Shown: in pieces, positions 1 through 54,730 of the stretch
How positions within the stretch are numbered: position 1 is the stretch's first letter
Layout: each line of letters starts with the position of its first letter
Assembly (NCBI GenBank): GCA_007692665.1
Contig: REBP01000048.1
Location: 1 to 54,730, forward strand
Source: Gemmatimonadales bacterium
Lineage (GTDB): Bacteria > Gemmatimonadota > Gemmatimonadetes > Longimicrobiales > Gaopeijiaceae
DNA: 54,730 nt
Reading direction: 5' to 3'
Program-made: the position numbers and the translations under genes
The notes under the pieces: model-generated
Told to the model about the DNA's origin: nothing
Seen by the model: the letters and a program-made list of their open reading frames with translations, nothing else
Databases searched by the model: none

Positions 1-1023
1 CGCCTCTTCCTGCGCACCTCCGAGTTCCTCTGGCAGGAGGGGCACACCGCCCACGCCACCGAGGCGGAGGCGGAGGCCGAGACCCGGAAGATGCTCGGGG
101 TCTACCGGACCTTCATGGAGGAGTGGATCGGGATGCCGGTGGTCACGGGGCTCAAGTCCGAGGCCGAGAAGTTCGCCGGGGCCGTGCGCACCTACACCTG
201 CGAGGCCATGATGCAGGACAACCGGGCGCTCCAGGCCGGGACCTCGCACAACCTGGGGCAGAACTTCGCGAAGCAGTTCGACCTCAAGTTCCAGAGCGAG
301 GAAGGCCAGGAGGAGTACGCCTGGAACACCTCGTGGGGGGTGTCGACGCGCATGGTGGGCGGCATGGTCATGACCCACGGCGACGACGCCGGCATCGTCG
401 TGCCCCCGCGCCTCGCCCCGACGCAGGTGGTCATCGTGCCCATCTACCGCAAGGATCACGAGCGGGCGGCGGTGGTGGAGAAGGCCTGGCACGTGCGGGC
501 GGCGCTGGACGCCATGGGCATTCGTGCCAAGGTGGACGACCGGGACCACCTGAACCCCGGCGCCAAGTTCTGGGAGTGGGAGCGCAAGGGCGTGCCGTTC
601 CGCGTGGAGGTGGGCCCGAAGGACCTCGAGAAGGGCCAGCTCTGCCTGGCCAAGCGCGTGCGCGCCGAGGGCGAGGACCGGAAGATGTTCCTGCCGGAGG
701 ATGCGGCGATCTCCGGTCTGCCGGAGCGTCTCGAGGCCTTCCAGCGGGAGCTGCTGGAGGCGGCCCGGGCCCGGCGGGAGGCGAATTCCCACAGGGGCGT
801 GAAGAGCATGGGAGAGCTGAAGGAGATCCTCGAGGGCCCCGGCGGCTTCGTGTACACGGGCTGGAGCGGCGACACCTCCGTCGAGACCCTGATCAAGGAC
901 GAGACGAAGGCCACGCTCCGCTGCATCCCGGACCCGGATTTCCGGTCCGAGACGCCGCCGGAGACCTGCATCGGGGGCAAGGCGCCCTCGAAGATGGAGG
1001 TCATGTGGGCGAAGGCATACTGA
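1..1023 (+). CDS. proS: prolyl-tRNA synthetase, 5'-truncated by the window edge
   Basis: Charges tRNA-Pro with proline in the cytoplasm. The frame is open from base 1, so the N-terminus lies outside the window; 340 codons of a protein usually near 480-500 aa are present. The first visible residues contain the class II ProRS segment [12 protein letters not shown]. Motif 3 follows ([20 protein letters not shown]), then the anticodon-binding domain (VVIVPIYRK). The C-terminal domain has two cysteines (TLRCIP and ETCIGG) and ends in WAKAY. The terminal Tyr is typical of the archaeal/eukaryote-like ProRS type. The TGA overlaps the ATG of lysA (TGATG), so the two genes are probably cotranscribed. 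Identification is firm. Confidence 0.95.
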
Positions 1024-2435
1024 TGGGCGGGGCATCGAAGGCGGCGGTCTCCGGCGCGGCGACCGGAGTGCCGGGCGAGCCGTTCCCCCGTGTGGACGGG
1101 GTTCTCATGGCTGGAGCCGGTGCCGGCGAGCAGGGCGCGGCGGAGGGCGTCTCCCTCGAGGCGCTGGCCGAAGAGCACGGCACACCGCTCTACGTGTACT
1201 CCGCCGACGCCATCGAGGCGCGGGTGCGGGCGTACCAGGAGGCCTTTGGCGCCCCGGGGCGGGACGACGCGGGCGTGGACTTCCTGCTGGCCTACTCGGT
1301 GAAGGCGAACGGCAACCTGGCCGTGCTGAACCGCATCGCGGCGCTGGGCGCCGGGGCCGACATCGTGTCGGGCGGGGAGCTGGCCCGGGCGCTGGCCGCC
1401 GGGATCCCGGCCGATCGCGTCGTCTTCGCCGGGGTGGGGAAGACCGATGCCGAGCTTCGCGCGGGCCTCGAGGCGGGGATCCACGCCTTCCACGTGGAGA
1501 GTGCCGGGGAGCTGGAGGCGCTGGAACGGGTGGCGCAGGCCATGGGCGTGCGGGCTCCGGTGGGGATTCGCGTGAACCCCAACATCCATACCGAGACCCC
1601 CCACGAGTACACCCGCACCGGGCACGCGGCCACGAAGTTCGGGATCGCGGTGGAGCAGGCCATGGCCCTCTACCGGGAGGCCGCACCGCGTCCCGCGCTG
1701 GAACTCAGGGGCATCGACGTGCACATCGGCTCCCAGATCATCGAGGTGGAGCCCTACCGCCGGGCGCTGGACACGGTCCTCGCCATGGTGGACGAGCTGG
1801 CCGCCGAGGGCATCAGCCTCGAGTACCTGGACCTGGGAGGCGGCTTCGGCGTGGGGTACGAGGGCGGCCCGGGACTCACCCCGGCCCGGGTGGCCGAGGT
1901 CGTGGTGCCGCCCCTTCGCGAGCGGGGGCTCCGGCTCCTCCTCGAGCCCGGCCGCTCCATTGCCGGCGAGGCCGGGGTGCTCCTGACCCGGGTGCTCTAC
2001 GTGAAGGAGGCCGGCGGGAAGACCTTCGCCATTACCGATGCGGGGATGACGGAACTGCTTCGGCCCTCGCACTACGACGGGTGGCACCGCATCGAGGCCG
2101 TGCGCGAGCGCGCCGGGTCCCCGGTGGGGGTCGTGGAGATCGTGGGGCCGGTGTGCGAGACCGGGGATTTCCTGGCCCGGGACCGCGAGATGCCGGTGCC
2201 GGAACCCGGAGAGCTCCTGGCCGTGGCCACCGCCGGTGCCTACGGCTTCGCCATGGCGTCCAACTACAATGCACGCCCCCGACCCGCCGAGGTGCTGGTG
2301 GAGGGCGGGGTGGCCCACCTGGTCCGACGCCGGGAGACGGTGGAGGACCTCTTCCGCGGGGAGACGATCCCGCCGCATCCCCGGCCAGACACCCGGCCAG
2401 ACTCCCGGCCAGAATCCCGGAACGACACGCCATGA
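1023..2435 (+). CDS. lysA: diaminopimelate decarboxylase
   Basis: PLP enzyme converting meso-diaminopimelate to L-lysine, the last step of lysine synthesis. The 470-aa protein shows the PLP lysine in YSVKANGN (K94), HIGSQI (234-239), the Gly-rich phosphate loop [14 protein letters not shown] (308-312) and the substrate cysteine in CETGDF (C378). The ATG at 1023 overlaps the proS stop. An in-frame ATG at 1107 would give a length closer to the conserved domain start, so the first 28 residues are less certain. The C-terminus carries a short [12 protein letters not shown] tail encoded by a 12-bp tandem repeat and probably not part of the fold. The stop overlaps guaA by ATGA. Confidence 0.95.
2380..2415 (+). 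repeat. 12-bp tandem repeat, three copies, at the 3' end of lysA
   Basis: Three head-to-tail copies of CCCGGCCAGANN start at 2380, 2392 and 2404. The period is a multiple of three and encodes [12 protein letters not shown] after the conserved lysA domain, so expansion or contraction keeps the frame and the overlap with guaA. Confidence 0.85.
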
Positions 2436-3988
2436 GCCTCACCCAGACCCACGACCGCGTCCTGATCCTCGACTACGGCTCCCAGTACACCCAGCTCATC
2501 GCCCGGCGCATCCGGGAGGAGCGGGTCTTCTGCGAGATCCATCCGCCGACCCGGTCGCTGGACTGGATCCGGGAGTGGGCACCGAAGGGGATCATCCTGT
2601 CGGGGGGGCCGGCCTCGGTCTACGACGACGATGTGCCCGGTGTGGACCCGGCACTCCTCCAGGGGGAGTTCCCGGTGCTCGGGATCTGCTACGGCATGCA
2701 GCTCATGGCCCACCACTCCGGCGGGAAGGTCCACAACGGGACCCGGGAGTACGGGCGGGCCGACCTCACCGTGAAGGAGAACGACGGGCTCTTCGAGGGC
2801 TTCGATCCCGCCGAGTCCACCCGGGTCTGGTGCTCCCACGGCGACCACGTGGATGCGCCGCCCCCGGGCTTCGTCGCGCTGGCCTCCACGGCGACGCTCC
2901 CGGTGGCCGCCTTCCGCCACGAGACGCTCCCCCTCTTCGGCGTGCAGTTCCACCCCGAGGTGGCCCACACGGTGCGGGGCGAGGAGATCCTCTCCAACTT
3001 CCTCTTCCGCATCGCCGGGTGCGAGCCCACCTGGACCCCCGGCGCCTTCGTCGGCGAGTCGGTGGCCATCATTGCCGAGACCGCAGGCGACGCCCACGTG
3101 ATCTGCGGGCTCTCCGGGGGCGTGGACTCGTCGGTGGCGGCGGTCCTCGTGCACCGGGCCGTGGGGGACCGGCTCACCTGCATCTTCGTCGACAACGGGC
3201 TCCTCCGGAAGAACGAGCGCGAGACGGTGGAGCGCACCTTCCGGAGGCACATGGGGATCCGGCTGGTGGTGGTGGATGCGAGGGAGGAGTTCCTTGCCGC
3301 GCTGGCCGGTGTGGAAGACCCGGAGGCGAAGCGGAAGGCCATCGGGAATACCTTCATCCGGGTCTTCGAGCGGGTGGCCGGGGAGGAGGGCGATGACGCG
3401 AAGTTCCTGGTGCAGGGGACGCTCTACCCCGACGTCATCGAGTCCGTGTCCACGGGCGGGCCGTCGGTGACCATCAAGACCCACCACAACGTGGGCGGCC
3501 TCCCCGACGACATGCCCTTCGCCCTCATCGAGCCCCTCCGGGAGCTCTTCAAGGACGAGGTCCGGAACGTGGGCCGCGAGCTGGGCCTTCCCGAGGAGTT
3601 CGTGGGGCGCCACCCGTTCCCGGGGCCGGGGCTCGGGATCCGCGTGCTGGGCGAGGTCACCGAGGAGCGCCTCGCCGTGCTCCGCGAGGCCGACGCCATC
3701 TACCTCGAGGAGATCCGCACCGCCGGGCTCTACGACGAGATCTGGCAGGCCTTCGCCGTGCTGCTGCCGGTCAAGTCGGTGGGGGTCATGGGCGACGGGC
3801 GCACCTACGAGAACGTCGTGGCGCTCCGCGCCGTGACCTCCCGCGACGGCATGACCGCCGACTGGTATCCCTTCCCCCACGACGTGCTCGGCCGCATCTC
3901 CACCCGCATCATCAACGAGGTGAAGGGCGTGAACCGGGTCACCTACGACATCTCCTCCAAGCCCCCGGCCACCATCGAGTGGGAGTGA
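2432..3988 (+). CDS. guaA: GMP synthase (glutamine-hydrolysing)
   Basis: Converts XMP to GMP using glutamine and ATP. The 518-aa protein has the usual two-part layout. The N-terminal class I amidotransferase has its nucleophile in GICYGMQ and the His-Glu pair in QFHPEV. The C-terminal ATP pyrophosphatase has the P-loop SGGVDSSV, then the dimerisation domain with [11 protein letters not shown] and the ending KPPATIEWE. The start is the ATG overlapping the lysA stop, followed directly by a conserved start ([17 protein letters not shown]). Cotranscription with proS and lysA is likely from the overlaps. No anomaly seen. Confidence 0.98.
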
Positions 3989-4099
3989 GGCCGGGGGTGG
4001 CCCCCTGACCGGGAGCAGCACGCCGGAGGGACCGATCCTTGCAACGTTGTCCCGGTTCGGGAAGCACGGACAGCACGGAATCGGACAGGGAGACACGTC

Positions 4100-4882
4100 A
4101 TGGAGATGAAGGATCGGGTGGCATTCATCACGGGGGCAGGATCGGGAATCGGTCGGGCGACGGCGCGCCGCCTGGTTGCCGAGGGGATGCGGGTGGCCCT
4201 CGCCGGCCGGGACGAGGACGAACTCGAGGAACTGGCGGAGGAGATCCGCAACGGGGGCGGCGAGGCGCTGGCCATGAAGCTCGACATTGTCGAGGTCGAC
4301 GAACTCGAGGCGGCGTACGCGAAGATCGACGAGACGTGGGGGCGGCTTGACCTCGTCTTCGCCAACGCCGGGGTCAACGGGACCTGGGCTCCCATCGAGG
4401 AACTCGACCCGGAGGACTGGCGGCAGACCATCGAGATCAACCTCACCGGGACGTTTCAGACCATCAAGTACGCCGTTCCGTATCTGAAACAGTCGAAGGG
4501 CCAGGTGATCATCACCTCGTCCATCAACGGGACCCGGGTCTTCAGCAACACGGGGGCCACCGCGTACGCCTGCAGCAAGGGCGCCCAGGTGGTGCTCGGC
4601 CGGATGCTCGCCCTCGAACTGGCAGCGGACGGGATCCGGGTCAACGTGATCTGCCCCGGGGCCGTGGACACGGCCATCGACGACAACACGGAACTCGAGA
4701 ACCTGAAGAAGGTCCGGCACCCCGAGTCCGTGCCCGACGACGTGATCCCGCTCACCGGGGGCGAGCCGGCCTCGAGCGAACAGGTGGCCGCCCTCGTCAT
4801 GATGCTGGTCTCGGACGAATCGAGCCACATCACCGGAACGGAGATCTGGATCGACGGGGGGCAGTCGCTGCTCAAGGGGTGA
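4100..4882 (+). CDS. SDR-family NAD(P)-dependent oxidoreductase
   Basis: Classical short-chain dehydrogenase of 260 aa, cytoplasmic. Cofactor motif TGAGSGIG is at 11-18, NAG at 89-91, and the catalytic residues are N114, S140/S141, Y156 and K160 (YACSK). The C-terminal GTEIWIDGGQSL is typical of the family. The substrate cannot be told from sequence; glucose-1-dehydrogenase or 3-oxoacyl-ACP reductase labels would be guesses. The start ATG follows AGGGAGA with normal spacing. It stands alone, 111 bp after guaA, and is followed by a perfect 9-bp hairpin at 4898-4920. Confidence 0.9.
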   Translation: MEMKDRVAFITGAGSGIGRATARRLVAEGMRVALAGRDEDELEELAEEIRNGGGEALAMKLDIVEVDELEAAYAKIDETWGRLDLVFANAGVNGTWAPIEELDPEDWRQTIEINLTGTFQTIKYAVPYLKQSKGQVIITSSINGTRVFSNTGATAYACSKGAQVVLGRMLALELAADGIRVNVICPGAVDTAIDDNTELENLKKVRHPESVPDDVIPLTGGEPASSEQVAALVMMLVSDESSHITGTEIWIDGGQSLLKG

Positions 4883-4897
4883 TCGGGAGAGAGCTGA

Positions 4898-4920
4898 GGG
4901 TGTGCAAATTCTGCACACCC
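4898..4920 (+). terminator. 9-bp perfect inverted repeat after the SDR gene
   Basis: GGGTGTGCA (4898-4906) and TGCACACCC (4912-4920) are separated by five bases. It lies 15 bp after the SDR stop, where a transcription end is expected, but no T-run follows. It could be a terminator hairpin or a dimeric regulator site (TGTGCA-N5-TGCACA) for the downstream gene. Confidence 0.5.
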
Positions 4921-5011
4921 ACCGAGGGGTTTCCCGGTGCGGACGTCCGGCGGGCACGCGGTGGGAGGCCGACCGGGGGAAGCCGGGCGGGCCGGCGCCG
5001 TGGCACGCTTT

Positions 5012-5027
5012 TTCCCTGAACAGGGAA
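5012..5027 (+). promoter_or_regulatory. palindrome upstream of the secreted propeller protein gene
   Basis: TTCCCTG (5012-5018) and CAGGGAA (5021-5027) are separated by two bases. The 2-nt spacer is too short for an RNA loop, so a bound dimeric protein is a better reading. It lies 71 bp before the start codon at 5098. No regulator can be named. Confidence 0.3.
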
Positions 5028-5097
5028 GCGTTGTCGTGTCTGCCGACAGATCCCGCGTCCGATCCGGGTTCGCATCCCCCCACCGGGAGACTGCCCC

Positions 5098-8000
5098 ATG
5101 CAGCCCATGAAGCACCTCATCCGCCTCCTCGCGGCCCTCGCCGCCGCTCTCTTCGTCTGCCCCGTCCCTGCCGACGCCCAGTACTTCGGTCGAAACAAGG
5201 TCCAGTACGACCGGTTCGACTTCCGGGTCATGACGACTCCGCACTTCGAGCTGCATTTCTACCCGGAGGCCACGCTTCCCGCCGAGGATGCGGCCCGCAT
5301 GGCCGAGCGGTGGTACGAACGACTGGCGCGGACCTTCGAGCACGAACTCGTCGAGCGGCGCCCGCTCATCTTCTACGCGAACCATCCCGACTTCCAGCAG
5401 ACGAACGTCCTCCGGGGGACGGTGGGCGAGGGAACGGGTGGGGTCACCGAAGGGCTGAGGGACCGGGTCGTCATGCCCCTGGGAAGTTCCTACGCCGCCA
5501 CGGACCACGTTCTCGGTCACGAGCTGGTGCACTCCTTCCAGTTCGACATCGCCCGCGGGCGGCAGGGCGGGGGGGGCATCAGTGGCCTGATGCGCCTCCC
5601 CCTCTGGTTCGTCGAGGGGATGGCGGAGTACTACTCGCTCGGTCCCCGGTCCACGCTCACCGGCATGTGGCTCCGCGATGCGCTGCTTCGCGATGATCTG
5701 CCCACGCTCCGCCAGCTGACCCGGGAGCAGCAGCGATTCTTCCCCTACCGCTACGGCCACGCCTTCTTCGCCTTCGTGGGCGGGACGTACGGAGACATGG
5801 TCATCCCGGGCATGCTCCGAACAGCGGTCCGGGAGGGGTACGAGGCCTCGGTCGTCGGTGCGCTGGGCATGTCCGGCGACACCCTTTCGGCCCGGTGGCA
5901 CGAGGCCATCTCCGCCCACTACGCCCCCCTCATGGAAGGCCGGACGTCGCCGGCCGAGGCGGGGTCGCTCCTCATCTCGCCGGAAACCGGTGCCGGGCGC
6001 CAGAATGTCGCGCCCTCCCTCAGCCCCGACGGGCGCTACGTGGCGTTTCTCTCGGAGCGAGACCTCTTCACCACCGAAGTCTTCCTGGCCGACGCCGCCA
6101 CGGGCCGCATCATACGGGGGCTCACGCGCTCCATCCGGGACGCCCATGCCGATGCAATCCGGTTCATCGATTCCGCCGGCGGGTGGTCTCCCGACGGCGA
6201 GCGGATCGCCGTGAGCGTGTTCGCTCAGGGGCGGAACCGGATCCAGGTCTACCGGGCCTCGGACGGGCGCATCGTCGAACGTCTCGACGTTCCACCCCAC
6301 ATCGGCGAGATCCGGAGCCCCGCCTGGTCCCCCGACGGGAACCGCATCGCGTTCTCCGGGCAGGCCGGCGGGATCACCAACCTGTTCGAGCTCGAGGTGG
6401 CCACCGGCGAGGTCACGCAGCTCACCCACGGTCGAAACGCCGCGCTCCAGCCCACCTACGCGCCTGACGGAGCCACCCTTGCCTTCGTCACGGACCTGGG
6501 CCCCGCCACCGATTTCCAGCAGCTCGTCTTCGGGCCCATGCGCATCGCCCTCCTGGATCGGGAGTCCGGCGAGGTGGAGCCCCTGGATCTCTTCCCCGGG
6601 GCGGAGCACTGGAACCCGCAGTTCACCCCGGACGGCAGCACCCTCTTCTTCCTCGCCGACCCGGACGGGTTCCGGGACATCTTCCGGGTGGAACTCGCCG
6701 ACCGGCAGATCCTCAGGGTGACCCGGGTGGCCACGGCGGTGAGCGGGATCACCGATGCCACGCCGGCGCTCAGCGTGGCACGCACCGCGGGGACCGTGGC
6801 GTTCTCGGTCTTCGACGGCGGAGAATTCCACATTCACTCGCTGGACGCCGTGGACGTGGGCGGCGAGGCCGTCGACCCCGACGGGGTGGTCGCCCTTGCC
6901 GGACGACTTCTTCCCGGGGGCTCCGATGACCCCACCGACTGGATCAACCGCATGCTCGCCGACGCAGACGCGGGCCTCCCCCCCGTGGACGCGCACACCG
7001 CCCGGGAGGCGGAACCGGTGGACCGCTCCCTGGGACTCGATTTCATCGGACAGGCCGCCATCGGGGTGGGGGCCAGCCAGTTCGGGACCCAGGTGGGGGG
7101 CGCCATCTCGGCCGTCTTCTCGGACATCCTCGGGAACCGCTCCCTGTACACGGCCGTCCAGGCCCAGGGCGAGGTGCGTGACATCGGAGGGCAGGTGTTC
7201 TACCAGGACCAGGAGCGGCGCCTCAACTGGGGGGTGGGAGCGGCCCACTCCCCGGTGCGCTACTTCCGGACGGCCCTTGGCGAAGGGCCCGACAACACGC
7301 AGGCGCTCGTTCGCGACGACCTGCGACAGACCCAGAGCGAGGTCGTGAGCATGGTGGCCTATCCGCTCTCCACGATCCGACGACTGGAGTTCAACGCCGG
7401 CTACACGCGCTACGGCTTCGATGCCCAGCGCGACATCTTCCTCTACGACCAGGCCGGAAACTTCCTTCGTCGGGAGCAGGAAACCCTTCCGGCGCCCGAC
7501 GCGGTGAACCTCGGCCGCGCATCGGTGGCCTTCGTCGAGGACAACAGCTTCTTCGGATTCAATGCCCCGGTTCGAGGCTGGCGCGGGCGGTACGAGGTCG
7601 CCTACCTCGGTGGGAGCGTGGACTTCCTCCAGGCCACGCTGGATCACCGGCGGTACGTGGGCACGCCGGTGCCCGAGATCACCTTCGCCGTGCGCGGGAT
7701 GCACATCGGGCGCTACGGGTCGGACATGGACAATGCGAGTTCGGTCTTCCGCCCGATGTTCCTGGGGTTCGAGCCCCTGATGCGGGGCTACTCGAGCCAG
7801 TCCTTCCGGGTCGAGGAATGCACGTTCACACCCGCCGGTCAGTGTGCGGAGTTCGAACGGCTTCTGGGCCACCGCATCGGGGTCGCCAACGTGGAGGCCC
7901 GGATCGCGCTCCTGGGGACCGATCGCTTCGGACTCCTCTCCTTTCCGCTTCTCCCCACGGACCTGATCCTGTTCGGGGATGCGGGGGTGGCATGGTCCCG

Positions 8001-8184
8001 TGGGGAAAGTCCGGAGCTGAGGTGGGATCCGGACACCACCGACCGCGTGCCCGTGGCCAGCGTGGGCGTGGCAACCCGGACCAACGTGCTGGGGGCCCTG
8101 GTTCTCGAGATCTTCTATGCGCACCCCTTCCAGCGTCCCGAGCGGGGCGGCCACTTCGGCGTGAGTTTCGCGCCGGGCTGGTAG
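5098..8184 (+). CDS. secreted HExxH metallopeptidase-like / beta-propeller protein with barrel-like C-terminus
   Basis: 1028 aa with a Sec signal peptide (KHLIRLLAALAAALFVCP then ADAQ). Residues about 30-270 form a peptidase MA-like domain with the zinc motif HELVH (H141, E142, H145) and FVEGMAEYY further on. Residues about 290-640 hold TolB/PD40-type propeller blades (SPDGRYVAFLS, SPDGERIAVS, SPDGNRIAFSG, TPDGSTLFFLA). The last 340 residues are rich in alternating polar and apolar stretches and end in SFAPGW, resembling an outer-membrane barrel of the BamA/surface-antigen type. The combination suggests a periplasmic or outer-membrane protein; its substrate is unknown. A second ATG at 5107 is possible. 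It appears monocistronic. Confidence 0.8.
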   Translation: MQPMKHLIRLLAALAAALFVCPVPADAQYFGRNKVQYDRFDFRVMTTPHFELHFYPEATLPAEDAARMAERWYERLARTFEHELVERRPLIFYANHPDFQQTNVLRGTVGEGTGGVTEGLRDRVVMPLGSSYAATDHVLGHELVHSFQFDIARGRQGGGGISGLMRLPLWFVEGMAEYYSLGPRSTLTGMWLRDALLRDDLPTLRQLTREQQRFFPYRYGHAFFAFVGGTYGDMVIPGMLRTAVREGYEASVVGALGMSGDTLSARWHEAISAHYAPLMEGRTSPAEAGSLLISPETGAGRQNVAPSLSPDGRYVAFLSERDLFTTEVFLADAATGRIIRGLTRSIRDAHADAIRFIDSAGGWSPDGERIAVSVFAQGRNRIQVYRASDGRIVERLDVPPHIGEIRSPAWSPDGNRIAFSGQAGGITNLFELEVATGEVTQLTHGRNAALQPTYAPDGATLAFVTDLGPATDFQQLVFGPMRIALLDRESGEVEPLDLFPGAEHWNPQFTPDGSTLFFLADPDGFRDIFRVELADRQILRVTRVATAVSGITDATPALSVARTAGTVAFSVFDGGEFHIHSLDAVDVGGEAVDPDGVVALAGRLLPGGSDDPTDWINRMLADADAGLPPVDAHTAREAEPVDRSLGLDFIGQAAIGVGASQFGTQVGGAISAVFSDILGNRSLYTAVQAQGEVRDIGGQVFYQDQERRLNWGVGAAHSPVRYFRTALGEGPDNTQALVRDDLRQTQSEVVSMVAYPLSTIRRLEFNAGYTRYGFDAQRDIFLYDQAGNFLRREQETLPAPDAVNLGRASVAFVEDNSFFGFNAPVRGWRGRYEVAYLGGSVDFLQATLDHRRYVGTPVPEITFAVRGMHIGRYGSDMDNASSVFRPMFLGFEPLMRGYSSQSFRVEECTFTPAGQCAEFERLLGHRIGVANVEARIALLGTDRFGLLSFPLLPTDLILFGDAGVAWSRGESPELRWDPDTTDRVPVASVGVATRTNVLGALVLEIFYAHPFQRPERGGHFGVSFAPGW

Positions 8185-8190
8185 GCCTCC

Positions 8191-8826
8191 TCAGATGCGT
8201 TCGAGGGCCTCGTCCACGGTGTGGGAGCCCTCGAGAAGATCCAGCGTCCGTTTCGGGGTGCCCGGATGGTCCAGGACGGCAACGAGGACCTCGGCCAGGT
8301 CCGCCCGGCTCACCGACCCGCTCCCCTCGATCCGGGCCGCCAGGTTCACACGACCGGTCGGTGGGTCGTCGGTCAGGCGGCCGGGCCTCACGATCGTCCA
8401 TGACAGTTCGCTGCGCGCCAGGTGGCGGTCGGCCCATCCCTTGGCACGCAGGTAGTGGGAGATCGGGTGGCCCGTGCTTTCGGGATCCGCCCCCATGGAA
8501 CTCAGCATGATGTAGCGACTCACCGTGCCGGCCTCGGCGGCGACCACGCTTCGCACCGCCCCGTCGCGGTCCACGGCGAGCGTCTGCTCCGGACCGGTAC
8601 TCCCGCCGGAGCCCGCGGCGAAGATCACCGCATCCACGCCTTCGAGGGCCTCGTCCAGGGGCCGTTCCAGGTCCGCCACCACCGAGGCCACGCCCATGCC
8701 CGAGAAGCGGGGCTGCTGCTCCGAGTCCCTCACCATGGCCACGGGCTCGTGAACCTCGTGATCCTTCAGTCGGTCCACGACCAGGCGACCGGTGGCTCCA
8801 TTTGCTCCAATGACGAGAACGCGCAT
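8191..8826 (-). CDS. NAD(P)-binding oxidoreductase, atypical SDR (YwnB/NmrA-like)
   Basis: 211-aa Rossmann protein with the N-terminal GANGATG motif (7-13) directly after the first strand (MRVLVI), then VDAVIFAAGSGG, YIMLSSMGAD and WTIVRPGRLTD. These mark the atypical SDR family whose members are annotated as NAD(P)H-binding, flavin reductase or azoreductase-like. Substrate unknown. The ATG has a strong ribosome site (GGGAGGAG, about 5 nt upstream). It is convergent with the propeller gene, leaving only 6 bp between stops. Four CTCGAAGC repeats lie in its upstream region. Confidence 0.85.
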   Translation of the reverse strand: MRVLVIGANGATGRLVVDRLKDHEVHEPVAMVRDSEQQPRFSGMGVASVVADLERPLDEALEGVDAVIFAAGSGGSTGPEQTLAVDRDGAVRSVVAAEAGTVSRYIMLSSMGADPESTGHPISHYLRAKGWADRHLARSELSWTIVRPGRLTDDPPTGRVNLAARIEGSGSVSRADLAEVLVAVLDHPGTPKRTLDLLEGSHTVDEALERI

Positions 8827-8859
8827 TCCTGCTCCTCCCTGGTTTCGAGTTCGGCGGGC

Positions 8860-8906
8860 GCTTCGAGCGAATGCTTCGAGCGAGGCTTCGAGGCAGTGCT
8901 TCGAGG
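8860..8906 (-). promoter_or_regulatory. four direct repeats CTCGAAGC upstream of the NAD(P)-binding protein gene
   Basis: GCTTCGAG on the + strand occurs at 8860-8867, 8873-8880, 8885-8892 and 8899-8906, with spacings of 13, 12 and 14 bp. A related GTTTCGAG is at 8842-8849. They lie 34-80 bp upstream of the leftward start codon (8826), where an operator would be. Could also be simple repeat drift. Confidence 0.4.
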
Positions 8907-9200
8907 CAGAGGGATCCTCCCGACCCCGGTACCCTTGTGCCCCCCGCCGGCTCCATCCCGCCTCCCGTCCGCCGGGCGGATTCCGTCCCGGGCTTGCCCC
9001 AGGACGCCGGTGGTCGGAGGTTCAGTCCAGCCGGATGCTCCATCCGGGTCCCACGCCGCCGCCCGCTCCTGCCGGGGAACCGCCTCCCATGTTCACGCAA
9101 CGCTGGATCGCACCTTTTCTGGCCGGGGGCGTCCCCGGCCGCCTCCAGGGGTGGGGCGTCGGGGTCGGTGAGCTGCGGGAGGCCGTCCGGCAGCTGGACC

Positions 9201-9236
9201 CCGGCTCCCTCCCCGGCTCCCTCCCCGGCTCCCTCG
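9201..9236 (+). repeat. 12-bp tandem repeat, three copies
   Basis: CCGGCTCCCTCC starts at 9201, 9213 and 9225 (last copy ends in G). It lies 16 bp before the start of the 400-aa gene. Confidence 0.85.
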
Positions 9237-9251
9237 GGAGGTAGCGCGACC

Positions 9252-10454
9252 ATGCCCCGAAGCGCCCCGCCCGCTCCGCCCGCCCCGCCGACCCCCGCCG
9301 AGGTCCGTGCCATCGCGGACACGGCGGACCCCGTTCTCCGCAATCACCGGATCACCCTCGGGTACCACCGCCTCGCCGTGGCGCTTTCGGGGAGGCTGGG
9401 AACCGGGGGGGAAGGCAACTGGTGCGCCTTCGCCGTCTGGGCGTCCCGGCAGGCCGGCAGGACGATTCGGGGCGAGGACCTGCGCCTGGCCGTGCAGCGA
9501 GCTCTGCAGGTCTCTTCCGGGACTCTCCGGGCGCTCGAGGGGGTGGTCGCCGCCGCGCGGCCGCTGGGTTCGAGACGCACGGTGGGCGAACTCCGGCAGG
9601 AGATCGTCCGCGCTCTCGATCTGGATGCCGTGGCGGGAAGAGCCTCCGGAGCCGTGGCGCGTGGCAACCGGATCGTCTTCGAGGAGGTGGGTTCGGCCGT
9701 TGCCGGCTTCCTGGCCGCCGGGGCCTCCGGCGGAAGCGGGGGCGTCTCTTCCGGGATGGACGCCGCAGGCCTGCGGGCCGGACTGGGCCCGCCCCAGGGG
9801 GCCCACTACCTTCGGCACTGTCTTCACCGCTACGACCTGCGGCGCGCGGAAACCGGTGCTGCCCGGCGGGCCGAACTGCTCTTCCTGGGAAACGTGGAGA
9901 TCGGTTACCACGAGCAGATCCGGATCCAGCCCGAGATCGAGGACGCCGTGCACGCGGCGCTCCCGGATCCGGACCAGCTCAGGCAGCGGATCTTCGCCCT
10001 CCTCTTCCCCGGAGGAAACGCGTGGATCCGAGCACGAACACGTTTCTGGGCCCTCGTGGGTCGCCCGTCGCCCCTGGACCTCGCGCTGGAGCGGCTCGTT
10101 GCGGAGGTGAGACGCCCGGTCCGGGAGGCCATCACCCTTCACATGATGCGACTGGAGCTTCCCGGGGGGCTGGATCTCAGGCTGGGCCGGGACCTGACGG
10201 GGGCGTTCCCCGAAACCCTGCGCGAACTCACCCACCCCGATCTTCTCGGCCTCCTCGCCCGCATCGACCCGACGCCGGACAGCCTTTCCAAGACGGCGGT
10301 GAGGGACTGGGCCGACCTGGGCCAGCGGGTCCACTACATCGTGGACCTCTTCCGGTGTCACCAGGAGACCCCCGGCCTCCTGACGCCGCCCTACGCTCCC
10401 GCGGAAGCCGGACGGATCATGGCCGGGCAGAGCCCGGACGACCGCCGCCACTGA
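9252..10454 (+). CDS. uncharacterised 400-aa protein
   Basis: I do not recognise a named family. The 400-aa product is soluble-looking, mostly helical and Arg/Ala-rich, with no signal peptide or clear membrane segment. Segments that look conserved rather than random are WCAFAVWASRQAGRTI, LLFLGNVEIGYHEQIRIQPE (an HE pair in a helix) and VHYIVDLFRCHQ. A Pro/Ala-rich start (APPAPPAPPTPAE) precedes the domain. Codon use is consistent with a real gene. The ATG at 9252 was chosen because the preceding frame is low-complexity; no strong ribosome site precedes it. Its 3' end overlaps the convergent TspO-like gene by 38 bp. Confidence 0.7.
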   Translation: MPRSAPPAPPAPPTPAEVRAIADTADPVLRNHRITLGYHRLAVALSGRLGTGGEGNWCAFAVWASRQAGRTIRGEDLRLAVQRALQVSSGTLRALEGVVAAARPLGSRRTVGELRQEIVRALDLDAVAGRASGAVARGNRIVFEEVGSAVAGFLAAGASGGSGGVSSGMDAAGLRAGLGPPQGAHYLRHCLHRYDLRRAETGAARRAELLFLGNVEIGYHEQIRIQPEIEDAVHAALPDPDQLRQRIFALLFPGGNAWIRARTRFWALVGRPSPLDLALERLVAEVRRPVREAITLHMMRLELPGGLDLRLGRDLTGAFPETLRELTHPDLLGLLARIDPTPDSLSKTAVRDWADLGQRVHYIVDLFRCHQETPGLLTPPYAPAEAGRIMAGQSPDDRRH

Positions 10455-11256
10455 CACGCCCCGCCCCGGTCAGGGCTCCGAACGCGAGGGCCAGCGATGC
10501 CGCTCCGACGACGAGCATCATCGCCACGGCCGTCCACGCGATGGACGGGACGTCGTCCCACCGGTTGAGCGCAATCCCCCCGAACGCCCACACGACGGCC
10601 GCTCCCACGAAGGGGTTCCGGACCCGGGCCAGCGTGAAGATGGCCACGGCTGCGCCCACGAGGACGAGCACGATGGCCCATGTCGCGTCCGGGACCCCGG
10701 CCCCGTCCCATCCCCGGTCCACCAGGAGCGCGGTGATGTTCACCAGCGTCGCCACGAGCACCCATCCGAGGTAGACCCCGAAGGCGGCCTTCGGAAGGAG
10801 CGAGCGCCGGACCGGTTCCTTGCCACCGAGCGTCGGTGCTTCGGAGAGGAGAACGTTGATGCGGAGGAGGACCGCCAGGAGCCCGGCCATGATCAGCACG
10901 GAAAGCACGACCAGCGTGTGGTGCCAGGCCAGCAGCCAGGCCCCGTTCAGAATCGATGAGAGGGCGAAGGGGAGGGCCAGTCTTCGACCCAGCGCCGAGG
11001 AGCCGGGAAGGAACTGGGCCACCGTCCACGCCAGGAGGAGCGCGTAGATGATCCCCCAGATCGAAAAGGTGACTCCCGCCGGGACGAAGAGATTCGGGTA
11101 GAGGTCCGAGAGTTCCCCGGTGGTCCTTCCGCCGAGGGGGAGTCGGTTGGCGAGCCCGTTCACCACCAGTGCCGCCGCCAGCGACCCCGTGGCCAGGATC
11201 CGGCCCATGCCGATCCCCGTCGCATCCCCTCCGGAACCCCCCGTCCTCGATTTCAC
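10417..11256 (-). CDS. TspO/MBR-family tryptophan-rich membrane protein
   Basis: About 279 aa with six or more hydrophobic helices, including LFVPAGVTFSIWGIIYALLLAW, which resembles the TspO/MBR family signature, and VVWAFGGIALNRW. Family members bind porphyrins or act as membrane sensors; the function here is unknown. The GTG at 11256 is preferred because AGGAGGGGG lies just upstream. A downstream ATG at 11208 (MGRILATG) gives 263 aa, begins right at the first helix, and is a valid alternative. It follows the propeller lipoprotein gene on the same strand, 167 bp away, and its last 38 bp overlap the convergent gene. Confidence 0.8.
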   Translation of the reverse strand: MKSRTGGSGGDATGIGMGRILATGSLAAALVVNGLANRLPLGGRTTGELSDLYPNLFVPAGVTFSIWGIIYALLLAWTVAQFLPGSSALGRRLALPFALSSILNGAWLLAWHHTLVVLSVLIMAGLLAVLLRINVLLSEAPTLGGKEPVRRSLLPKAAFGVYLGWVLVATLVNITALLVDRGWDGAGVPDATWAIVLVLVGAAVAIFTLARVRNPFVGAAVVWAFGGIALNRWDDVPSIAWTAVAMMLVVGAASLALAFGALTGAGRVSGGGRPGSARP

Positions 11257-11423
11257 GTCGCTCGCCCCCTCCTGCACCCCGGCGCCGGCCTGGCTGCCCC
11301 GATGGATTTCCGCTGCCCCGTTTTCCCCCGACTCGTCTTCCTCCCTCGAGTCGTCTTCCTCAACTTCGCCGGATTCCCTGTGCGCGGGGAAGACCCCCTC
11401 ACACGGGTGCGGGGGGGGCGGGC

Positions 11424-12821
11424 TCACTTTCTCCTGACGCGGAGGGCGTGGGGATCGGCGAACTCCACCCCCTCGCGCTCGTTCGTGATGCGGACGATGC
11501 CGACGAGCGCCCCGTCGCTTCCGTCGGGCGTGAGCCGGATGATGCCGAGCCCGGGTGTCGAACCGGTGGCGTTGTGGGGGTCCCCCGTAAGCGGCGTGGG
11601 CCCGCGGAGCGCCACGTAGAGAAAGTTGCCGCCGGGGGACACGTCCACGAGGTCGGGAGCGGCATTGTCGGTATGGGCGCCGTTCAGCGCGACGGTGTTC
11701 ACATGGTCGCCGGTAGCCGCCTCGAAGATCTCGGCGACGTCGGCATGGCGATCCATGACCCACACATGGCGGTCCTCCCGGACCGCCGCCATCCCGTGGG
11801 AGTCCCGCTCCCCTGCGGAAGAGAAGACCACCTCGGGGCGGGGCAGGTTCGGATCCCGGTCTGCGCCGTACCCCGACAGGGGGAACCGGTAGACGTCGAA
11901 GCCGTGCAGGGCGAGGTGGGGGTGAGGCTCCCCACCGAGGTTGACCGGTGCGCCACCGGAGTTCAGGTACATCGCCCCTGCGGCCTGCACGCCGCCGCAC
12001 CCGTTCCCCCTCACCGTCTCCCGGTCGTACTCCGCGACGATCCTCATGGGGTTGGCGCGGACATCGACCACGAAGAGCCCGCCCCCGCGCAGGGTCACCC
12101 ATGCGAGGTCCCCGGAGTTGTCCACCACGGGGCAGATCGGGGCGTTGTCCGGCCGAAGAACGGGGTCCTCGCGGAGAGCCCCGGACGGCGTGGTTCCCCG
12201 GGCAAGGTCGAGGGTGGCCCCGGTATTGTGAAGGAAGGATCCTCGATCCCAGTCCGTGTCGAGCCGCTCCAGGAGCTTCCCGTTCTGGTTCGCCACCAGC
12301 ACGTGGCGGCCATCGGGGGTCGGGAAGGCGGCGTGGGCCTGCCGGGAACCTCCTTCTCCCTCGGACATCCGGAAGCAGGCCAGGGGCTCCCTCGCCCCCG
12401 CATCGAAGAGCACCACGTGCCCGGATGCCACGAAGGCGAGCACGGCGTGGCTGCCCTGGGCGTTGAAGAGGAGCATGTGGGGCCGGACGGGGTTGGCGCC
12501 GGTTTCCTCCCGGCAGAGCCGCGCCGTGTCGCCGGAAAGGTCGACCCGTTCCCGGGCCTGCGGGAAGGGACGATCCGCCGCCGTCCCTGTCTCTCCGGAT
12601 GACACGACGGTCTCGGCCATGGACAGGAAGTCGGCGCCGTCGTGGATGTAGAGCGTGCCCCCGAAGCTTCCGTCCGGCGAGGAGTCGGACTGATCCACCA
12701 TCCAGATTTCGTACCCCGGATCGGATCGCTCCCCCGCGTCCGAGGTCGCGCATCCGGCGAGAACCAGGGGCAGGAGGGCGAGGGCGGGGAGGGGGTTCGG
12801 AAAGCGATGTCTCGTCATCAT
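11424..12821 (-). CDS. beta-propeller lipoprotein (YncE/YVTN-like)
   Basis: 465 aa with a lipoprotein signal (PALALLPLVLAGC; lipid-bearing C24), so anchored in a membrane facing the periplasm. The rest has repeated blade-like segments such as GGTLYIHDGADF, PTPDGRHVLVANQNGKLL, LAWVTLRGGGLFVVDV, HVWVMDRHADVAEIF and GGNFLYVALRGPTP, as in quinoprotein or YncE-type propellers. The start has two adjacent ATG codons; CGGAGG lies 4-5 nt upstream. No enzymatic residues are obvious, so a binding or scaffold role is inferred. The TspO-like gene lies 167 bp downstream on the same strand. Confidence 0.8.
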   Translation of the reverse strand: MMTRHRFPNPLPALALLPLVLAGCATSDAGERSDPGYEIWMVDQSDSSPDGSFGGTLYIHDGADFLSMAETVVSSGETGTAADRPFPQARERVDLSGDTARLCREETGANPVRPHMLLFNAQGSHAVLAFVASGHVVLFDAGAREPLACFRMSEGEGGSRQAHAAFPTPDGRHVLVANQNGKLLERLDTDWDRGSFLHNTGATLDLARGTTPSGALREDPVLRPDNAPICPVVDNSGDLAWVTLRGGGLFVVDVRANPMRIVAEYDRETVRGNGCGGVQAAGAMYLNSGGAPVNLGGEPHPHLALHGFDVYRFPLSGYGADRDPNLPRPEVVFSSAGERDSHGMAAVREDRHVWVMDRHADVAEIFEAATGDHVNTVALNGAHTDNAAPDLVDVSPGGNFLYVALRGPTPLTGDPHNATGSTPGLGIIRLTPDGSDGALVGIVRITNEREGVEFADPHALRVRRK

Positions 12822-12911
12822 GGGGCCTCCGGTCGAAGGGGGAGCGCGGCATTACAGCATGAAGCGTGTCCTCCATCCCCGCCAGAGTCCTGTTCGCCGA
12901 GCTCCATCTAC

Positions 12912-12940
12912 TTGCTGGCATTCAGCTTCCCCGATACCAT
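12912..12940 (+). promoter_or_regulatory. putative sigma-70-like promoter for the patatin-like gene
   Basis: TTGCTG (12912-12917), 17 bp, TACCAT (12935-12940). The expected transcript start is near 12947, giving a leader of about 60 nt before the ATG at 13010. Confidence 0.45.
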
Positions 12941-13009
12941 GCCTGCGACGACATCCCTCCCCGTGTGCATGGGAGACCCCACCGGCGTTCGAGAGGAAGA
13001 GGACAGGCC

Positions 13010-16000
13010 ATGGCACGCTCCGACACCTCCGCCGACCTCGGCGCCGCCTCCGAAGCCGATCTTCTGGACGCGGAGCGCGAATGGCGGTCGGCGGATCCGA
13101 ATCCGGACGGAACCGGAGGAAAGGCCCCGCCCGCCACCGAATCCTTCGGGATCGCGCTCTCCGGAGGGGGTATCCGGAGCGCGACATTCAACCTGGGGCT
13201 CCTCCAGCAGCTGGCGCGCTTCGGGCTGCTGGAGCGTGCCGACTACCTCTCCACGGTGTCCGGGGGCGGGTACATCGGTGGGTTCTGGACGGCCTGGCGC
13301 AGCCGGGAGGGGGCCCTCCCCGGCGCGGTCTTTCCCCGGGCACCGGCGGGGGGGCGCGAGCCCGCGGAGATCCGGCACCTCCGGCGGTTCAGCAACTTCC
13401 TCTCCCCGAGACTGGGACTCTTCAGCCGGGACTCGGGGAGGCTCGCCGCCTCCCTGGTCACGGCCACGCTTCCGGCGCTGGCGGCGGCCCTGGTGGCGGT
13501 GGTCCTGGTGCTGGCGGCGTTCCTTGCCCTCGCCTGGTACGCGGCGGGCCCCGGCGGGGATGCTGCCGGCTGGGTCCGCCCCCTGGCGATCGTTCTCCCC
13601 GCCACCCTGCTGGTGCTGGGGATGGAACTCACCTGGCGCCGGTTCGACGGGGCGGGCTCGGCGGCCTCCCGAGGCGGGCGGGCTTCCTCTCCGGCCCCCT
13701 GGTTCTCGGCGGGCTGGGTCTGGAGGGTGGTCGCGGTGGTCTCCGCCCTGGGGGCCTGGGTGCTGGCCACCGTCCTGCCGCGGGGTGTGACACCCTGGGG
13801 TCCGGGCGACCTGGTCCCGTTCCAGTCCTTCGCGCCCTCGCTGCCGACCTTCGGGGCGCTCCTCTGGCCGGCGGGTGTCGTGGTGGCCGTCGTGGTGGGG
13901 CTGGTTGCCCTCCGGGTCCTCGTCTCCACCCGCCTCCGCCGTCTGCAGGGCCCGGCGGTGGACCGGTTCATCGGCCAGCTTCTCTTCGTTCCCGTCCTCT
14001 GGCTGGGACTCGTCCTGCTCTGGGCGGCGGGGGGCATCCTGGTCCACGCCACACCGCAACTCGCCCAGGGTGGAGCCGCCGCGATCACCGGCGTGGCCGC
14101 TGCGGCGTTCGCATGGGCCCGGCGACTCTTCGGGCGCCAGCCCAGCCGTTCGGCTGGATCGCCCTGGACCGCGATCCTGGCCCCCCTTCTCCCCCGGATC
14201 CTGGCGTGGGTGGCGGTGGCGGGGATGATCATCGTCACGAGCGCCTTCCTCCTGCAGGCTGCCGGGGGCGGCGTTCTCTACTCGGTGGTGGCGGGGGCCG
14301 CCATTCTCCTCGTCGTCTTCCTCGCCCTCCTGCACCCCGAACAGGTCGGTTTTCACACCTTCTACCGCGGTCGAATCCGCCGGGCCTTTCTCGGCGCCTC
14401 GAATCCGGTGGAGGCAATGGCCTCCCGCAGCGCCGCCGCCGGGGGCGGGGAGCGAAGGGAGGAGGCGGAGGAGGATCCGGCCTCTCCAACCGACGAGCAG
14501 GCCGACGATGACATTCGCCTGAATCGCCTCCGGCCCGGCCGCCCGGTGCACCTCGTTTGCTGCGCCGCAAATGACGTCGCCTCGAGCGACCCCCTTCGCA
14601 CGCTGCACAGGGGGGCAGTGAGCGCAGTGCTCTCGCCGGTGGGCTACAGCGTAGGGGACGAGCACAGGCTGTGGAGGGGTGATGCCCCCTTCCTCGGCAC
14701 GGCCCTCACCGCGTCCGCCGCAGCCTTCAACCCCCTCATGGGTGCGCGCTCCACGGCGCTTGGGCCCGCCGCCTCCTTCCTCATGGCAGCGCTGGGCCTC
14801 CGGCTTGGCGTCTGGCTCCGGCGCCCGTCGCGCTGGCTCGACCGGCAGCCCAGGAGCTGGCTGGGCCATCTCTTCTACCGGGAACTCATGGGTCGGGGGC
14901 CGGTGGACTCGAGCTGGATCCACCTCTCCGACGGCGGCCATTTCGAGAACCTCGCGGCCTACGAACTCATCCGCCGCCGGTGTCGCCACGTCATCATCTC
15001 CGATGCCGGCATGGATCCGGACCTGGCGTTCGACGACTTCGGGAACCTGGTGCGGAAGGTCCGGCAGGATTTCCGGGTCGAAATCCGCATCGACCTCTCC
15101 CCCCTGGGCCGGGATGCGGAGGGGCGCGCACGCCAGCCCATGGTGGCCGGCGACATCGTCTACCCCGACGGCGACGTGGGAACGCTTCTCTACTTCAAGC
15201 CCTCCCTCACCGGGAACGAACCTGCCGACATTGCCCAGTACGCCGGCCGGAACAGCAGATTTCCCCATGAGGCCACAGGAGACCAGTTCTACGACGACGC
15301 GCAGTGGGAAGCCTACCGGAGGCTCGGCGAGCACGCTGCGGCGGAGGCGCTTGCCCGTCTCGGGACCGACCTCTCGCTCCTGACCGGGAAGGTCGACACG
15401 GCCAGGATCTTCTCCCGGGCCCGGCGAGCCTGGATGCCACCGCCCGAGGGGTTCGTCGACGGGTTTGCCGAGGTGAAGCGGGGTGCGGAGAGGCTCATGG
15501 AGGGAGTCTGCGGCGGGAACTGCCCGACGCTCCTGGCCGAACTTCGCCCCGAGCTGCCCGAGCTCGCGGCGGCCTTTGCAAGCCCCGGCCTCCGCCCGTC
15601 CCGCCCGGCGTCCGAAAGCGTCACCCCGGAGGATCTGCCGGACGAGAAGGAACTCGCGGCAACCTTCCGCCTCGTCACCGATGCCCTCCTCTGGATGGAG
15701 GACGCCTTCCACCGGCTCGATCTCGAACGCAGCTATCATCATCCCCTGGCCCTGGGGCTGACCAACACGATGGCGGGGTGGCTCAGGTCCCCACTCCTCC
15801 GGATGTGGTGGCCGCTCCTCCGTCCGCTTCACACCGATTCGTTTGCCCGCTTCCTCGAGGGTGTCCACGGTCTGGAGGCCCCGGGGGGCGGACTCGACGC
15901 ACTCCGCATCGATCCGGCGCTGGACAGGGAGACCGGCGGGGGCGTGGTCCGGCTGGCCTCGGCATTCGCGGCTCCGTCGAGCCGGCCGGGCTCGCTGCAT

Positions 16001-16366
16001 GTGGGGGCGTGGGTCGAACTCGTGCATCCGGCGGGACCCCGGGTCCCCGTCCAGGTGGCGGTCCTCGATGCCGACGAGGCGTCGGACGGGGCCTGGATCT
16101 GGGATGCCAGGGGGTTTCACGTGCCGCCCGGCCTCTGGGGAACGGGAATCGGGACCCGCTTCCTCCATCTCGTCGTGGACCATGTCGGCAGCCTGGAGAT
16201 GGAGTCGCGTGTCGAACTTCCCGTTCCCGGGGACACCGACGCATCCCGGAAGGCCTTCGCAGACCTCGTGCAGCTCTACCGGGGACTGGAGTTCTCGATG
16301 GATCCGACGATCGAGGGGGTGCGGCCCCTGATGCGACGCCCCGCCCGGCCCGCCGAACCCGGGTGA
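13010..16366 (+). CDS. large patatin-like phospholipase with membrane insert
   Basis: 1118 aa. The patatin fold starts near residue 46 with the oxyanion loop SGGGIRSATF (51-60) and the serine segment YLSTVSGGGYIGG, where S84 is the likely nucleophile. The first Gly of the usual GxSxG is Thr here. The partner Asp lies in HLSDGGHFENLAAYE (D641). Between them, about residues 145-440, are roughly eight hydrophobic helices, so the catalytic halves flank a membrane region. The remaining 400 residues show no known domain. Likely an inner-membrane acyl hydrolase acting on lipids. The ATG at 13010 was chosen for GAGGAAGAGGA just upstream; the frame is open further upstream. Confidence 0.85.
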   Translation: MARSDTSADLGAASEADLLDAEREWRSADPNPDGTGGKAPPATESFGIALSGGGIRSATFNLGLLQQLARFGLLERADYLSTVSGGGYIGGFWTAWRSREGALPGAVFPRAPAGGREPAEIRHLRRFSNFLSPRLGLFSRDSGRLAASLVTATLPALAAALVAVVLVLAAFLALAWYAAGPGGDAAGWVRPLAIVLPATLLVLGMELTWRRFDGAGSAASRGGRASSPAPWFSAGWVWRVVAVVSALGAWVLATVLPRGVTPWGPGDLVPFQSFAPSLPTFGALLWPAGVVVAVVVGLVALRVLVSTRLRRLQGPAVDRFIGQLLFVPVLWLGLVLLWAAGGILVHATPQLAQGGAAAITGVAAAAFAWARRLFGRQPSRSAGSPWTAILAPLLPRILAWVAVAGMIIVTSAFLLQAAGGGVLYSVVAGAAILLVVFLALLHPEQVGFHTFYRGRIRRAFLGASNPVEAMASRSAAAGGGERREEAEEDPASPTDEQADDDIRLNRLRPGRPVHLVCCAANDVASSDPLRTLHRGAVSAVLSPVGYSVGDEHRLWRGDAPFLGTALTASAAAFNPLMGARSTALGPAASFLMAALGLRLGVWLRRPSRWLDRQPRSWLGHLFYRELMGRGPVDSSWIHLSDGGHFENLAAYELIRRRCRHVIISDAGMDPDLAFDDFGNLVRKVRQDFRVEIRIDLSPLGRDAEGRARQPMVAGDIVYPDGDVGTLLYFKPSLTGNEPADIAQYAGRNSRFPHEATGDQFYDDAQWEAYRRLGEHAAAEALARLGTDLSLLTGKVDTARIFSRARRAWMPPPEGFVDGFAEVKRGAERLMEGVCGGNCPTLLAELRPELPELAAAFASPGLRPSRPASESVTPEDLPDEKELAATFRLVTDALLWMEDAFHRLDLERSYHHPLALGLTNTMAGWLRSPLLRMWWPLLRPLHTDSFARFLEGVHGLEAPGGGLDALRIDPALDRETGGGVVRLASAFAAPSSRPGSLHVGAWVELVHPAGPRVPVQVAVLDADEASDGAWIWDARGFHVPPGLWGTGIGTRFLHLVVDHVGSLEMESRVELPVPGDTDASRKAFADLVQLYRGLEFSMDPTIEGVRPLMRRPARPAEPG

Positions 16367-16374
16367 CTCCACCG

Positions 16375-16390
16375 CCGGCCGGGAGGCCGG
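16375..16390. terminator. GC-rich hairpin between convergent genes
   Basis: CCGGCC (16375-16380), four-base loop, GGCCGG (16385-16390), directly after the patatin-like stop and before the convergent ridA gene. No T-run, so termination is only inferred from position. Confidence 0.35.
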
Positions 16391-16457
16391 GCGTGATACC
16401 GCCGTTAGGCCGCCGTGATGCCGCCGCCGGCGATGCGCGGGCCGGCGCGGGTGGGGG

Positions 16458-16958
16458 TCAGTGCGGCGCCCAGGCCTCGGCCTCGATTTCCACCAGCATG
16501 TCGGGCGAGATGAGGGCCCGCACCTCCACCAGGGTCGTGACCGGCGGATTCGCCCCGAAGGCTGCGCCGTGGGCCCGGCCGATCTCCTCCCACCGCGAGA
16601 TGTCGGTCACGTAGACCCGAGTGCGAACGACCTGCGACAGGTTGCCGCCGAGCTCCCGGAGGGCGTGCTCGATGATCTCGATGCACCGCCGGGTCTGGCC
16701 ATGGGCGTCCCCCGGGGCGAACGTGGACCCATCTTCGTTCACCGGCGCCGTTCCCGAGACCAGCATGTGCGGGCCGAACCGAAGTGCCCTCGAGTACCCG
16801 ACGGAGGCCGCCCACGGTGCCGTGGTGGGGATCCTCCGAACGCCGGGGGTGTCCAATGCAGGATCCGGAGGATGGGCCGCAGGAGGATCGGCCGCAGAGG
16901 GATGGGCCGCAGGATGGTCGGAGGTATCATCGCCGGAAGAAGTGTTCCCCGTTTCCAT
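16458..16958 (-). CDS. RidA-family (YjgF/YER057c) protein with low-complexity N-terminus
   Basis: The family hydrolyses reactive enamine/imine intermediates formed by PLP enzymes. The last 125 residues carry the domain: YSRALRFGPHMLVSGTAPVN, RCIEIIEHALRELGG, VVRTRVYVTDI, NPPVTTLVEVRAL and MLVEIEAEA, with the conserved Arg in VVRTRVYV. The first 40 residues are rich in Ala, His, Pro and Asp, encoded partly by a 15-bp tandem repeat. The ATG at 16958 gives 166 aa; an ATG at 17030 would overlap the divergent gene's start, so the shorter form is preferred. It is divergent from the small outer-membrane-like gene with 37 bp between starts. Confidence 0.85.
   Translation of the reverse strand: METGNTSSGDDTSDHPAAHPSAADPPAAHPPDPALDTPGVRRIPTTAPWAASVGYSRALRFGPHMLVSGTAPVNEDGSTFAPGDAHGQTRRCIEIIEHALRELGGNLSQVVRTRVYVTDISRWEEIGRAHGAAFGANPPVTTLVEVRALISPDMLVEIEAEAWAPH
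16870..16912 (-). repeat. 15-bp tandem repeat, three copies, in the ridA N-terminus
   Basis: GGATGGGCCGCAG or GGATCGGCCGCAG (+ strand) occurs at 16870, 16885 and 16900, exactly 15 bp apart. It encodes AAHP/AADP units ahead of the RidA domain, in frame. Confidence 0.8.
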
Positions 16959-16995
16959 GATCGATTCCAAGTGTGCAGGAGGTGACGAGGTGAGG

Positions 16996-17598
16996 ATGAA
17001 GCTCGGAGTGGGCCTGGCTGCGGTCGTCATGTTGTTCGTGTTTTCGGCCCCGGCGCAAGGACAGGTTGCGTGGGAGTCCCCGATCCTGGTATCTCCCTCG
17101 ACCCCGGCGGGGTGGGGGGTCTACCTCGTGGATCCGCATCCCGGAAGCGGGATCGGGGTGCTGAGCACCTTCCGCGGGTCCGACGGTCCCGGCGTGGGGT
17201 ACCGGGTCGGACTGGGCGAGGACAGGTCCGGATCTCTCGCCGTCTCCGGCGGCGTGGACATCTCCGGCATGTTCCTCCGGCAGTCTCCGGACTTTCCGCT
17301 GGACGTGATCTGGGTGTCGGGGCTGGGCGTTTCCATCGGGGACCGTGCCCTCATCTCCGCTCCGTTCGGTGTCTCCCTTGGACGGGCTCTCGAAACCGAC
17401 GGCGTCTGGTTCAATCCGTACGTGGCGCCGCGGGTGGTCCTCGACGCCTCCTTCGGAAGCGGAAGCGACCTCCAGCTCGGCGTGGCCGTGGACCTCGGCA
17501 TCGATGTGTCGTTCGAACCGGGGTGGGCCATTCGTTTCGGCGGGACGCTGGGCGACCGGAGTGCCCTGGCCATCGGAATGTCGTTCCGGGTCTTCTGA
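16996..17598 (+). CDS. small secreted, probably outer-membrane beta-barrel protein
   Basis: 200 aa. Signal peptide KLGVGLAAVVMLFVFSAPAQGQ, cut near residue 21. The mature part alternates Gly/Ser-rich turns with beta-type strands (VGYRVGLGE, SLAVSGGVDIS, PYVAPRVVLDASFGS, LQLGVAVDLGIDVSF, LAIGMSFRVF) and ends in Phe, as outer-membrane barrels do. No named family is recognised. The ATG at 16996 follows AGGAGGTGA about 10 nt upstream, a strong ribosome site. It is divergent from ridA and convergent with the rlmI gene 27 bp downstream. Confidence 0.7.
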   Translation: MKLGVGLAAVVMLFVFSAPAQGQVAWESPILVSPSTPAGWGVYLVDPHPGSGIGVLSTFRGSDGPGVGYRVGLGEDRSGSLAVSGGVDISGMFLRQSPDFPLDVIWVSGLGVSIGDRALISAPFGVSLGRALETDGVWFNPYVAPRVVLDASFGSGSDLQLGVAVDLGIDVSFEPGWAIRFGGTLGDRSALAIGMSFRVF

Positions 17599-17625
17599 CC
17601 CGGGCGGCAGACTCCGACCCCGACC

Positions 17626-18816
17626 CTACACTTCCAGAACGAATCCCTTGAGATAGGCGGTTTCCGGGGTGTTCGGGTCCACCGGGTGGTCGGCGGGCTG
17701 GCCAAGGGTTTCGAGGATCCGGAGCCTGCGGCCGGTCCGGCTGGCCACCTCGGCGAGGACGCCGGCAAAGGCCTCCCGCGTCACTCTCCCCGAACACGAG
17801 AAGGTGGCGAGCACTCCGCCGGGTTCCAGGATCCGGACGGCGGCTTCGTTCAGGCGTGCGTATCCCCGCAGGGCGCTGGGGACACCTCGGCGTGACCGGG
17901 CGAAACGTGGCGGATCGAGCACGATCAGGTCGTAGCTCCTGCCGGCTTCGAGCTCCGCGTCAAACCATTTTCCCGCGTCGCTCCTGACCCACCGGAGCCG
18001 GTCCTCCATGCTGTTCAGACGGGCGTGCTCCTCCGCGAGCGCAAGGGCCGAGGCCGAGACGTCCACCCCCACCACCGAGGCCGCGCCCCCGAGGGCGAGG
18101 TGGAGCGCGAACCCCCCCGAGTACGTGCACACGTCGGCCGCCCGTCGACCGTGGGCCCACTTCGCGACGGCCCTCCGGTTCCACCGCTGGTCCAGGTAGA
18201 ACCCTGTCTTCTGGCCGGTGCGGAGGTCTGCCAGCATCCGGAGCTGTCCATCGGCCAGGGGAACCGGCCCTTCCGGTTCCCTGCCGCGAAGAATGCCGTC
18301 GCCGAGTTCCAGCCCCTCCTCCTCCAGAATTCCCTTCTCGGTCCTCAGCATGATGCCGTCGGGACGAAGCTCCTCCTCGAGCACGTCGAGGAGATGGTCG
18401 AGCCGGCGATGGAGCGCGAGGGAGGTGAGCTGAACCACCAGCCATCCGCCCATGCGGTCCACCACCAGCCCCGACAGGCCGTCCGCCTCCGAAAAGACGA
18501 GACGGACCGGGTCGGAGGAAGAGAGATCCGGAATCCGCCGCCGCACGTCGATGGCACGGACCAGGCGCTCCCTCCAGAAGTCCTCGTCCAGGGCCTCGTC
18601 TGGATCGGTCGAGTAGACGCGCACCCGGATCTGGCTTCGGGAGTTCCAGAGTCCCCGGCCGACGGCCCGGCCCTCTCCGTCGATGAGCACGACCTCGTCG
18701 CCGTCGGATGGGTCGCCCTCCACCCGGTCCACGGCGCCGGAGAAGAGCCAGGGGTGCCGAGCGCCCGTGGTGTGCTCCCGCCCTGGACGAAGAATGACCC
18801 GGGGGAGCGCGGTCAA
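17626..18816 (-). CDS. rlmI: class I rRNA large-subunit methyltransferase, RlmI-like
   Basis: 396 aa, predicted to methylate a 23S rRNA cytosine using SAM (E. coli RlmI makes m5C1962). The N-terminal PUA-type RNA-binding domain (HPWLFSGAVDRVEG) is followed by a central EEHEE-type segment, the hallmark KTGFYLDQRWNRR, the SAM-site block VCTYSGGFALHLALGGA, acidic VVGVDVS, VLDPPRF and the cysteine region ATFSCSG. The only plausible start is TTG at 18816, which sits in a TTGA overlap with the stop of the upstream lipoprotein gene, pointing to translational coupling. The closest naming is RlmI/YccW; the exact target base is inferred from family. Confidence 0.9.
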   Translation of the reverse strand: MTALPRVILRPGREHTTGARHPWLFSGAVDRVEGDPSDGDEVVLIDGEGRAVGRGLWNSRSQIRVRVYSTDPDEALDEDFWRERLVRAIDVRRRIPDLSSSDPVRLVFSEADGLSGLVVDRMGGWLVVQLTSLALHRRLDHLLDVLEEELRPDGIMLRTEKGILEEEGLELGDGILRGREPEGPVPLADGQLRMLADLRTGQKTGFYLDQRWNRRAVAKWAHGRRAADVCTYSGGFALHLALGGAASVVGVDVSASALALAEEHARLNSMEDRLRWVRSDAGKWFDAELEAGRSYDLIVLDPPRFARSRRGVPSALRGYARLNEAAVRILEPGGVLATFSCSGRVTREAFAGVLAEVASRTGRRLRILETLGQPADHPVDPNTPETAYLKGFVLEV

Positions 18817-19223
18817 CGCTCGATCCCGTCGCCGGGGACCGCCGCACCGGGGGGCGCGACGCCGGGGGGCGCGTCACCGGGGGGCGGTGAATCCGCCTCG
18901 CCTGGAGGCGACGGTGTCGACGCAGCCACGACGGCCGAATCCACCCGGGCCCAGACCGCGAACATGAAGGGGACATCGGGGCCGTGGACCTCGGCGAACT
19001 TCACCAGGTCCTCCGGTGCGAGTCCCCTGCGGCGCAGGATCTCGTCCCGCTCGGAAACCGGGAGGGTCCCGCCCTCCTGACGGAAGGTGGCGGTGCGGAG
19101 TTCGGCCATTGCCTCGACGAACTCGTCCTCCGGGATGGTGGGCTCGGATCCCGCCGTCGGAAAGCCTCGCTCGCAGCCGGAGGATGCGAAGATGAGGAGG
19201 AGAAGGAAGGCAACTCGGTGCAT
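18813..19223 (-). CDS. small lipoprotein
   Basis: 136 aa with a lipoprotein signal (HRVAFLLLLIFASSGC; lipidation at C17). The domain of about 85 residues is helical: EFVEAMAELRTATFRQ, then SERDEILRRRGLAPEDLVKF. It resembles the small DUF4296-like lipoproteins by eye only. The C-terminal 30 residues are Pro/Gly/Ala-rich, encoded by a 15-bp tandem repeat. The stop overlaps the TTG of the rlmI gene. Function unknown. Confidence 0.75.
   Translation of the reverse strand: MHRVAFLLLLIFASSGCERGFPTAGSEPTIPEDEFVEAMAELRTATFRQEGGTLPVSERDEILRRRGLAPEDLVKFAEVHGPDVPFMFAVWARVDSAVVAASTPSPPGEADSPPPGDAPPGVAPPGAAVPGDGIER
18846..18883 (-). repeat. 15-bp tandem repeat in the lipoprotein C-terminus
   Basis: CCGGGGGG recurs at 18846, 18861 and 18876, exactly 15 bp apart with similar flanks. 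On the minus strand it encodes PPGDA, PPGVA and PPGAA units. Confidence 0.8.
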
Positions 19224-19269
19224 GGTCGAAGCGACCTCGGTGGGCGGGGGGCGGGACGCCGGGGAACCA

Positions 19270-19293
19270 GCGACCGGCGAAGCGACCGGCGAA
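19270..19293 (+). repeat. perfect 12-bp tandem duplication
   Basis: GCGACCGGCGAA at 19270-19281 is repeated at 19282-19293, upstream of the leftward lipoprotein gene. Confidence 0.85.
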
Positions 19294-19419
19294 ACGGTCG
19301 CCCGGGGCAGGAGCGAAGATCCCGCCCCTCGTGTTCATCCGGGAGTCCGAAAGGTGGCCCTGCGGGGAGTTGCCGGTCAACGGGCCCGGTTCCGGACCGG
19401 GTCGATCTCCGGGCTCCCG

Positions 19420-19449
19420 TTGCCCGGTGCGCCGCTCCGCCCGTAGATT
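19420..19449 (+). promoter_or_regulatory. putative promoter for the M14 peptidase gene
   Basis: TTGCCC (19420-19425), 18 bp, TAGATT (19444-19449). Each box matches four of six sigma-70 consensus bases. The leader would be about 75 nt. The same TAGATT box is seen at 37934. Confidence 0.5.
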
Positions 19450-19532
19450 TTTCCCGATTCTACGCCGCGGGCAGCGGGAACGATCCCCACTGCCCGCTCC
19501 GTCCTTCCGCCTCCCGAGCCCCCGGGACCTCC

Positions 19533-22091
19533 ATGCTCCGCCTCCGCGTCCACGCGATCCGTCTTGCCCTTGGTCTCGCCGCTGTCCTCTCGCCGATGTC
19601 GGCAGCCCTGGCCCAGGGGATCCCTTCTCCCTCCGAGGTCCTCGGCTACGAGATCGGCGATCGATTCCCCGCCACGGCGGAGGTCGAGCGGTACATGGAA
19701 GCGCTTGCGGAGGCCTCCCCCCTGGTATCGGTGGATCGGTACGGGACGACCGTGGAGGGAAGGCCCCTTCTCCAGGTTCTCATCGCATCCCCGGCGTTCC
19801 GGGGCGACCTGGAAGGCATCCTGGCCCGGAACGCGGAACTCACCGATCCGGAGACTTCCGAGGCCCGGGCCCGGGAGATCGCGGCCTCGAACCCGGCCGT
19901 TCTCTACTTCACGTACGCGATCCACGGGAACGAGAGCTCGTCTCCCTCGGCCGCGCTCTGGACGGCGTGGGACCTGGCGTCCGGCGCCGCCGGGGTCGCC
20001 GGTGTCCTGGACTCCGTCGTGGTGATCATGGATCCGGTGGCGAACCCCGACGGGTACGACCGCTACGTGAACCACTGGCGCTCGACGCGCACGGCCCGGG
20101 CGAACACCGCCTCGGCACTCCGCGAGCGGCGCGAGCCATGGCCGGGAGGGCGTCCCAACCACTACCTCTTCGACCTGAACAGGGACTGGGCCTGGCTGAC
20201 CCAGCAGGAATCGCGGGCGAGGGCCGCCCGCTTCCTCCAGTTCAACCCGCAGGTGCACGTGGACTTCCACGAGATGGGGTTCGAGTCGTCGTACTTCTTC
20301 TTTCCGGCGGCGACACCCATCAACCCGATCTACCCGGCGCACATCCTCGACTGGGGACGACGGTTCGGCGAGGGGAACGCGCGGGCTCTGGACTCCGAAG
20401 GGCTCCTGTACTACACCGCTCAGAATTTCGACCTCTTCTATCCCGGCTACGGCGACTCCTGGCCTTCGCTCCTGGGTGCCGTCGGCATGACCTACGAGCA
20501 GGGTGGAGGGGGAGCGGCGAGCACGCAGGTCGAGCGAAGCGACGGCTCCGTCCTGACCCTTCGGGACCGGGCCTTCGGACACCGGACCACGGGCGCCGCC
20601 ACCCTGCGGACCGCCGCCGAGGGCAGGACCGACCTGCTGCTGGGGTTCGCGGGGTTCCACCGGGGGGTGGACGAGGGTCTGGACGACAACTACCTGGTGC
20701 CGGGCGAAGACGAGGGGCGCCTCCGTGCCCTCGTCGAACTCCTGCTTCGCCACGGCATCGAGATGGAGCGACTGGAGGGTGAAGCACGGCTGAACGTTGT
20801 TCCCCACCCCGGCTACACCTCCCGGTCCACCTTCCCCGCCGGGACTGTCCGGGTTCCGGCCCGCCAGGCGCGCGGCCTCCTGGCGGGCGCGCTTCTCCGT
20901 CCCGACAATCCCCTCGACGGAACGTCCTCCTACGACATCACCGCATGGTCCCTCCCGTACGCCTACGGCGTCGAGGCCCACGCATCCTCGTCCGCGCCGG
21001 GCGGAGGGAACTGGACGGAGGTAAGGGAACTGTCGCCCCGGCTCGGGCAGCCCCTGGGGGCCCGCGGCGCGTACGGGTATCTCCTTCCCCCGGGGGTGGA
21101 ACACGCCCCGGCCCTGGTCCGGTACCTGGAGGCCGAGGGTCGTGTCTCGGCCATGGCGGACACCTTCTCGATGGGAGGGGTTCACTATCCGCGTGGAACC
21201 CTCTTCTTCCCGAGGGGCCGAAACGAGGACCTGGACATGCTCCTCGAGGAGAGCGGACTCGGCGGTCTCGTGACCCCCATCGCCTCGGGGCTGGTCACCG
21301 GAGGCCCCGACCTGGGAACCAACGACCAGGCCGCGCTCCGTCTTCCCCGGGTCATGCTCGTGGGGGGCGAGGGAACGGCGTCCACCGGTTTTGGTGCGCA
21401 CTGGCATTTCCTGGAGGCGGTTCTCGATCTCCCCTTCGACGTGGTGAACCTCGGGGACCTGGGCGCTGCCGAACTCGGGGATTATGACGTCATCCTGGTT
21501 CCGCCGGGCAACCCCACGGGGACCCTTGGAGAGGCAGGGATGGACCGGCTCCGGAGCTGGATCCGGGGCGGTGGGACCCTGGTCGCCTCGGGCTCGTCCG
21601 CTCAGCGCCTCGCGGGGCCCCTGGCGGACGTGGAGGAGCGCACGGCCGAGGACGAGGCGGATGCGGACGATCGGGACGCCCGGCTCGCCCGCGCGCTCCG
21701 GACCCGGGAGGAGCGTGCGGAAGAGCGCTGGGCGGAGCGGGTACCGGGTACGATCCTTGCAGCCACCCTCGACCCTGCGCACCCTCTCGCCTTCGGAGCC
21801 GCGGCAGGCGGCGGCGGGCCCGACCGGATGTTCGTGCTATCTTCCGGCGTCGGATTTGAACCTTCCGACGATGCGGAAACCGTTGCCTGGTTTCCCGAGG
21901 GCCTGGACCGCATCTCCGGGGTAATATCCGAAAGGAACCTGGAGCGCCTGGATCGATCGGCCTGGCTCGTGGAGCGCAGGCAGGGAAGGGGACGCGTGAT
22001 TCTCTTCGCCGATGACCCGGTCTTCAGGGGGTTCTGGTACGGGACCCTCCCGATGTACGTGAACGCCATTCTGGTCGCCCCCCGCTTCTGA
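19533..22091 (+). CDS. secreted M14-family zinc carboxypeptidase with C-terminal amidotransferase-like domain
   Basis: 852 aa with a signal peptide (LALGLAAVLSPMSAALAQG). The M14 domain follows. Zinc ligands are H131 and E134 in IHGNESSS, with NPDGYDRYVNHWR and HVDFHEMG supplying the substrate-arginine/asparagine region and the third His. About residues 600-700 (VMLVGGEG, VILVPPGNPTG, LRSWIRGGGTLVASG) resemble a ThuA/class I amidotransferase-like fold, an arrangement seen in large secreted M14 proteins. It acts in the periplasm or outside, probably on peptides. The ATG at 19533 is the first giving a signal peptide. The M48 gene follows at 22159. Confidence 0.88.
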   Translation: MLRLRVHAIRLALGLAAVLSPMSAALAQGIPSPSEVLGYEIGDRFPATAEVERYMEALAEASPLVSVDRYGTTVEGRPLLQVLIASPAFRGDLEGILARNAELTDPETSEARAREIAASNPAVLYFTYAIHGNESSSPSAALWTAWDLASGAAGVAGVLDSVVVIMDPVANPDGYDRYVNHWRSTRTARANTASALRERREPWPGGRPNHYLFDLNRDWAWLTQQESRARAARFLQFNPQVHVDFHEMGFESSYFFFPAATPINPIYPAHILDWGRRFGEGNARALDSEGLLYYTAQNFDLFYPGYGDSWPSLLGAVGMTYEQGGGGAASTQVERSDGSVLTLRDRAFGHRTTGAATLRTAAEGRTDLLLGFAGFHRGVDEGLDDNYLVPGEDEGRLRALVELLLRHGIEMERLEGEARLNVVPHPGYTSRSTFPAGTVRVPARQARGLLAGALLRPDNPLDGTSSYDITAWSLPYAYGVEAHASSSAPGGGNWTEVRELSPRLGQPLGARGAYGYLLPPGVEHAPALVRYLEAEGRVSAMADTFSMGGVHYPRGTLFFPRGRNEDLDMLLEESGLGGLVTPIASGLVTGGPDLGTNDQAALRLPRVMLVGGEGTASTGFGAHWHFLEAVLDLPFDVVNLGDLGAAELGDYDVILVPPGNPTGTLGEAGMDRLRSWIRGGGTLVASGSSAQRLAGPLADVEERTAEDEADADDRDARLARALRTREERAEERWAERVPGTILAATLDPAHPLAFGAAAGGGGPDRMFVLSSGVGFEPSDDAETVAWFPEGLDRISGVISERNLERLDRSAWLVERRQGRGRVILFADDPVFRGFWYGTLPMYVNAILVAPRF

Positions 22092-22158
22092 CGGAGCGGG
22101 GGGAGGGGTCGGAGTGGCCACCCATAAGCAGCCACTCCCGACCACGGAGTCTTCCTTC

Positions 22159-23661
22159 ATGTTGCGACCCCTCACGCCCACCCGTGCCTCCGGCGACGTC
22201 CGGCCACGCGGACGATTCGCCTTTCCAGGGTCCGCCGCCTTTCTCGCCGCCACGCTGGCCGTGGGGACGGCGGTAGGATGCGCCGTGAACCCGGTCACGG
22301 GCCAGCGGGAACTCGCGCTGATCAGCGAGTCCCAGGAGATCCAGATCGGCCGGGACGCGGACCAGGACATCTCGCGTTCCATGGGCCTGTACGAGGACGA
22401 GGCGCTCCAGCGCTACGTCCAGGACCTGGGGGCCCGCATGGCGCGGGATTCGGAGCGGCCCAACCTGCCGTGGACCTTCCGTGTCATCGACGACCCGGTC
22501 GTGAACGCCTTCGCGCTCCCCGGCGGTTTTGTCTACGTCACCCGCGGGATCCTCGCCCACTTCTCGTCGGAAGCGGAGCTGGCCGGGGTCCTCGGACACG
22601 AGATCGGCCACGTGACCGCCAGGCACGGCGTGCAGCGAGTGAGCCGGGCCCAGCTTGCCCAGCTCGGCCTGGGAATCGGGACGATCCTGGCGCCGGAAAT
22701 GGCCGGGGTGGCCGATGCGGCGGGAGCAGGGCTCTCGCTCCTCTTCCTGCGGTACGGGAGGGATGCGGAGCGGCAGGCGGATGATCTCGGGCTCAACTAC
22801 ATGACCAGCGAGGGATACGACCCGAGGGAAATGGCGGCGACCTTCGAGATGCTCGCCCGGGCGTCCGGCGCCCAGGACGGCGAGCGACTCCCCGGGTTCC
22901 TGTCCACGCACCCGGACCCCCTGGAGCGCCGCGACCGAATCATCGGTCAGATCGAGGCCGGCGCAGTCGCGGGGACGCGGGTCGAGCGGGAATCCTACCT
23001 GAACCGCCTGGCCGGAATGCCCTTCGGCGAGAACCCCCGGGAAGGCTTCTTCCGGGACAACCGGTTCCACCACCCGGACCTGGTCTTCCGGATGGATTTC
23101 CCCCAGGGATGGAGGACGCTGAACCAGAAGCAGGGTGTGCAGGCGGTGAGCGCAGAGCAGGATGCGGTGCTCGTCCTCACGCTGGCCACCGAGTCATCGG
23201 CAGCCCAGGCCCGCGACGCCTTCTCGCGGCAGCAGGGCGTGACCACCGCGAACGCACGGAACGAGCCGGTGAACGGCCTTCCCGCCGCCCGGGTGGACTT
23301 CCAGGCCGCGACGCAGGATGGGGGTACCCTCCAGGGGACGGCGGCCTTCATCGAGCACGAGGGCCGGGTCTACCGGCTCCTCGGGTATGCCACGCAGGCA
23401 CGCTGGAGCGCCCGCGGGGCGGCGGTGCGCGACGCCATCGGCAGCTTCCGCCGGGAAACGGACTCGGCCATTCTGGCGGCCCAGCCGGCACGCATCCAAC
23501 TCGTTCGCACCCCCGAGGCCATGACCCTCGAGACGTTCCACCAGCGCTACCCGTCCACAATCTCCATGGAAGAGGTCGGGAACATCAACCGGGTTCGGCC
23601 CGGACAGCCCATCTCGCAGGGAACGCTGATGAAGCGGGTCAGCGGAGGACAGCGACCGTAG
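22159..23661 (+). CDS. M48-family metalloprotease, lipoprotein (BepA/Loi-like)
   Basis: 500 aa from the ATG at 22159. The signal peptide AFLAATLAVGTAVGC ends in a lipobox. The domain has HEIGH (H147, E148, H151), preceded by NAFALPGGFVYVTRG and followed by the third-ligand region DAERQADDLG. These mark the periplasmic M48B/C group involved in outer-membrane protein quality control. The C-terminal 50 residues (FHQRYPSTI, NINRVRPGQPI) look LysM-like, as in relatives. A GTG at 22114 has a better ribosome site (GGGAGGGGTCGGA) and adds 15 residues; either start is possible. The gene lies 67 bp after the M14 gene stop. Confidence 0.9.
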   Translation: MLRPLTPTRASGDVRPRGRFAFPGSAAFLAATLAVGTAVGCAVNPVTGQRELALISESQEIQIGRDADQDISRSMGLYEDEALQRYVQDLGARMARDSERPNLPWTFRVIDDPVVNAFALPGGFVYVTRGILAHFSSEAELAGVLGHEIGHVTARHGVQRVSRAQLAQLGLGIGTILAPEMAGVADAAGAGLSLLFLRYGRDAERQADDLGLNYMTSEGYDPREMAATFEMLARASGAQDGERLPGFLSTHPDPLERRDRIIGQIEAGAVAGTRVERESYLNRLAGMPFGENPREGFFRDNRFHHPDLVFRMDFPQGWRTLNQKQGVQAVSAEQDAVLVLTLATESSAAQARDAFSRQQGVTTANARNEPVNGLPAARVDFQAATQDGGTLQGTAAFIEHEGRVYRLLGYATQARWSARGAAVRDAIGSFRRETDSAILAAQPARIQLVRTPEAMTLETFHQRYPSTISMEEVGNINRVRPGQPISQGTLMKRVSGGQRP

Positions 23662-23780
23662 GACGCGCCGCAGCCGGGCCCTCCTGGATCTGGTCCGGAT
23701 CTTGAATCCTTTCCCCTGAAGGACGAGGCAGCCCGCCCCGGGTCTGCCCGAATGGCAGGTCAAGGAAAGGAACGGAGACG

Positions 23781-26405
<2,625 letters not shown>

Positions 26406-26488
26406 CGCCCCCCCCTGACGCCTCTAGCCTCCGGGGCGGAGACCGCCCGACTGCGGCCCTCCTTTCCAATCTGCTGCGGGAGTACTCC

Positions 26489-27010
26489 ATGCTGTCAATC
26501 TCCGCCGGGAGGGTCGCGCTTGCGACCCTTCTCCTGGCGATCGTGAGCACCGGCTGCGCCACCTCGTCCCAGCCCACGCCCCGCATGGCGGCCAACCAGC
26601 CGATGGTTTCGGTGGAACGCTTCCTCCAGGCGGCGAATACCGGCGACCTCGAGGCCATGGGCCACATCTTCGGAAACGCCGGCGGCTCCATTGCCGACGA
26701 CATGGGGAGCACGTTGCCGTGTGCGTTCAAGCGAATGGGGTCCTGGATCCGCGTGAGCCAGCGCTGCGTGACTCGGCAGGAGCTGGAACTCAGGATGAAC
26801 GTCATCGCCCTCGTGCTTCGCCACGACCTCTACCGAATTCGAAACGAGGCCCAGGTCCCCGGGCGGCAGCGACCCACGGTCCGCATCGGGGTAGACATCG
26901 AACAGGGCAGGAACCGCTTCCCGGATGTGCCCTTCGTCGTGGTCCAGGCGCGGGACGGGCGGTGGCTGGTGGAGCAGATCGATCTGCAGCGCATCACGCA
27001 GGGCGAATGA
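26489..27010 (+). CDS. hypothetical lipoprotein
   Basis: 173 aa with a lipoprotein signal (GRVALATLLLAIVSTGC, C23). The mature part begins SVERFLQAANTGDLEAMGHIFG and ends DVPFVVVQARDGRWLVEQIDL. That is the pattern of NTF2-like/SnoaL-type small folds, seen by eye only. The ATG at 26489 has GGGAG about 8 nt upstream. It follows clpB by 83 bp and is convergent with the methylmalonyl-CoA epimerase gene. No function assigned. Confidence 0.75.
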   Translation: MLSISAGRVALATLLLAIVSTGCATSSQPTPRMAANQPMVSVERFLQAANTGDLEAMGHIFGNAGGSIADDMGSTLPCAFKRMGSWIRVSQRCVTRQELELRMNVIALVLRHDLYRIRNEAQVPGRQRPTVRIGVDIEQGRNRFPDVPFVVVQARDGRWLVEQIDLQRITQGE

Positions 27011-27029
27011 TGCCGCGGAGGGCCAGACC

Positions 27030-27425
27030 TCAGCCCTCCCCCTCCACGAGTTCGACGAGGATCCCTCCGGTGCTTCGGGGGTGAAGGAAGGCGACCCGGT
27101 GCCCCCCGGCACCCGGGCGGGGCTCGCGATCGATGAGTTCGAACCCCTCGGCCTCCAGGAGGCGAAGTTCCGCCGCCAGGTCCGGTACACGCCACGCGAC
27201 GTGGTGGAGCCCGGGCCCGCGCCGCTGGAGAAAGCGGCCCACGCCCGAATCCGCCTCGCGGGGCTCGATGAGTTCCACCTGGCCGAAGAAGGCGACGTTG
27301 ACCCCCTGCTGGGGAAGCTCTTCCAGCGGGGAACCGGGGGAGCCGCTGAGACGTTCGAAGAGTGGACGGGCGGCGGCGATGGACGCCACGGCCACGCCGA
27401 CGTGGTCGAAGGGGCGAGCAGTCAT
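27030..27425 (-). CDS. mce: methylmalonyl-CoA epimerase (VOC family)
   Basis: Epimerises (2S)/(2R)-methylmalonyl-CoA in propionyl-CoA metabolism. 131 aa, a typical length. Metal-site residues are H8 (FDHVGVAV), Q49 near QVELIEP, H75 (GLHHVAW) and E125 (ILVELVEGE). The block LHPRSTGGILVEL is characteristic. The ATG at 27425 begins directly before the conserved strand; an upstream ATG at 27479 adds 18 residues without family support. Divergent from trxA. Alternative: another VOC protein, less likely given the C-terminus. Confidence 0.88.
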   Translation of the reverse strand: MTARPFDHVGVAVASIAAARPLFERLSGSPGSPLEELPQQGVNVAFFGQVELIEPREADSGVGRFLQRRGPGLHHVAWRVPDLAAELRLLEAEGFELIDREPRPGAGGHRVAFLHPRSTGGILVELVEGEG

Positions 27426-27455
27426 GAGTGCGTGGAGCCTCGGTTCGGGCGATCG

Positions 27456-27484
27456 TTCCGAAAACGGGGACCGAACCATATCAT
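27456..27484 (+). promoter_or_regulatory. putative trxA promoter
   Basis: TTCCGA (27456-27461), 17 bp, TATCAT (27479-27484, five of six bases of the -10 consensus). The leader to the ATG at 27531 would be about 40 nt and contains the GGAG ribosome site. Confidence 0.5.
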
Positions 27485-27530
27485 GCCGGGGCCAACCGGG
27501 CTACCGGCCAAAGGATCAAAGGAGAATTCG

Positions 27531-27863
27531 ATGTCCGAGAGCACAGCCCTCCAGGTGACCGACGATACCTTCACCTCGCAGATCGAGGACTCGAAGGGTC
27601 TTGCCATGGTAGACTTCTGGGCCGCATGGTGCGGGCCGTGCCGCATGGTGGGTCCCATCGTGGAGCAGCTCGCCGGGGAGTACGCCGACAGGGGCGTGAC
27701 GGTGGGGAAGGTGGACGTGGACGCAAACCCGCGCATCACCGCCCGCTTCAATGTCCGCTCCATTCCCTCCATCCTCTTCTTCAAGGATGGGAAGCTGGTG
27801 GACACCGTGGTGGGTGCAGTCCCGAAGGCGCAGCTGGAGCAGAAGATCGAGCACCACATCTGA
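27531..27863 (+). CDS. trxA: thioredoxin
   Basis: 110-aa cytoplasmic disulfide reductase with active site WCGPC (C34, C37) after VDFWAAW, the cis-proline segment SIPSILFFKDG, and DVDANPRITARF. The length is normal. The ATG has GGAG 6 nt upstream (AAAGGAGAATTCG). It has its own putative promoter and is followed by two hairpins, the second (27919-27949) strong. Confidence 0.97.
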   Translation: MSESTALQVTDDTFTSQIEDSKGLAMVDFWAAWCGPCRMVGPIVEQLAGEYADRGVTVGKVDVDANPRITARFNVRSIPSILFFKDGKLVDTVVGAVPKAQLEQKIEHHI

Positions 27864-27918
27864 GGGCCGCCGGGATCCGGCGCTCTGCGAGCATGCCGCA
27901 TCCCGGAGATCTGCGACA

Positions 27919-27949
27919 GGGGGCGTTCGGCGTTTCGCCGGACGTCCCC
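27919..27949 (+). terminator. 14-bp hairpin between trxA and rsmI
   Basis: Left arm 27919-27932 and right arm 27936-27949 pair over 14 positions with two G-U pairs and a TTT loop. The following bases are T-rich but not a pure T-run (TTCGTCTATGTTT). Likely the trxA terminator. A smaller 6-bp hairpin lies at 27868-27882. It overlaps the expected -35 region of rsmI. Confidence 0.65.
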
Positions 27950-27955
27950 TTCGTC

Positions 27956-27961
27956 TATGTT
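27956..27961 (+). promoter_or_regulatory. -10-like box directly before rsmI
   Basis: TATGTT ends 8 nt before the rsmI ATG (27970). No ribosome site is visible between, so transcription would begin at or next to the start codon. Confidence 0.4.
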
Positions 27962-27969
27962 TCCGCCCC

Positions 27970-28851
27970 ATGACCCCAGGTATCCTCTACATCGTCAGCA
28001 CCCCCATCGGGAACCTCGAGGACCTGACGGTCCGGGCGGCCCGCATCCTTGGCGAGGTCGATGCGGTTCTCGCCGAGGACACCCGGAGAACCTCGATCCT
28101 GCTCCGCCACATCGGGGTGAGCACTCCCATGGTCTCGCTCCATCAGCACAACGAGCGCGCCCGCGAGATGGAGGTTCTCTCGCGGCTGGAGGGGGGCGCC
28201 TCGCTGGCCCTCGTTTCCGACGCGGGGACCCCGCTGGTGTCGGATCCCGGCGAGCGTCTCGTGGCCCGGGTTCGGGAGGCGGGGTACCGGGTCGTTCCCA
28301 TTCCCGGCCCGTCGGCAGTCATGGCGGCGCTCGTGGCCTCCGGGCTCCCCGCGATCCCCTTTGCCTTCCTCGGGTTCCCGCCGCGGAAGGGGCGGGAGCG
28401 GACGGAATTCCTGGCCAGGGTCCGGACCGCTCCGGAGACCGTGGTCGTCTTCGAGTCCCCGGAGCGGACCGCCCGCCTGCTTTCCGATCTCGCGTCCGAG
28501 CCCGGGGGCGCGGAGCGGGAGGGGGCGGTGGCGCGCGAACTCACCAAGCTGCACGAGGAGGTCCGGAGTGGAACCGTGGGGGAACTGGCCGGCTACTATG
28601 AGGAGAACCCTCCGCGGGGGGAGGTCACCATCGTGCTGGCGCCGGCACCCGAATCCGCAGCCGACACGGGTGCCGTCGATGATGCGGCGATTCGAGCACT
28701 GGGCGCGGCGCTGCTGGGAGAGGGTCTTGCCCCCAGCCGGGTTGCCCGTGACGTGGCCCGGCGCCTCGGCGTCCCTCGAAATCGGGCCTATCAGCTCGTG
28801 CAGGAACTGGGGGGGTCGGCAGGTGTGCCGGATGCGGACTCTCCCACGTAG
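27970..28851 (+). CDS. rsmI: 16S rRNA (cytidine-1402-2'-O)-methyltransferase
   Basis: SAM-dependent SPOUT-independent (tetrapyrrole methylase fold) enzyme modifying 16S rRNA C1402. 293 aa with family blocks LYIVSTPIGNLEDLTVRA, AEDTRRTSILLRHIG, LVSDAGTPLVSDPG, VVPIPGPSAV, FLGFPPRKG and FESPERTARLL. The ATG at 27970 is the only start fitting the conserved N-terminus and has no ribosome site, with a -10-like box 8 nt upstream. Identification is firm. Confidence 0.96.
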   Translation: MTPGILYIVSTPIGNLEDLTVRAARILGEVDAVLAEDTRRTSILLRHIGVSTPMVSLHQHNERAREMEVLSRLEGGASLALVSDAGTPLVSDPGERLVARVREAGYRVVPIPGPSAVMAALVASGLPAIPFAFLGFPPRKGRERTEFLARVRTAPETVVVFESPERTARLLSDLASEPGGAEREGAVARELTKLHEEVRSGTVGELAGYYEENPPRGEVTIVLAPAPESAADTGAVDDAAIRALGAALLGEGLAPSRVARDVARRLGVPRNRAYQLVQELGGSAGVPDADSPT

Positions 28852-28961
28852 GCCCCGGAAGGTGGCCCTCCGGCCCGGACCTCCTGCCCGGGGGAGGCCC
28901 CTGCGGACGGGGCTTCGCGCCTGCGCCGCCTGACGCGCCACCCATCCTGACCGGATCCTCC

Positions 28962-29708
28962 ATGCGAATCCTCACACTCCTCCTGGTCTTCGCCGCGGTG
29001 AATCCGTGGGCGGGGCGAGCGAACGCAACCGGGGCCGCCACCGGGGCCAGCGGGGGCGGGGAGGGGGACCGCCCGGCCGCGGATGCCGCCCGGACGGTCG
29101 GTGTCGCGCCCATGGCCATCGGTCGACTCCACTACGGCGGGGGGGGTGACTGGTATGCGAATCCCACCTCCCTTCCGAATCTCCTCCGGGCGATCCGCCT
29201 TCAGACCGGAATCCCGGTTTCCGAGCGCGAGGTCGTGGTCCGGCCGCTGGATGCGGGGCTTCAGGACCTCGTTTTCGTGCACATGACCGGGCATGGGAAC
29301 GTGGAATTCTCTCCCGATGAACGGAGGGCGCTCCGGAGGTGGCTCGAGGGCGGCGGGTTCCTTCACGCCGACGACAATTACGGAATGGACGCAGCTTTCC
29401 GACGGGAGATTTCCCTTCTCCTTCCTGATGCGGAACTGGTGGAACTCCCCGCCGACCACCCGGTCTACCGGGTGGTCAACACGTTCGCCGAGGGGCTTCC
29501 GAAGATCCACGAGCACGACGGCGCTCCACCCGGAGGCTACGGGATCTTCCTGAACGGCCGTCTCGCCGTGTTCTACAGCCACGAAACCGACCTGGGAAAC
29601 GGGTGGGAAGACGCCGACGTTCATGATCTTCCGGACGAACTCCGCGAGGCGGCCCTCGGCATGGGCGTGAACCTCTTCGTCTACGCGCTGACACGGAGGG
29701 CGTCGTGA
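28962..29708 (+). CDS. DUF4159-domain protein, exported
   Basis: 248 aa with a signal peptide (RILTLLLVFAAVNPWAGRANA). The DUF4159 core begins at IGRLHYGGGGDWYANPTSL and continues FVHMTGHG, LRRWLEGGGFLHADDNYGMD and LAVFYSHETDLGNGWED. The fold is related to ThuA/amidotransferase-like proteins but catalytic residues are uncertain. In other bacteria DUF4159 genes sit with DUF4175, MoxR and VWA genes. Here DUF4175 follows through a GTGA overlap, with no MoxR or VWA gene in the window. Function unknown. Confidence 0.85.
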   Translation: MRILTLLLVFAAVNPWAGRANATGAATGASGGGEGDRPAADAARTVGVAPMAIGRLHYGGGGDWYANPTSLPNLLRAIRLQTGIPVSEREVVVRPLDAGLQDLVFVHMTGHGNVEFSPDERRALRRWLEGGGFLHADDNYGMDAAFRREISLLLPDAELVELPADHPVYRVVNTFAEGLPKIHEHDGAPPGGYGIFLNGRLAVFYSHETDLGNGWEDADVHDLPDELREAALGMGVNLFVYALTRRAS

Positions 29709-32700
29709 CGCCGCCGCCGGGACCGCGGGAGCGGGTGGCCGCGTGCTCGCGGTATCTCCGGCGAAGGGGAGGGGTCGCGCTTGCCCTCCTCACCGTGGGG
29801 ACCGCCGGGTTGGCACTGCCCCTGGCGTGGATCCTGGTCGGAGCCGGTGGGTGGCGTGCCGGCTCGGGGCTTCCGCTCCTGATCCTCGGGATCGCCGGGG
29901 CTGCGGCCTTCGGCGCGCTGGTGTGGGGATGGCGGCGAGTCCACGATTCCCTCGACTCCGGAACCATGATCACCCGCATCGAGAAGGCATCGGGGCTTCC
30001 GGCCGGTCGTCTGCGGGCCCAGCTCGAGCTCGAGTCGGCGCCCCCCGAGGGGACCTCGTCGAGCCTCGTCGGGGCCGGTCAGGCTGGAATCACGGGGGCC
30101 ATGAACCGCCCGGCCTCCGAGCTCAGCGGGGACGGGCGCACCGAGACAGGTCACCTGCTGCGGGTGGGTGCCGTCCTGGCCGGCGCCATGGCCCTGATCA
30201 CCCTCTCCCTCCTGGCCGCAGCGCCGAACCGCGCCGAAGTCGCCTGGGCCGGACTTGTCCGGCCCCTCGCGACGCTCAACCCCCCGGCCCTGCCTCCCCT
30301 CGAGGTCGCGCCGGGAGACGCCCGGGTCCCGCGAGGTGAGGAGGTCTCGGTGGTGATCGGTGCCTCGGGCCGGCGCGAGGTGAGCGTACGCTACGACGCG
30401 CCGGGTGAGCCCACCGGTACCCTGACGCTTCCGGTGATCGAGGGAAGGGCGGTGGGCACGCTCCCGCCGGTGACGGGGACAACCCGATACCAGGTGCGCG
30501 GGGATGACGGTGCGCTCAGCCCGGAATACCTGCTGGAGCCCGAAGACCCCCTTCTCTTCGAAGGTTTCTCCCTCCTCATCGAGTATCCGGACTACACCGG
30601 CCTGCCCCCGGAAACCCGGGCGCTCCCGCCGGCCTCGCTGGTGATCCCGGCGGGGACCTCGCTGCGGTTCTCGGGGCGGCTCGCAGGTCGTTCGGATGAC
30701 ATGCCCGAGGCCCTGGTCCTGGTGGAAACGGGCGAGACTCCCGGGGCCGGGGCATCCGTCCCGCCTCTCACGCTGGCGCTGGACGGTCGGGATTTCGATG
30801 GTCGCTGGACACCCCGCCGGAGCACGGCGGTGACCTGGGAGGCCCGCGGGCAGGTGGGGGAAGGCTACCGTCTCCCTGGAAACATGGAAGTGGAGGTCGT
30901 CCCCGATGCGCCCCCCGAGGTCACCCTTTCCCGAATGGGAGAGGGGAGCGGGTCGGAGATCTCTGCGGCCATGAGGCTTCCCCTCCGGATCGAGGCCCAG
31001 GACGACTGGGGGCTCGGGTGGGTCGAACTCGAGGTGCGCGTCTTCCCCGAAGGCGCTCCGGTGGGGGAGACCGCGGATCGCACCATGGCGGAGGGGGCGC
31101 GCCGGGTCGTGCTGGAACCCGTGCTGGACCTGGCGCGGTGGGGCCTCGAGCCCGGGACGCGGATCCGCATCCAGGCGCGGGCGGGGGATCGAGGGGCCGG
31201 CCCCGGGATCGGCGAATCCGAGCCCATGGAGTTTCGGATCCCCACCCCGGCCGCGCTCCGTCAGGAGGCGAGGGAGCAGATCCGCGCCGCAGCAGAATCC
31301 GCCGAGGAGCTTGCCGAACGCGCATCCCGGGAGCAGGCGCAGGTGGAGGCCCGCGTCCGCGACCGGGTGGCGTCCGGCGCCGCGCAGGCCGGAGGCGGTG
31401 CGTCGGCGGATCCCTCGGCGGGCGGAACCACACCGAGCGGCGAGGGGCAGGCATCCTTCCAGGACCGGGAGGCGCTTCGCGAAACGCTGGAGGGAGAGGC
31501 ACGCCTTCTCCGGGAACTCGAGTCGATCCGTGCGTCCCTCGAACGGAGCGCCGATGCCGTAGGGAGGGGGAGCGAGGAGCGGGAACTCCGGCGGACGCTG
31601 GCGGACCTGGAACAGCGCATGGCGGCCCTCGGGGGCGATGACGCCCTGGCCCGCGCCGAGGCCCGGCTGGACGCGCTCCAGGGCGAAACCCTTTCGGCGC
31701 CGGAGGCAGCGGCGGCCATGCTCGAGGCGGCGGAGCGGCAGGCCGCCCTCACGGAGCAGCTCGAGGCACTGCTCGAGCGCCTGCGGGAGACCGCCCTGGG
31801 TGCGGAGGTTGACGCGGCACGGGAGGAAGCCTCTCTCGTCACGCAGGCACAGGAGGCGCTCGCGCGTGAAGTGCGGTCCCCGGATGGGGACGGCTCGGCT
31901 CCGCCGTCTCCCCCCACCCCGGCGGAGGCGGAAGCCCGCGAAGCGGACCGGCAGGCCCGGCAGGAGGCGCTCAGGGACCGGACACGGGAACTCGAGACCC
32001 GAGTCGAGGCACTGGAGGCCCGTCTCCGGGAGCAGGGCCAGGACGGAGCCGGGGATGCCGCCAGCCAGGCCGCGCAGGCCCTCGAGCAGGCCGCTGCCGC
32101 CATGGAAGAGGCAGCGGCTCCAGGGGACCCGTCAGCGGTCGGTGAACGGGCTGACGCCGCCACCGAGGCCGCCCGGGCCGCCGAAGCTGCCATGCAGGAC
32201 GCGGCGGCCGCCGCCCGCGAGGCCCGTTCGCGCCGCGTCCGGGACGTTCTGACGGCGGCCGCCGTGCAGGCGCTCGTTCTTTCGGAGGCCTTTTCCGGGG
32301 CATCCCCCGAGGACTCGCCGGAAGGGCGGGCCTCCGATGCCGGGGCCCCCCTGGCCGTCGCGAGTGCGGCCCGCGAGGGAACGCGGAACCTGGCCCGCGC
32401 ACTCGGTGACGGCCTCCTCGACCAGCCCGACCTGGCACGGGAACTCTCGCCGCGCACCGGTGCGGCGCTCGCGGCCCTGGACCGCGTGGTGGATGCCGTC
32501 TCGGCGCCGGGAGCCGGACAGACCGCGGCCCCCGCGGCCGGGTTCCGGCCTCAGGCCGATCGAGCCCGGCAGGCGCTCCAGGCCCTCTCGCTTGCCGCGC
32601 TGGATGTTCTGGCCCGAGGGGCCGGCGAGGAGGAGGGCGGCGAGGGCGGTGGGTCATCGGAGCAGATGATGGAGGCCCTGGACGCCCTTGCCGACGCACA

Positions 32701-33211
32701 GAACGAGCTGAACCGCGATGCCGAGGCCATGGGCTCCGAACCTGGACAGGCCCGCGCCGGAGCCGGGGGACAGGAGGGGATGGAAGCCCTGGCCTCGGGC
32801 CAGCAGGCCGTGGCCTCGGCCCTCGGGGAGCTGGGCGCCCAGCCGGGCGGAGAACGCATTGCCGGGAACCTCGAGGAACTCAGGCAGGAGGCGGAGGCCC
32901 TGGCCCGCGAACTGGCGGGGTCGGCGGAGGAGGGGCGCCCCCGTGCCGAGACCTATGCGCGGCAGGAGCGACTGCTCGAGCGGCTTCTCGAGGCCGGCCG
33001 TACCCTCGAGCGGGACGAACCGACGCAGGAACGACGGGGCACCGCCGCACGGCCGGTGGAGCGTCCCCTGATCCCCGCGCTCCCCCCGGGCCTTCTGGAC
33101 CGGAGCGGGGTGGCAGTTCCATCGGCGGAGGACCTGGCTCGTCTGTCGCCGGCGGAGCGGAGGCTCGTGCTCGAATACTTCGCACGCCTGAACCGGGGAG
33201 GGACACCGTGA
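29705..33211 (+). CDS. DUF4175-like large membrane-anchored coiled-coil protein
   Basis: 1168 aa starting at a GTG in a GTGA overlap with the DUF4159 gene. Two hydrophobic helices near residues 24-48 and 56-78, and a third near 155-175, anchor it. About 200-520 is beta-rich with Ig-like stretches (PRGEEVSVVIGASGRREVSVRY, LLIEYPDYTGLPPE). About 520-1130 is a very long Ala/Glu/Arg coiled coil (TRELETRVEALEARLREQ), ending in a proline-containing tail. The layout matches DUF4175 proteins. A periplasmic scaffold role is inferred. Composition is low-complexity, so homology calls need care. Confidence 0.8.
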   Translation: MTPPPGPRERVAACSRYLRRRGGVALALLTVGTAGLALPLAWILVGAGGWRAGSGLPLLILGIAGAAAFGALVWGWRRVHDSLDSGTMITRIEKASGLPAGRLRAQLELESAPPEGTSSSLVGAGQAGITGAMNRPASELSGDGRTETGHLLRVGAVLAGAMALITLSLLAAAPNRAEVAWAGLVRPLATLNPPALPPLEVAPGDARVPRGEEVSVVIGASGRREVSVRYDAPGEPTGTLTLPVIEGRAVGTLPPVTGTTRYQVRGDDGALSPEYLLEPEDPLLFEGFSLLIEYPDYTGLPPETRALPPASLVIPAGTSLRFSGRLAGRSDDMPEALVLVETGETPGAGASVPPLTLALDGRDFDGRWTPRRSTAVTWEARGQVGEGYRLPGNMEVEVVPDAPPEVTLSRMGEGSGSEISAAMRLPLRIEAQDDWGLGWVELEVRVFPEGAPVGETADRTMAEGARRVVLEPVLDLARWGLEPGTRIRIQARAGDRGAGPGIGESEPMEFRIPTPAALRQEAREQIRAAAESAEELAERASREQAQVEARVRDRVASGAAQAGGGASADPSAGGTTPSGEGQASFQDREALRETLEGEARLLRELESIRASLERSADAVGRGSEERELRRTLADLEQRMAALGGDDALARAEARLDALQGETLSAPEAAAAMLEAAERQAALTEQLEALLERLRETALGAEVDAAREEASLVTQAQEALAREVRSPDGDGSAPPSPPTPAEAEAREADRQARQEALRDRTRELETRVEALEARLREQGQDGAGDAASQAAQALEQAAAAMEEAAAPGDPSAVGERADAATEAARAAEAAMQDAAAAAREARSRRVRDVLTAAAVQALVLSEAFSGASPEDSPEGRASDAGAPLAVASAAREGTRNLARALGDGLLDQPDLARELSPRTGAALAALDRVVDAVSAPGAGQTAAPAAGFRPQADRARQALQALSLAALDVLARGAGEEEGGEGGGSSEQMMEALDALADAQNELNRDAEAMGSEPGQARAGAGGQEGMEALASGQQAVASALGELGAQPGGERIAGNLEELRQEAEALARELAGSAEEGRPRAETYARQERLLERLLEAGRTLERDEPTQERRGTAARPVERPLIPALPPGLLDRSGVAVPSAEDLARLSPAERRLVLEYFARLNRGGTP

Positions 33212-33960
33212 GCACCGAGAGAACCATGAGCACCGTGAGCAACGTGGGGAAAGGGGTGGCCCTGGGGCTGGCGCCGGCCCTGGCCCTGGCCCTGGGCATG
33301 GCTCTGGCCCTGTTCCCGAGCACGGTTGCGGCCGGCCCGGCCGCGGCGGCCGGCGAGGCCCTCGAAGGGTCGGATCCGGAGCGGATCGTGGCGCGGCTCG
33401 CGGACGCGGAGACCCGTGGGGAAGCCGAGGAGGAGCTCCTGGTCTGGATACGGGAACTGCCCCCCGAACGTGCCTCCCTCTGGCTCCGGCTTGCCGCGGC
33501 GGTGGACCGCCTCCCTCCGGACCAGGTCGGCGCTGCGGCCCACGCGGTGCTCCTCTCCGACCCGGTGTTCGAGGCGGACCCGGTCAGGCAGGTTGCGGCG
33601 GCCAGGGAACTCCGCGACGCGGCGCTGGAACTCCACCCCTCCGGGCAGCCGGTGCTCCTCGCCCTGGCGGCCCACCTCCTGGAACCCGAGGCCCCGGGGG
33701 AAGCGCTGGATCTCCGCCGCCGCTACCTCGCCGGCGGGTTCGAGGGTCCGGAGGCGGGGGAGGTGGTCATGGCCGTGGCGCGGGCGCTCCTTGATGGGCC
33801 GGCTCCCGTGGACGGTTCCACCGGCGTGTCCGACGAGGCGCCTGCGGACGAGGCCCGTCGCATCCTGGAAGAGTTTCTCGAAGGGGCCCCGGAGCACCCC
33901 ATGGCTCCGGAGGCCCGCCGACTCCGGGCCCTGGCGGTGCGGGCGGGAGAAGGATCATGA
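33208..33960 (+). CDS. exported helical-repeat protein, unknown
   Basis: 250 aa starting at GTG in a GTGA overlap; an ATG at 33226 is an alternative. The hydrophobic signal LGLAPALALALGMALALFPS is encoded by repeated CTGGCC units. The rest is all helical (RIVARLADAETRGEAEEELL, AAARELRDAALELHPS, ARRILEEFLEGAPEHPMAPE), resembling TPR/Sel1-type repeats without a clear consensus. Its place in the overlapping run suggests it works with the DUF4159/DUF4175 proteins. Function unknown. Confidence 0.7.
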   Translation: MSTERTMSTVSNVGKGVALGLAPALALALGMALALFPSTVAAGPAAAAGEALEGSDPERIVARLADAETRGEAEEELLVWIRELPPERASLWLRLAAAVDRLPPDQVGAAAHAVLLSDPVFEADPVRQVAAARELRDAALELHPSGQPVLLALAAHLLEPEAPGEALDLRRRYLAGGFEGPEAGEVVMAVARALLDGPAPVDGSTGVSDEAPADEARRILEEFLEGAPEHPMAPEARRLRALAVRAGEGS

Positions 33961-35240
33961 GAATGCGCCGCATGAGAACCCAGATCCTCGGGATCGCCCT
34001 TGCAGTGGCCCTCCCCATCCTGTCGGGGGCCGGCAGCCACCTCCATGCCCAGCACCTCCTCGTGCCCATGGACCGAGGCCAGTCGGACCACCTTCGGGCG
34101 TATGGGCTGACCTACGCCGTCATCGAGCGAGGCGAAGCGGCGGAGTGGCTCCTCAATTTCCGGGACGGTGCCTTCCTGCTTCCGGACCGCACGTGGATCC
34201 GCCGGGAGGCGGCGGTCCTCGGGGTCCGGGTCGAGGCGGTGGACGGGGCGGAGGTGGCCACGATCCGTGACACCATGGCCCGCGGCGACATGGAGGCGGT
34301 TCTCCTCGAGGCGGCGCCGCGGATCGCGGTGTACACGCCGCCCAACTCTCCGCCCTGGGCCGACGCGGTGACGCTGGTCCTGGAGTACGCGGGGATTCCC
34401 TACGAAACGGTCTGGGATGCGGAGGTGCTCGAGGGGCGACTCCCCGACTACGACTGGCTGCATCTTCACCACGAGGACTTCACGGGGCAGTACTCGAAGT
34501 TCTTCCAGGCCTTTGCGGCCACGCCCTGGCTTCGGGAGGAGGTGGCGCGCAATACCGAGATGGCCGAGCGCTTCGGCTATGACGACGTCCCGGAACTCAA
34601 GCGGGCGGTGGCCGAAGGCATCCGGAGTTTCGTGATGGGAGGCGGCTTCCTCTTCGCCATGTGCTCGGCCACGGAGACGCTGGACCTGGCCCTGGCGAGT
34701 CATGGCACCGACATCACTGCGTCCTTCGCCAACGGCAGGCCCCCGGACCCCGACGCCGCCTCGCGCATGGACTGGGACCGTGCCCTCGCGTTCCAGGGCG
34801 CCCAGCCCCAGCTCTCCGCGTCGGTGAACGCCTTCTCGGACATCGACACCCACCAGGTGAACACCTCGGCGCGCCGGGCCCTCGGGTCGTTCGCCCTCTT
34901 CGAGTTCAGCGCCCGGGCCGATCCGGTGGCCGCCATGCTGGTTCAGAACCACCAGGCCGTGATCCCGGATTTCTACGGACTGACCACCGCCTTCGCCGCC
35001 GATCGCCTCAAGCCCGGCTCCACGATTCTTGCGCGGGAGGGAAACCGGGTAAAATACGTGCATGGGTCGGCGGGGGAGGGAAGCTGGACCTTCTACGGCG
35101 GTCACGATCCCGAAGACGCGGAACACCAGGTGGGCGACGCCCCCACACGCCTCGAACTCCACCCGAACTCCGCCGGCTACCGCCTCATCCTGAACAACAT
35201 CCTGTTCCCGGCCGCGAAGCCCCGTCCGCTGAAGACCTGA
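33957..35240 (+). CDS. exported protein of the family labelled 'asparagine synthetase B' in databases
   Basis: 427 aa with a signal peptide (LGIALAVALPILSGAGSHLHAQ). The mature N-terminus HLLVPMDRGQSDHLRAYGLT and EWLLNFRDGAFLLP match a Bacteroidota/Gemmatimonadota family carried under that name. I see neither the N-terminal Cys nucleophile nor an ATP-pyrophosphatase SGG loop, so asparagine synthesis is not supported. MGGGFLFAMCSATETLDLAL and the FYGGHDPED stretch look like an amidotransferase/ThuA-type fold. ATGA overlap with the preceding gene; last of the four-gene run. Confidence 0.75.
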   Translation: MRMRRMRTQILGIALAVALPILSGAGSHLHAQHLLVPMDRGQSDHLRAYGLTYAVIERGEAAEWLLNFRDGAFLLPDRTWIRREAAVLGVRVEAVDGAEVATIRDTMARGDMEAVLLEAAPRIAVYTPPNSPPWADAVTLVLEYAGIPYETVWDAEVLEGRLPDYDWLHLHHEDFTGQYSKFFQAFAATPWLREEVARNTEMAERFGYDDVPELKRAVAEGIRSFVMGGGFLFAMCSATETLDLALASHGTDITASFANGRPPDPDAASRMDWDRALAFQGAQPQLSASVNAFSDIDTHQVNTSARRALGSFALFEFSARADPVAAMLVQNHQAVIPDFYGLTTAFAADRLKPGSTILAREGNRVKYVHGSAGEGSWTFYGGHDPEDAEHQVGDAPTRLELHPNSAGYRLILNNILFPAAKPRPLKT

Positions 35241-35241
35241 C

Positions 35242-37941
35242 TTGACCCCGACCACCACCCCGGAAACACCAGCGCGTCCCCTTGAGCTCGCCCCCGAGGC
35301 CTCCGCCCGAATCCGGGCCGAGATCGAGCGGGCCGGCGGGCGGGAGGTCTGCTTCCTGGCGGAGGTCACCGCGGACCGCCGCATCGTGAACCCCAGGGCC
35401 GTGGCCCGCGGGAATCACCAGGCGGTACTGGCGGCGGCCCGGGATGCGGAGGTCGGGGAGATCCTGCTGCACAATCACCCGTCGGGGGTGCTGGCCCCCT
35501 CCGAGGCCGATCTGGACATCGCCGCGCGGGTCTACGAGGAAGGGCTGGGGACCGCCATCACGAACAACGAGGGGACGGGGCTCTACGTCGTGGTGGAGCC
35601 GCCCCGCCCCCGGCACCGAGCTGAACTGGATGCGGAGGAGGTGGACGCCTTCCTCGCCCCCTCCGGGGGGCTCTCCGGTGCCCACGGGGGCTACGAGGAC
35701 CGTCCCGGACAGCGGGCCATGGCGCGCCTCGTCGTGGAGCGCTACAACGCCGGAGGGGTGGCGGTGGTGGAGGCGGGGACCGGAACGGGGAAGTCGCTGG
35801 CGTACCTCCTCCCTGCGGCGCTCTGGGCGCTGCGGAACGGCGAGCGCACCGTCATCTCGACGAACACCATCAACCTCCAGGAGCAACTGGTGGGGAAGGA
35901 CCTCCCCCTCCTGCAGCGGGTGCTGGGAGAGAAACTGACCTGGGCGCTGGTGAAGGGGCGGGGCAACTACGTTTCGATCCGGCGGCTCCTCCTGGCGGTC
36001 GATTCGGCGCCGACCCTCTTCGAGAACGACCGGAGCGCCGAACTGGAGGGGCTCCGGGCGTGGATCGAGGGCTCCGCGGACGGATCGCTGGCCGACCTCT
36101 CGGCGCCTCCGTCCGAAGAGGTGTGGGAGGAGGTCCGCTCCGACGGGGACATCTGCCTCAAGGCCCGCTGCCCCCACTTCCAGCAGTGCTTCTACCACAG
36201 GTCCAGGCGCGCCGGTGCCGCAGCCGACCTCCTGGTCGCGAACCACGCCCTCCTTTTCAGCGACATCAGTCTCCGCCGGGCCGCCGACAACTGGAGCATG
36301 TCGGCGGTGCTTCCACCCTACCGCCACGTGATCCTGGACGAGGCCCACAACGTGGAGGATGCGGCCACTTCCCACCTGGGCGCCGAAGTGTCACGCATCG
36401 GACTCTTCCGGCTTCTGAGCCGCCTCGACCGCAATGGCAAGGGCGTGCTGAACGCCGTGGAGGAGCGGGTCAGGGACACCGTGGTGGCACCGGAGCGGGA
36501 GGAAATCCTCCGGCGCATCGAGGGCCATCTGCGCCCCGCCGCCCACCGGGCCCGGGAGGCGCTGACCCGATTCTTCGATGCCCTGGAGCCCCGTGTTCCC
36601 GGGGAGGAGGACGAGCCGCTGCGGCTCGGGCGTGGCGACCCTCGGGACCCCACCGACGACGTCCTTCTCATGGAGCGGATGGACGCCCTGGTCGCCGCGT
36701 TCGATCGCCTTCGCCGGGAGGTGGGTGAACTCCGCGTGCGCCTCGAGGGAGAGCCGGCCCGGGAAGAGCGTTTCGAGGACCGCCTCCTGGACCTTCGGGC
36801 CGTGGAGCGGCGGCTCGAGTCCGCGGCGGGCGCCCTCGGTCTCGTGCTGTCGCCGGGGGAGGCGAGTGACCGGTTCGTTCGATGGGTGGAGGGGCGGGGC
36901 AAGCCCGGTGAGCCGCTCCGGAACGTGCGGCTGGCCGCTGCGCCCGTGGAGCCCGGGGACCTCCTCCGGGAAGCGCTGTTCGACCGGGTGGACACCGCGG
37001 TGCTCACCTCCGCCACGCTCACCACGGGGACCCGGGACTTCCGCTTCATCCGGGACCGGCTGGGCCTGGGTGCACCGCCCCCGGTTGTCAGGCCCGCCGG
37101 CCTCGTGCTTCACGAGGTCCAGGACCTTCCGGAGGGCGCCGGCGCCACCGACGTCACGGATCCCGTCGACCTCTCCGATCTCCTCGCATCCCGGGACCAC
37201 GCCCCCCCGCTCGTCGTTGCCGAGGCCCGGGTGGCCTCGCCCTTCGACTACCCGCAGCAGGCGCTGTTCGGTGTCCCTTCGGACCTGCCGGAGCACCGGG
37301 ACTGGAAGGCCTTCCAGGACGCCACGGCCCGGGTCACGGCCGAGTTTGCCGAAATCACGGGAGGCGGGCTCTTCGTGCTCTTCACCTCCCACAAGGCGCT
37401 TCGGAACACGGCGTCGCTTCTCCGGCAGATGGGGATCGACCGCCGCTATCCGCTCTGGGTGCACGGCGAGGGCTCACGGGTTCGGCTCCTGCGGGACTTC
37501 ACGGCGTCGGGGCGGGGGATCCTGCTCGGCACCTCGTCCTTCTGGGAGGGGGTGGACGTGCCGGGCGACCCGCTCCGGGGGCTCATCCTCCAGAAGATCC
37601 CGTTCCGGGTCCCCTCGGAACCCATCACCCAGGCGAGAACCGAGGCACTGGAACGTCGAGGCATGAACGGGTTCGCCCACTACCAGGTCCCCCTGGCCGC
37701 CCTCCGCCTCAAGCAGGGATTCGGCCGCCTCATCCGGGCGCGGTCCGACCGGGGTGCGGTCCTCCTCCTCGACCGACGAATCCTGACGGCACGCTACGGA
37801 CGCACGCTCCGGCAGGCCCTCCCCGATGCCCCGCTCGTCCGGGGGCCCTGGGCGGAGGTGAAAGGGGCGCTTCGGACCTTCTACGGTGCCGGGTCGGGCC
37901 CCGCGGCGGGGTTGCCGTCCCCCGGGGGCGCGGTAGATTAG
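35242..37941 (+). CDS. DinG-type helicase with N-terminal JAMM (RadC-like) domain
   Basis: 899 aa. Residues 1-130 carry a JAMM metal site: E41, H77, H79, S87 and D90 in HNHPSGVLAPSEAD, exactly HxHx7Sx2D. A DinG/XPD superfamily 2 helicase follows: Walker A EAGTGTGKS (177-184), DEAH (365-368), Fe-S region C304-x4-C309-x5-C315, later SATLTTGTRDF and LLGTSSFWEGVDVPGD. E. coli DinG has the same last three cysteines; its first is in the NYxC position, which is Ser here (NYVSIRR, S244). The start is TTG, the only reasonable choice, one base after the previous stop. Probably unwinds DNA; the JAMM role is unknown. Confidence 0.88.
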   Translation: MTPTTTPETPARPLELAPEASARIRAEIERAGGREVCFLAEVTADRRIVNPRAVARGNHQAVLAAARDAEVGEILLHNHPSGVLAPSEADLDIAARVYEEGLGTAITNNEGTGLYVVVEPPRPRHRAELDAEEVDAFLAPSGGLSGAHGGYEDRPGQRAMARLVVERYNAGGVAVVEAGTGTGKSLAYLLPAALWALRNGERTVISTNTINLQEQLVGKDLPLLQRVLGEKLTWALVKGRGNYVSIRRLLLAVDSAPTLFENDRSAELEGLRAWIEGSADGSLADLSAPPSEEVWEEVRSDGDICLKARCPHFQQCFYHRSRRAGAAADLLVANHALLFSDISLRRAADNWSMSAVLPPYRHVILDEAHNVEDAATSHLGAEVSRIGLFRLLSRLDRNGKGVLNAVEERVRDTVVAPEREEILRRIEGHLRPAAHRAREALTRFFDALEPRVPGEEDEPLRLGRGDPRDPTDDVLLMERMDALVAAFDRLRREVGELRVRLEGEPAREERFEDRLLDLRAVERRLESAAGALGLVLSPGEASDRFVRWVEGRGKPGEPLRNVRLAAAPVEPGDLLREALFDRVDTAVLTSATLTTGTRDFRFIRDRLGLGAPPPVVRPAGLVLHEVQDLPEGAGATDVTDPVDLSDLLASRDHAPPLVVAEARVASPFDYPQQALFGVPSDLPEHRDWKAFQDATARVTAEFAEITGGGLFVLFTSHKALRNTASLLRQMGIDRRYPLWVHGEGSRVRLLRDFTASGRGILLGTSSFWEGVDVPGDPLRGLILQKIPFRVPSEPITQARTEALERRGMNGFAHYQVPLAALRLKQGFGRLIRARSDRGAVLLLDRRILTARYGRTLRQALPDAPLVRGPWAEVKGALRTFYGAGSGPAAGLPSPGGAVD
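37912..37939 (+). promoter_or_regulatory. putative promoter for the small membrane protein gene
   Basis: TTGCCG (37912-37917), 16 bp, TAGATT (37934-37939), overlapping the helicase gene end. The transcript start would be near 37946, 9 nt before the ATG at 37955. Confidence 0.45.
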
Positions 37942-37954
37942 CCAGGGGCACTGA

Positions 37955-38233
37955 ATGCCTCGCATCCCCGGCCTCACCCGGTTCCTCCCACCCCCGAAAT
38001 TCATGACCCGCATCTTCGGCTACGCTGTCGGCGTGATCTGGCTCGGCTTCACCCTCATGGCGCTGGGCGCCCGCTCCTCGGGCGTTCAGGCCGGACAGCC
38101 GGACGTGATCTTCTGGTGGACCGTCATCGCAAGTGTCTACGCGCTGGCCGCCATGGTCGCCATCGTGGGCACCTTCCGCCACCAGGCCAACGGCCCGCGA
38201 AAGGGGCCCGTCCGGAGCGGGCGGAAAGGCTGA
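37955..38233 (+). CDS. small membrane protein
   Basis: 92 aa with two hydrophobic helices: YAVGVIWLGFTLMALGA and VIFWWTVIASVYALAAMVAIVG. A basic C-terminus (NGPRKGPVRSGRKG) is likely cytoplasmic, so both ends may be inside. An ATG at 38003 (MTRIFGYAVG) gives 76 aa and is equally plausible because the first 16 residues are Pro/Arg-rich. No family recognised. Confidence 0.6.
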   Translation: MPRIPGLTRFLPPPKFMTRIFGYAVGVIWLGFTLMALGARSSGVQAGQPDVIFWWTVIASVYALAAMVAIVGTFRHQANGPRKGPVRSGRKG

Positions 38234-38278
38234 GTCGCGGCCCTTTCCGCCTCGCCTCCGAACAGCGCCGGCATTCTC

Positions 38279-38935
38279 GTGCCCCCAGCCCCGACCAAGA
38301 TCCTGTGCGTGGGGCGGAACTACCTGGACCACGCCCGGGAACTGGGGAATGAACCCCCCGCCGAGCCCCTCTTCTTCCTGAAGCCTCCGTCGGCCCTGGT
38401 TGCAGACGGGGAGGCGATCGTCCTCCCGCCGGGCGTCGGCCGCGTGGATTTCGAGGGCGAGGTGGCCTTCGTGGTGGGGCGGCGGACCCGCGGGGCACGA
38501 CCCGACCAGGGGTGGGAGGCGCTTTCCCACGTCCTCGCCATGAACGACGTCACGGCCAGGGACCTCCAGCGCACCGACGGGCAGTGGACCCGGGCCAAGG
38601 GGTTCGACACCTTCGCACCGGCCGGCGAGCCGGTGCCCCTCTCCGAACTCCGCGCGCGTGGCCTGGACCCCGCTCGACTCCAGGTCGAAACCCGCGTGAA
38701 CGGGGAGCTCCGCCAGTCCGGAGGGCTTGAACAGCTGGTGTTCCCGGTGCCGGAACTCGTGGCGTGGATCTCGGGAGTCATGACCCTGGAACCCGGTGAC
38801 CTCCTTCTCACGGGCACACCGGCCGGGGTGGGTCCGCTTTCCCCGGGCGACGAGGTGGAGGTCCGCATCCCCGGCGTCGGCGCGGTGCGGAATCCCGTGC
38901 GTCTCGGCGGCACCGACCCCGCTGTCCGGGTGTAG
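38279..38935 (+). CDS. fumarylacetoacetate hydrolase (FAH) family protein
   Basis: 218 aa from a GTG start. Begins ILCVGRNYLDHARELGNE, then FLKPPSALVADGEAIVLPPG, the metal glutamates in VDFEGEVAFVVG, MNDVTARDLQ, the lysine in RAKGFDTFAP, and LLTGTPAGVGPLSPGD. Members are acylpyruvate hydrolases, oxaloacetate decarboxylases or hydroxyhepta-diene-dioate isomerases; the substrate cannot be decided from sequence. It lies 45 bp after the small membrane protein gene and is probably cotranscribed. Confidence 0.88.
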   Translation: MPPAPTKILCVGRNYLDHARELGNEPPAEPLFFLKPPSALVADGEAIVLPPGVGRVDFEGEVAFVVGRRTRGARPDQGWEALSHVLAMNDVTARDLQRTDGQWTRAKGFDTFAPAGEPVPLSELRARGLDPARLQVETRVNGELRQSGGLEQLVFPVPELVAWISGVMTLEPGDLLLTGTPAGVGPLSPGDEVEVRIPGVGAVRNPVRLGGTDPAVRV

Positions 38936-38994
38936 CAGGCGAGCTCCCCCTTCCCACGCCACCCCCGCGCCGGAACTGCCCCCCCCGGGGGGGT

Positions 38995-39000
38995 TACCAT
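38995..39000 (+). promoter_or_regulatory. -10-like box directly before the TonB-like gene
   Basis: TACCAT ends 5 nt before the ATG at 39006, placing a predicted transcript start on or next to the start codon. It follows a C8G7 palindrome (38979-38993). No -35 match seen. Confidence 0.35.
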
Positions 39001-39005
39001 TGTCC

Positions 39006-39908
39006 ATGCCCTCCCCCCATCCCCCCACGGCGCCGCCGGAAGGCCCGCTCCATACCGGGGAGGCCGGCCGAAGTCGCACCCGCAGCCGTGAGAAGCGGGC
39101 CGTCGTCCTGGGGCTCGTCATTTCGGCCCTTCTCCACGTCGTGCTGGTCATCCTCTATCCCGGGATGCTGGACCGCGTCCCCGACGCCACGGTCCCGCCG
39201 GCCCCGGCTCCGCGGGAGCTCCCCGTGAGGGGGGTGGAGATCGTCACGTTCCGGGAGGTCGAGGACGACCCGGTGACGGACGAGGCCGAGCGCCCGCCCG
39301 AGATCGTGCTGGATCTTCCCGATCCTGTCCCGTCCGACGCCCCCGAGGCGCTCCCCCTCCCGGCGCCGCCGGCCATCCCGCGTCCCGGCCAGGGCGCGCA
39401 GGCGGCCGACCGCGATCCCGACCAGCGCACCGCCGCCGAGCGACTCCGGCCGCGCATGGGCGATCCCCGCCTCTGGGCGCCGCTGGACCGGGCCTACACG
39501 GACCTCACCGACGAGGAACGCGCCGAACTCTACCTCAGGGGGATGATCACGGACTGGAACGATTCGGTGGCCGTCGCGGTTGCTCTGTCGGGCGATGCCA
39601 CCGACTGGACCTACACCGACGACGAGGGCCGCCGCTGGGGACTTTCCCCCGGACGCCTCCATCTCGGCGACTTCTCCATCCCGCTCCCCCTCTCCTTCCA
39701 GCTTCCGCCGGGCCGTCGGGACGAGGCCGCTCGCAGGAACTGGGAGATCCAGGACATCCTTCGGGGGGTGGCTTCCGTGGAGGTTCGCCAGAGCTGGGCC
39801 GAGCGGGCCCGGGAAATCCGCGAGCGAATGGATGCGGAGCGATCCGGGGGTGGGCCGGGGCAGGGGAGCCCGCCCCCCGGCGGACCCGGTTCGGGCGGGG
39901 GAAATTGA
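39006..39908 (+). CDS. proline-rich single-pass membrane protein, TonB-like layout
   Basis: 300 aa. Short basic N-terminus (RSRTRSREKR), one membrane helix (VLGLVISALLHVVLVILY, about 34-51), then a Pro/Glu/Asp-rich periplasmic linker (APAPRELP, PPEIVLDLPDPVPSD) and a compact region with WNDSVAVAVALSGD and LHLGDFSIPLPLSFQ. The tail is Gly/Pro/Ser-rich. The start and linker look like an energy-transducing TonB protein, but the usual TonB C-terminal domain is not seen. Function unknown. It precedes valS by 124 bp. Confidence 0.65.
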   Translation: MPSPHPPTAPPEGPLHTGEAGRSRTRSREKRAVVLGLVISALLHVVLVILYPGMLDRVPDATVPPAPAPRELPVRGVEIVTFREVEDDPVTDEAERPPEIVLDLPDPVPSDAPEALPLPAPPAIPRPGQGAQAADRDPDQRTAAERLRPRMGDPRLWAPLDRAYTDLTDEERAELYLRGMITDWNDSVAVAVALSGDATDWTYTDDEGRRWGLSPGRLHLGDFSIPLPLSFQLPPGRRDEAARRNWEIQDILRGVASVEVRQSWAERAREIRERMDAERSGGGPGQGSPPPGGPGSGGGN

Positions 39909-40032
39909 CGGAGAGCGCCCCCCGGATGACCTTTCGAATTGCCGACGTTCCAGGCCGCGCCCCCCGGCATCCCGAGTCGACGCGCGGCACCTGAGCCCGC
40001 CCCCCCATCTCCTTCAGCGGATCTCCCCCCTC

Positions 40033-42855
40033 GTGTCCGAGCCCGTCCCCGATCCAGTCCACGATTCCGCGGCTTCCACGGCGCCCGGGGCCGACGCCCT
40101 CCCCACCCGCCTGGATCCTGCAGCCATCGAGGGCCCGCTCTTCCAGCGGTCTCTCGACCACGGCGTCTTCTCGCGCTCCGCCGCAGACGTGCTGGAGGGC
40201 GGGGCCGAGCCGTACGTCATCGTGATCCCGCCCCCGAACGTCACCGCCGTCCTCCACATGGGGCACGGGCTGAACAACACGGTGCAGGATGTGCTCGTGC
40301 GCTGGCGCCGCATGCAGGGCCGCGCTGCCGTCTGGGTTCCGGGCACCGATCACGCCGGGATCGCCACGCAGAACGTGGTGGAGCGGAAGCTGGCGGCGGA
40401 GGAGGGGAAGACCCGCTTCGACGTGGGCCGGGACGAGTTCGTGGGCCGGGTCTGGGACTTCGTGGGCGAGACCGGCGGTTCGATCCTGGAGCAGCTCAAG
40501 GCCATCGGGTCGAGCTGCGACTGGGACCGCACGCGCTTCACGCTGGACCCCGAGCTGTCCCGGGCGGTGCGCGAGGTCTTCGTGCGCCTCTACGAGAAGG
40601 ACCTGATCTACCGGGGCGAGTACATCATCAACTGGTGTCCGCGCTGCGGCACGGCGCTCTCGAACGAGGAGGCCGAGGGGGTCGAGACCGATGGGCGTCT
40701 CCATCACCTCCGGTACCCGTTTTCGGAGGATGCGTGGGCGGCTGCCGAGGCGGCGGCGTCGGCAGGCGCCTCGGCCATCGTGCCAATGGAGGGCGGGGGG
40801 TGGGCCCTCACGGTCTCCACGACCCGCCCCGAGACCATGCTCGGCGACACCGGGGTGGCGGTGCATCCCGACGACGAGCGCTACTTGGGCCTGGTCGGCA
40901 AGTCCATCCGGCTCCCGCTCGCGGACCGGCGCATCCCCATCGTGGCCGACAGCTGGGTGGACCGGGAGTTCGGCACCGGCATGGTGAAGGTCACGCCGGC
41001 CCATGACCCGAACGACTTCGAGATCGCGAAACGCACCGGCCTCGAGATCCTGAACATCCTCACCCCCGAGGGGGCCGTGAACGACGACGCCCCCGAGGCG
41101 TTCCGCGGCCTCGACCGCTTCGACGCCCGCAAGGACGTGGTCCGGGCCCTCGAGGCGGCGGGGCTCTACGCCGGCGCCGACAACCACCGCCTCACCGTGC
41201 CCCACTGCTACCGGTGCGACACGGTGGTGGAGCCCAGGCTGTCGGAGCAGTGGTTCGTGCGCATGAAGCCGCTGGCCGAGCCGGCGCTTGCGGCCTCCCG
41301 CGACGGCACGCTCCGCTTCCACCCGGAGCGGTGGAGCAAGACGTACGAGGACTGGCTGGACAACATCCGGGACTGGTGCATCTCGCGGCAGCTCTGGTGG
41401 GGCCACCGCATCCCCGTGTGGACCTGCGCGGACTGCGGGGAGGTCATGTGCGTGCGCGTGGATCCCACGTCCTGCTCCGCCTGCGAGAGCACCCGGCTCG
41501 AACAGGACCCCGACGTCCTCGACACCTGGTTCTCGTCGTGGCTCTGGCCCTTCAGCGTCTTCGGGTGGCCCGAGGAGACCGACGACCTGAAGGCCTTCTA
41601 CCCGGGCCACACGCTGGTGACCGCCCCGGAGATCCTCTTCTTCTGGGTGGCCCGCATGGTCATGGCGGGCTACGAGTTCATGGGCGAGGCGCCCTTCCAC
41701 GACATCTTCCTGCACGGGACGGTCCGGGATGCGCAGGGGCGGAAGATGTCCAAGTCCCTGGGCAACGGCATCGACCCGCTGGAGGTCGTGGACCGGTTCG
41801 GTGCCGACGCGCTCCGGTGGACGGTGCTTTCCATGTGCGGCGTGGGCACCGACATCCACCTCGACCACGAGGACCTGGAGGCGGCCTTCTCGCCGGGGCG
41901 GAACTTCGCCAACAAGCTCTGGAACGCCGGCCGCTTCACCCTCATGTCGGTGGGCGAGGGCGACGTGAAGGCGCTGGCCCAGGTGGAGGCCGACCTCGAG
42001 GCCACGGACCGGTGGATCCTGTCCCGGTTCCAGCGCGCCACCACCGGCATGACCGACGGGCTCGAGCGCTTCCGCCTCCACGACGTGGTGGACCGGGCCC
42101 ACCGGTTCTTCTGGGGCGACTTCGCGGACTGGTACCTGGAGGTGGTGAAGACCCGGCTCCGGGGCGAAGAGGGGGAGGCAAGCCGCGAAGCGGCCCGGGC
42201 GGTGCTCGTGCACGTGTTCGACGGGACGCTCCGGCTCCTGCACCCCATGGTTCCGTTCGTGACCGAGCACCTGTGGGACCGGATCCCGTGGCCCGCCGGC
42301 GAGACCCGTCCGTCCTCCCTCCCCGAGGCCCCCTGGCCCGTGGCCGATCCGGCCCGGGTGGATGCCGGCGCGGAGGCGGGCTTTGCGGCGTTCCAGGAGC
42401 TGGTGGCGGCGACGCGCAGCCTCCGGAAGGAGTACGGGGTGGGCGAGGGCGCCGAGGTCTCGGTGGTGCTGGTGGGCGCCCCGGAGGGCTTCCGGGCCGC
42501 CGTCGAGGCGGAGGCCCTCCGGCTTCACCAGTTCGCGCGGGTGGCCCGGGTGGATTTCGGGGCCGAGGCGGTGCAGGGCGTGGGGGCCACGGCGGCCCTC
42601 CAGAACGGCACGGAACTGTTCCTTCCGCTGGAGGGGCTCATCGACCTGGACCGGGAGCGGGAGCGCCTGGGCCGCGAGATCGAACGCCTGGGAGGACAGC
42701 TCAAGGGAGCCATGGCCAAGCTCGCCAACGAGAACTTCACGGGCCGCGCACCCGCCGACGTGGTGGAGAAGGAGCGCGAGAAGGCCGACACCTTCCGGCA
42801 GCAGCGGGACACCCTGCAGCTCAAGCTCGACTCCCTCGTGGCGGAGAGCGCATGA
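40033..42855 (+). CDS. valS: valyl-tRNA synthetase
   Basis: Charges tRNA-Val. 940 aa, class I. HIGH-type motif HMGH (75-78) in PPPNVTAVLHMGHGLN, zinc-type knuckle WCPRCG, the editing-domain block TTRPETMLGDTGVAVHP, KMSKS (571-575), and a second cysteine pair region CADCGEVMC...CSAC. The C-terminal coiled-coil arm (RERERLGREIERLGGQLKGA) is typical of ValRS. The start is GTG at 40033 with no clear ribosome site; no ATG is available closer to the domain. The stop overlaps the next gene by ATGA. Confidence 0.97.
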   Translation: MSEPVPDPVHDSAASTAPGADALPTRLDPAAIEGPLFQRSLDHGVFSRSAADVLEGGAEPYVIVIPPPNVTAVLHMGHGLNNTVQDVLVRWRRMQGRAAVWVPGTDHAGIATQNVVERKLAAEEGKTRFDVGRDEFVGRVWDFVGETGGSILEQLKAIGSSCDWDRTRFTLDPELSRAVREVFVRLYEKDLIYRGEYIINWCPRCGTALSNEEAEGVETDGRLHHLRYPFSEDAWAAAEAAASAGASAIVPMEGGGWALTVSTTRPETMLGDTGVAVHPDDERYLGLVGKSIRLPLADRRIPIVADSWVDREFGTGMVKVTPAHDPNDFEIAKRTGLEILNILTPEGAVNDDAPEAFRGLDRFDARKDVVRALEAAGLYAGADNHRLTVPHCYRCDTVVEPRLSEQWFVRMKPLAEPALAASRDGTLRFHPERWSKTYEDWLDNIRDWCISRQLWWGHRIPVWTCADCGEVMCVRVDPTSCSACESTRLEQDPDVLDTWFSSWLWPFSVFGWPEETDDLKAFYPGHTLVTAPEILFFWVARMVMAGYEFMGEAPFHDIFLHGTVRDAQGRKMSKSLGNGIDPLEVVDRFGADALRWTVLSMCGVGTDIHLDHEDLEAAFSPGRNFANKLWNAGRFTLMSVGEGDVKALAQVEADLEATDRWILSRFQRATTGMTDGLERFRLHDVVDRAHRFFWGDFADWYLEVVKTRLRGEEGEASREAARAVLVHVFDGTLRLLHPMVPFVTEHLWDRIPWPAGETRPSSLPEAPWPVADPARVDAGAEAGFAAFQELVAATRSLRKEYGVGEGAEVSVVLVGAPEGFRAAVEAEALRLHQFARVARVDFGAEAVQGVGATAALQNGTELFLPLEGLIDLDRERERLGREIERLGGQLKGAMAKLANENFTGRAPADVVEKEREKADTFRQQRDTLQLKLDSLVAESA

Positions 42856-44153
42856 CCAGGCGGCCCATGCTTCCGGTGTCAGTGCTCCTCCTGCTCTTCA
42901 TCATCGGGGGATGCGCCCGGACCATCGGGCCCACCGGCGGGCCCGTGCCCGAATGGCCACCCGAAGTCGTGGCTACCTTCCCGGACACCTTTGCCATCGT
43001 CGCACCCTTCAGCGGCCCCGTGCGCATCGAGTTCGAACGGACCCTGGCGGAACGCCTCACGACGGGGTCCCTGCGGGACGCCGTCGTCGTCTCGCCGCTG
43101 AACGGCGAGGTGACCGTGAGCCAGCGGGGCCGGAGGCTCGAGATCAGCATGGAGGGTGGGTTCCGGGCGCCTGCCGTCTACCGGGTCACCGTCCTGCCCC
43201 GGTTTCAGGATCGCTACCGGAACACCATGGATCGCCCCGTGGAACTCTTCTTCTCGACGGGGCCCGAATTCGACGAGACGCTGGTCGCGGGGATCCTCCT
43301 GGACCGCCTCACCGGCGAGGAGGTCGCGGGCGCCCGGGTGGACGCGGCCCCCCTGGAACCCGGTCCGACCTACAGCGCCGTCAGCGACAGCACGGGTGTC
43401 TTCGCCTTCCGCTACCTCCCGCCGGGCAGTTACCGGATCACGGCCTGGGACGACGTGAACCGGAACCGCGAACCGGACTTCACGGAGCGCCAGGCGACGA
43501 CGCAGGCCACCGTGGCCAGTGCCGACACCCTCGTCATCACCGAACTCGCACTGCTGGCCCCCGACACCACCGCCGCGGTCCTGGCTTCGGCCCGTGCGCT
43601 CGACTCCCTGGCCGTGGAGCTCACCTTCGACGATCCCCTCGACCCCGAGTGGACCCCGGCGGGCGTGCGGGCAACACTGGCGGTCAGCGAGGCCGCACGG
43701 GCGGCGGCGGCAGAGGAAGGGCGCGAGGTGCCCCGGGACGAGGATCTCCCGCGCGTGCTCGAGGTTCTGCACCGGCACGTGTGGGAAGCGCGGCAGGAGG
43801 CTGCTGCGGATCCTCCGGAGCCGGATGATCCGGGCGATCCGGGCGATCCGGACGACCCCGTGGTCGCCGCCCCGCCACCGGTGGTTCCGACGCCGGGCGC
43901 GCCGGTCCCCATCGATCCCGCCGCCCCCGGCGGCCCTCCCACCGGGGCGGAGGACCGGGTCCTTCCGGATCAGCGGCTCGTGCTGGTGTTCGACCGACCC
44001 CTGCCCTTCGGCATGCAGCTCGTCGTGCGGGTCGAGGGCGTCCGGAACCTGGCGGAGATCCCCGGCGGCGGTGGCGAGGCCGCGTTCCCGACCCCCCAGC
44101 GTCCCGAGGCCGCGCCGCCCGACCCCCCGGAGGATCCCCCTGCGGGACGATGA
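42852..44153 (+). CDS. lipoprotein with Ig-like domain
   Basis: 433 aa with a lipoprotein signal (VSVLLLLFIIGGC, C21) followed by a short TGGPVPEWPPEV linker, typical of the Big_5/Ig-like lipoproteins of Bacteroidota and Gemmatimonadota. The Big_5-like domain covers about 40-130 (PFSGPVRIEFERTL, YRVTVLPRFQDRYRN). A carboxypeptidase-regulatory-like fold follows (AGARVDAAPLEPG, TGVFAFRYLPPGSYRI, WDDVNRNREPDF). The later part has a low-complexity Asp/Pro/Gly linker. ATGA overlaps on both sides (valS and the HAD gene). Confidence 0.8.
   Translation: MTRRPMLPVSVLLLLFIIGGCARTIGPTGGPVPEWPPEVVATFPDTFAIVAPFSGPVRIEFERTLAERLTTGSLRDAVVVSPLNGEVTVSQRGRRLEISMEGGFRAPAVYRVTVLPRFQDRYRNTMDRPVELFFSTGPEFDETLVAGILLDRLTGEEVAGARVDAAPLEPGPTYSAVSDSTGVFAFRYLPPGSYRITAWDDVNRNREPDFTERQATTQATVASADTLVITELALLAPDTTAAVLASARALDSLAVELTFDDPLDPEWTPAGVRATLAVSEAARAAAAEEGREVPRDEDLPRVLEVLHRHVWEARQEAAADPPEPDDPGDPGDPDDPVVAAPPPVVPTPGAPVPIDPAAPGGPPTGAEDRVLPDQRLVLVFDRPLPFGMQLVVRVEGVRNLAEIPGGGGEAAFPTPQRPEAAPPDPPEDPPAGR
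43824..43858 (+). repeat. 9-bp tandem repeat in the lipoprotein linker
   Basis: GATCCGGGC-type units recur about every 9 bp, encoding DDPGDPGDPDDP in a flexible linker. Confidence 0.75.
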
Positions 44154-44713
44154 GTCGACCGGCCATCTTCCTCGACCGCTCGGGCACCCTCATCCGGGAA
44201 CCGGACTACCCGCTCCACGCAGCGTCGGTGGAGCTTCACCCCGGGGTGGGGGCGGCGCTCCACCGGCTGCGGGAGGCGGGCTTCCTCCTGGTGGTCGTGA
44301 CCAACCAGTCGGGGATCGCGCGAGGACTCTTTTCGGAACGGGAATACCGGGAGGTTGCCGCCCGGGTGGACCAGCTTCTCGCAGGTGTGGGCGCGCGCCC
44401 GGACCGAACCGAGTTCTGTCCGCATGATCCCCGGATCACCGGCCCCTGCGACTGCCGGAAGCCAGGCACGGGCATGCACCTGCGGGCCGCTGCAGCCCTC
44501 GACATCGACCTGTCGCGCTCCTGGTGCATCGGCGACCAGGTGCGCGACGTACTCCCGGCCCGGAAGCTCGGCATGGCCGGAGCGCTCCTGGTCCGGACCG
44601 GGTACGGCCAGGAGGAAGCTCCCGCGCTCCCCCCGGGCGTCCGGGCCGTGGCCGACCTGAGGGCCGCGGCGGAGGAGGTGACCGCCTTGACCCTTCGGAA
44701 CCCTTCGGGGTAA
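44150..44713 (+). CDS. HAD-IIIA phosphatase-like protein, GmhB family, altered active site
   Basis: 187 aa. Resembles D-glycero-beta-D-manno-heptose 1,7-bisphosphate phosphatase: VVTNQSGIARGLFSE, zinc loop C90, H92, C100, C102 (CPHD...CDCRKP), and CIGDQVRDV (D129, D133). Motif I reads FLDRSGTL. The nucleophile D9 is present, but the general acid/base two residues on is Ser (S11) instead of Asp, so activity may be weak, changed or absent. The ATGA overlap ties it to the Ig-like lipoprotein gene. No other heptose gene is nearby. Confidence 0.85.
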   Translation: MSRPAIFLDRSGTLIREPDYPLHAASVELHPGVGAALHRLREAGFLLVVVTNQSGIARGLFSEREYREVAARVDQLLAGVGARPDRTEFCPHDPRITGPCDCRKPGTGMHLRAAAALDIDLSRSWCIGDQVRDVLPARKLGMAGALLVRTGYGQEEAPALPPGVRAVADLRAAAEEVTALTLRNPSG

Positions 44714-44716
44714 TTT
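44687..44716 (+). promoter_or_regulatory. putative promoter for the IscA-type gene
   Basis: TTGACC (44687-44692, five of six consensus), 18 bp, TAATTT (44711-44716), at the end of the HAD gene. Leader to 44803 about 80 nt. Confidence 0.5.
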
Positions 44717-44802
44717 CATGGGTAGCGAGCACCCCACGTGTCCGAGGGCCCCAGGCGTTGTTTTCCATGGCGCCGCGGCGCCCCTGAAGGAAGGAAGCAA
44801 GC

Positions 44803-45135
44803 ATGCAGATCGCCCTGAGTGAAACCGCCCGGACGAAGGTCTCGGGCTTCATGGACGAGCACGGCGCCGCAGAGGGTGCCGGGCTCCGTGTGGCCGTTCT
44901 CCCCGGTGGCTGTTCCGGGTTCCAGTACGGGTTGAACATCGAGGACGCACCCGAATCCGATGACGAGGTTCTCGACCTCGACGGCGGGGTGCGCATCTTC
45001 GTGGATCCGTTCAGCGCCCAGTACCTCGAGGGCATCGAGATCGACTACGTCACGACGATGATGGGCGCGGGGTTCACCTTCAAGAACCCCGCCGCTGCCG
45101 GTGGCTGTGGCTGCGGCAGCTCGTTCACGACCTGA
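44803..45135 (+). CDS. iron-sulfur cluster assembly accessory protein (IscA/ErpA/HesB family)
   Basis: A-type carrier of Fe-S clusters. 110 aa with the three ligand cysteines: C37 (PGGCSGFQYGL) and C102, C104 in GGCGCGSSF near the C-terminus. DYVTTMMGAGFTFKNP is typical. The ATG has AAGGAAGGAAG just upstream. Own putative promoter at 44687. Which A-type carrier (IscA, ErpA, SufA) cannot be settled. Confidence 0.93.
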   Translation: MQIALSETARTKVSGFMDEHGAAEGAGLRVAVLPGGCSGFQYGLNIEDAPESDDEVLDLDGGVRIFVDPFSAQYLEGIEIDYVTTMMGAGFTFKNPAAAGGCGCGSSFTT

Positions 45136-45178
45136 TTTCCGTCTTCGCCGTCGTTCCCGCCTCCCGCGCCCCGGCCCC

Positions 45179-45868
45179 ATGACCGTCGTCCACGACGGAG
45201 CGCGGCTCCGCATCTCCGTGTTCACCGGGGGGCCGTTTCAGGAAAACTGCTACCTGGTGCACTGTGTGGCTTCCGGCCGCGCCGCCGTCGTCGATCCGGG
45301 CGCTGCGACGCCGGAACTCGTCCAGGCCGCGACGAAGGCCGGCCTCACCCCCGAGGTGATCTGGCTCACCCACGCCCACCTGGACCATGTGGACGGGATC
45401 CCGGCCCTTCTCGGGGCCTTCGAGGTTCCCATCGCGCTCCATCCGGACGACCATGAACTCTACCGCCGGGCCCCGGACCAGGCCCGGGCGTTCGGGCTGC
45501 CCTTCCTCGGGGAGCTGCCGGATCCGTCCCTCGAGTTCGAGGCGGGCCAGGAAATCGTGCTGGGCGAGTGTCGCTTCGACGTGCGCCATGCACCCGGGCA
45601 TGCCCCGGGGCACGTGGTCCTTGTCGAGCACGACGAGGCGGTGGCCCTCGTGGGGGACGTGATCTTCCAGCGGTCCATCGGTCGCACGGATCTTCCCGGC
45701 GGCGACACGCAGGCGCTTCTGGCCTCCATCCGCCGCGAGATCCTGACCCTGCCCGACGGGGTCCGTCTCCTCCCCGGACACGGCCCCCCCACGTCGGTGG
45801 GTGACGAACGGATGGGCAACCCGTTCCTGCGTCCCATGACCGGCGGTCCGGGGAGAACACTGGCGTGA
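45179..45868 (+). CDS. MBL-fold metallo-hydrolase (glyoxalase II-like)
   Basis: 229 aa, cytoplasmic. The metal motif THAHLDH gives H65, H67, D69 and H70; APGHAPGHV supplies a further His, VGDVIF the bridging Asp, and LLPGHGP the last His. The start VFTGGPFQENCYLV and QRSIGRTDLPGGD are those of the YcbL/glyoxalase II-like subgroup that hydrolyses thioesters. Substrate inferred only. 43 bp after the IscA-type gene; GTGA overlap with purN. Confidence 0.9.
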   Translation: MTVVHDGARLRISVFTGGPFQENCYLVHCVASGRAAVVDPGAATPELVQAATKAGLTPEVIWLTHAHLDHVDGIPALLGAFEVPIALHPDDHELYRRAPDQARAFGLPFLGELPDPSLEFEAGQEIVLGECRFDVRHAPGHAPGHVVLVEHDEAVALVGDVIFQRSIGRTDLPGGDTQALLASIRREILTLPDGVRLLPGHGPPTSVGDERMGNPFLRPMTGGPGRTLA

Positions 45869-46524
45869 CCGTCCCGACGGTCCTCTTCGCATCGGGAACC
45901 GGATCCAACGTCGGGGCACTCCTCGAAGCGTGCCGCACCCTGCCTGCCGCATGGCACCCGGCCCTCCTCGTCTCCGATCGGGAGGATGCGCCGGTCCTCG
46001 ACCTTGCGCGGGCGCACGAGCTGGCGGCGGTGGTCGTGCCCCCCGGGGAGGACTTCGAGGCCCGCCTCCTCGAGGTCCTGGACGACGTCGACGGGGAGGG
46101 CCGTCCGGCGCTCCTCGTTCTCGCCGGATACCTGCGGCTCGTTCCGGCCGGTGTCGTCGATCGGTTCTCGGGGCGGATCCTCAATGTCCACCCCAGCCTC
46201 CTTCCTGCCTTCGGAGGACGGGGGATGTACGGCCGCAGGATCCACGAGGCCGTGCTGGCCCGGGGCGTGCAGGTGACGGGGGCTACGGTGCACCTTGTCG
46301 ACGAGCATTTCGACGCGGGGCCCATCCTGGCCCAGTGGCCGGTGCCGGTGCACGCCGGAGACACGCCGGAGACGCTGGCGGCCCGCGTTCTTGCCACCGA
46401 ACACCGACTCTACCCGCTGGTCGTCGACCACGTGGCCCGCGCCCTCGAACAGGGCGCCGAGCCCACTCCGCTTCCGCCCGATTCCTCCTCCCGCCCTACC
46501 CGATCCGGACTGGTCTTCCCATGA
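45865..46524 (+). CDS. purN: phosphoribosylglycinamide formyltransferase
   Basis: Formylates GAR with 10-formyl-THF, step 3 of purine synthesis. 219 aa; catalytic N107, H109 (ILNVHPSLLPAFGG) and D150 (EHFDAGPI), preceded by the phosphate loop ASGTGSN. Start is GTG in a GTGA overlap with the MBL gene. The C-terminal 20 residues are a Pro/Ser-rich tail. It runs into purH through ATGA, so both late purine genes are coupled. Confidence 0.95.
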   Translation: MTVPTVLFASGTGSNVGALLEACRTLPAAWHPALLVSDREDAPVLDLARAHELAAVVVPPGEDFEARLLEVLDDVDGEGRPALLVLAGYLRLVPAGVVDRFSGRILNVHPSLLPAFGGRGMYGRRIHEAVLARGVQVTGATVHLVDEHFDAGPILAQWPVPVHAGDTPETLAARVLATEHRLYPLVVDHVARALEQGAEPTPLPPDSSSRPTRSGLVFP

Positions 46525-48374
46525 GCATCACCGGCCCCTCCACATCCCCGGCCACATCTTCGGCCGGCTCCCCGGTCACGCCCTCCGCCCCTCGCCCGCG
46601 GGCACTCCTCAGCGTCTCGGACAAGGCCGGCATCGAGGACTTTGGCCGGGCGCTTGCCGAGCGTGGATTCGAGCTCGTCTCCACCGGGGGCACGGCGCGT
46701 GCCCTGGAGGCGGCAGGGCTCGAGGTGACCCGGGTCTCCGAGGTCACCGGGCACCCCGAGATCATGGACGGCCGGGTCAAGACGCTTCACCCCGCGATCC
46801 ACGGGCCCCTGCTGGCCCGTCGTGACGTGGCAGGCGACCGGGAGGCGCTGGCCGAGCATGGCTACGCCCTCATCGACGTGGTGGCCGTGAACCTCTACCC
46901 GTTCAGGGAGACGGTGGCCCGCGGCGACGTGTCGGTGGCCGACGCCATGGAGAAGGTCGACATCGGGGGCCCCACGATGATCCGGGCTGCGGCCAAGAAC
47001 CACGCCAACGTGCTCGTGGTCGTGGACCCGGCCGACTACCCGCGGGTCCTCGAGGCCCTCGACGCCGGGACCCGCGCCGGGACCCACGCGGAGCCGACGC
47101 CGGAGCTTCGCCGCGAACTTGCCGCCAAGGTCTTCCGCCACATCGCGAGCTACGACGAGGCCGTCGCCCGGTTCCTCGAGGAGACGCCCTCCCGGTCGGG
47201 CACCGAGGCCGATGCAGGTGCGGACGCCGCGGCCGGCGACGGCACCGACGACTCCGCCTCCGTCGACACCCGCCTTCCGCCCCGTCTGGCCCCGACCTGG
47301 ACCCGCCAGGAGGTCCTCCGCTACGGCGAGAATCCGGACCAGGAGGCCGCCCTGTACCTCCCCGACGGCGCCCCGGCCGGGATCGCGGCGCTGGAGCAGC
47401 TTCACGGCAAGGCGCTGTCGTACAACAACCTGCTTGATCTGGACGGCGCCCTCCTGTCACTGGCCCCCTTCGCCCTGTCGCCCCGGGCGGCGGTGGTCAT
47501 CGTGAAGCACACGACCCCGTGCGGCGTGGCCGTGGGCGCCTCCGTGGAAGCAGCCTTCGGCAAGGCGCTGGCCACGGACCCGGTGAGCGCCTTCGGCTCC
47601 ATCATCGCGACGAACCGCACCCTCGATGCCGCCGCCGCCGAAGCCATGGGCGAACTCTTCGTGGAGTGCATCACGGCCCCCGCCTTCACCCCCGAGGCCC
47701 TCGAGATCCTGACCCGGAAGAAGAACGTCCGGATTCTTCGTTTCCCGGGGGATGCGGCGGGGCAGGCGAGCGGCTCCCCGGACGCGGGGCGGCTGGTCCC
47801 CGGTGCCGACGCCTGGAAGGCCTTCGACGGCCGCCCCGACCTGGACCCGGAAACCCGGGCGGCGGCGCGCTTCCTTGCCGCCCACGGTCGCATCCCCGAG
47901 CCCCGCGTGCTCCGGGGCATCTACGGCGGTGTCCTGGCCCAGACCGCCCCGGTCCCGCCCTTCTTCGGCATCGACGACGTCGCGTGGAAGGTCGTGACCC
48001 GCCGCGCGCCCACCGACGCCGAGCGCGAGGACCTGGCCTTCGCCTGGGCCGCGGTGGCAGGGGTCAAGTCCAATGCGATCCTGCTGGCGGCAGATGGCGC
48101 GACGCTGGGCATCGGCGCCGGACAGATGTCGCGGGTGGACAGTTCGCGGCTGGCGGTGTGGAAGGCCGGCGAGGCCGGGCTCGCCCTGGATGGGTGTGCC
48201 CTTGCCTCGGACGCCTTCTTTCCGTTCCGCGACGGGGTCGACGCCGCTGCCGAGGCCGGCGTCCGGGCGATCATCCAGCCCGGCGGATCGATTCGCGACG
48301 AGGAGGTCATCGCTGCCGCCGACGAGCACGGCGTGGCCATGATCTTCACGGGCCGCCGGCTCTTCCGCCACTGA
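46521..48374 (+). CDS. purH: bifunctional AICAR transformylase/IMP cyclohydrolase
   Basis: Last two steps to IMP. 617 aa against the usual 510-530. The N-terminal cyclohydrolase has [41 protein letters not shown] and [14 protein letters not shown]. The transformylase has [38 protein letters not shown] and [11 protein letters not shown]. Extra length comes from a 25-residue N-terminal Ser/Pro extension, an Ala/Asp-rich linker between domains (about 225-250) and an insertion in the transformylase near residues 410-475. Catalytic regions look intact. ATGA overlap with purN. Confidence 0.96.
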
Positions 48375-48436
48375 GCCCTGACGCCCCGCGCCCCGGCGTG
48401 CGATGCTGCGCCGCCCTCTGACCCCGACGGCGATCC

Positions 48437-50113
48437 ATGCCCCGCTGGCTCATCCTTCCTGCTGTTCTTGTCGTCCTCGGCCTGCTCGGCCTGGGGGGGC
48501 TCATGCTCTACAAGGGAGCGTCCCCGTCGGAGGTTGCGAGCCTCCTGGTCTCGGATGCCGTCGTGCAGCTGCGGGAGGAGATGCGCCCCGCTCGGCCCGA
48601 CGAACCGCGTGTACTGGTCCTGGCGCTGGACGGTGTGGGTGCAAGGGAGTTTCGTGACGCGGTAGGCAGCGGCGCCATGCCGCAGGTCGCGGGGCTGCTG
48701 GGGGCAGAGGTCGACGGCGAAGGGGGGCTGTACGAGCACGGCCTGGCGCCGGACGGGGTGTGGAGCATTCTCCCGTCCACCACCTACGCCGCCTGGACGG
48801 CAGTCTACACCGGGGCGGGGGTGGGGGAGAGCGGGGTGCCGGGGAACGAGTGGTTCGACCGGGAGTCCATGAGCTTCGTGGCCCCCGCTCCCGTGTCGGT
48901 GACGGAGCACACCGATGCCGTGCGCGTGTACTCCGACAGCCTCATGCACCGCTGGATGGCGGTGCCCACGGTGTTCGAACGTGCCGATGTGCGGTCGTAC
49001 GTCACCCTCGCCGCCCAGTACCGCGGGGCGGACCTCCTCGTGCGCCCCGATGCCGGGACGTTCGCCGATCTCGTTTCCTCGTTCGCTGCGGGCGCTGCGG
49101 TCGGGGAGCCGGACATGGAGACGTACACGGCCCTCGACATGGATGCAATCAATGGCACGCTGGACGCCATCGAGGAACATGGCCTGGCCGACCTCCAGGT
49201 GGTCTATTTTGCCGGTGTCGACCTGTTCACGCACGTCGCAGAGGCGGCGATCCCGGACCAGAAGCGCTACCTCTCGGAAGTCGTGGATCCGGCCATCGGT
49301 CGACTCCTTGGCGCCTACCGGGACCGGGGGGCCCTCGAGTCGACCTACGTGATCTTCGTCTCGGATCATGGGCACACCCCATCGCTGGCCGACGAACGGC
49401 ACGCCCTCGGCACCGGAGGGGAAGGGGAGCCGGCCGACGCCCTCGAGGCCCTGGGGTTCCGCGTGCGGTCCTTCGAGCTCGATACCGACGACGAGGCCTA
49501 CCAGGCCGTGTTTGCCTACCAGGGGGCGCTGGCATACGTCCACCTCGCGGACCGCTCCACCTGTCCGGAGCCCGGGGACCGCTGTGACTGGCGCGCTCCG
49601 CCGCGCTTCGACGAGGACGTCCTCGCGGCCGTGCGCGCCTTCGACGCCGCCGGTCGCTCGGGTGCCGGCGCCTGGAAGCTGGAGGGCGCCATCGACCTGA
49701 TCTTCGCACGGGAGTCCCGGGGCGTGGAGCCGGCCGGGCCCTTCCAGGTGTGGGACGGCGAGACGCTCGTGCCCGTCGGCGCGTACCTCGCCGCCAACCC
49801 CCGCCCGGACCTCGTGGATCTCGAGCGGCGGCTGGAAGCGCTCGGGGCTGGCCGCTACGGGCACCGGAGCGGCGATGTCATGCTCCTCTCCCGCTACCGC
49901 GAGGAGGACCCGATCACCGACCGTTACTACTTCTCGGCCGTCTACCGATCGTGGCACGGGAGTCCCAGCCGGCAGGACAGCGAGATCCTCTTCGCGCTGG
50001 CCCGGCCCGCCTCCACAGGCGCGGAACTGCGTGCCCGCATGCACGCCGCCGTCGGGGAAACCCCCTCGCAGCTCGACGTGACACCCCTGATCCTGGACCT
50101 GCTCGGTCGCTGA
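48437..50113 (+). CDS. alkaline-phosphatase-superfamily protein (nucleotide pyrophosphatase/phosphodiesterase-like)
   Basis: 558 aa, membrane-anchored by an N-terminal helix ([20 protein letters not shown]). Metal and nucleophile residues: D65 (LALDGVG), T115/T116 ([11 protein letters not shown]) and D310, H311, H313 (FVSDHGHTP), with a middle Asp region ([13 protein letters not shown]). This is the type I phosphodiesterase/NPP branch. Substrate unknown; localisation periplasmic. It lies 62 bp after purH and is the last chromosomal protein gene before tRNA-Ser. Confidence 0.87.
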
Positions 50114-50131
50114 GGTCCTGCTGCGGAAGGG

Positions 50132-50160
50132 TTGTCCGGCAGCCCTCGAGGGGCGAGAAT
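50132..50160 (+). promoter_or_regulatory. putative tRNA-Ser promoter
   Basis: TTGTCC (50132-50137), 17 bp, GAGAAT (50155-50160), 20 bp before the tRNA start. Confidence 0.45.
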
Positions 50161-50180
50161 TTCAACACCGAGTCACAGCT

Positions 50181-50263
<83 letters not shown>

Positions 50264-50293
50264 TCCAGTAAATACAAGGGTTTTCAGCGACTA

Positions 50294-50319
50294 GGGCCGC
50301 CTGCGGGGCGGCCCTTTTT
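50294..50319 (+). terminator. strong rho-independent terminator after tRNA-Ser
   Basis: GGGCCGCC (50294-50301), five-base loop, GGCGGCCC (50307-50314), then TTTTT (50315-50319). Ends tRNA transcription before the integrase. Confidence 0.9.
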
Positions 50320-50325
50320 CGTGCG

Positions 50326-50344
50326 TGTGTGCCTATTGTGTGCC
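50326..50344 (+). repeat. direct repeats TGTGTGCC, 11 bp apart, between tRNA and integrase
   Basis: TGTGTGCC at 50326-50333 and 50337-50344, one helical turn apart; a GTGTGTGT run follows near 50376. The position fits integrase arm-type sites or an int operator. Confidence 0.4.
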
Positions 50345-50365
50345 GGAAGTTCTCGGGCGTATCTT
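50336..50365 (+). promoter_or_regulatory. putative integrase promoter
   Basis: TTGTGT (50336-50341), 18 bp, TATCTT (50360-50365). It overlaps the second TGTGTGCC repeat, so a protein bound there could repress it. Confidence 0.45.
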
Positions 50366-50413
50366 GATGCTGCCAGTGTGTGTGTCAGTTTCTCGCAGTG
50401 CGGAGGTGTTGCC

Positions 50414-51538
50414 ATGGCTCAGGTTGTCCAGCGCGGGAAGGGCAGTTTCACGGTCCGGGTTTTTCTCGGCCGCGACCCGGTGAGCGGAAAGCGCCGCTAC
50501 TTCAACAAGACGATTCGCGGGACGAAGAAGCAGGCGGATGCCTACGCGACGCGCCTACAGTATGAGGTGGACACCGGCACGTTTCGAGAGAACTCCGACA
50601 GCACGGTGGGGGAGTATCTGAAGGAGTGGCTGGAGCACAGCGCGAAGCGAAAGGTTCGACCCCGGACCCTCGCCGGATACCGGGACCTGGTGCGAACCGA
50701 GATCCTGCCCGTCGTGGGCTCAATTCGGCTGGATGGCCTGACTCCTTCCGACGTGCAGCGCATCGTGAATCGGATGGAGAAGGCCGGGAAGGCGCCAAGG
50801 ACGATCCGAAACGCGGTCGGGGTCCTCCGGAACGCACTGATGCCGGCGGTTACCCAGGGCCTCGTGCGGATCAACCCCGCACTTGCCGAGAACATCGAGC
50901 TTCCGAAGGCGGTGCGCCGGAGGCTGACGGTTCTTGATAAGGAGGGGGCTCGAGGGTTCGTGGAGGCCGCGAAGGAACAGCGATGGGGAGCCGTCTACAT
51001 TGTGCTCATCGGCTCGGGAATGCGGCCGAGCGAAGCGCTGGGGCTCGGATGGGATGACTTCGACGGGAAGGCGGTCCGGATCCGGCGCTCCATCGTCCGG
51101 GGGCGGAACGGCCGGGACTGGACCCTGCAGGAGCCGAAGACGCCACATAGCCGGCGCACAGTGCCGCTACCGCCCTTCGCGATTGAGGCCCTGGCGGAGC
51201 ATCGGCGCCGGCAAGCTGCCGACCGGCTACAGGCGGGTGCCTCTTGGCCGGATCATGGGTTGATCTTCGTGGATGAGCAGGGGGAGCCCCTCCGGTGGCG
51301 CACCATGGCCCGGCGGGAGTTCTCGTGGATTCTGGAAGAGGCGGGGCTACCCACGATCCGCCCGTATGACCTGCGCCATACCTGCGCCTCCCTCCTCCTG
51401 TCCGCCGGCGTGAACCCCAAGGTGGTGTCTGAGCGCTTGGGGCACTCGACCGTGGCCCTGACCCTCGATACCTACAGCTCGGTGCTCCCGGGGCTGCAGG
51501 AAGAGGCCACGGCGAAGCTCGGGGAGATGTTCGGATGA
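50414..51538 (+). CDS. int: tyrosine recombinase (integrase) of the mobile element
   Basis: 374 aa. N-terminal arm-binding domain (GSFTVRVFLGRDPVSGKRRY), SAM-like core-binding domain (VGEYLKEWLEHSAKRKV to about 165), then the catalytic domain with R204 (GSGMRPSEALGLGW), K242, R321 (YDLRHTCAS; the usual first His of HxxR is Y318), H344 (RLGHST) and Y354 (TLDTYS). Start ATG has GGAGG 7 nt upstream. The stop overlaps the next gene (ATGA). Catalyses site-specific integration, by position into tRNA-Ser. Confidence 0.96.
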   Translation: MAQVVQRGKGSFTVRVFLGRDPVSGKRRYFNKTIRGTKKQADAYATRLQYEVDTGTFRENSDSTVGEYLKEWLEHSAKRKVRPRTLAGYRDLVRTEILPVVGSIRLDGLTPSDVQRIVNRMEKAGKAPRTIRNAVGVLRNALMPAVTQGLVRINPALAENIELPKAVRRRLTVLDKEGARGFVEAAKEQRWGAVYIVLIGSGMRPSEALGLGWDDFDGKAVRIRRSIVRGRNGRDWTLQEPKTPHSRRTVPLPPFAIEALAEHRRRQAADRLQAGASWPDHGLIFVDEQGEPLRWRTMARREFSWILEEAGLPTIRPYDLRHTCASLLLSAGVNPKVVSERLGHSTVALTLDTYSSVLPGLQEEATAKLGEMFG

Positions 51539-52107
51539 TGGACGACAAGGCCGTGCTAGCCCTCGCGGCCCCCGCCGGAGCGGTCAAAATGCGATTCCCG
51601 TCCCCTCTCGAAGAGGCCGTTGAGAAGGTGGACGGTGCTCGGGAGGTGTTGTTCGAGATCATCGCACTAAGGGCCATCGGGGAAGAACCGGGGGTGCTCT
51701 ACGAACGAAGTGACGCCCTGTGCTCCGAGGCGCTCCGCCCGATGCCCCCGGGCTTTCGGGATGAGGACGCGGTGCAGGGCCTCGCCCGCCGCGCGCAGGT
51801 GCTAGGACGCCTGGCGAGGCGGGCAGAAGGGGCACTCCTGGTCCTTGAACGTTTCGGCATGAGGTGGAAATGGGAGGAGGGGTACCCCGTTTTTCCATCC
51901 GGGAAGAAAGGTGGGAGGCGCCCACACGTTTACACGATGCTGGTCAAAGCTCTGGTCGAGGAGATCGAGGGGGCTGAAGGACCGACCCCAGACCTCCCTG
52001 GCCTTCGCACGGCCGTGGCCAAATCGCTAGCCGACTACTTTCCCGCCAAGTACGTCGACACCCGAGCAAATGGGATGCTAGACCGGGCGATCTACCGGGT
52101 AGGGTGA
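51535..52107 (+). CDS. uncharacterised mobile-element protein
   Basis: 190 aa, coupled to the integrase by ATGA. Mostly helical (PLEEAVEKVDGAREVLFEIIAL, LARRAQVLGRLARRAEGALL), then a basic, aromatic stretch (FGMRWKWEEGYPVFPSGKKGG) and a second helical part ending DYFPAKYVDTRANGMLDRAI. No recognised family. Position next to int suggests regulation or accessory recombination, but this is a guess. Confidence 0.7.
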   Translation: MMDDKAVLALAAPAGAVKMRFPSPLEEAVEKVDGAREVLFEIIALRAIGEEPGVLYERSDALCSEALRPMPPGFRDEDAVQGLARRAQVLGRLARRAEGALLVLERFGMRWKWEEGYPVFPSGKKGGRRPHVYTMLVKALVEEIEGAEGPTPDLPGLRTAVAKSLADYFPAKYVDTRANGMLDRAIYRVG

Positions 52108-52129
52108 GGACACCCCGTCCACCTTCCGG

Positions 52130-52159
52130 CGATCCAGCCCGGAAAACTCTCGATCCAGC
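52130..52159 (+). repeat. direct repeats CGATCCAGC, 21 bp apart
   Basis: At 52130-52138 and 52151-52159, two helical turns apart, in the leader of the excisionase-like gene. Candidate protein-binding sites. Confidence 0.4.
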
Positions 52160-52165
52160 ACAGAA

Positions 52166-52243
52166 ACCTTTTAACCTCGCCCGGACGAAGCCTACTCCTG
52201 CCCATTGCGCCGTCACGTTTGGAATGGCGGGCCACCTTTTAAC
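52166..52243 (+). repeat. direct repeats ACCTTTTAAC flanking the excisionase-gene leader
   Basis: At 52166-52175 and 52234-52243. These A/T-rich 10-mers stand out in GC-rich DNA and could be binding sites or -10-like boxes; no matching -35 boxes are seen. Confidence 0.4.
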
Positions 52244-52361
52244 TCCAAGGTCCGAAAAGGCTGTAGGCCAAAGCTTTACGTGTGCTCTAACAGGCCTTCC
52301 ACCCGGCAAACCTGCCCCATATCCTCCGGTGTCACCTACACACCCGACACTGGAGGAAACA

Positions 52362-52577
52362 ATGGACAAGCAAGGAAAGCCCCTCGGAACCGTGGAAGAC
52401 CTGGCCACCCGACTCAACGCGCCGCGCCATCGGGGCTACCAACTCGCACGAGAGGGGAAGGTCCCTGGGGTGGTCCGGATCGGTCGGCAGATTCGGATTG
52501 ACATGGACGCGGTAGAGGAATGGATCTCTGCCGGCGGGGACCTGGCAGGCCATGGGGAGTCGGCGGGCGGCGCGTGA
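52362..52577 (+). CDS. excisionase-like HTH (MerR/AlpA-type) DNA-binding protein
   Basis: 71 aa. GTVEDLATRLNAPRHRGYQL forms the helix-turn-helix, then the wing GKVPGVVRIGRQIRIDMDAVEEWI. This is the excisionase-family HTH seen in Xis and AlpA, which helps excision or activates element genes. Start ATG chosen for the excellent TGGAGGAAACA ribosome site; the frame is open further upstream but without conserved sequence. Stop overlaps the next gene. Confidence 0.88.
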   Translation: MDKQGKPLGTVEDLATRLNAPRHRGYQLAREGKVPGVVRIGRQIRIDMDAVEEWISAGGDLAGHGESAGGA

Positions 52578-52792
52578 CCATGGACCCGAACGACGCTGAG
52601 GCGCGGCTCCTTCGGGCCCTGGTGGAGTCGGCCCGGAACGGCGGTGTCGTGCTCTTCCACATGGAGCCTGAGGCCGCCATGCGGCTGGCTGGTGTCATCA
52701 TCCGGGGGGCCCAGCACTCTCCGCGCACGGTGGCGGACTATTACCGGCAGCTCGTGGACCTCTCCCGCCGGGCGAGCGAGGCCGGACCATGA
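52574..52792 (+). CDS. small mobile-element protein
   Basis: 72 aa starting at GTG in a GTGA overlap with the excisionase-like gene; ATG at 52580 is the alternative. Helical: DAEARLLRALVESARNGGVV, MRLAGVIIRGAQHSPRTV, YYRQLVDLSRRASE. No family recognised. ATGA overlap with the ATPase gene. Confidence 0.65.
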   Translation: MTMDPNDAEARLLRALVESARNGGVVLFHMEPEAAMRLAGVIIRGAQHSPRTVADYYRQLVDLSRRASEAGP

Positions 52793-53970
52793 ACCCAAGC
52801 GCCGCAGTCCTCACCCTCCCCAGGCCTCGGCTGATCCCGGAGCGCATCGAGTCGGGTGCGGACTTCATTGAGGCGGCGTGCGCCCTCGGAAGACCTCACC
52901 TTCGCTCCACCCTGGACAGGCACGCCAGCCTTGATCCCGAAGAGCAGTTTGCGGCGGTCATGCAACTGGTGGGGGATGAATGGGACCGGACCCGGAGGGC
53001 GTGGGCCGAAGAGGACGGCACCCTCACGCCAGCCCGGTTTGTCTTCCTGACGGAGGAGCAGGTTCAGGCCCAGGAGGCGCCCGCGCAACTCTTGGACGGC
53101 ATCCTCACCGTGGGAGGGCTCGCTGCCCTGGTGGGGCCTTCGGGGGAGGGGAAGACCTTCCTCGTGCTCAAGTTCGCCCGTGAACTCGCTGAGCAGGGGC
53201 GCACCGTTCTCTACGTCGCATCCGAGGGCGCCTACTCCCTCAGCCCCCGGCTCAAGGCGCTGCGGTCCGTCCACGCGCCCCGGGAGGCGCCCCTTCCGCT
53301 CTACGTCGTGCCCCAGCCCGTGAACCTCATGGATGCGGGGGAAATCGCCGTGTTCCTCGAGGAGGTCAAGCAATCCCTCCCGGAGCCTCCCGCCTGGATT
53401 GTCTTCGACACCCTGGCCCAGTCCATGGTCGGCGGTGACGAGAATCTGGCGCGAGACATGGGCGTTGTGGTTCAGAATTGCAACCGCGTTCGGGAGCTGA
53501 CCGGATCGGCCGTCCTCCTGGTGCACCATACCGGGCACGGCATGGACCGGGAGCGCGGCTCAACGGCTCTCCGGGCTGGCGTGGATACCATGGCGCTCCT
53601 CAAGAAAGATGAGGAGGGGGTCCTCGTGCTGAGCTGCCTGAAGCAGAAGGACATGGCTCCGTTTGACCCGATGCGGTACGAGCTGGTGCCGGTCGGCTTA
53701 AGCTGCGTGATAGGTCCAAGCTCAGGCATTGGACCTAGCCTTTCCGAGGCTGCCGTGGCAGTGCTCCGCTCGCTCGATAGGTCCAGCATGGGCGATGGAC
53801 TTACAAGCACCGATTGGGAAGCTGCATTCGGAGGCCCCCGCTCCACTTTCATGCTCCACAGAAAACGGCTCTATGACTTGGGATACGTCGTGCGAGACAA
53901 GCCCGGGAGGGGCGCCAGATACAGCGTTTCCCCCTTCGGCTCCGACGCCCTGAGGGGGGAAGGTCCATGA
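52789..53970 (+). CDS. RepA-like AAA/RecA-fold ATPase (putative replication helicase) with C-terminal winged helix
   Basis: 393 aa. ATPase core: Walker A GPSGEGKT (116-123), Walker B WIVFD (203-207), sensor LLVHHTGH (243-250) and RGSTALRAGVD (256-266, possible Arg finger). This resembles the RepA/AAA_25 helicases of plasmids such as RSF1010 and of phages. Residues about 315-385 look like a winged helix (LSEAAVAVLRSLDRSS, RKRLYDLGYVVRDKPGRGARY), which could bind DNA. Four GGTCCA-core repeats lie in the 3' coding part and more follow directly. Role in element replication is inferred. Confidence 0.85.
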   Translation: MNPSAAVLTLPRPRLIPERIESGADFIEAACALGRPHLRSTLDRHASLDPEEQFAAVMQLVGDEWDRTRRAWAEEDGTLTPARFVFLTEEQVQAQEAPAQLLDGILTVGGLAALVGPSGEGKTFLVLKFARELAEQGRTVLYVASEGAYSLSPRLKALRSVHAPREAPLPLYVVPQPVNLMDAGEIAVFLEEVKQSLPEPPAWIVFDTLAQSMVGGDENLARDMGVVVQNCNRVRELTGSAVLLVHHTGHGMDRERGSTALRAGVDTMALLKKDEEGVLVLSCLKQKDMAPFDPMRYELVPVGLSCVIGPSSGIGPSLSEAAVAVLRSLDRSSMGDGLTSTDWEAAFGGPRSTFMLHRKRLYDLGYVVRDKPGRGARYSVSPFGSDALRGEGP

Positions 53971-54064
53971 AGGTCCAACGTAGGTCCAATAGACCTCCCG
54001 CCACGATAGGTCCAAGGTCCAACCCCCTATACACGAAGTGTAGGGGGTGGACCGACCGTGGACC
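53709..54064 (+). repeat. GGTCCA-core repeat array (iteron-like, putative replication origin)
   Basis: Copies of (T/A)AGGTCCA(A): + at 53711, 53778, 53960, 53970, 53981, 54007, 54014; - at 53729 (TTGGACCTA), 53796 (TGGACTTA, one mismatch), 54048 and 54059 (TGGACC). Two inverted pairs (spacers 9 and 10 bp) lie inside the ATPase gene; three direct copies at 10-11 bp spacing follow its end, then two more, a hairpin, and two inverted cores. A 7-mer should occur by chance about 0.04 times in this length on both strands. Confidence 0.75.
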
Positions 54065-54164
54065 GGGGAGCGGGCAAAGAGGATCCCGGCACGGATGCGC
54101 CATCGCCTGGTCAGAGCCCCGGGCTGGGCTGGGCCGGAGTGGGGAGCCCGGGGCCGTCCCGTGA
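53967..54164 (+). CDS. possible small ORF inside the repeat array
   Basis: 65 codons, ATG overlapping the ATPase stop (ATGA), the style used by real genes here. The product is Arg/Gly/Pro-rich with no family features and is encoded across the repeat array and hairpin, so it may be only an open frame. Confidence 0.25.
   Translation: MKVQRRSNRPPATIGPRSNPLYTKCRGWTDRGPGSGQRGSRHGCAIAWSEPRAGLGRSGEPGAVP
54022..54048 (+). repeat. hairpin in the repeat array
   Basis: ACCCCCTA (54022-54029) pairs with TAGGGGGT (54041-54048). Inside, CAC (54032-54034) and GTG (54038-54040) extend the stem around a GAA loop after a 2-nt bulge. It sits between direct GGTCCA copies on the left and inverted cores on the right. 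No T-run follows. Confidence 0.7.
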
Positions 54165-54189
54165 GAGAAAACCGGCAGGGTGCGACCGC

Positions 54190-54489
54190 ATGAGCGCCCG
54201 GCGCTGCGCGAAGTGCGGGGAGGTGAAGAGCCCCGAAGACTTCCACCGGGACCGGAGCCGTCCGGACGGGCTCTTTCGACGGTGCAAGGTTTGCCGACGC
54301 CCGAAGGCCCGGCCCGCACCTCCCCCCGGGGGCGGGAGCGGCGCCGTCACCTGGCGTGAAGAGGCCGCCCGCCTGGTGGTAAGGAATGCCGCGGGGACCG
54401 CCATGGTCATGAGGCCGGAGGAAGCGCGGGCGATTGCCTTCGAGATGCTTGCCGCTCTGGGGGGACAAGGGGGGGACAAGGTAGGTTGA
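54190..54489 (+). CDS. small zinc-motif protein of the mobile element
   Basis: 99 aa. Cysteine motif C6-x2-C9 and C32-x2-C35 (RRCAKCGEVKSPEDF, then FRRCKVC), the pattern common in phage proteins and HNH endonuclease N-termini; no HNH catalytic motif follows. A Pro/Gly linker leads to a helical part (EEARAIAFEMLAALGG). Start ATG chosen because the cysteine motif begins directly after it; ribosome site weak. Confidence 0.7.
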   Translation: MSARRCAKCGEVKSPEDFHRDRSRPDGLFRRCKVCRRPKARPAPPPGGGSGAVTWREEAARLVVRNAAGTAMVMRPEEARAIAFEMLAALGGQGGDKVG

Positions 54490-54493
54490 AACC

Positions 54494-54730
54494 ATGAAAA
54501 ACAACGCAGAGAAGTGGACCCAGCTTGAGGGAGAGATTGCCCGGCGCATGGCGGAAGCCGTGGGGGTGCGGACGGGCCTCGGATCCCTGGAACTCGCGGG
54601 AAAGAGCGCCCAGGCAGCAACGGCCGCCCGCGAATACTTCGACCTCTTGGACCGGATCGCTCATGACTTCCGGAACCTGGTGGAAATCGCGAGAGAGATC
54701 GACGCCGGCACGGGCGTTCCTGTCTCCGAT
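54494..54730 (+). CDS. uncharacterised ORF, truncated at the window end
   Basis: 79 codons from ATG at 54494, frame still open at the edge. Helical, charged: EKWTQLEGEIARRMAEAVGV, ATAAREYFDLLDRIAHDF, LVEIAREIDAG. 4 bp after the zinc-motif gene. No family recognised. Confidence 0.6.
   Translation, partial: MKNNAEKWTQLEGEIARRMAEAVGVRTGLGSLELAGKSAQAATAAREYFDLLDRIAHDFRNLVEIAREIDAGTGVPVSD

Follow-up and report, generated by a model that had tools for sequence, protein, structure and literature searches.

The DNA analysed here (the window, 54,730 nucleotides) is the end of contig C100 of its genome and carries one end of an integrated element, the other end of which lies on contig C145. The genes and the attachment site in the window are the following:

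50180–50267, + strand: tRNA-Ser (tga), the integration target (ARAGORN)
50212–50268, + strand: attL, a 57-bp repeat with an identical attR copy at G000:C145:1738-1794
50414–51538, + strand: tyrosine integrase (Phage_integrase PF00589, 1e-18; Phage_int_SAM_3; phrog_1, 3e-72)
51535–52107, + strand: hypothetical protein of 190 aa, between the integrase and the AlpA-like gene
52362–52577, + strand: HTH_17 AlpA/excisionase-like protein (PF12728, 3e-8; phrog_66, excisionase/regulator, 1e-6)
52789–53970, + strand: RepA-like initiator with a RecA-type ATPase (aa ~100–310) and a C-terminal winged helix (aa ~320–388)
54193–54489, + strand: EndoVII/HNH-like zinc protein, 3' of the array described below (phrog_1035, endonuclease VII, 3.5e-7)

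attL consists of the last 57 bp of tRNA-Ser. The starts of the integrase and EndoVII/HNH-like genes were picked by eye within the open reading frames 50132–51538 and 54058–54489, respectively, and family searches with the 190-aa protein returned no match. Contig C145 starts with the C-terminal end of an HK97-type capsid protein, which is encoded by the last forward gene before attR. Its match to Phage_capsid (PF05065, positions 202–275) is the only one in the genome and, with 20.8 bits, does not reach the curated threshold of 24.2. No forward gene of at least 80 codons that might encode a tail protein is present between the capsid end and attR. The same interval carries on the reverse strand (L004:603-1325) a gene for a 239-aa protein that matches phrog_19960 and phrog_26326, two phage families without assigned function.

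The gene order of the element is thus integrase, unknown, AlpA-like, a small gene, helicase, array, HNH-like, assembly gap, capsid and attR. Several features of capsid-forming PICIs are present, namely an integrase with a specific att site, an AlpA/Xis-type regulator downstream of int, and an initiator gene followed by iterons. Elements of E. coli and Klebsiella with the same helicase family have the order int, AlpA, helicase, (SSB), capsid and head genes, which is the plan of capsid-forming PICIs. Judged by its gene content, the element in the window is a capsid-carrying, PICI-like element integrated at tRNA-Ser, known from its two ends, with its middle falling into the assembly gap.

The ATPase domain of the initiator is of the Walker type (AAA_25, 5e-26). 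An AF2 model of the protein, with a mean pLDDT of 85.7, includes a confident winged helix at the C-terminus and matches the structures of RSF1010 RepA (PDB 1G8Y/1OLO) with target-normalised TM scores of 0.73–0.75. By wHTH alignment, the recognition helix of this winged helix spans aa 351–363. The winged helix is conserved among relatives whose N-terminal domains differ widely. According to the model, the gene product is a RecA-fold helicase of the RSF1010-RepA type, fused to a C-terminal winged helix and predicted to form a hexamer. A reading of the same DNA from its letters and open reading frames (hereafter the sequence-only reading) had recognised a RepA-like ATPase gene, which is borne out, but had missed the winged helix fused to the helicase.

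The array itself occupies 53709–54064 (356 bp), and its parts are as follows:

53712–53736: in-gene inverted iteron pair 1 (53712 on the + strand, 53730 on the − strand), in the linker preceding the winged helix
53779–53802: in-gene inverted iteron pair 2 (53779 on the + strand, 53796 on the − strand with one mismatch)
53961–54021, + strand: main direct iterons AGGTCCA(A) at 53961, 53971, 53982, 54008 and 54015, with an inverted near-match at 53990
54022–54048: GC-rich hairpin ACCCCCTATACACGAAGTGTAGGGGGT, with direct iterons to its left and inverted iterons to its right
54048–54065, − strand: two inverted iterons (54048 and 54059)
Exact GGTCCA on both strands: 53713+, 53730−, 53780+, 53962+, 53972+, 53983+, 54009+, 54016+, 54048−, 54059−

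The sequence-only reading had counted eleven GGTCCA cores. Ten exact copies are present, and two more sites (53796− and 53990−) are AGGTCCA with one mismatch. The array as such is real: in 3000 simulated stretches with the dinucleotide statistics of the window, 356 bp contained GGTCCA 0.29 times on average and four times at most. As a bare word GGTCCA is common (83 copies across the window); all six copies of AGGTCCAA in the 54.7 kb lie within the array. In a pattern search of the whole genome the array was the sole cluster of AGGTCCA, all other occurrences at distances of up to 25 bp being isolated pairs. The two inverted pairs, the run spaced by 10–11 bp (53961, 53971 and 53982) and the central hairpin with direct cores on one side and inverted cores on the other were all found as the earlier reading had described them. 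The DNA of the hairpin and its flanking iterons (54005–54066) has a predicted folding energy of −18.6 kcal/mol (z −4.6).

The array also lies partly inside the gene, as had been proposed. The stop codon of the helicase gene is at 53968–53970, so that four exact AGGTCCA fall within the coding sequence, and all others between genes. These four copies, located in its final 300 bp, compare with an expectation of 0.05, and none of 20,000 synonymous resamplings reached four. Moreover, the in-gene copies are built of the rare codons ATA, GGT, CCA and TCA. It is therefore the DNA word that has been kept here, rather than the protein sequence.

We examined whether relatives carry arrays at the same place. 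Relatives were drawn from 84,980 genomes and from IMG/VR by means of a three-sequence alignment, an alignment of six relatives being too diverse, and 103 deduplicated loci were tested blind. The window protein alone, used as a query against viral contigs, gave no match, and a search for closer Gemmatimonadota relatives returned only the two already known. A locus was scored positive when its densest 7-mer cluster, taken over its full length, was centred between −450 and +250 of the rep stop. This was the case in 54 of the 103 loci (7.0 expected) and, among the strongest clusters (p≤1e-10), in 32 of 38 (2.4 expected). Arrays occupy this position in several phyla, with motifs that differ by lineage (ACTCCAA, GGTGCCA, ACTCCAC, GTGGACA, CGGTACA, AGTTGCA, GTCCGAA, AGTCCCA and more). 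The nearest relatives (L024/L033 and L025/L034), which are about 40% identical, reproduce the layout of the window site by site with the motif ACTCCAA instead of AGGTCCA, as the positions relative to the rep stop illustrate:

L033: −267+, −251−, −199+, −183−, −9+, 1+, 12+, 19−, 27+, 40+, 78−, 90−
Window: −259+, −241−, −192+, −175−, −10+, 0+, 11+, 19−, 37+, 44+, 77−, 88−

The trait of an iteron-type origin, short repeats beside rep at a position conserved among relatives, is thus present. The expectation that related elements would share the array holds for the nearest two (L024 and L025), but in about half of all relatives, mostly distant ones, no array was detectable by the 7-mer cluster test. 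Of the 19 relatives in which the winged helix is clear, nine had either no array or a marginal one by the same test (weak or absent in L028, L030, L031, L035, L036, L041, L113 and L116; marginal in L029), and no array was seen in phage Baka. A cluster test with 8-mers allowing one mismatch is powerless in GC-rich DNA, failing to pick out even the window, and thus carries no information on relatives that lack an exact array.

The copies of many arrays converge on a CCCTTTAGGG-type hairpin. Stems of at least 6 bp between opposed iterons were found in 20 of 44 arrays, as compared to 6.9% of shuffled gaps, and 17 of these 20 stems have a core of the TTTA/TTAA/TATA type. The arrays of E. coli and Klebsiella lack the hairpin and have an AT-rich gap instead.

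Several loci showed peculiarities of their own. In L038 and L037, the in-gene arrays at the end of the rep gene translate to repeated peptides in the C-terminal tail of the helicase (HDSDDSHDSDDS, ESCESCES and VDSVDSVDS). Dense word clusters away from the rep end were observed at L115:4592-4989 (AGGTCGG, 16 copies), L070:7865-8245 (GGCGGCA, 15 copies), L058:9535-9780 (CCGGAAA, 8 copies) and L093:5126-5469 (ACTACGC, 8 copies), and these clusters may represent displaced origins or arrays of another kind. In E. coli O145 RM8995-C1 (L140:2723-3801), an IS3 element located 121 bp behind rep severs most of the iteron array, which makes this locus a natural array-disrupted copy. Lastly, K. pneumoniae pKp_Goe_795-4 (L138), a 17-kb circular molecule recorded as a plasmid, encodes an integrase, an AlpA-like protein, a RepA-type helicase with array, a capsid protein and a tail-tape-measure protein. 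By these genes it resembles a small phage or a circular satellite rather than an ordinary plasmid.

The relatives also bear on the question of which protein recognises the repeats. The ATPases of the E. coli RepA-type PICIs are more than 90% identical, yet these elements have two iteron types: AAGTGGG goes with KH(L/F)xRW helices (KHLKRWLAK, KHFRRWLYK), and AAGTGAG with KN(M/F)xRW helices (KNMRRWLAK, KNFRRWLYK). In Klebsiella, KSFPRWLDK is paired with GTGCGG. A rule built on these loci, eleven in number, by which one residue of the recognition helix predicts one iteron base (His or Lys goes with G, Asn with A, and Gly, Ala or Ser with C), was then tested on IMG/VR loci, some of which are further copies from sequenced enterobacteria and therefore only partially independent; altogether, it holds in 124 of 124 loci of the enterobacterial branch (75 distinct, with 18 distinct helices). 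Mapped onto a tree built from the ATPase part, the residue shows 21 changes and the iteron base 19, and both switch together in all eight independent well-supported pairs (sign test p-value of 0.008). Two pairs of helices differ in a single residue (EMKHFRRWLYK/EMKNFRRWLYK and EMKHFSRWLRK/EMKNFSRWLRK), and in these the base has changed across all copies of the array at once. Beyond this branch, motif similarity and recognition-helix similarity were correlated among 23 loci that span several phyla and include the window, after removal of ATPase identity (partial Mantel r of 0.33, p-value of 0.0002). The code itself derives from the enterobacterial branch, the helix of the window (PRSTFMLHRKRL) being too isolated for a test of its own. 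This covariation of motif and helix in the relatives indicates that the array is very probably read by the winged helix of the helicase encoded by the same gene, and a direct contact between winged helix and iteron would explain it best.

E. coli PICIs offer a precedent for an origin at this place, since directly 3' of their initiator gene lies an iteron-containing region that was tested and works as an ori (PMC6092414). In EcCICFT073, the PICI of E. coli CFT073, a rep-ori plasmid replicated and a rep mutant did not, with an ori mutant included in the same test (PMC6092414). The D5_N/SF3 initiator of EcCICFT073 occupies the slot in which the E. coli RepA-type elements have theirs, and AGGTAGA iterons lie behind it. 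We considered whether the SF3 and RepA initiators of E. coli share a winged helix and iterons; this was ruled out, as their common part comprises the first ~122 residues only. In L139:17242-18996 and L148:6001-7401, which encode a D5/SF3 helicase in one case and a RepA-type helicase in the other, this N-terminal part is 62% identical, and different iterons lie behind each gene. From these sequences, helicase and origin appear to have been swapped together while the front end stayed constant.

PICIs in general (SaPI, Gram-negative ones such as EcCICFT073, and capsid-forming ones) resemble the element in the window in having an integrase, an AlpA-like regulator and a capsid gene near the far end, and in placing directly behind the initiator gene a set of iterons, of both orientations, that surrounds a melting region, a role which the hairpin may have in the window. 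The differences are that the window encodes a RepA/RecA-type helicase rather than the D5_N/SF3 initiator of EcCICFT073, that known PICI origins have an AT-rich region where the window has a GC-rich hairpin with a TA core, that the array in the window is partly coding, and that its host, by its nearest named relatives, is Gemmatimonadota-related.

At the oriV of RSF1010 (IncQ), RepC binds the iterons, RepA is the helicase and RepB' primes at ssi hairpins (PMC4234260). The RepA-type hexameric helicase fold, the iterons and a nearby hairpin are shared with the window, where, however, helicase and putative iteron-binding domain are joined in one protein and the iterons measure 7–8 bp instead of 20 bp in tandem. 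No RepC or RepB' homologue was found among the family hits of the open reading frames scanned in the available 4.5 kb of the element. Given the fused winged helix, the lack of RepC and RepB' hits in these 4.5 kb and the absence of 20-bp iterons, the element does not fit the IncQ replicons. In pRN1 of Sulfolobus, the rep gene is followed by a stem-loop that serves as origin, and the initiator carries a C-terminal winged helix (PMC4234260); pRN1 thus resembles the window in its stem-loop, in this domain and in the site directly 3' of the initiator gene, where the origin of the element would lie. It differs in its prim-pol and SF3 helicase initiator, the binding motifs of which were not identified, and in having no iterons (PMC4234260). 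PLE satellites of Vibrio cholerae encode an initiator named RepA with iterons (PMC7145576). Despite its name this protein is unrelated, belonging to the RepA_N family and lacking a helicase domain. With its in-gene iterons the window resembles the lambda O gene, and with its helicase bearing a C-terminal winged helix it resembles P4 alpha. In lambda O the iterons lie inside the initiator gene between the parts encoding its domains, and the protein binds them via its N-terminal domain and is not a helicase. P4 alpha is a helicase-primase of the SF3 type with a Toprim-like primase, the C-terminal winged helix of which binds short iterons in both orientations, and its ori lies outside the gene.

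An origin is not the only function that such an array might have. It could mainly be an operator, at which Rep represses or times its own operon, along with the genes that follow, while replication starts elsewhere. A location partly in the gene and partly between this gene and the next would suit that role, and the iterons of many plasmids double as copy control sites. However, a search of 53600–54300 with the sigma-70 consensus found no promoter-like site, and the main array is located at the 3' end of the gene, away from a promoter position. Furthermore, the succession of direct iterons, hairpin and inverted iterons is an origin layout, and the syntenic slot in E. coli is the tested ori. 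We therefore regard an operator as an unlikely main function. Still less probable, to the point of being hardly credible, is that the hairpin and the inverted repeats form a bidirectional terminator or an RNA element and that the repeats bind nothing. GC-rich stems behind genes do look like terminators, but this hairpin has no T-run and received no terminator call, and no Rfam family matched at a meaningful score, the best reaching 12 bits. Such an element would also leave unexplained why the in-gene copies run against codon preference and why the motif covaries with the recognition helix.

This covariation, in turn, would be silent on binding if array and winged helix correlated merely as neighbours travelling as one cassette. 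The two are only 60–250 bp apart, and segments are indeed exchanged among E. coli PICI initiators. Joint travel does not, however, account for one residue-to-base rule that extends to single-residue pairs with every array copy changed, nor for the complete agreement of the tree-independent switches, and we consider it very improbable as the full explanation.

The position of PICI origins, the plasmid test of EcCICFT073 and the stem-loop of pRN1 together make an origin the likeliest function of the array. Replication origin of the integrated, capsid-carrying, PICI-like element is, in all likelihood, what the array is, and replication would be expected to fire there; the best reading is an iteron origin partly embedded in the initiator gene. 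The proposal of iterons, a Rep-binding region and an origin made by the sequence-only reading is accordingly the best-supported one, in view of the arrays at the same place, the joint changes of motif and winged helix and the syntenic PICI ori. Winged helices of several subunits would bind the two inverted in-gene pairs and, behind the gene, the five direct and two inverted copies, which are spaced near one helical turn. This would gather helicase subunits on both sides of the GC-rich hairpin with its TA-containing core, which might then open or be extruded and receive the helicase. Host or helper proteins may prime synthesis, and the in-gene sites may also repress the gene.

The rule that iterons lie 3' of rep in PICIs was already known. 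The type of helicase, the in-gene part, the hairpin, the spread across phyla and the residue-base code are new, and in the open-access literature we found no description of the code or of the hairpin. We lean slightly towards the view that these arrays represent one class of origins found across phyla. In this class, a RepA-type helicase would be guided by its own winged helix to lineage-specific iterons that surround a conserved GC hairpin with a TA core and lie in part within the helicase gene, and a simple code in the recognition helix would allow the origin address to be rewritten by few changes, yielding private, incompatible origins. RepA-type helicases are common in satellites and prophages: most of one such gene is present in at least 558 of the 5426 complete E. 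coli genomes, and the literature that we found treats the origins of these elements only in general terms. Because the motif differs per lineage while layout and position are constant, such origins are missed by sequence comparison. With a rule of one residue and one base, the specificity of initiator and origin becomes directly testable, and the rule could tell which satellites and phages are able to co-exist in one cell. If true, the code would predict origin specificity, satellite compatibility and cross-talk with helper phages from sequence.
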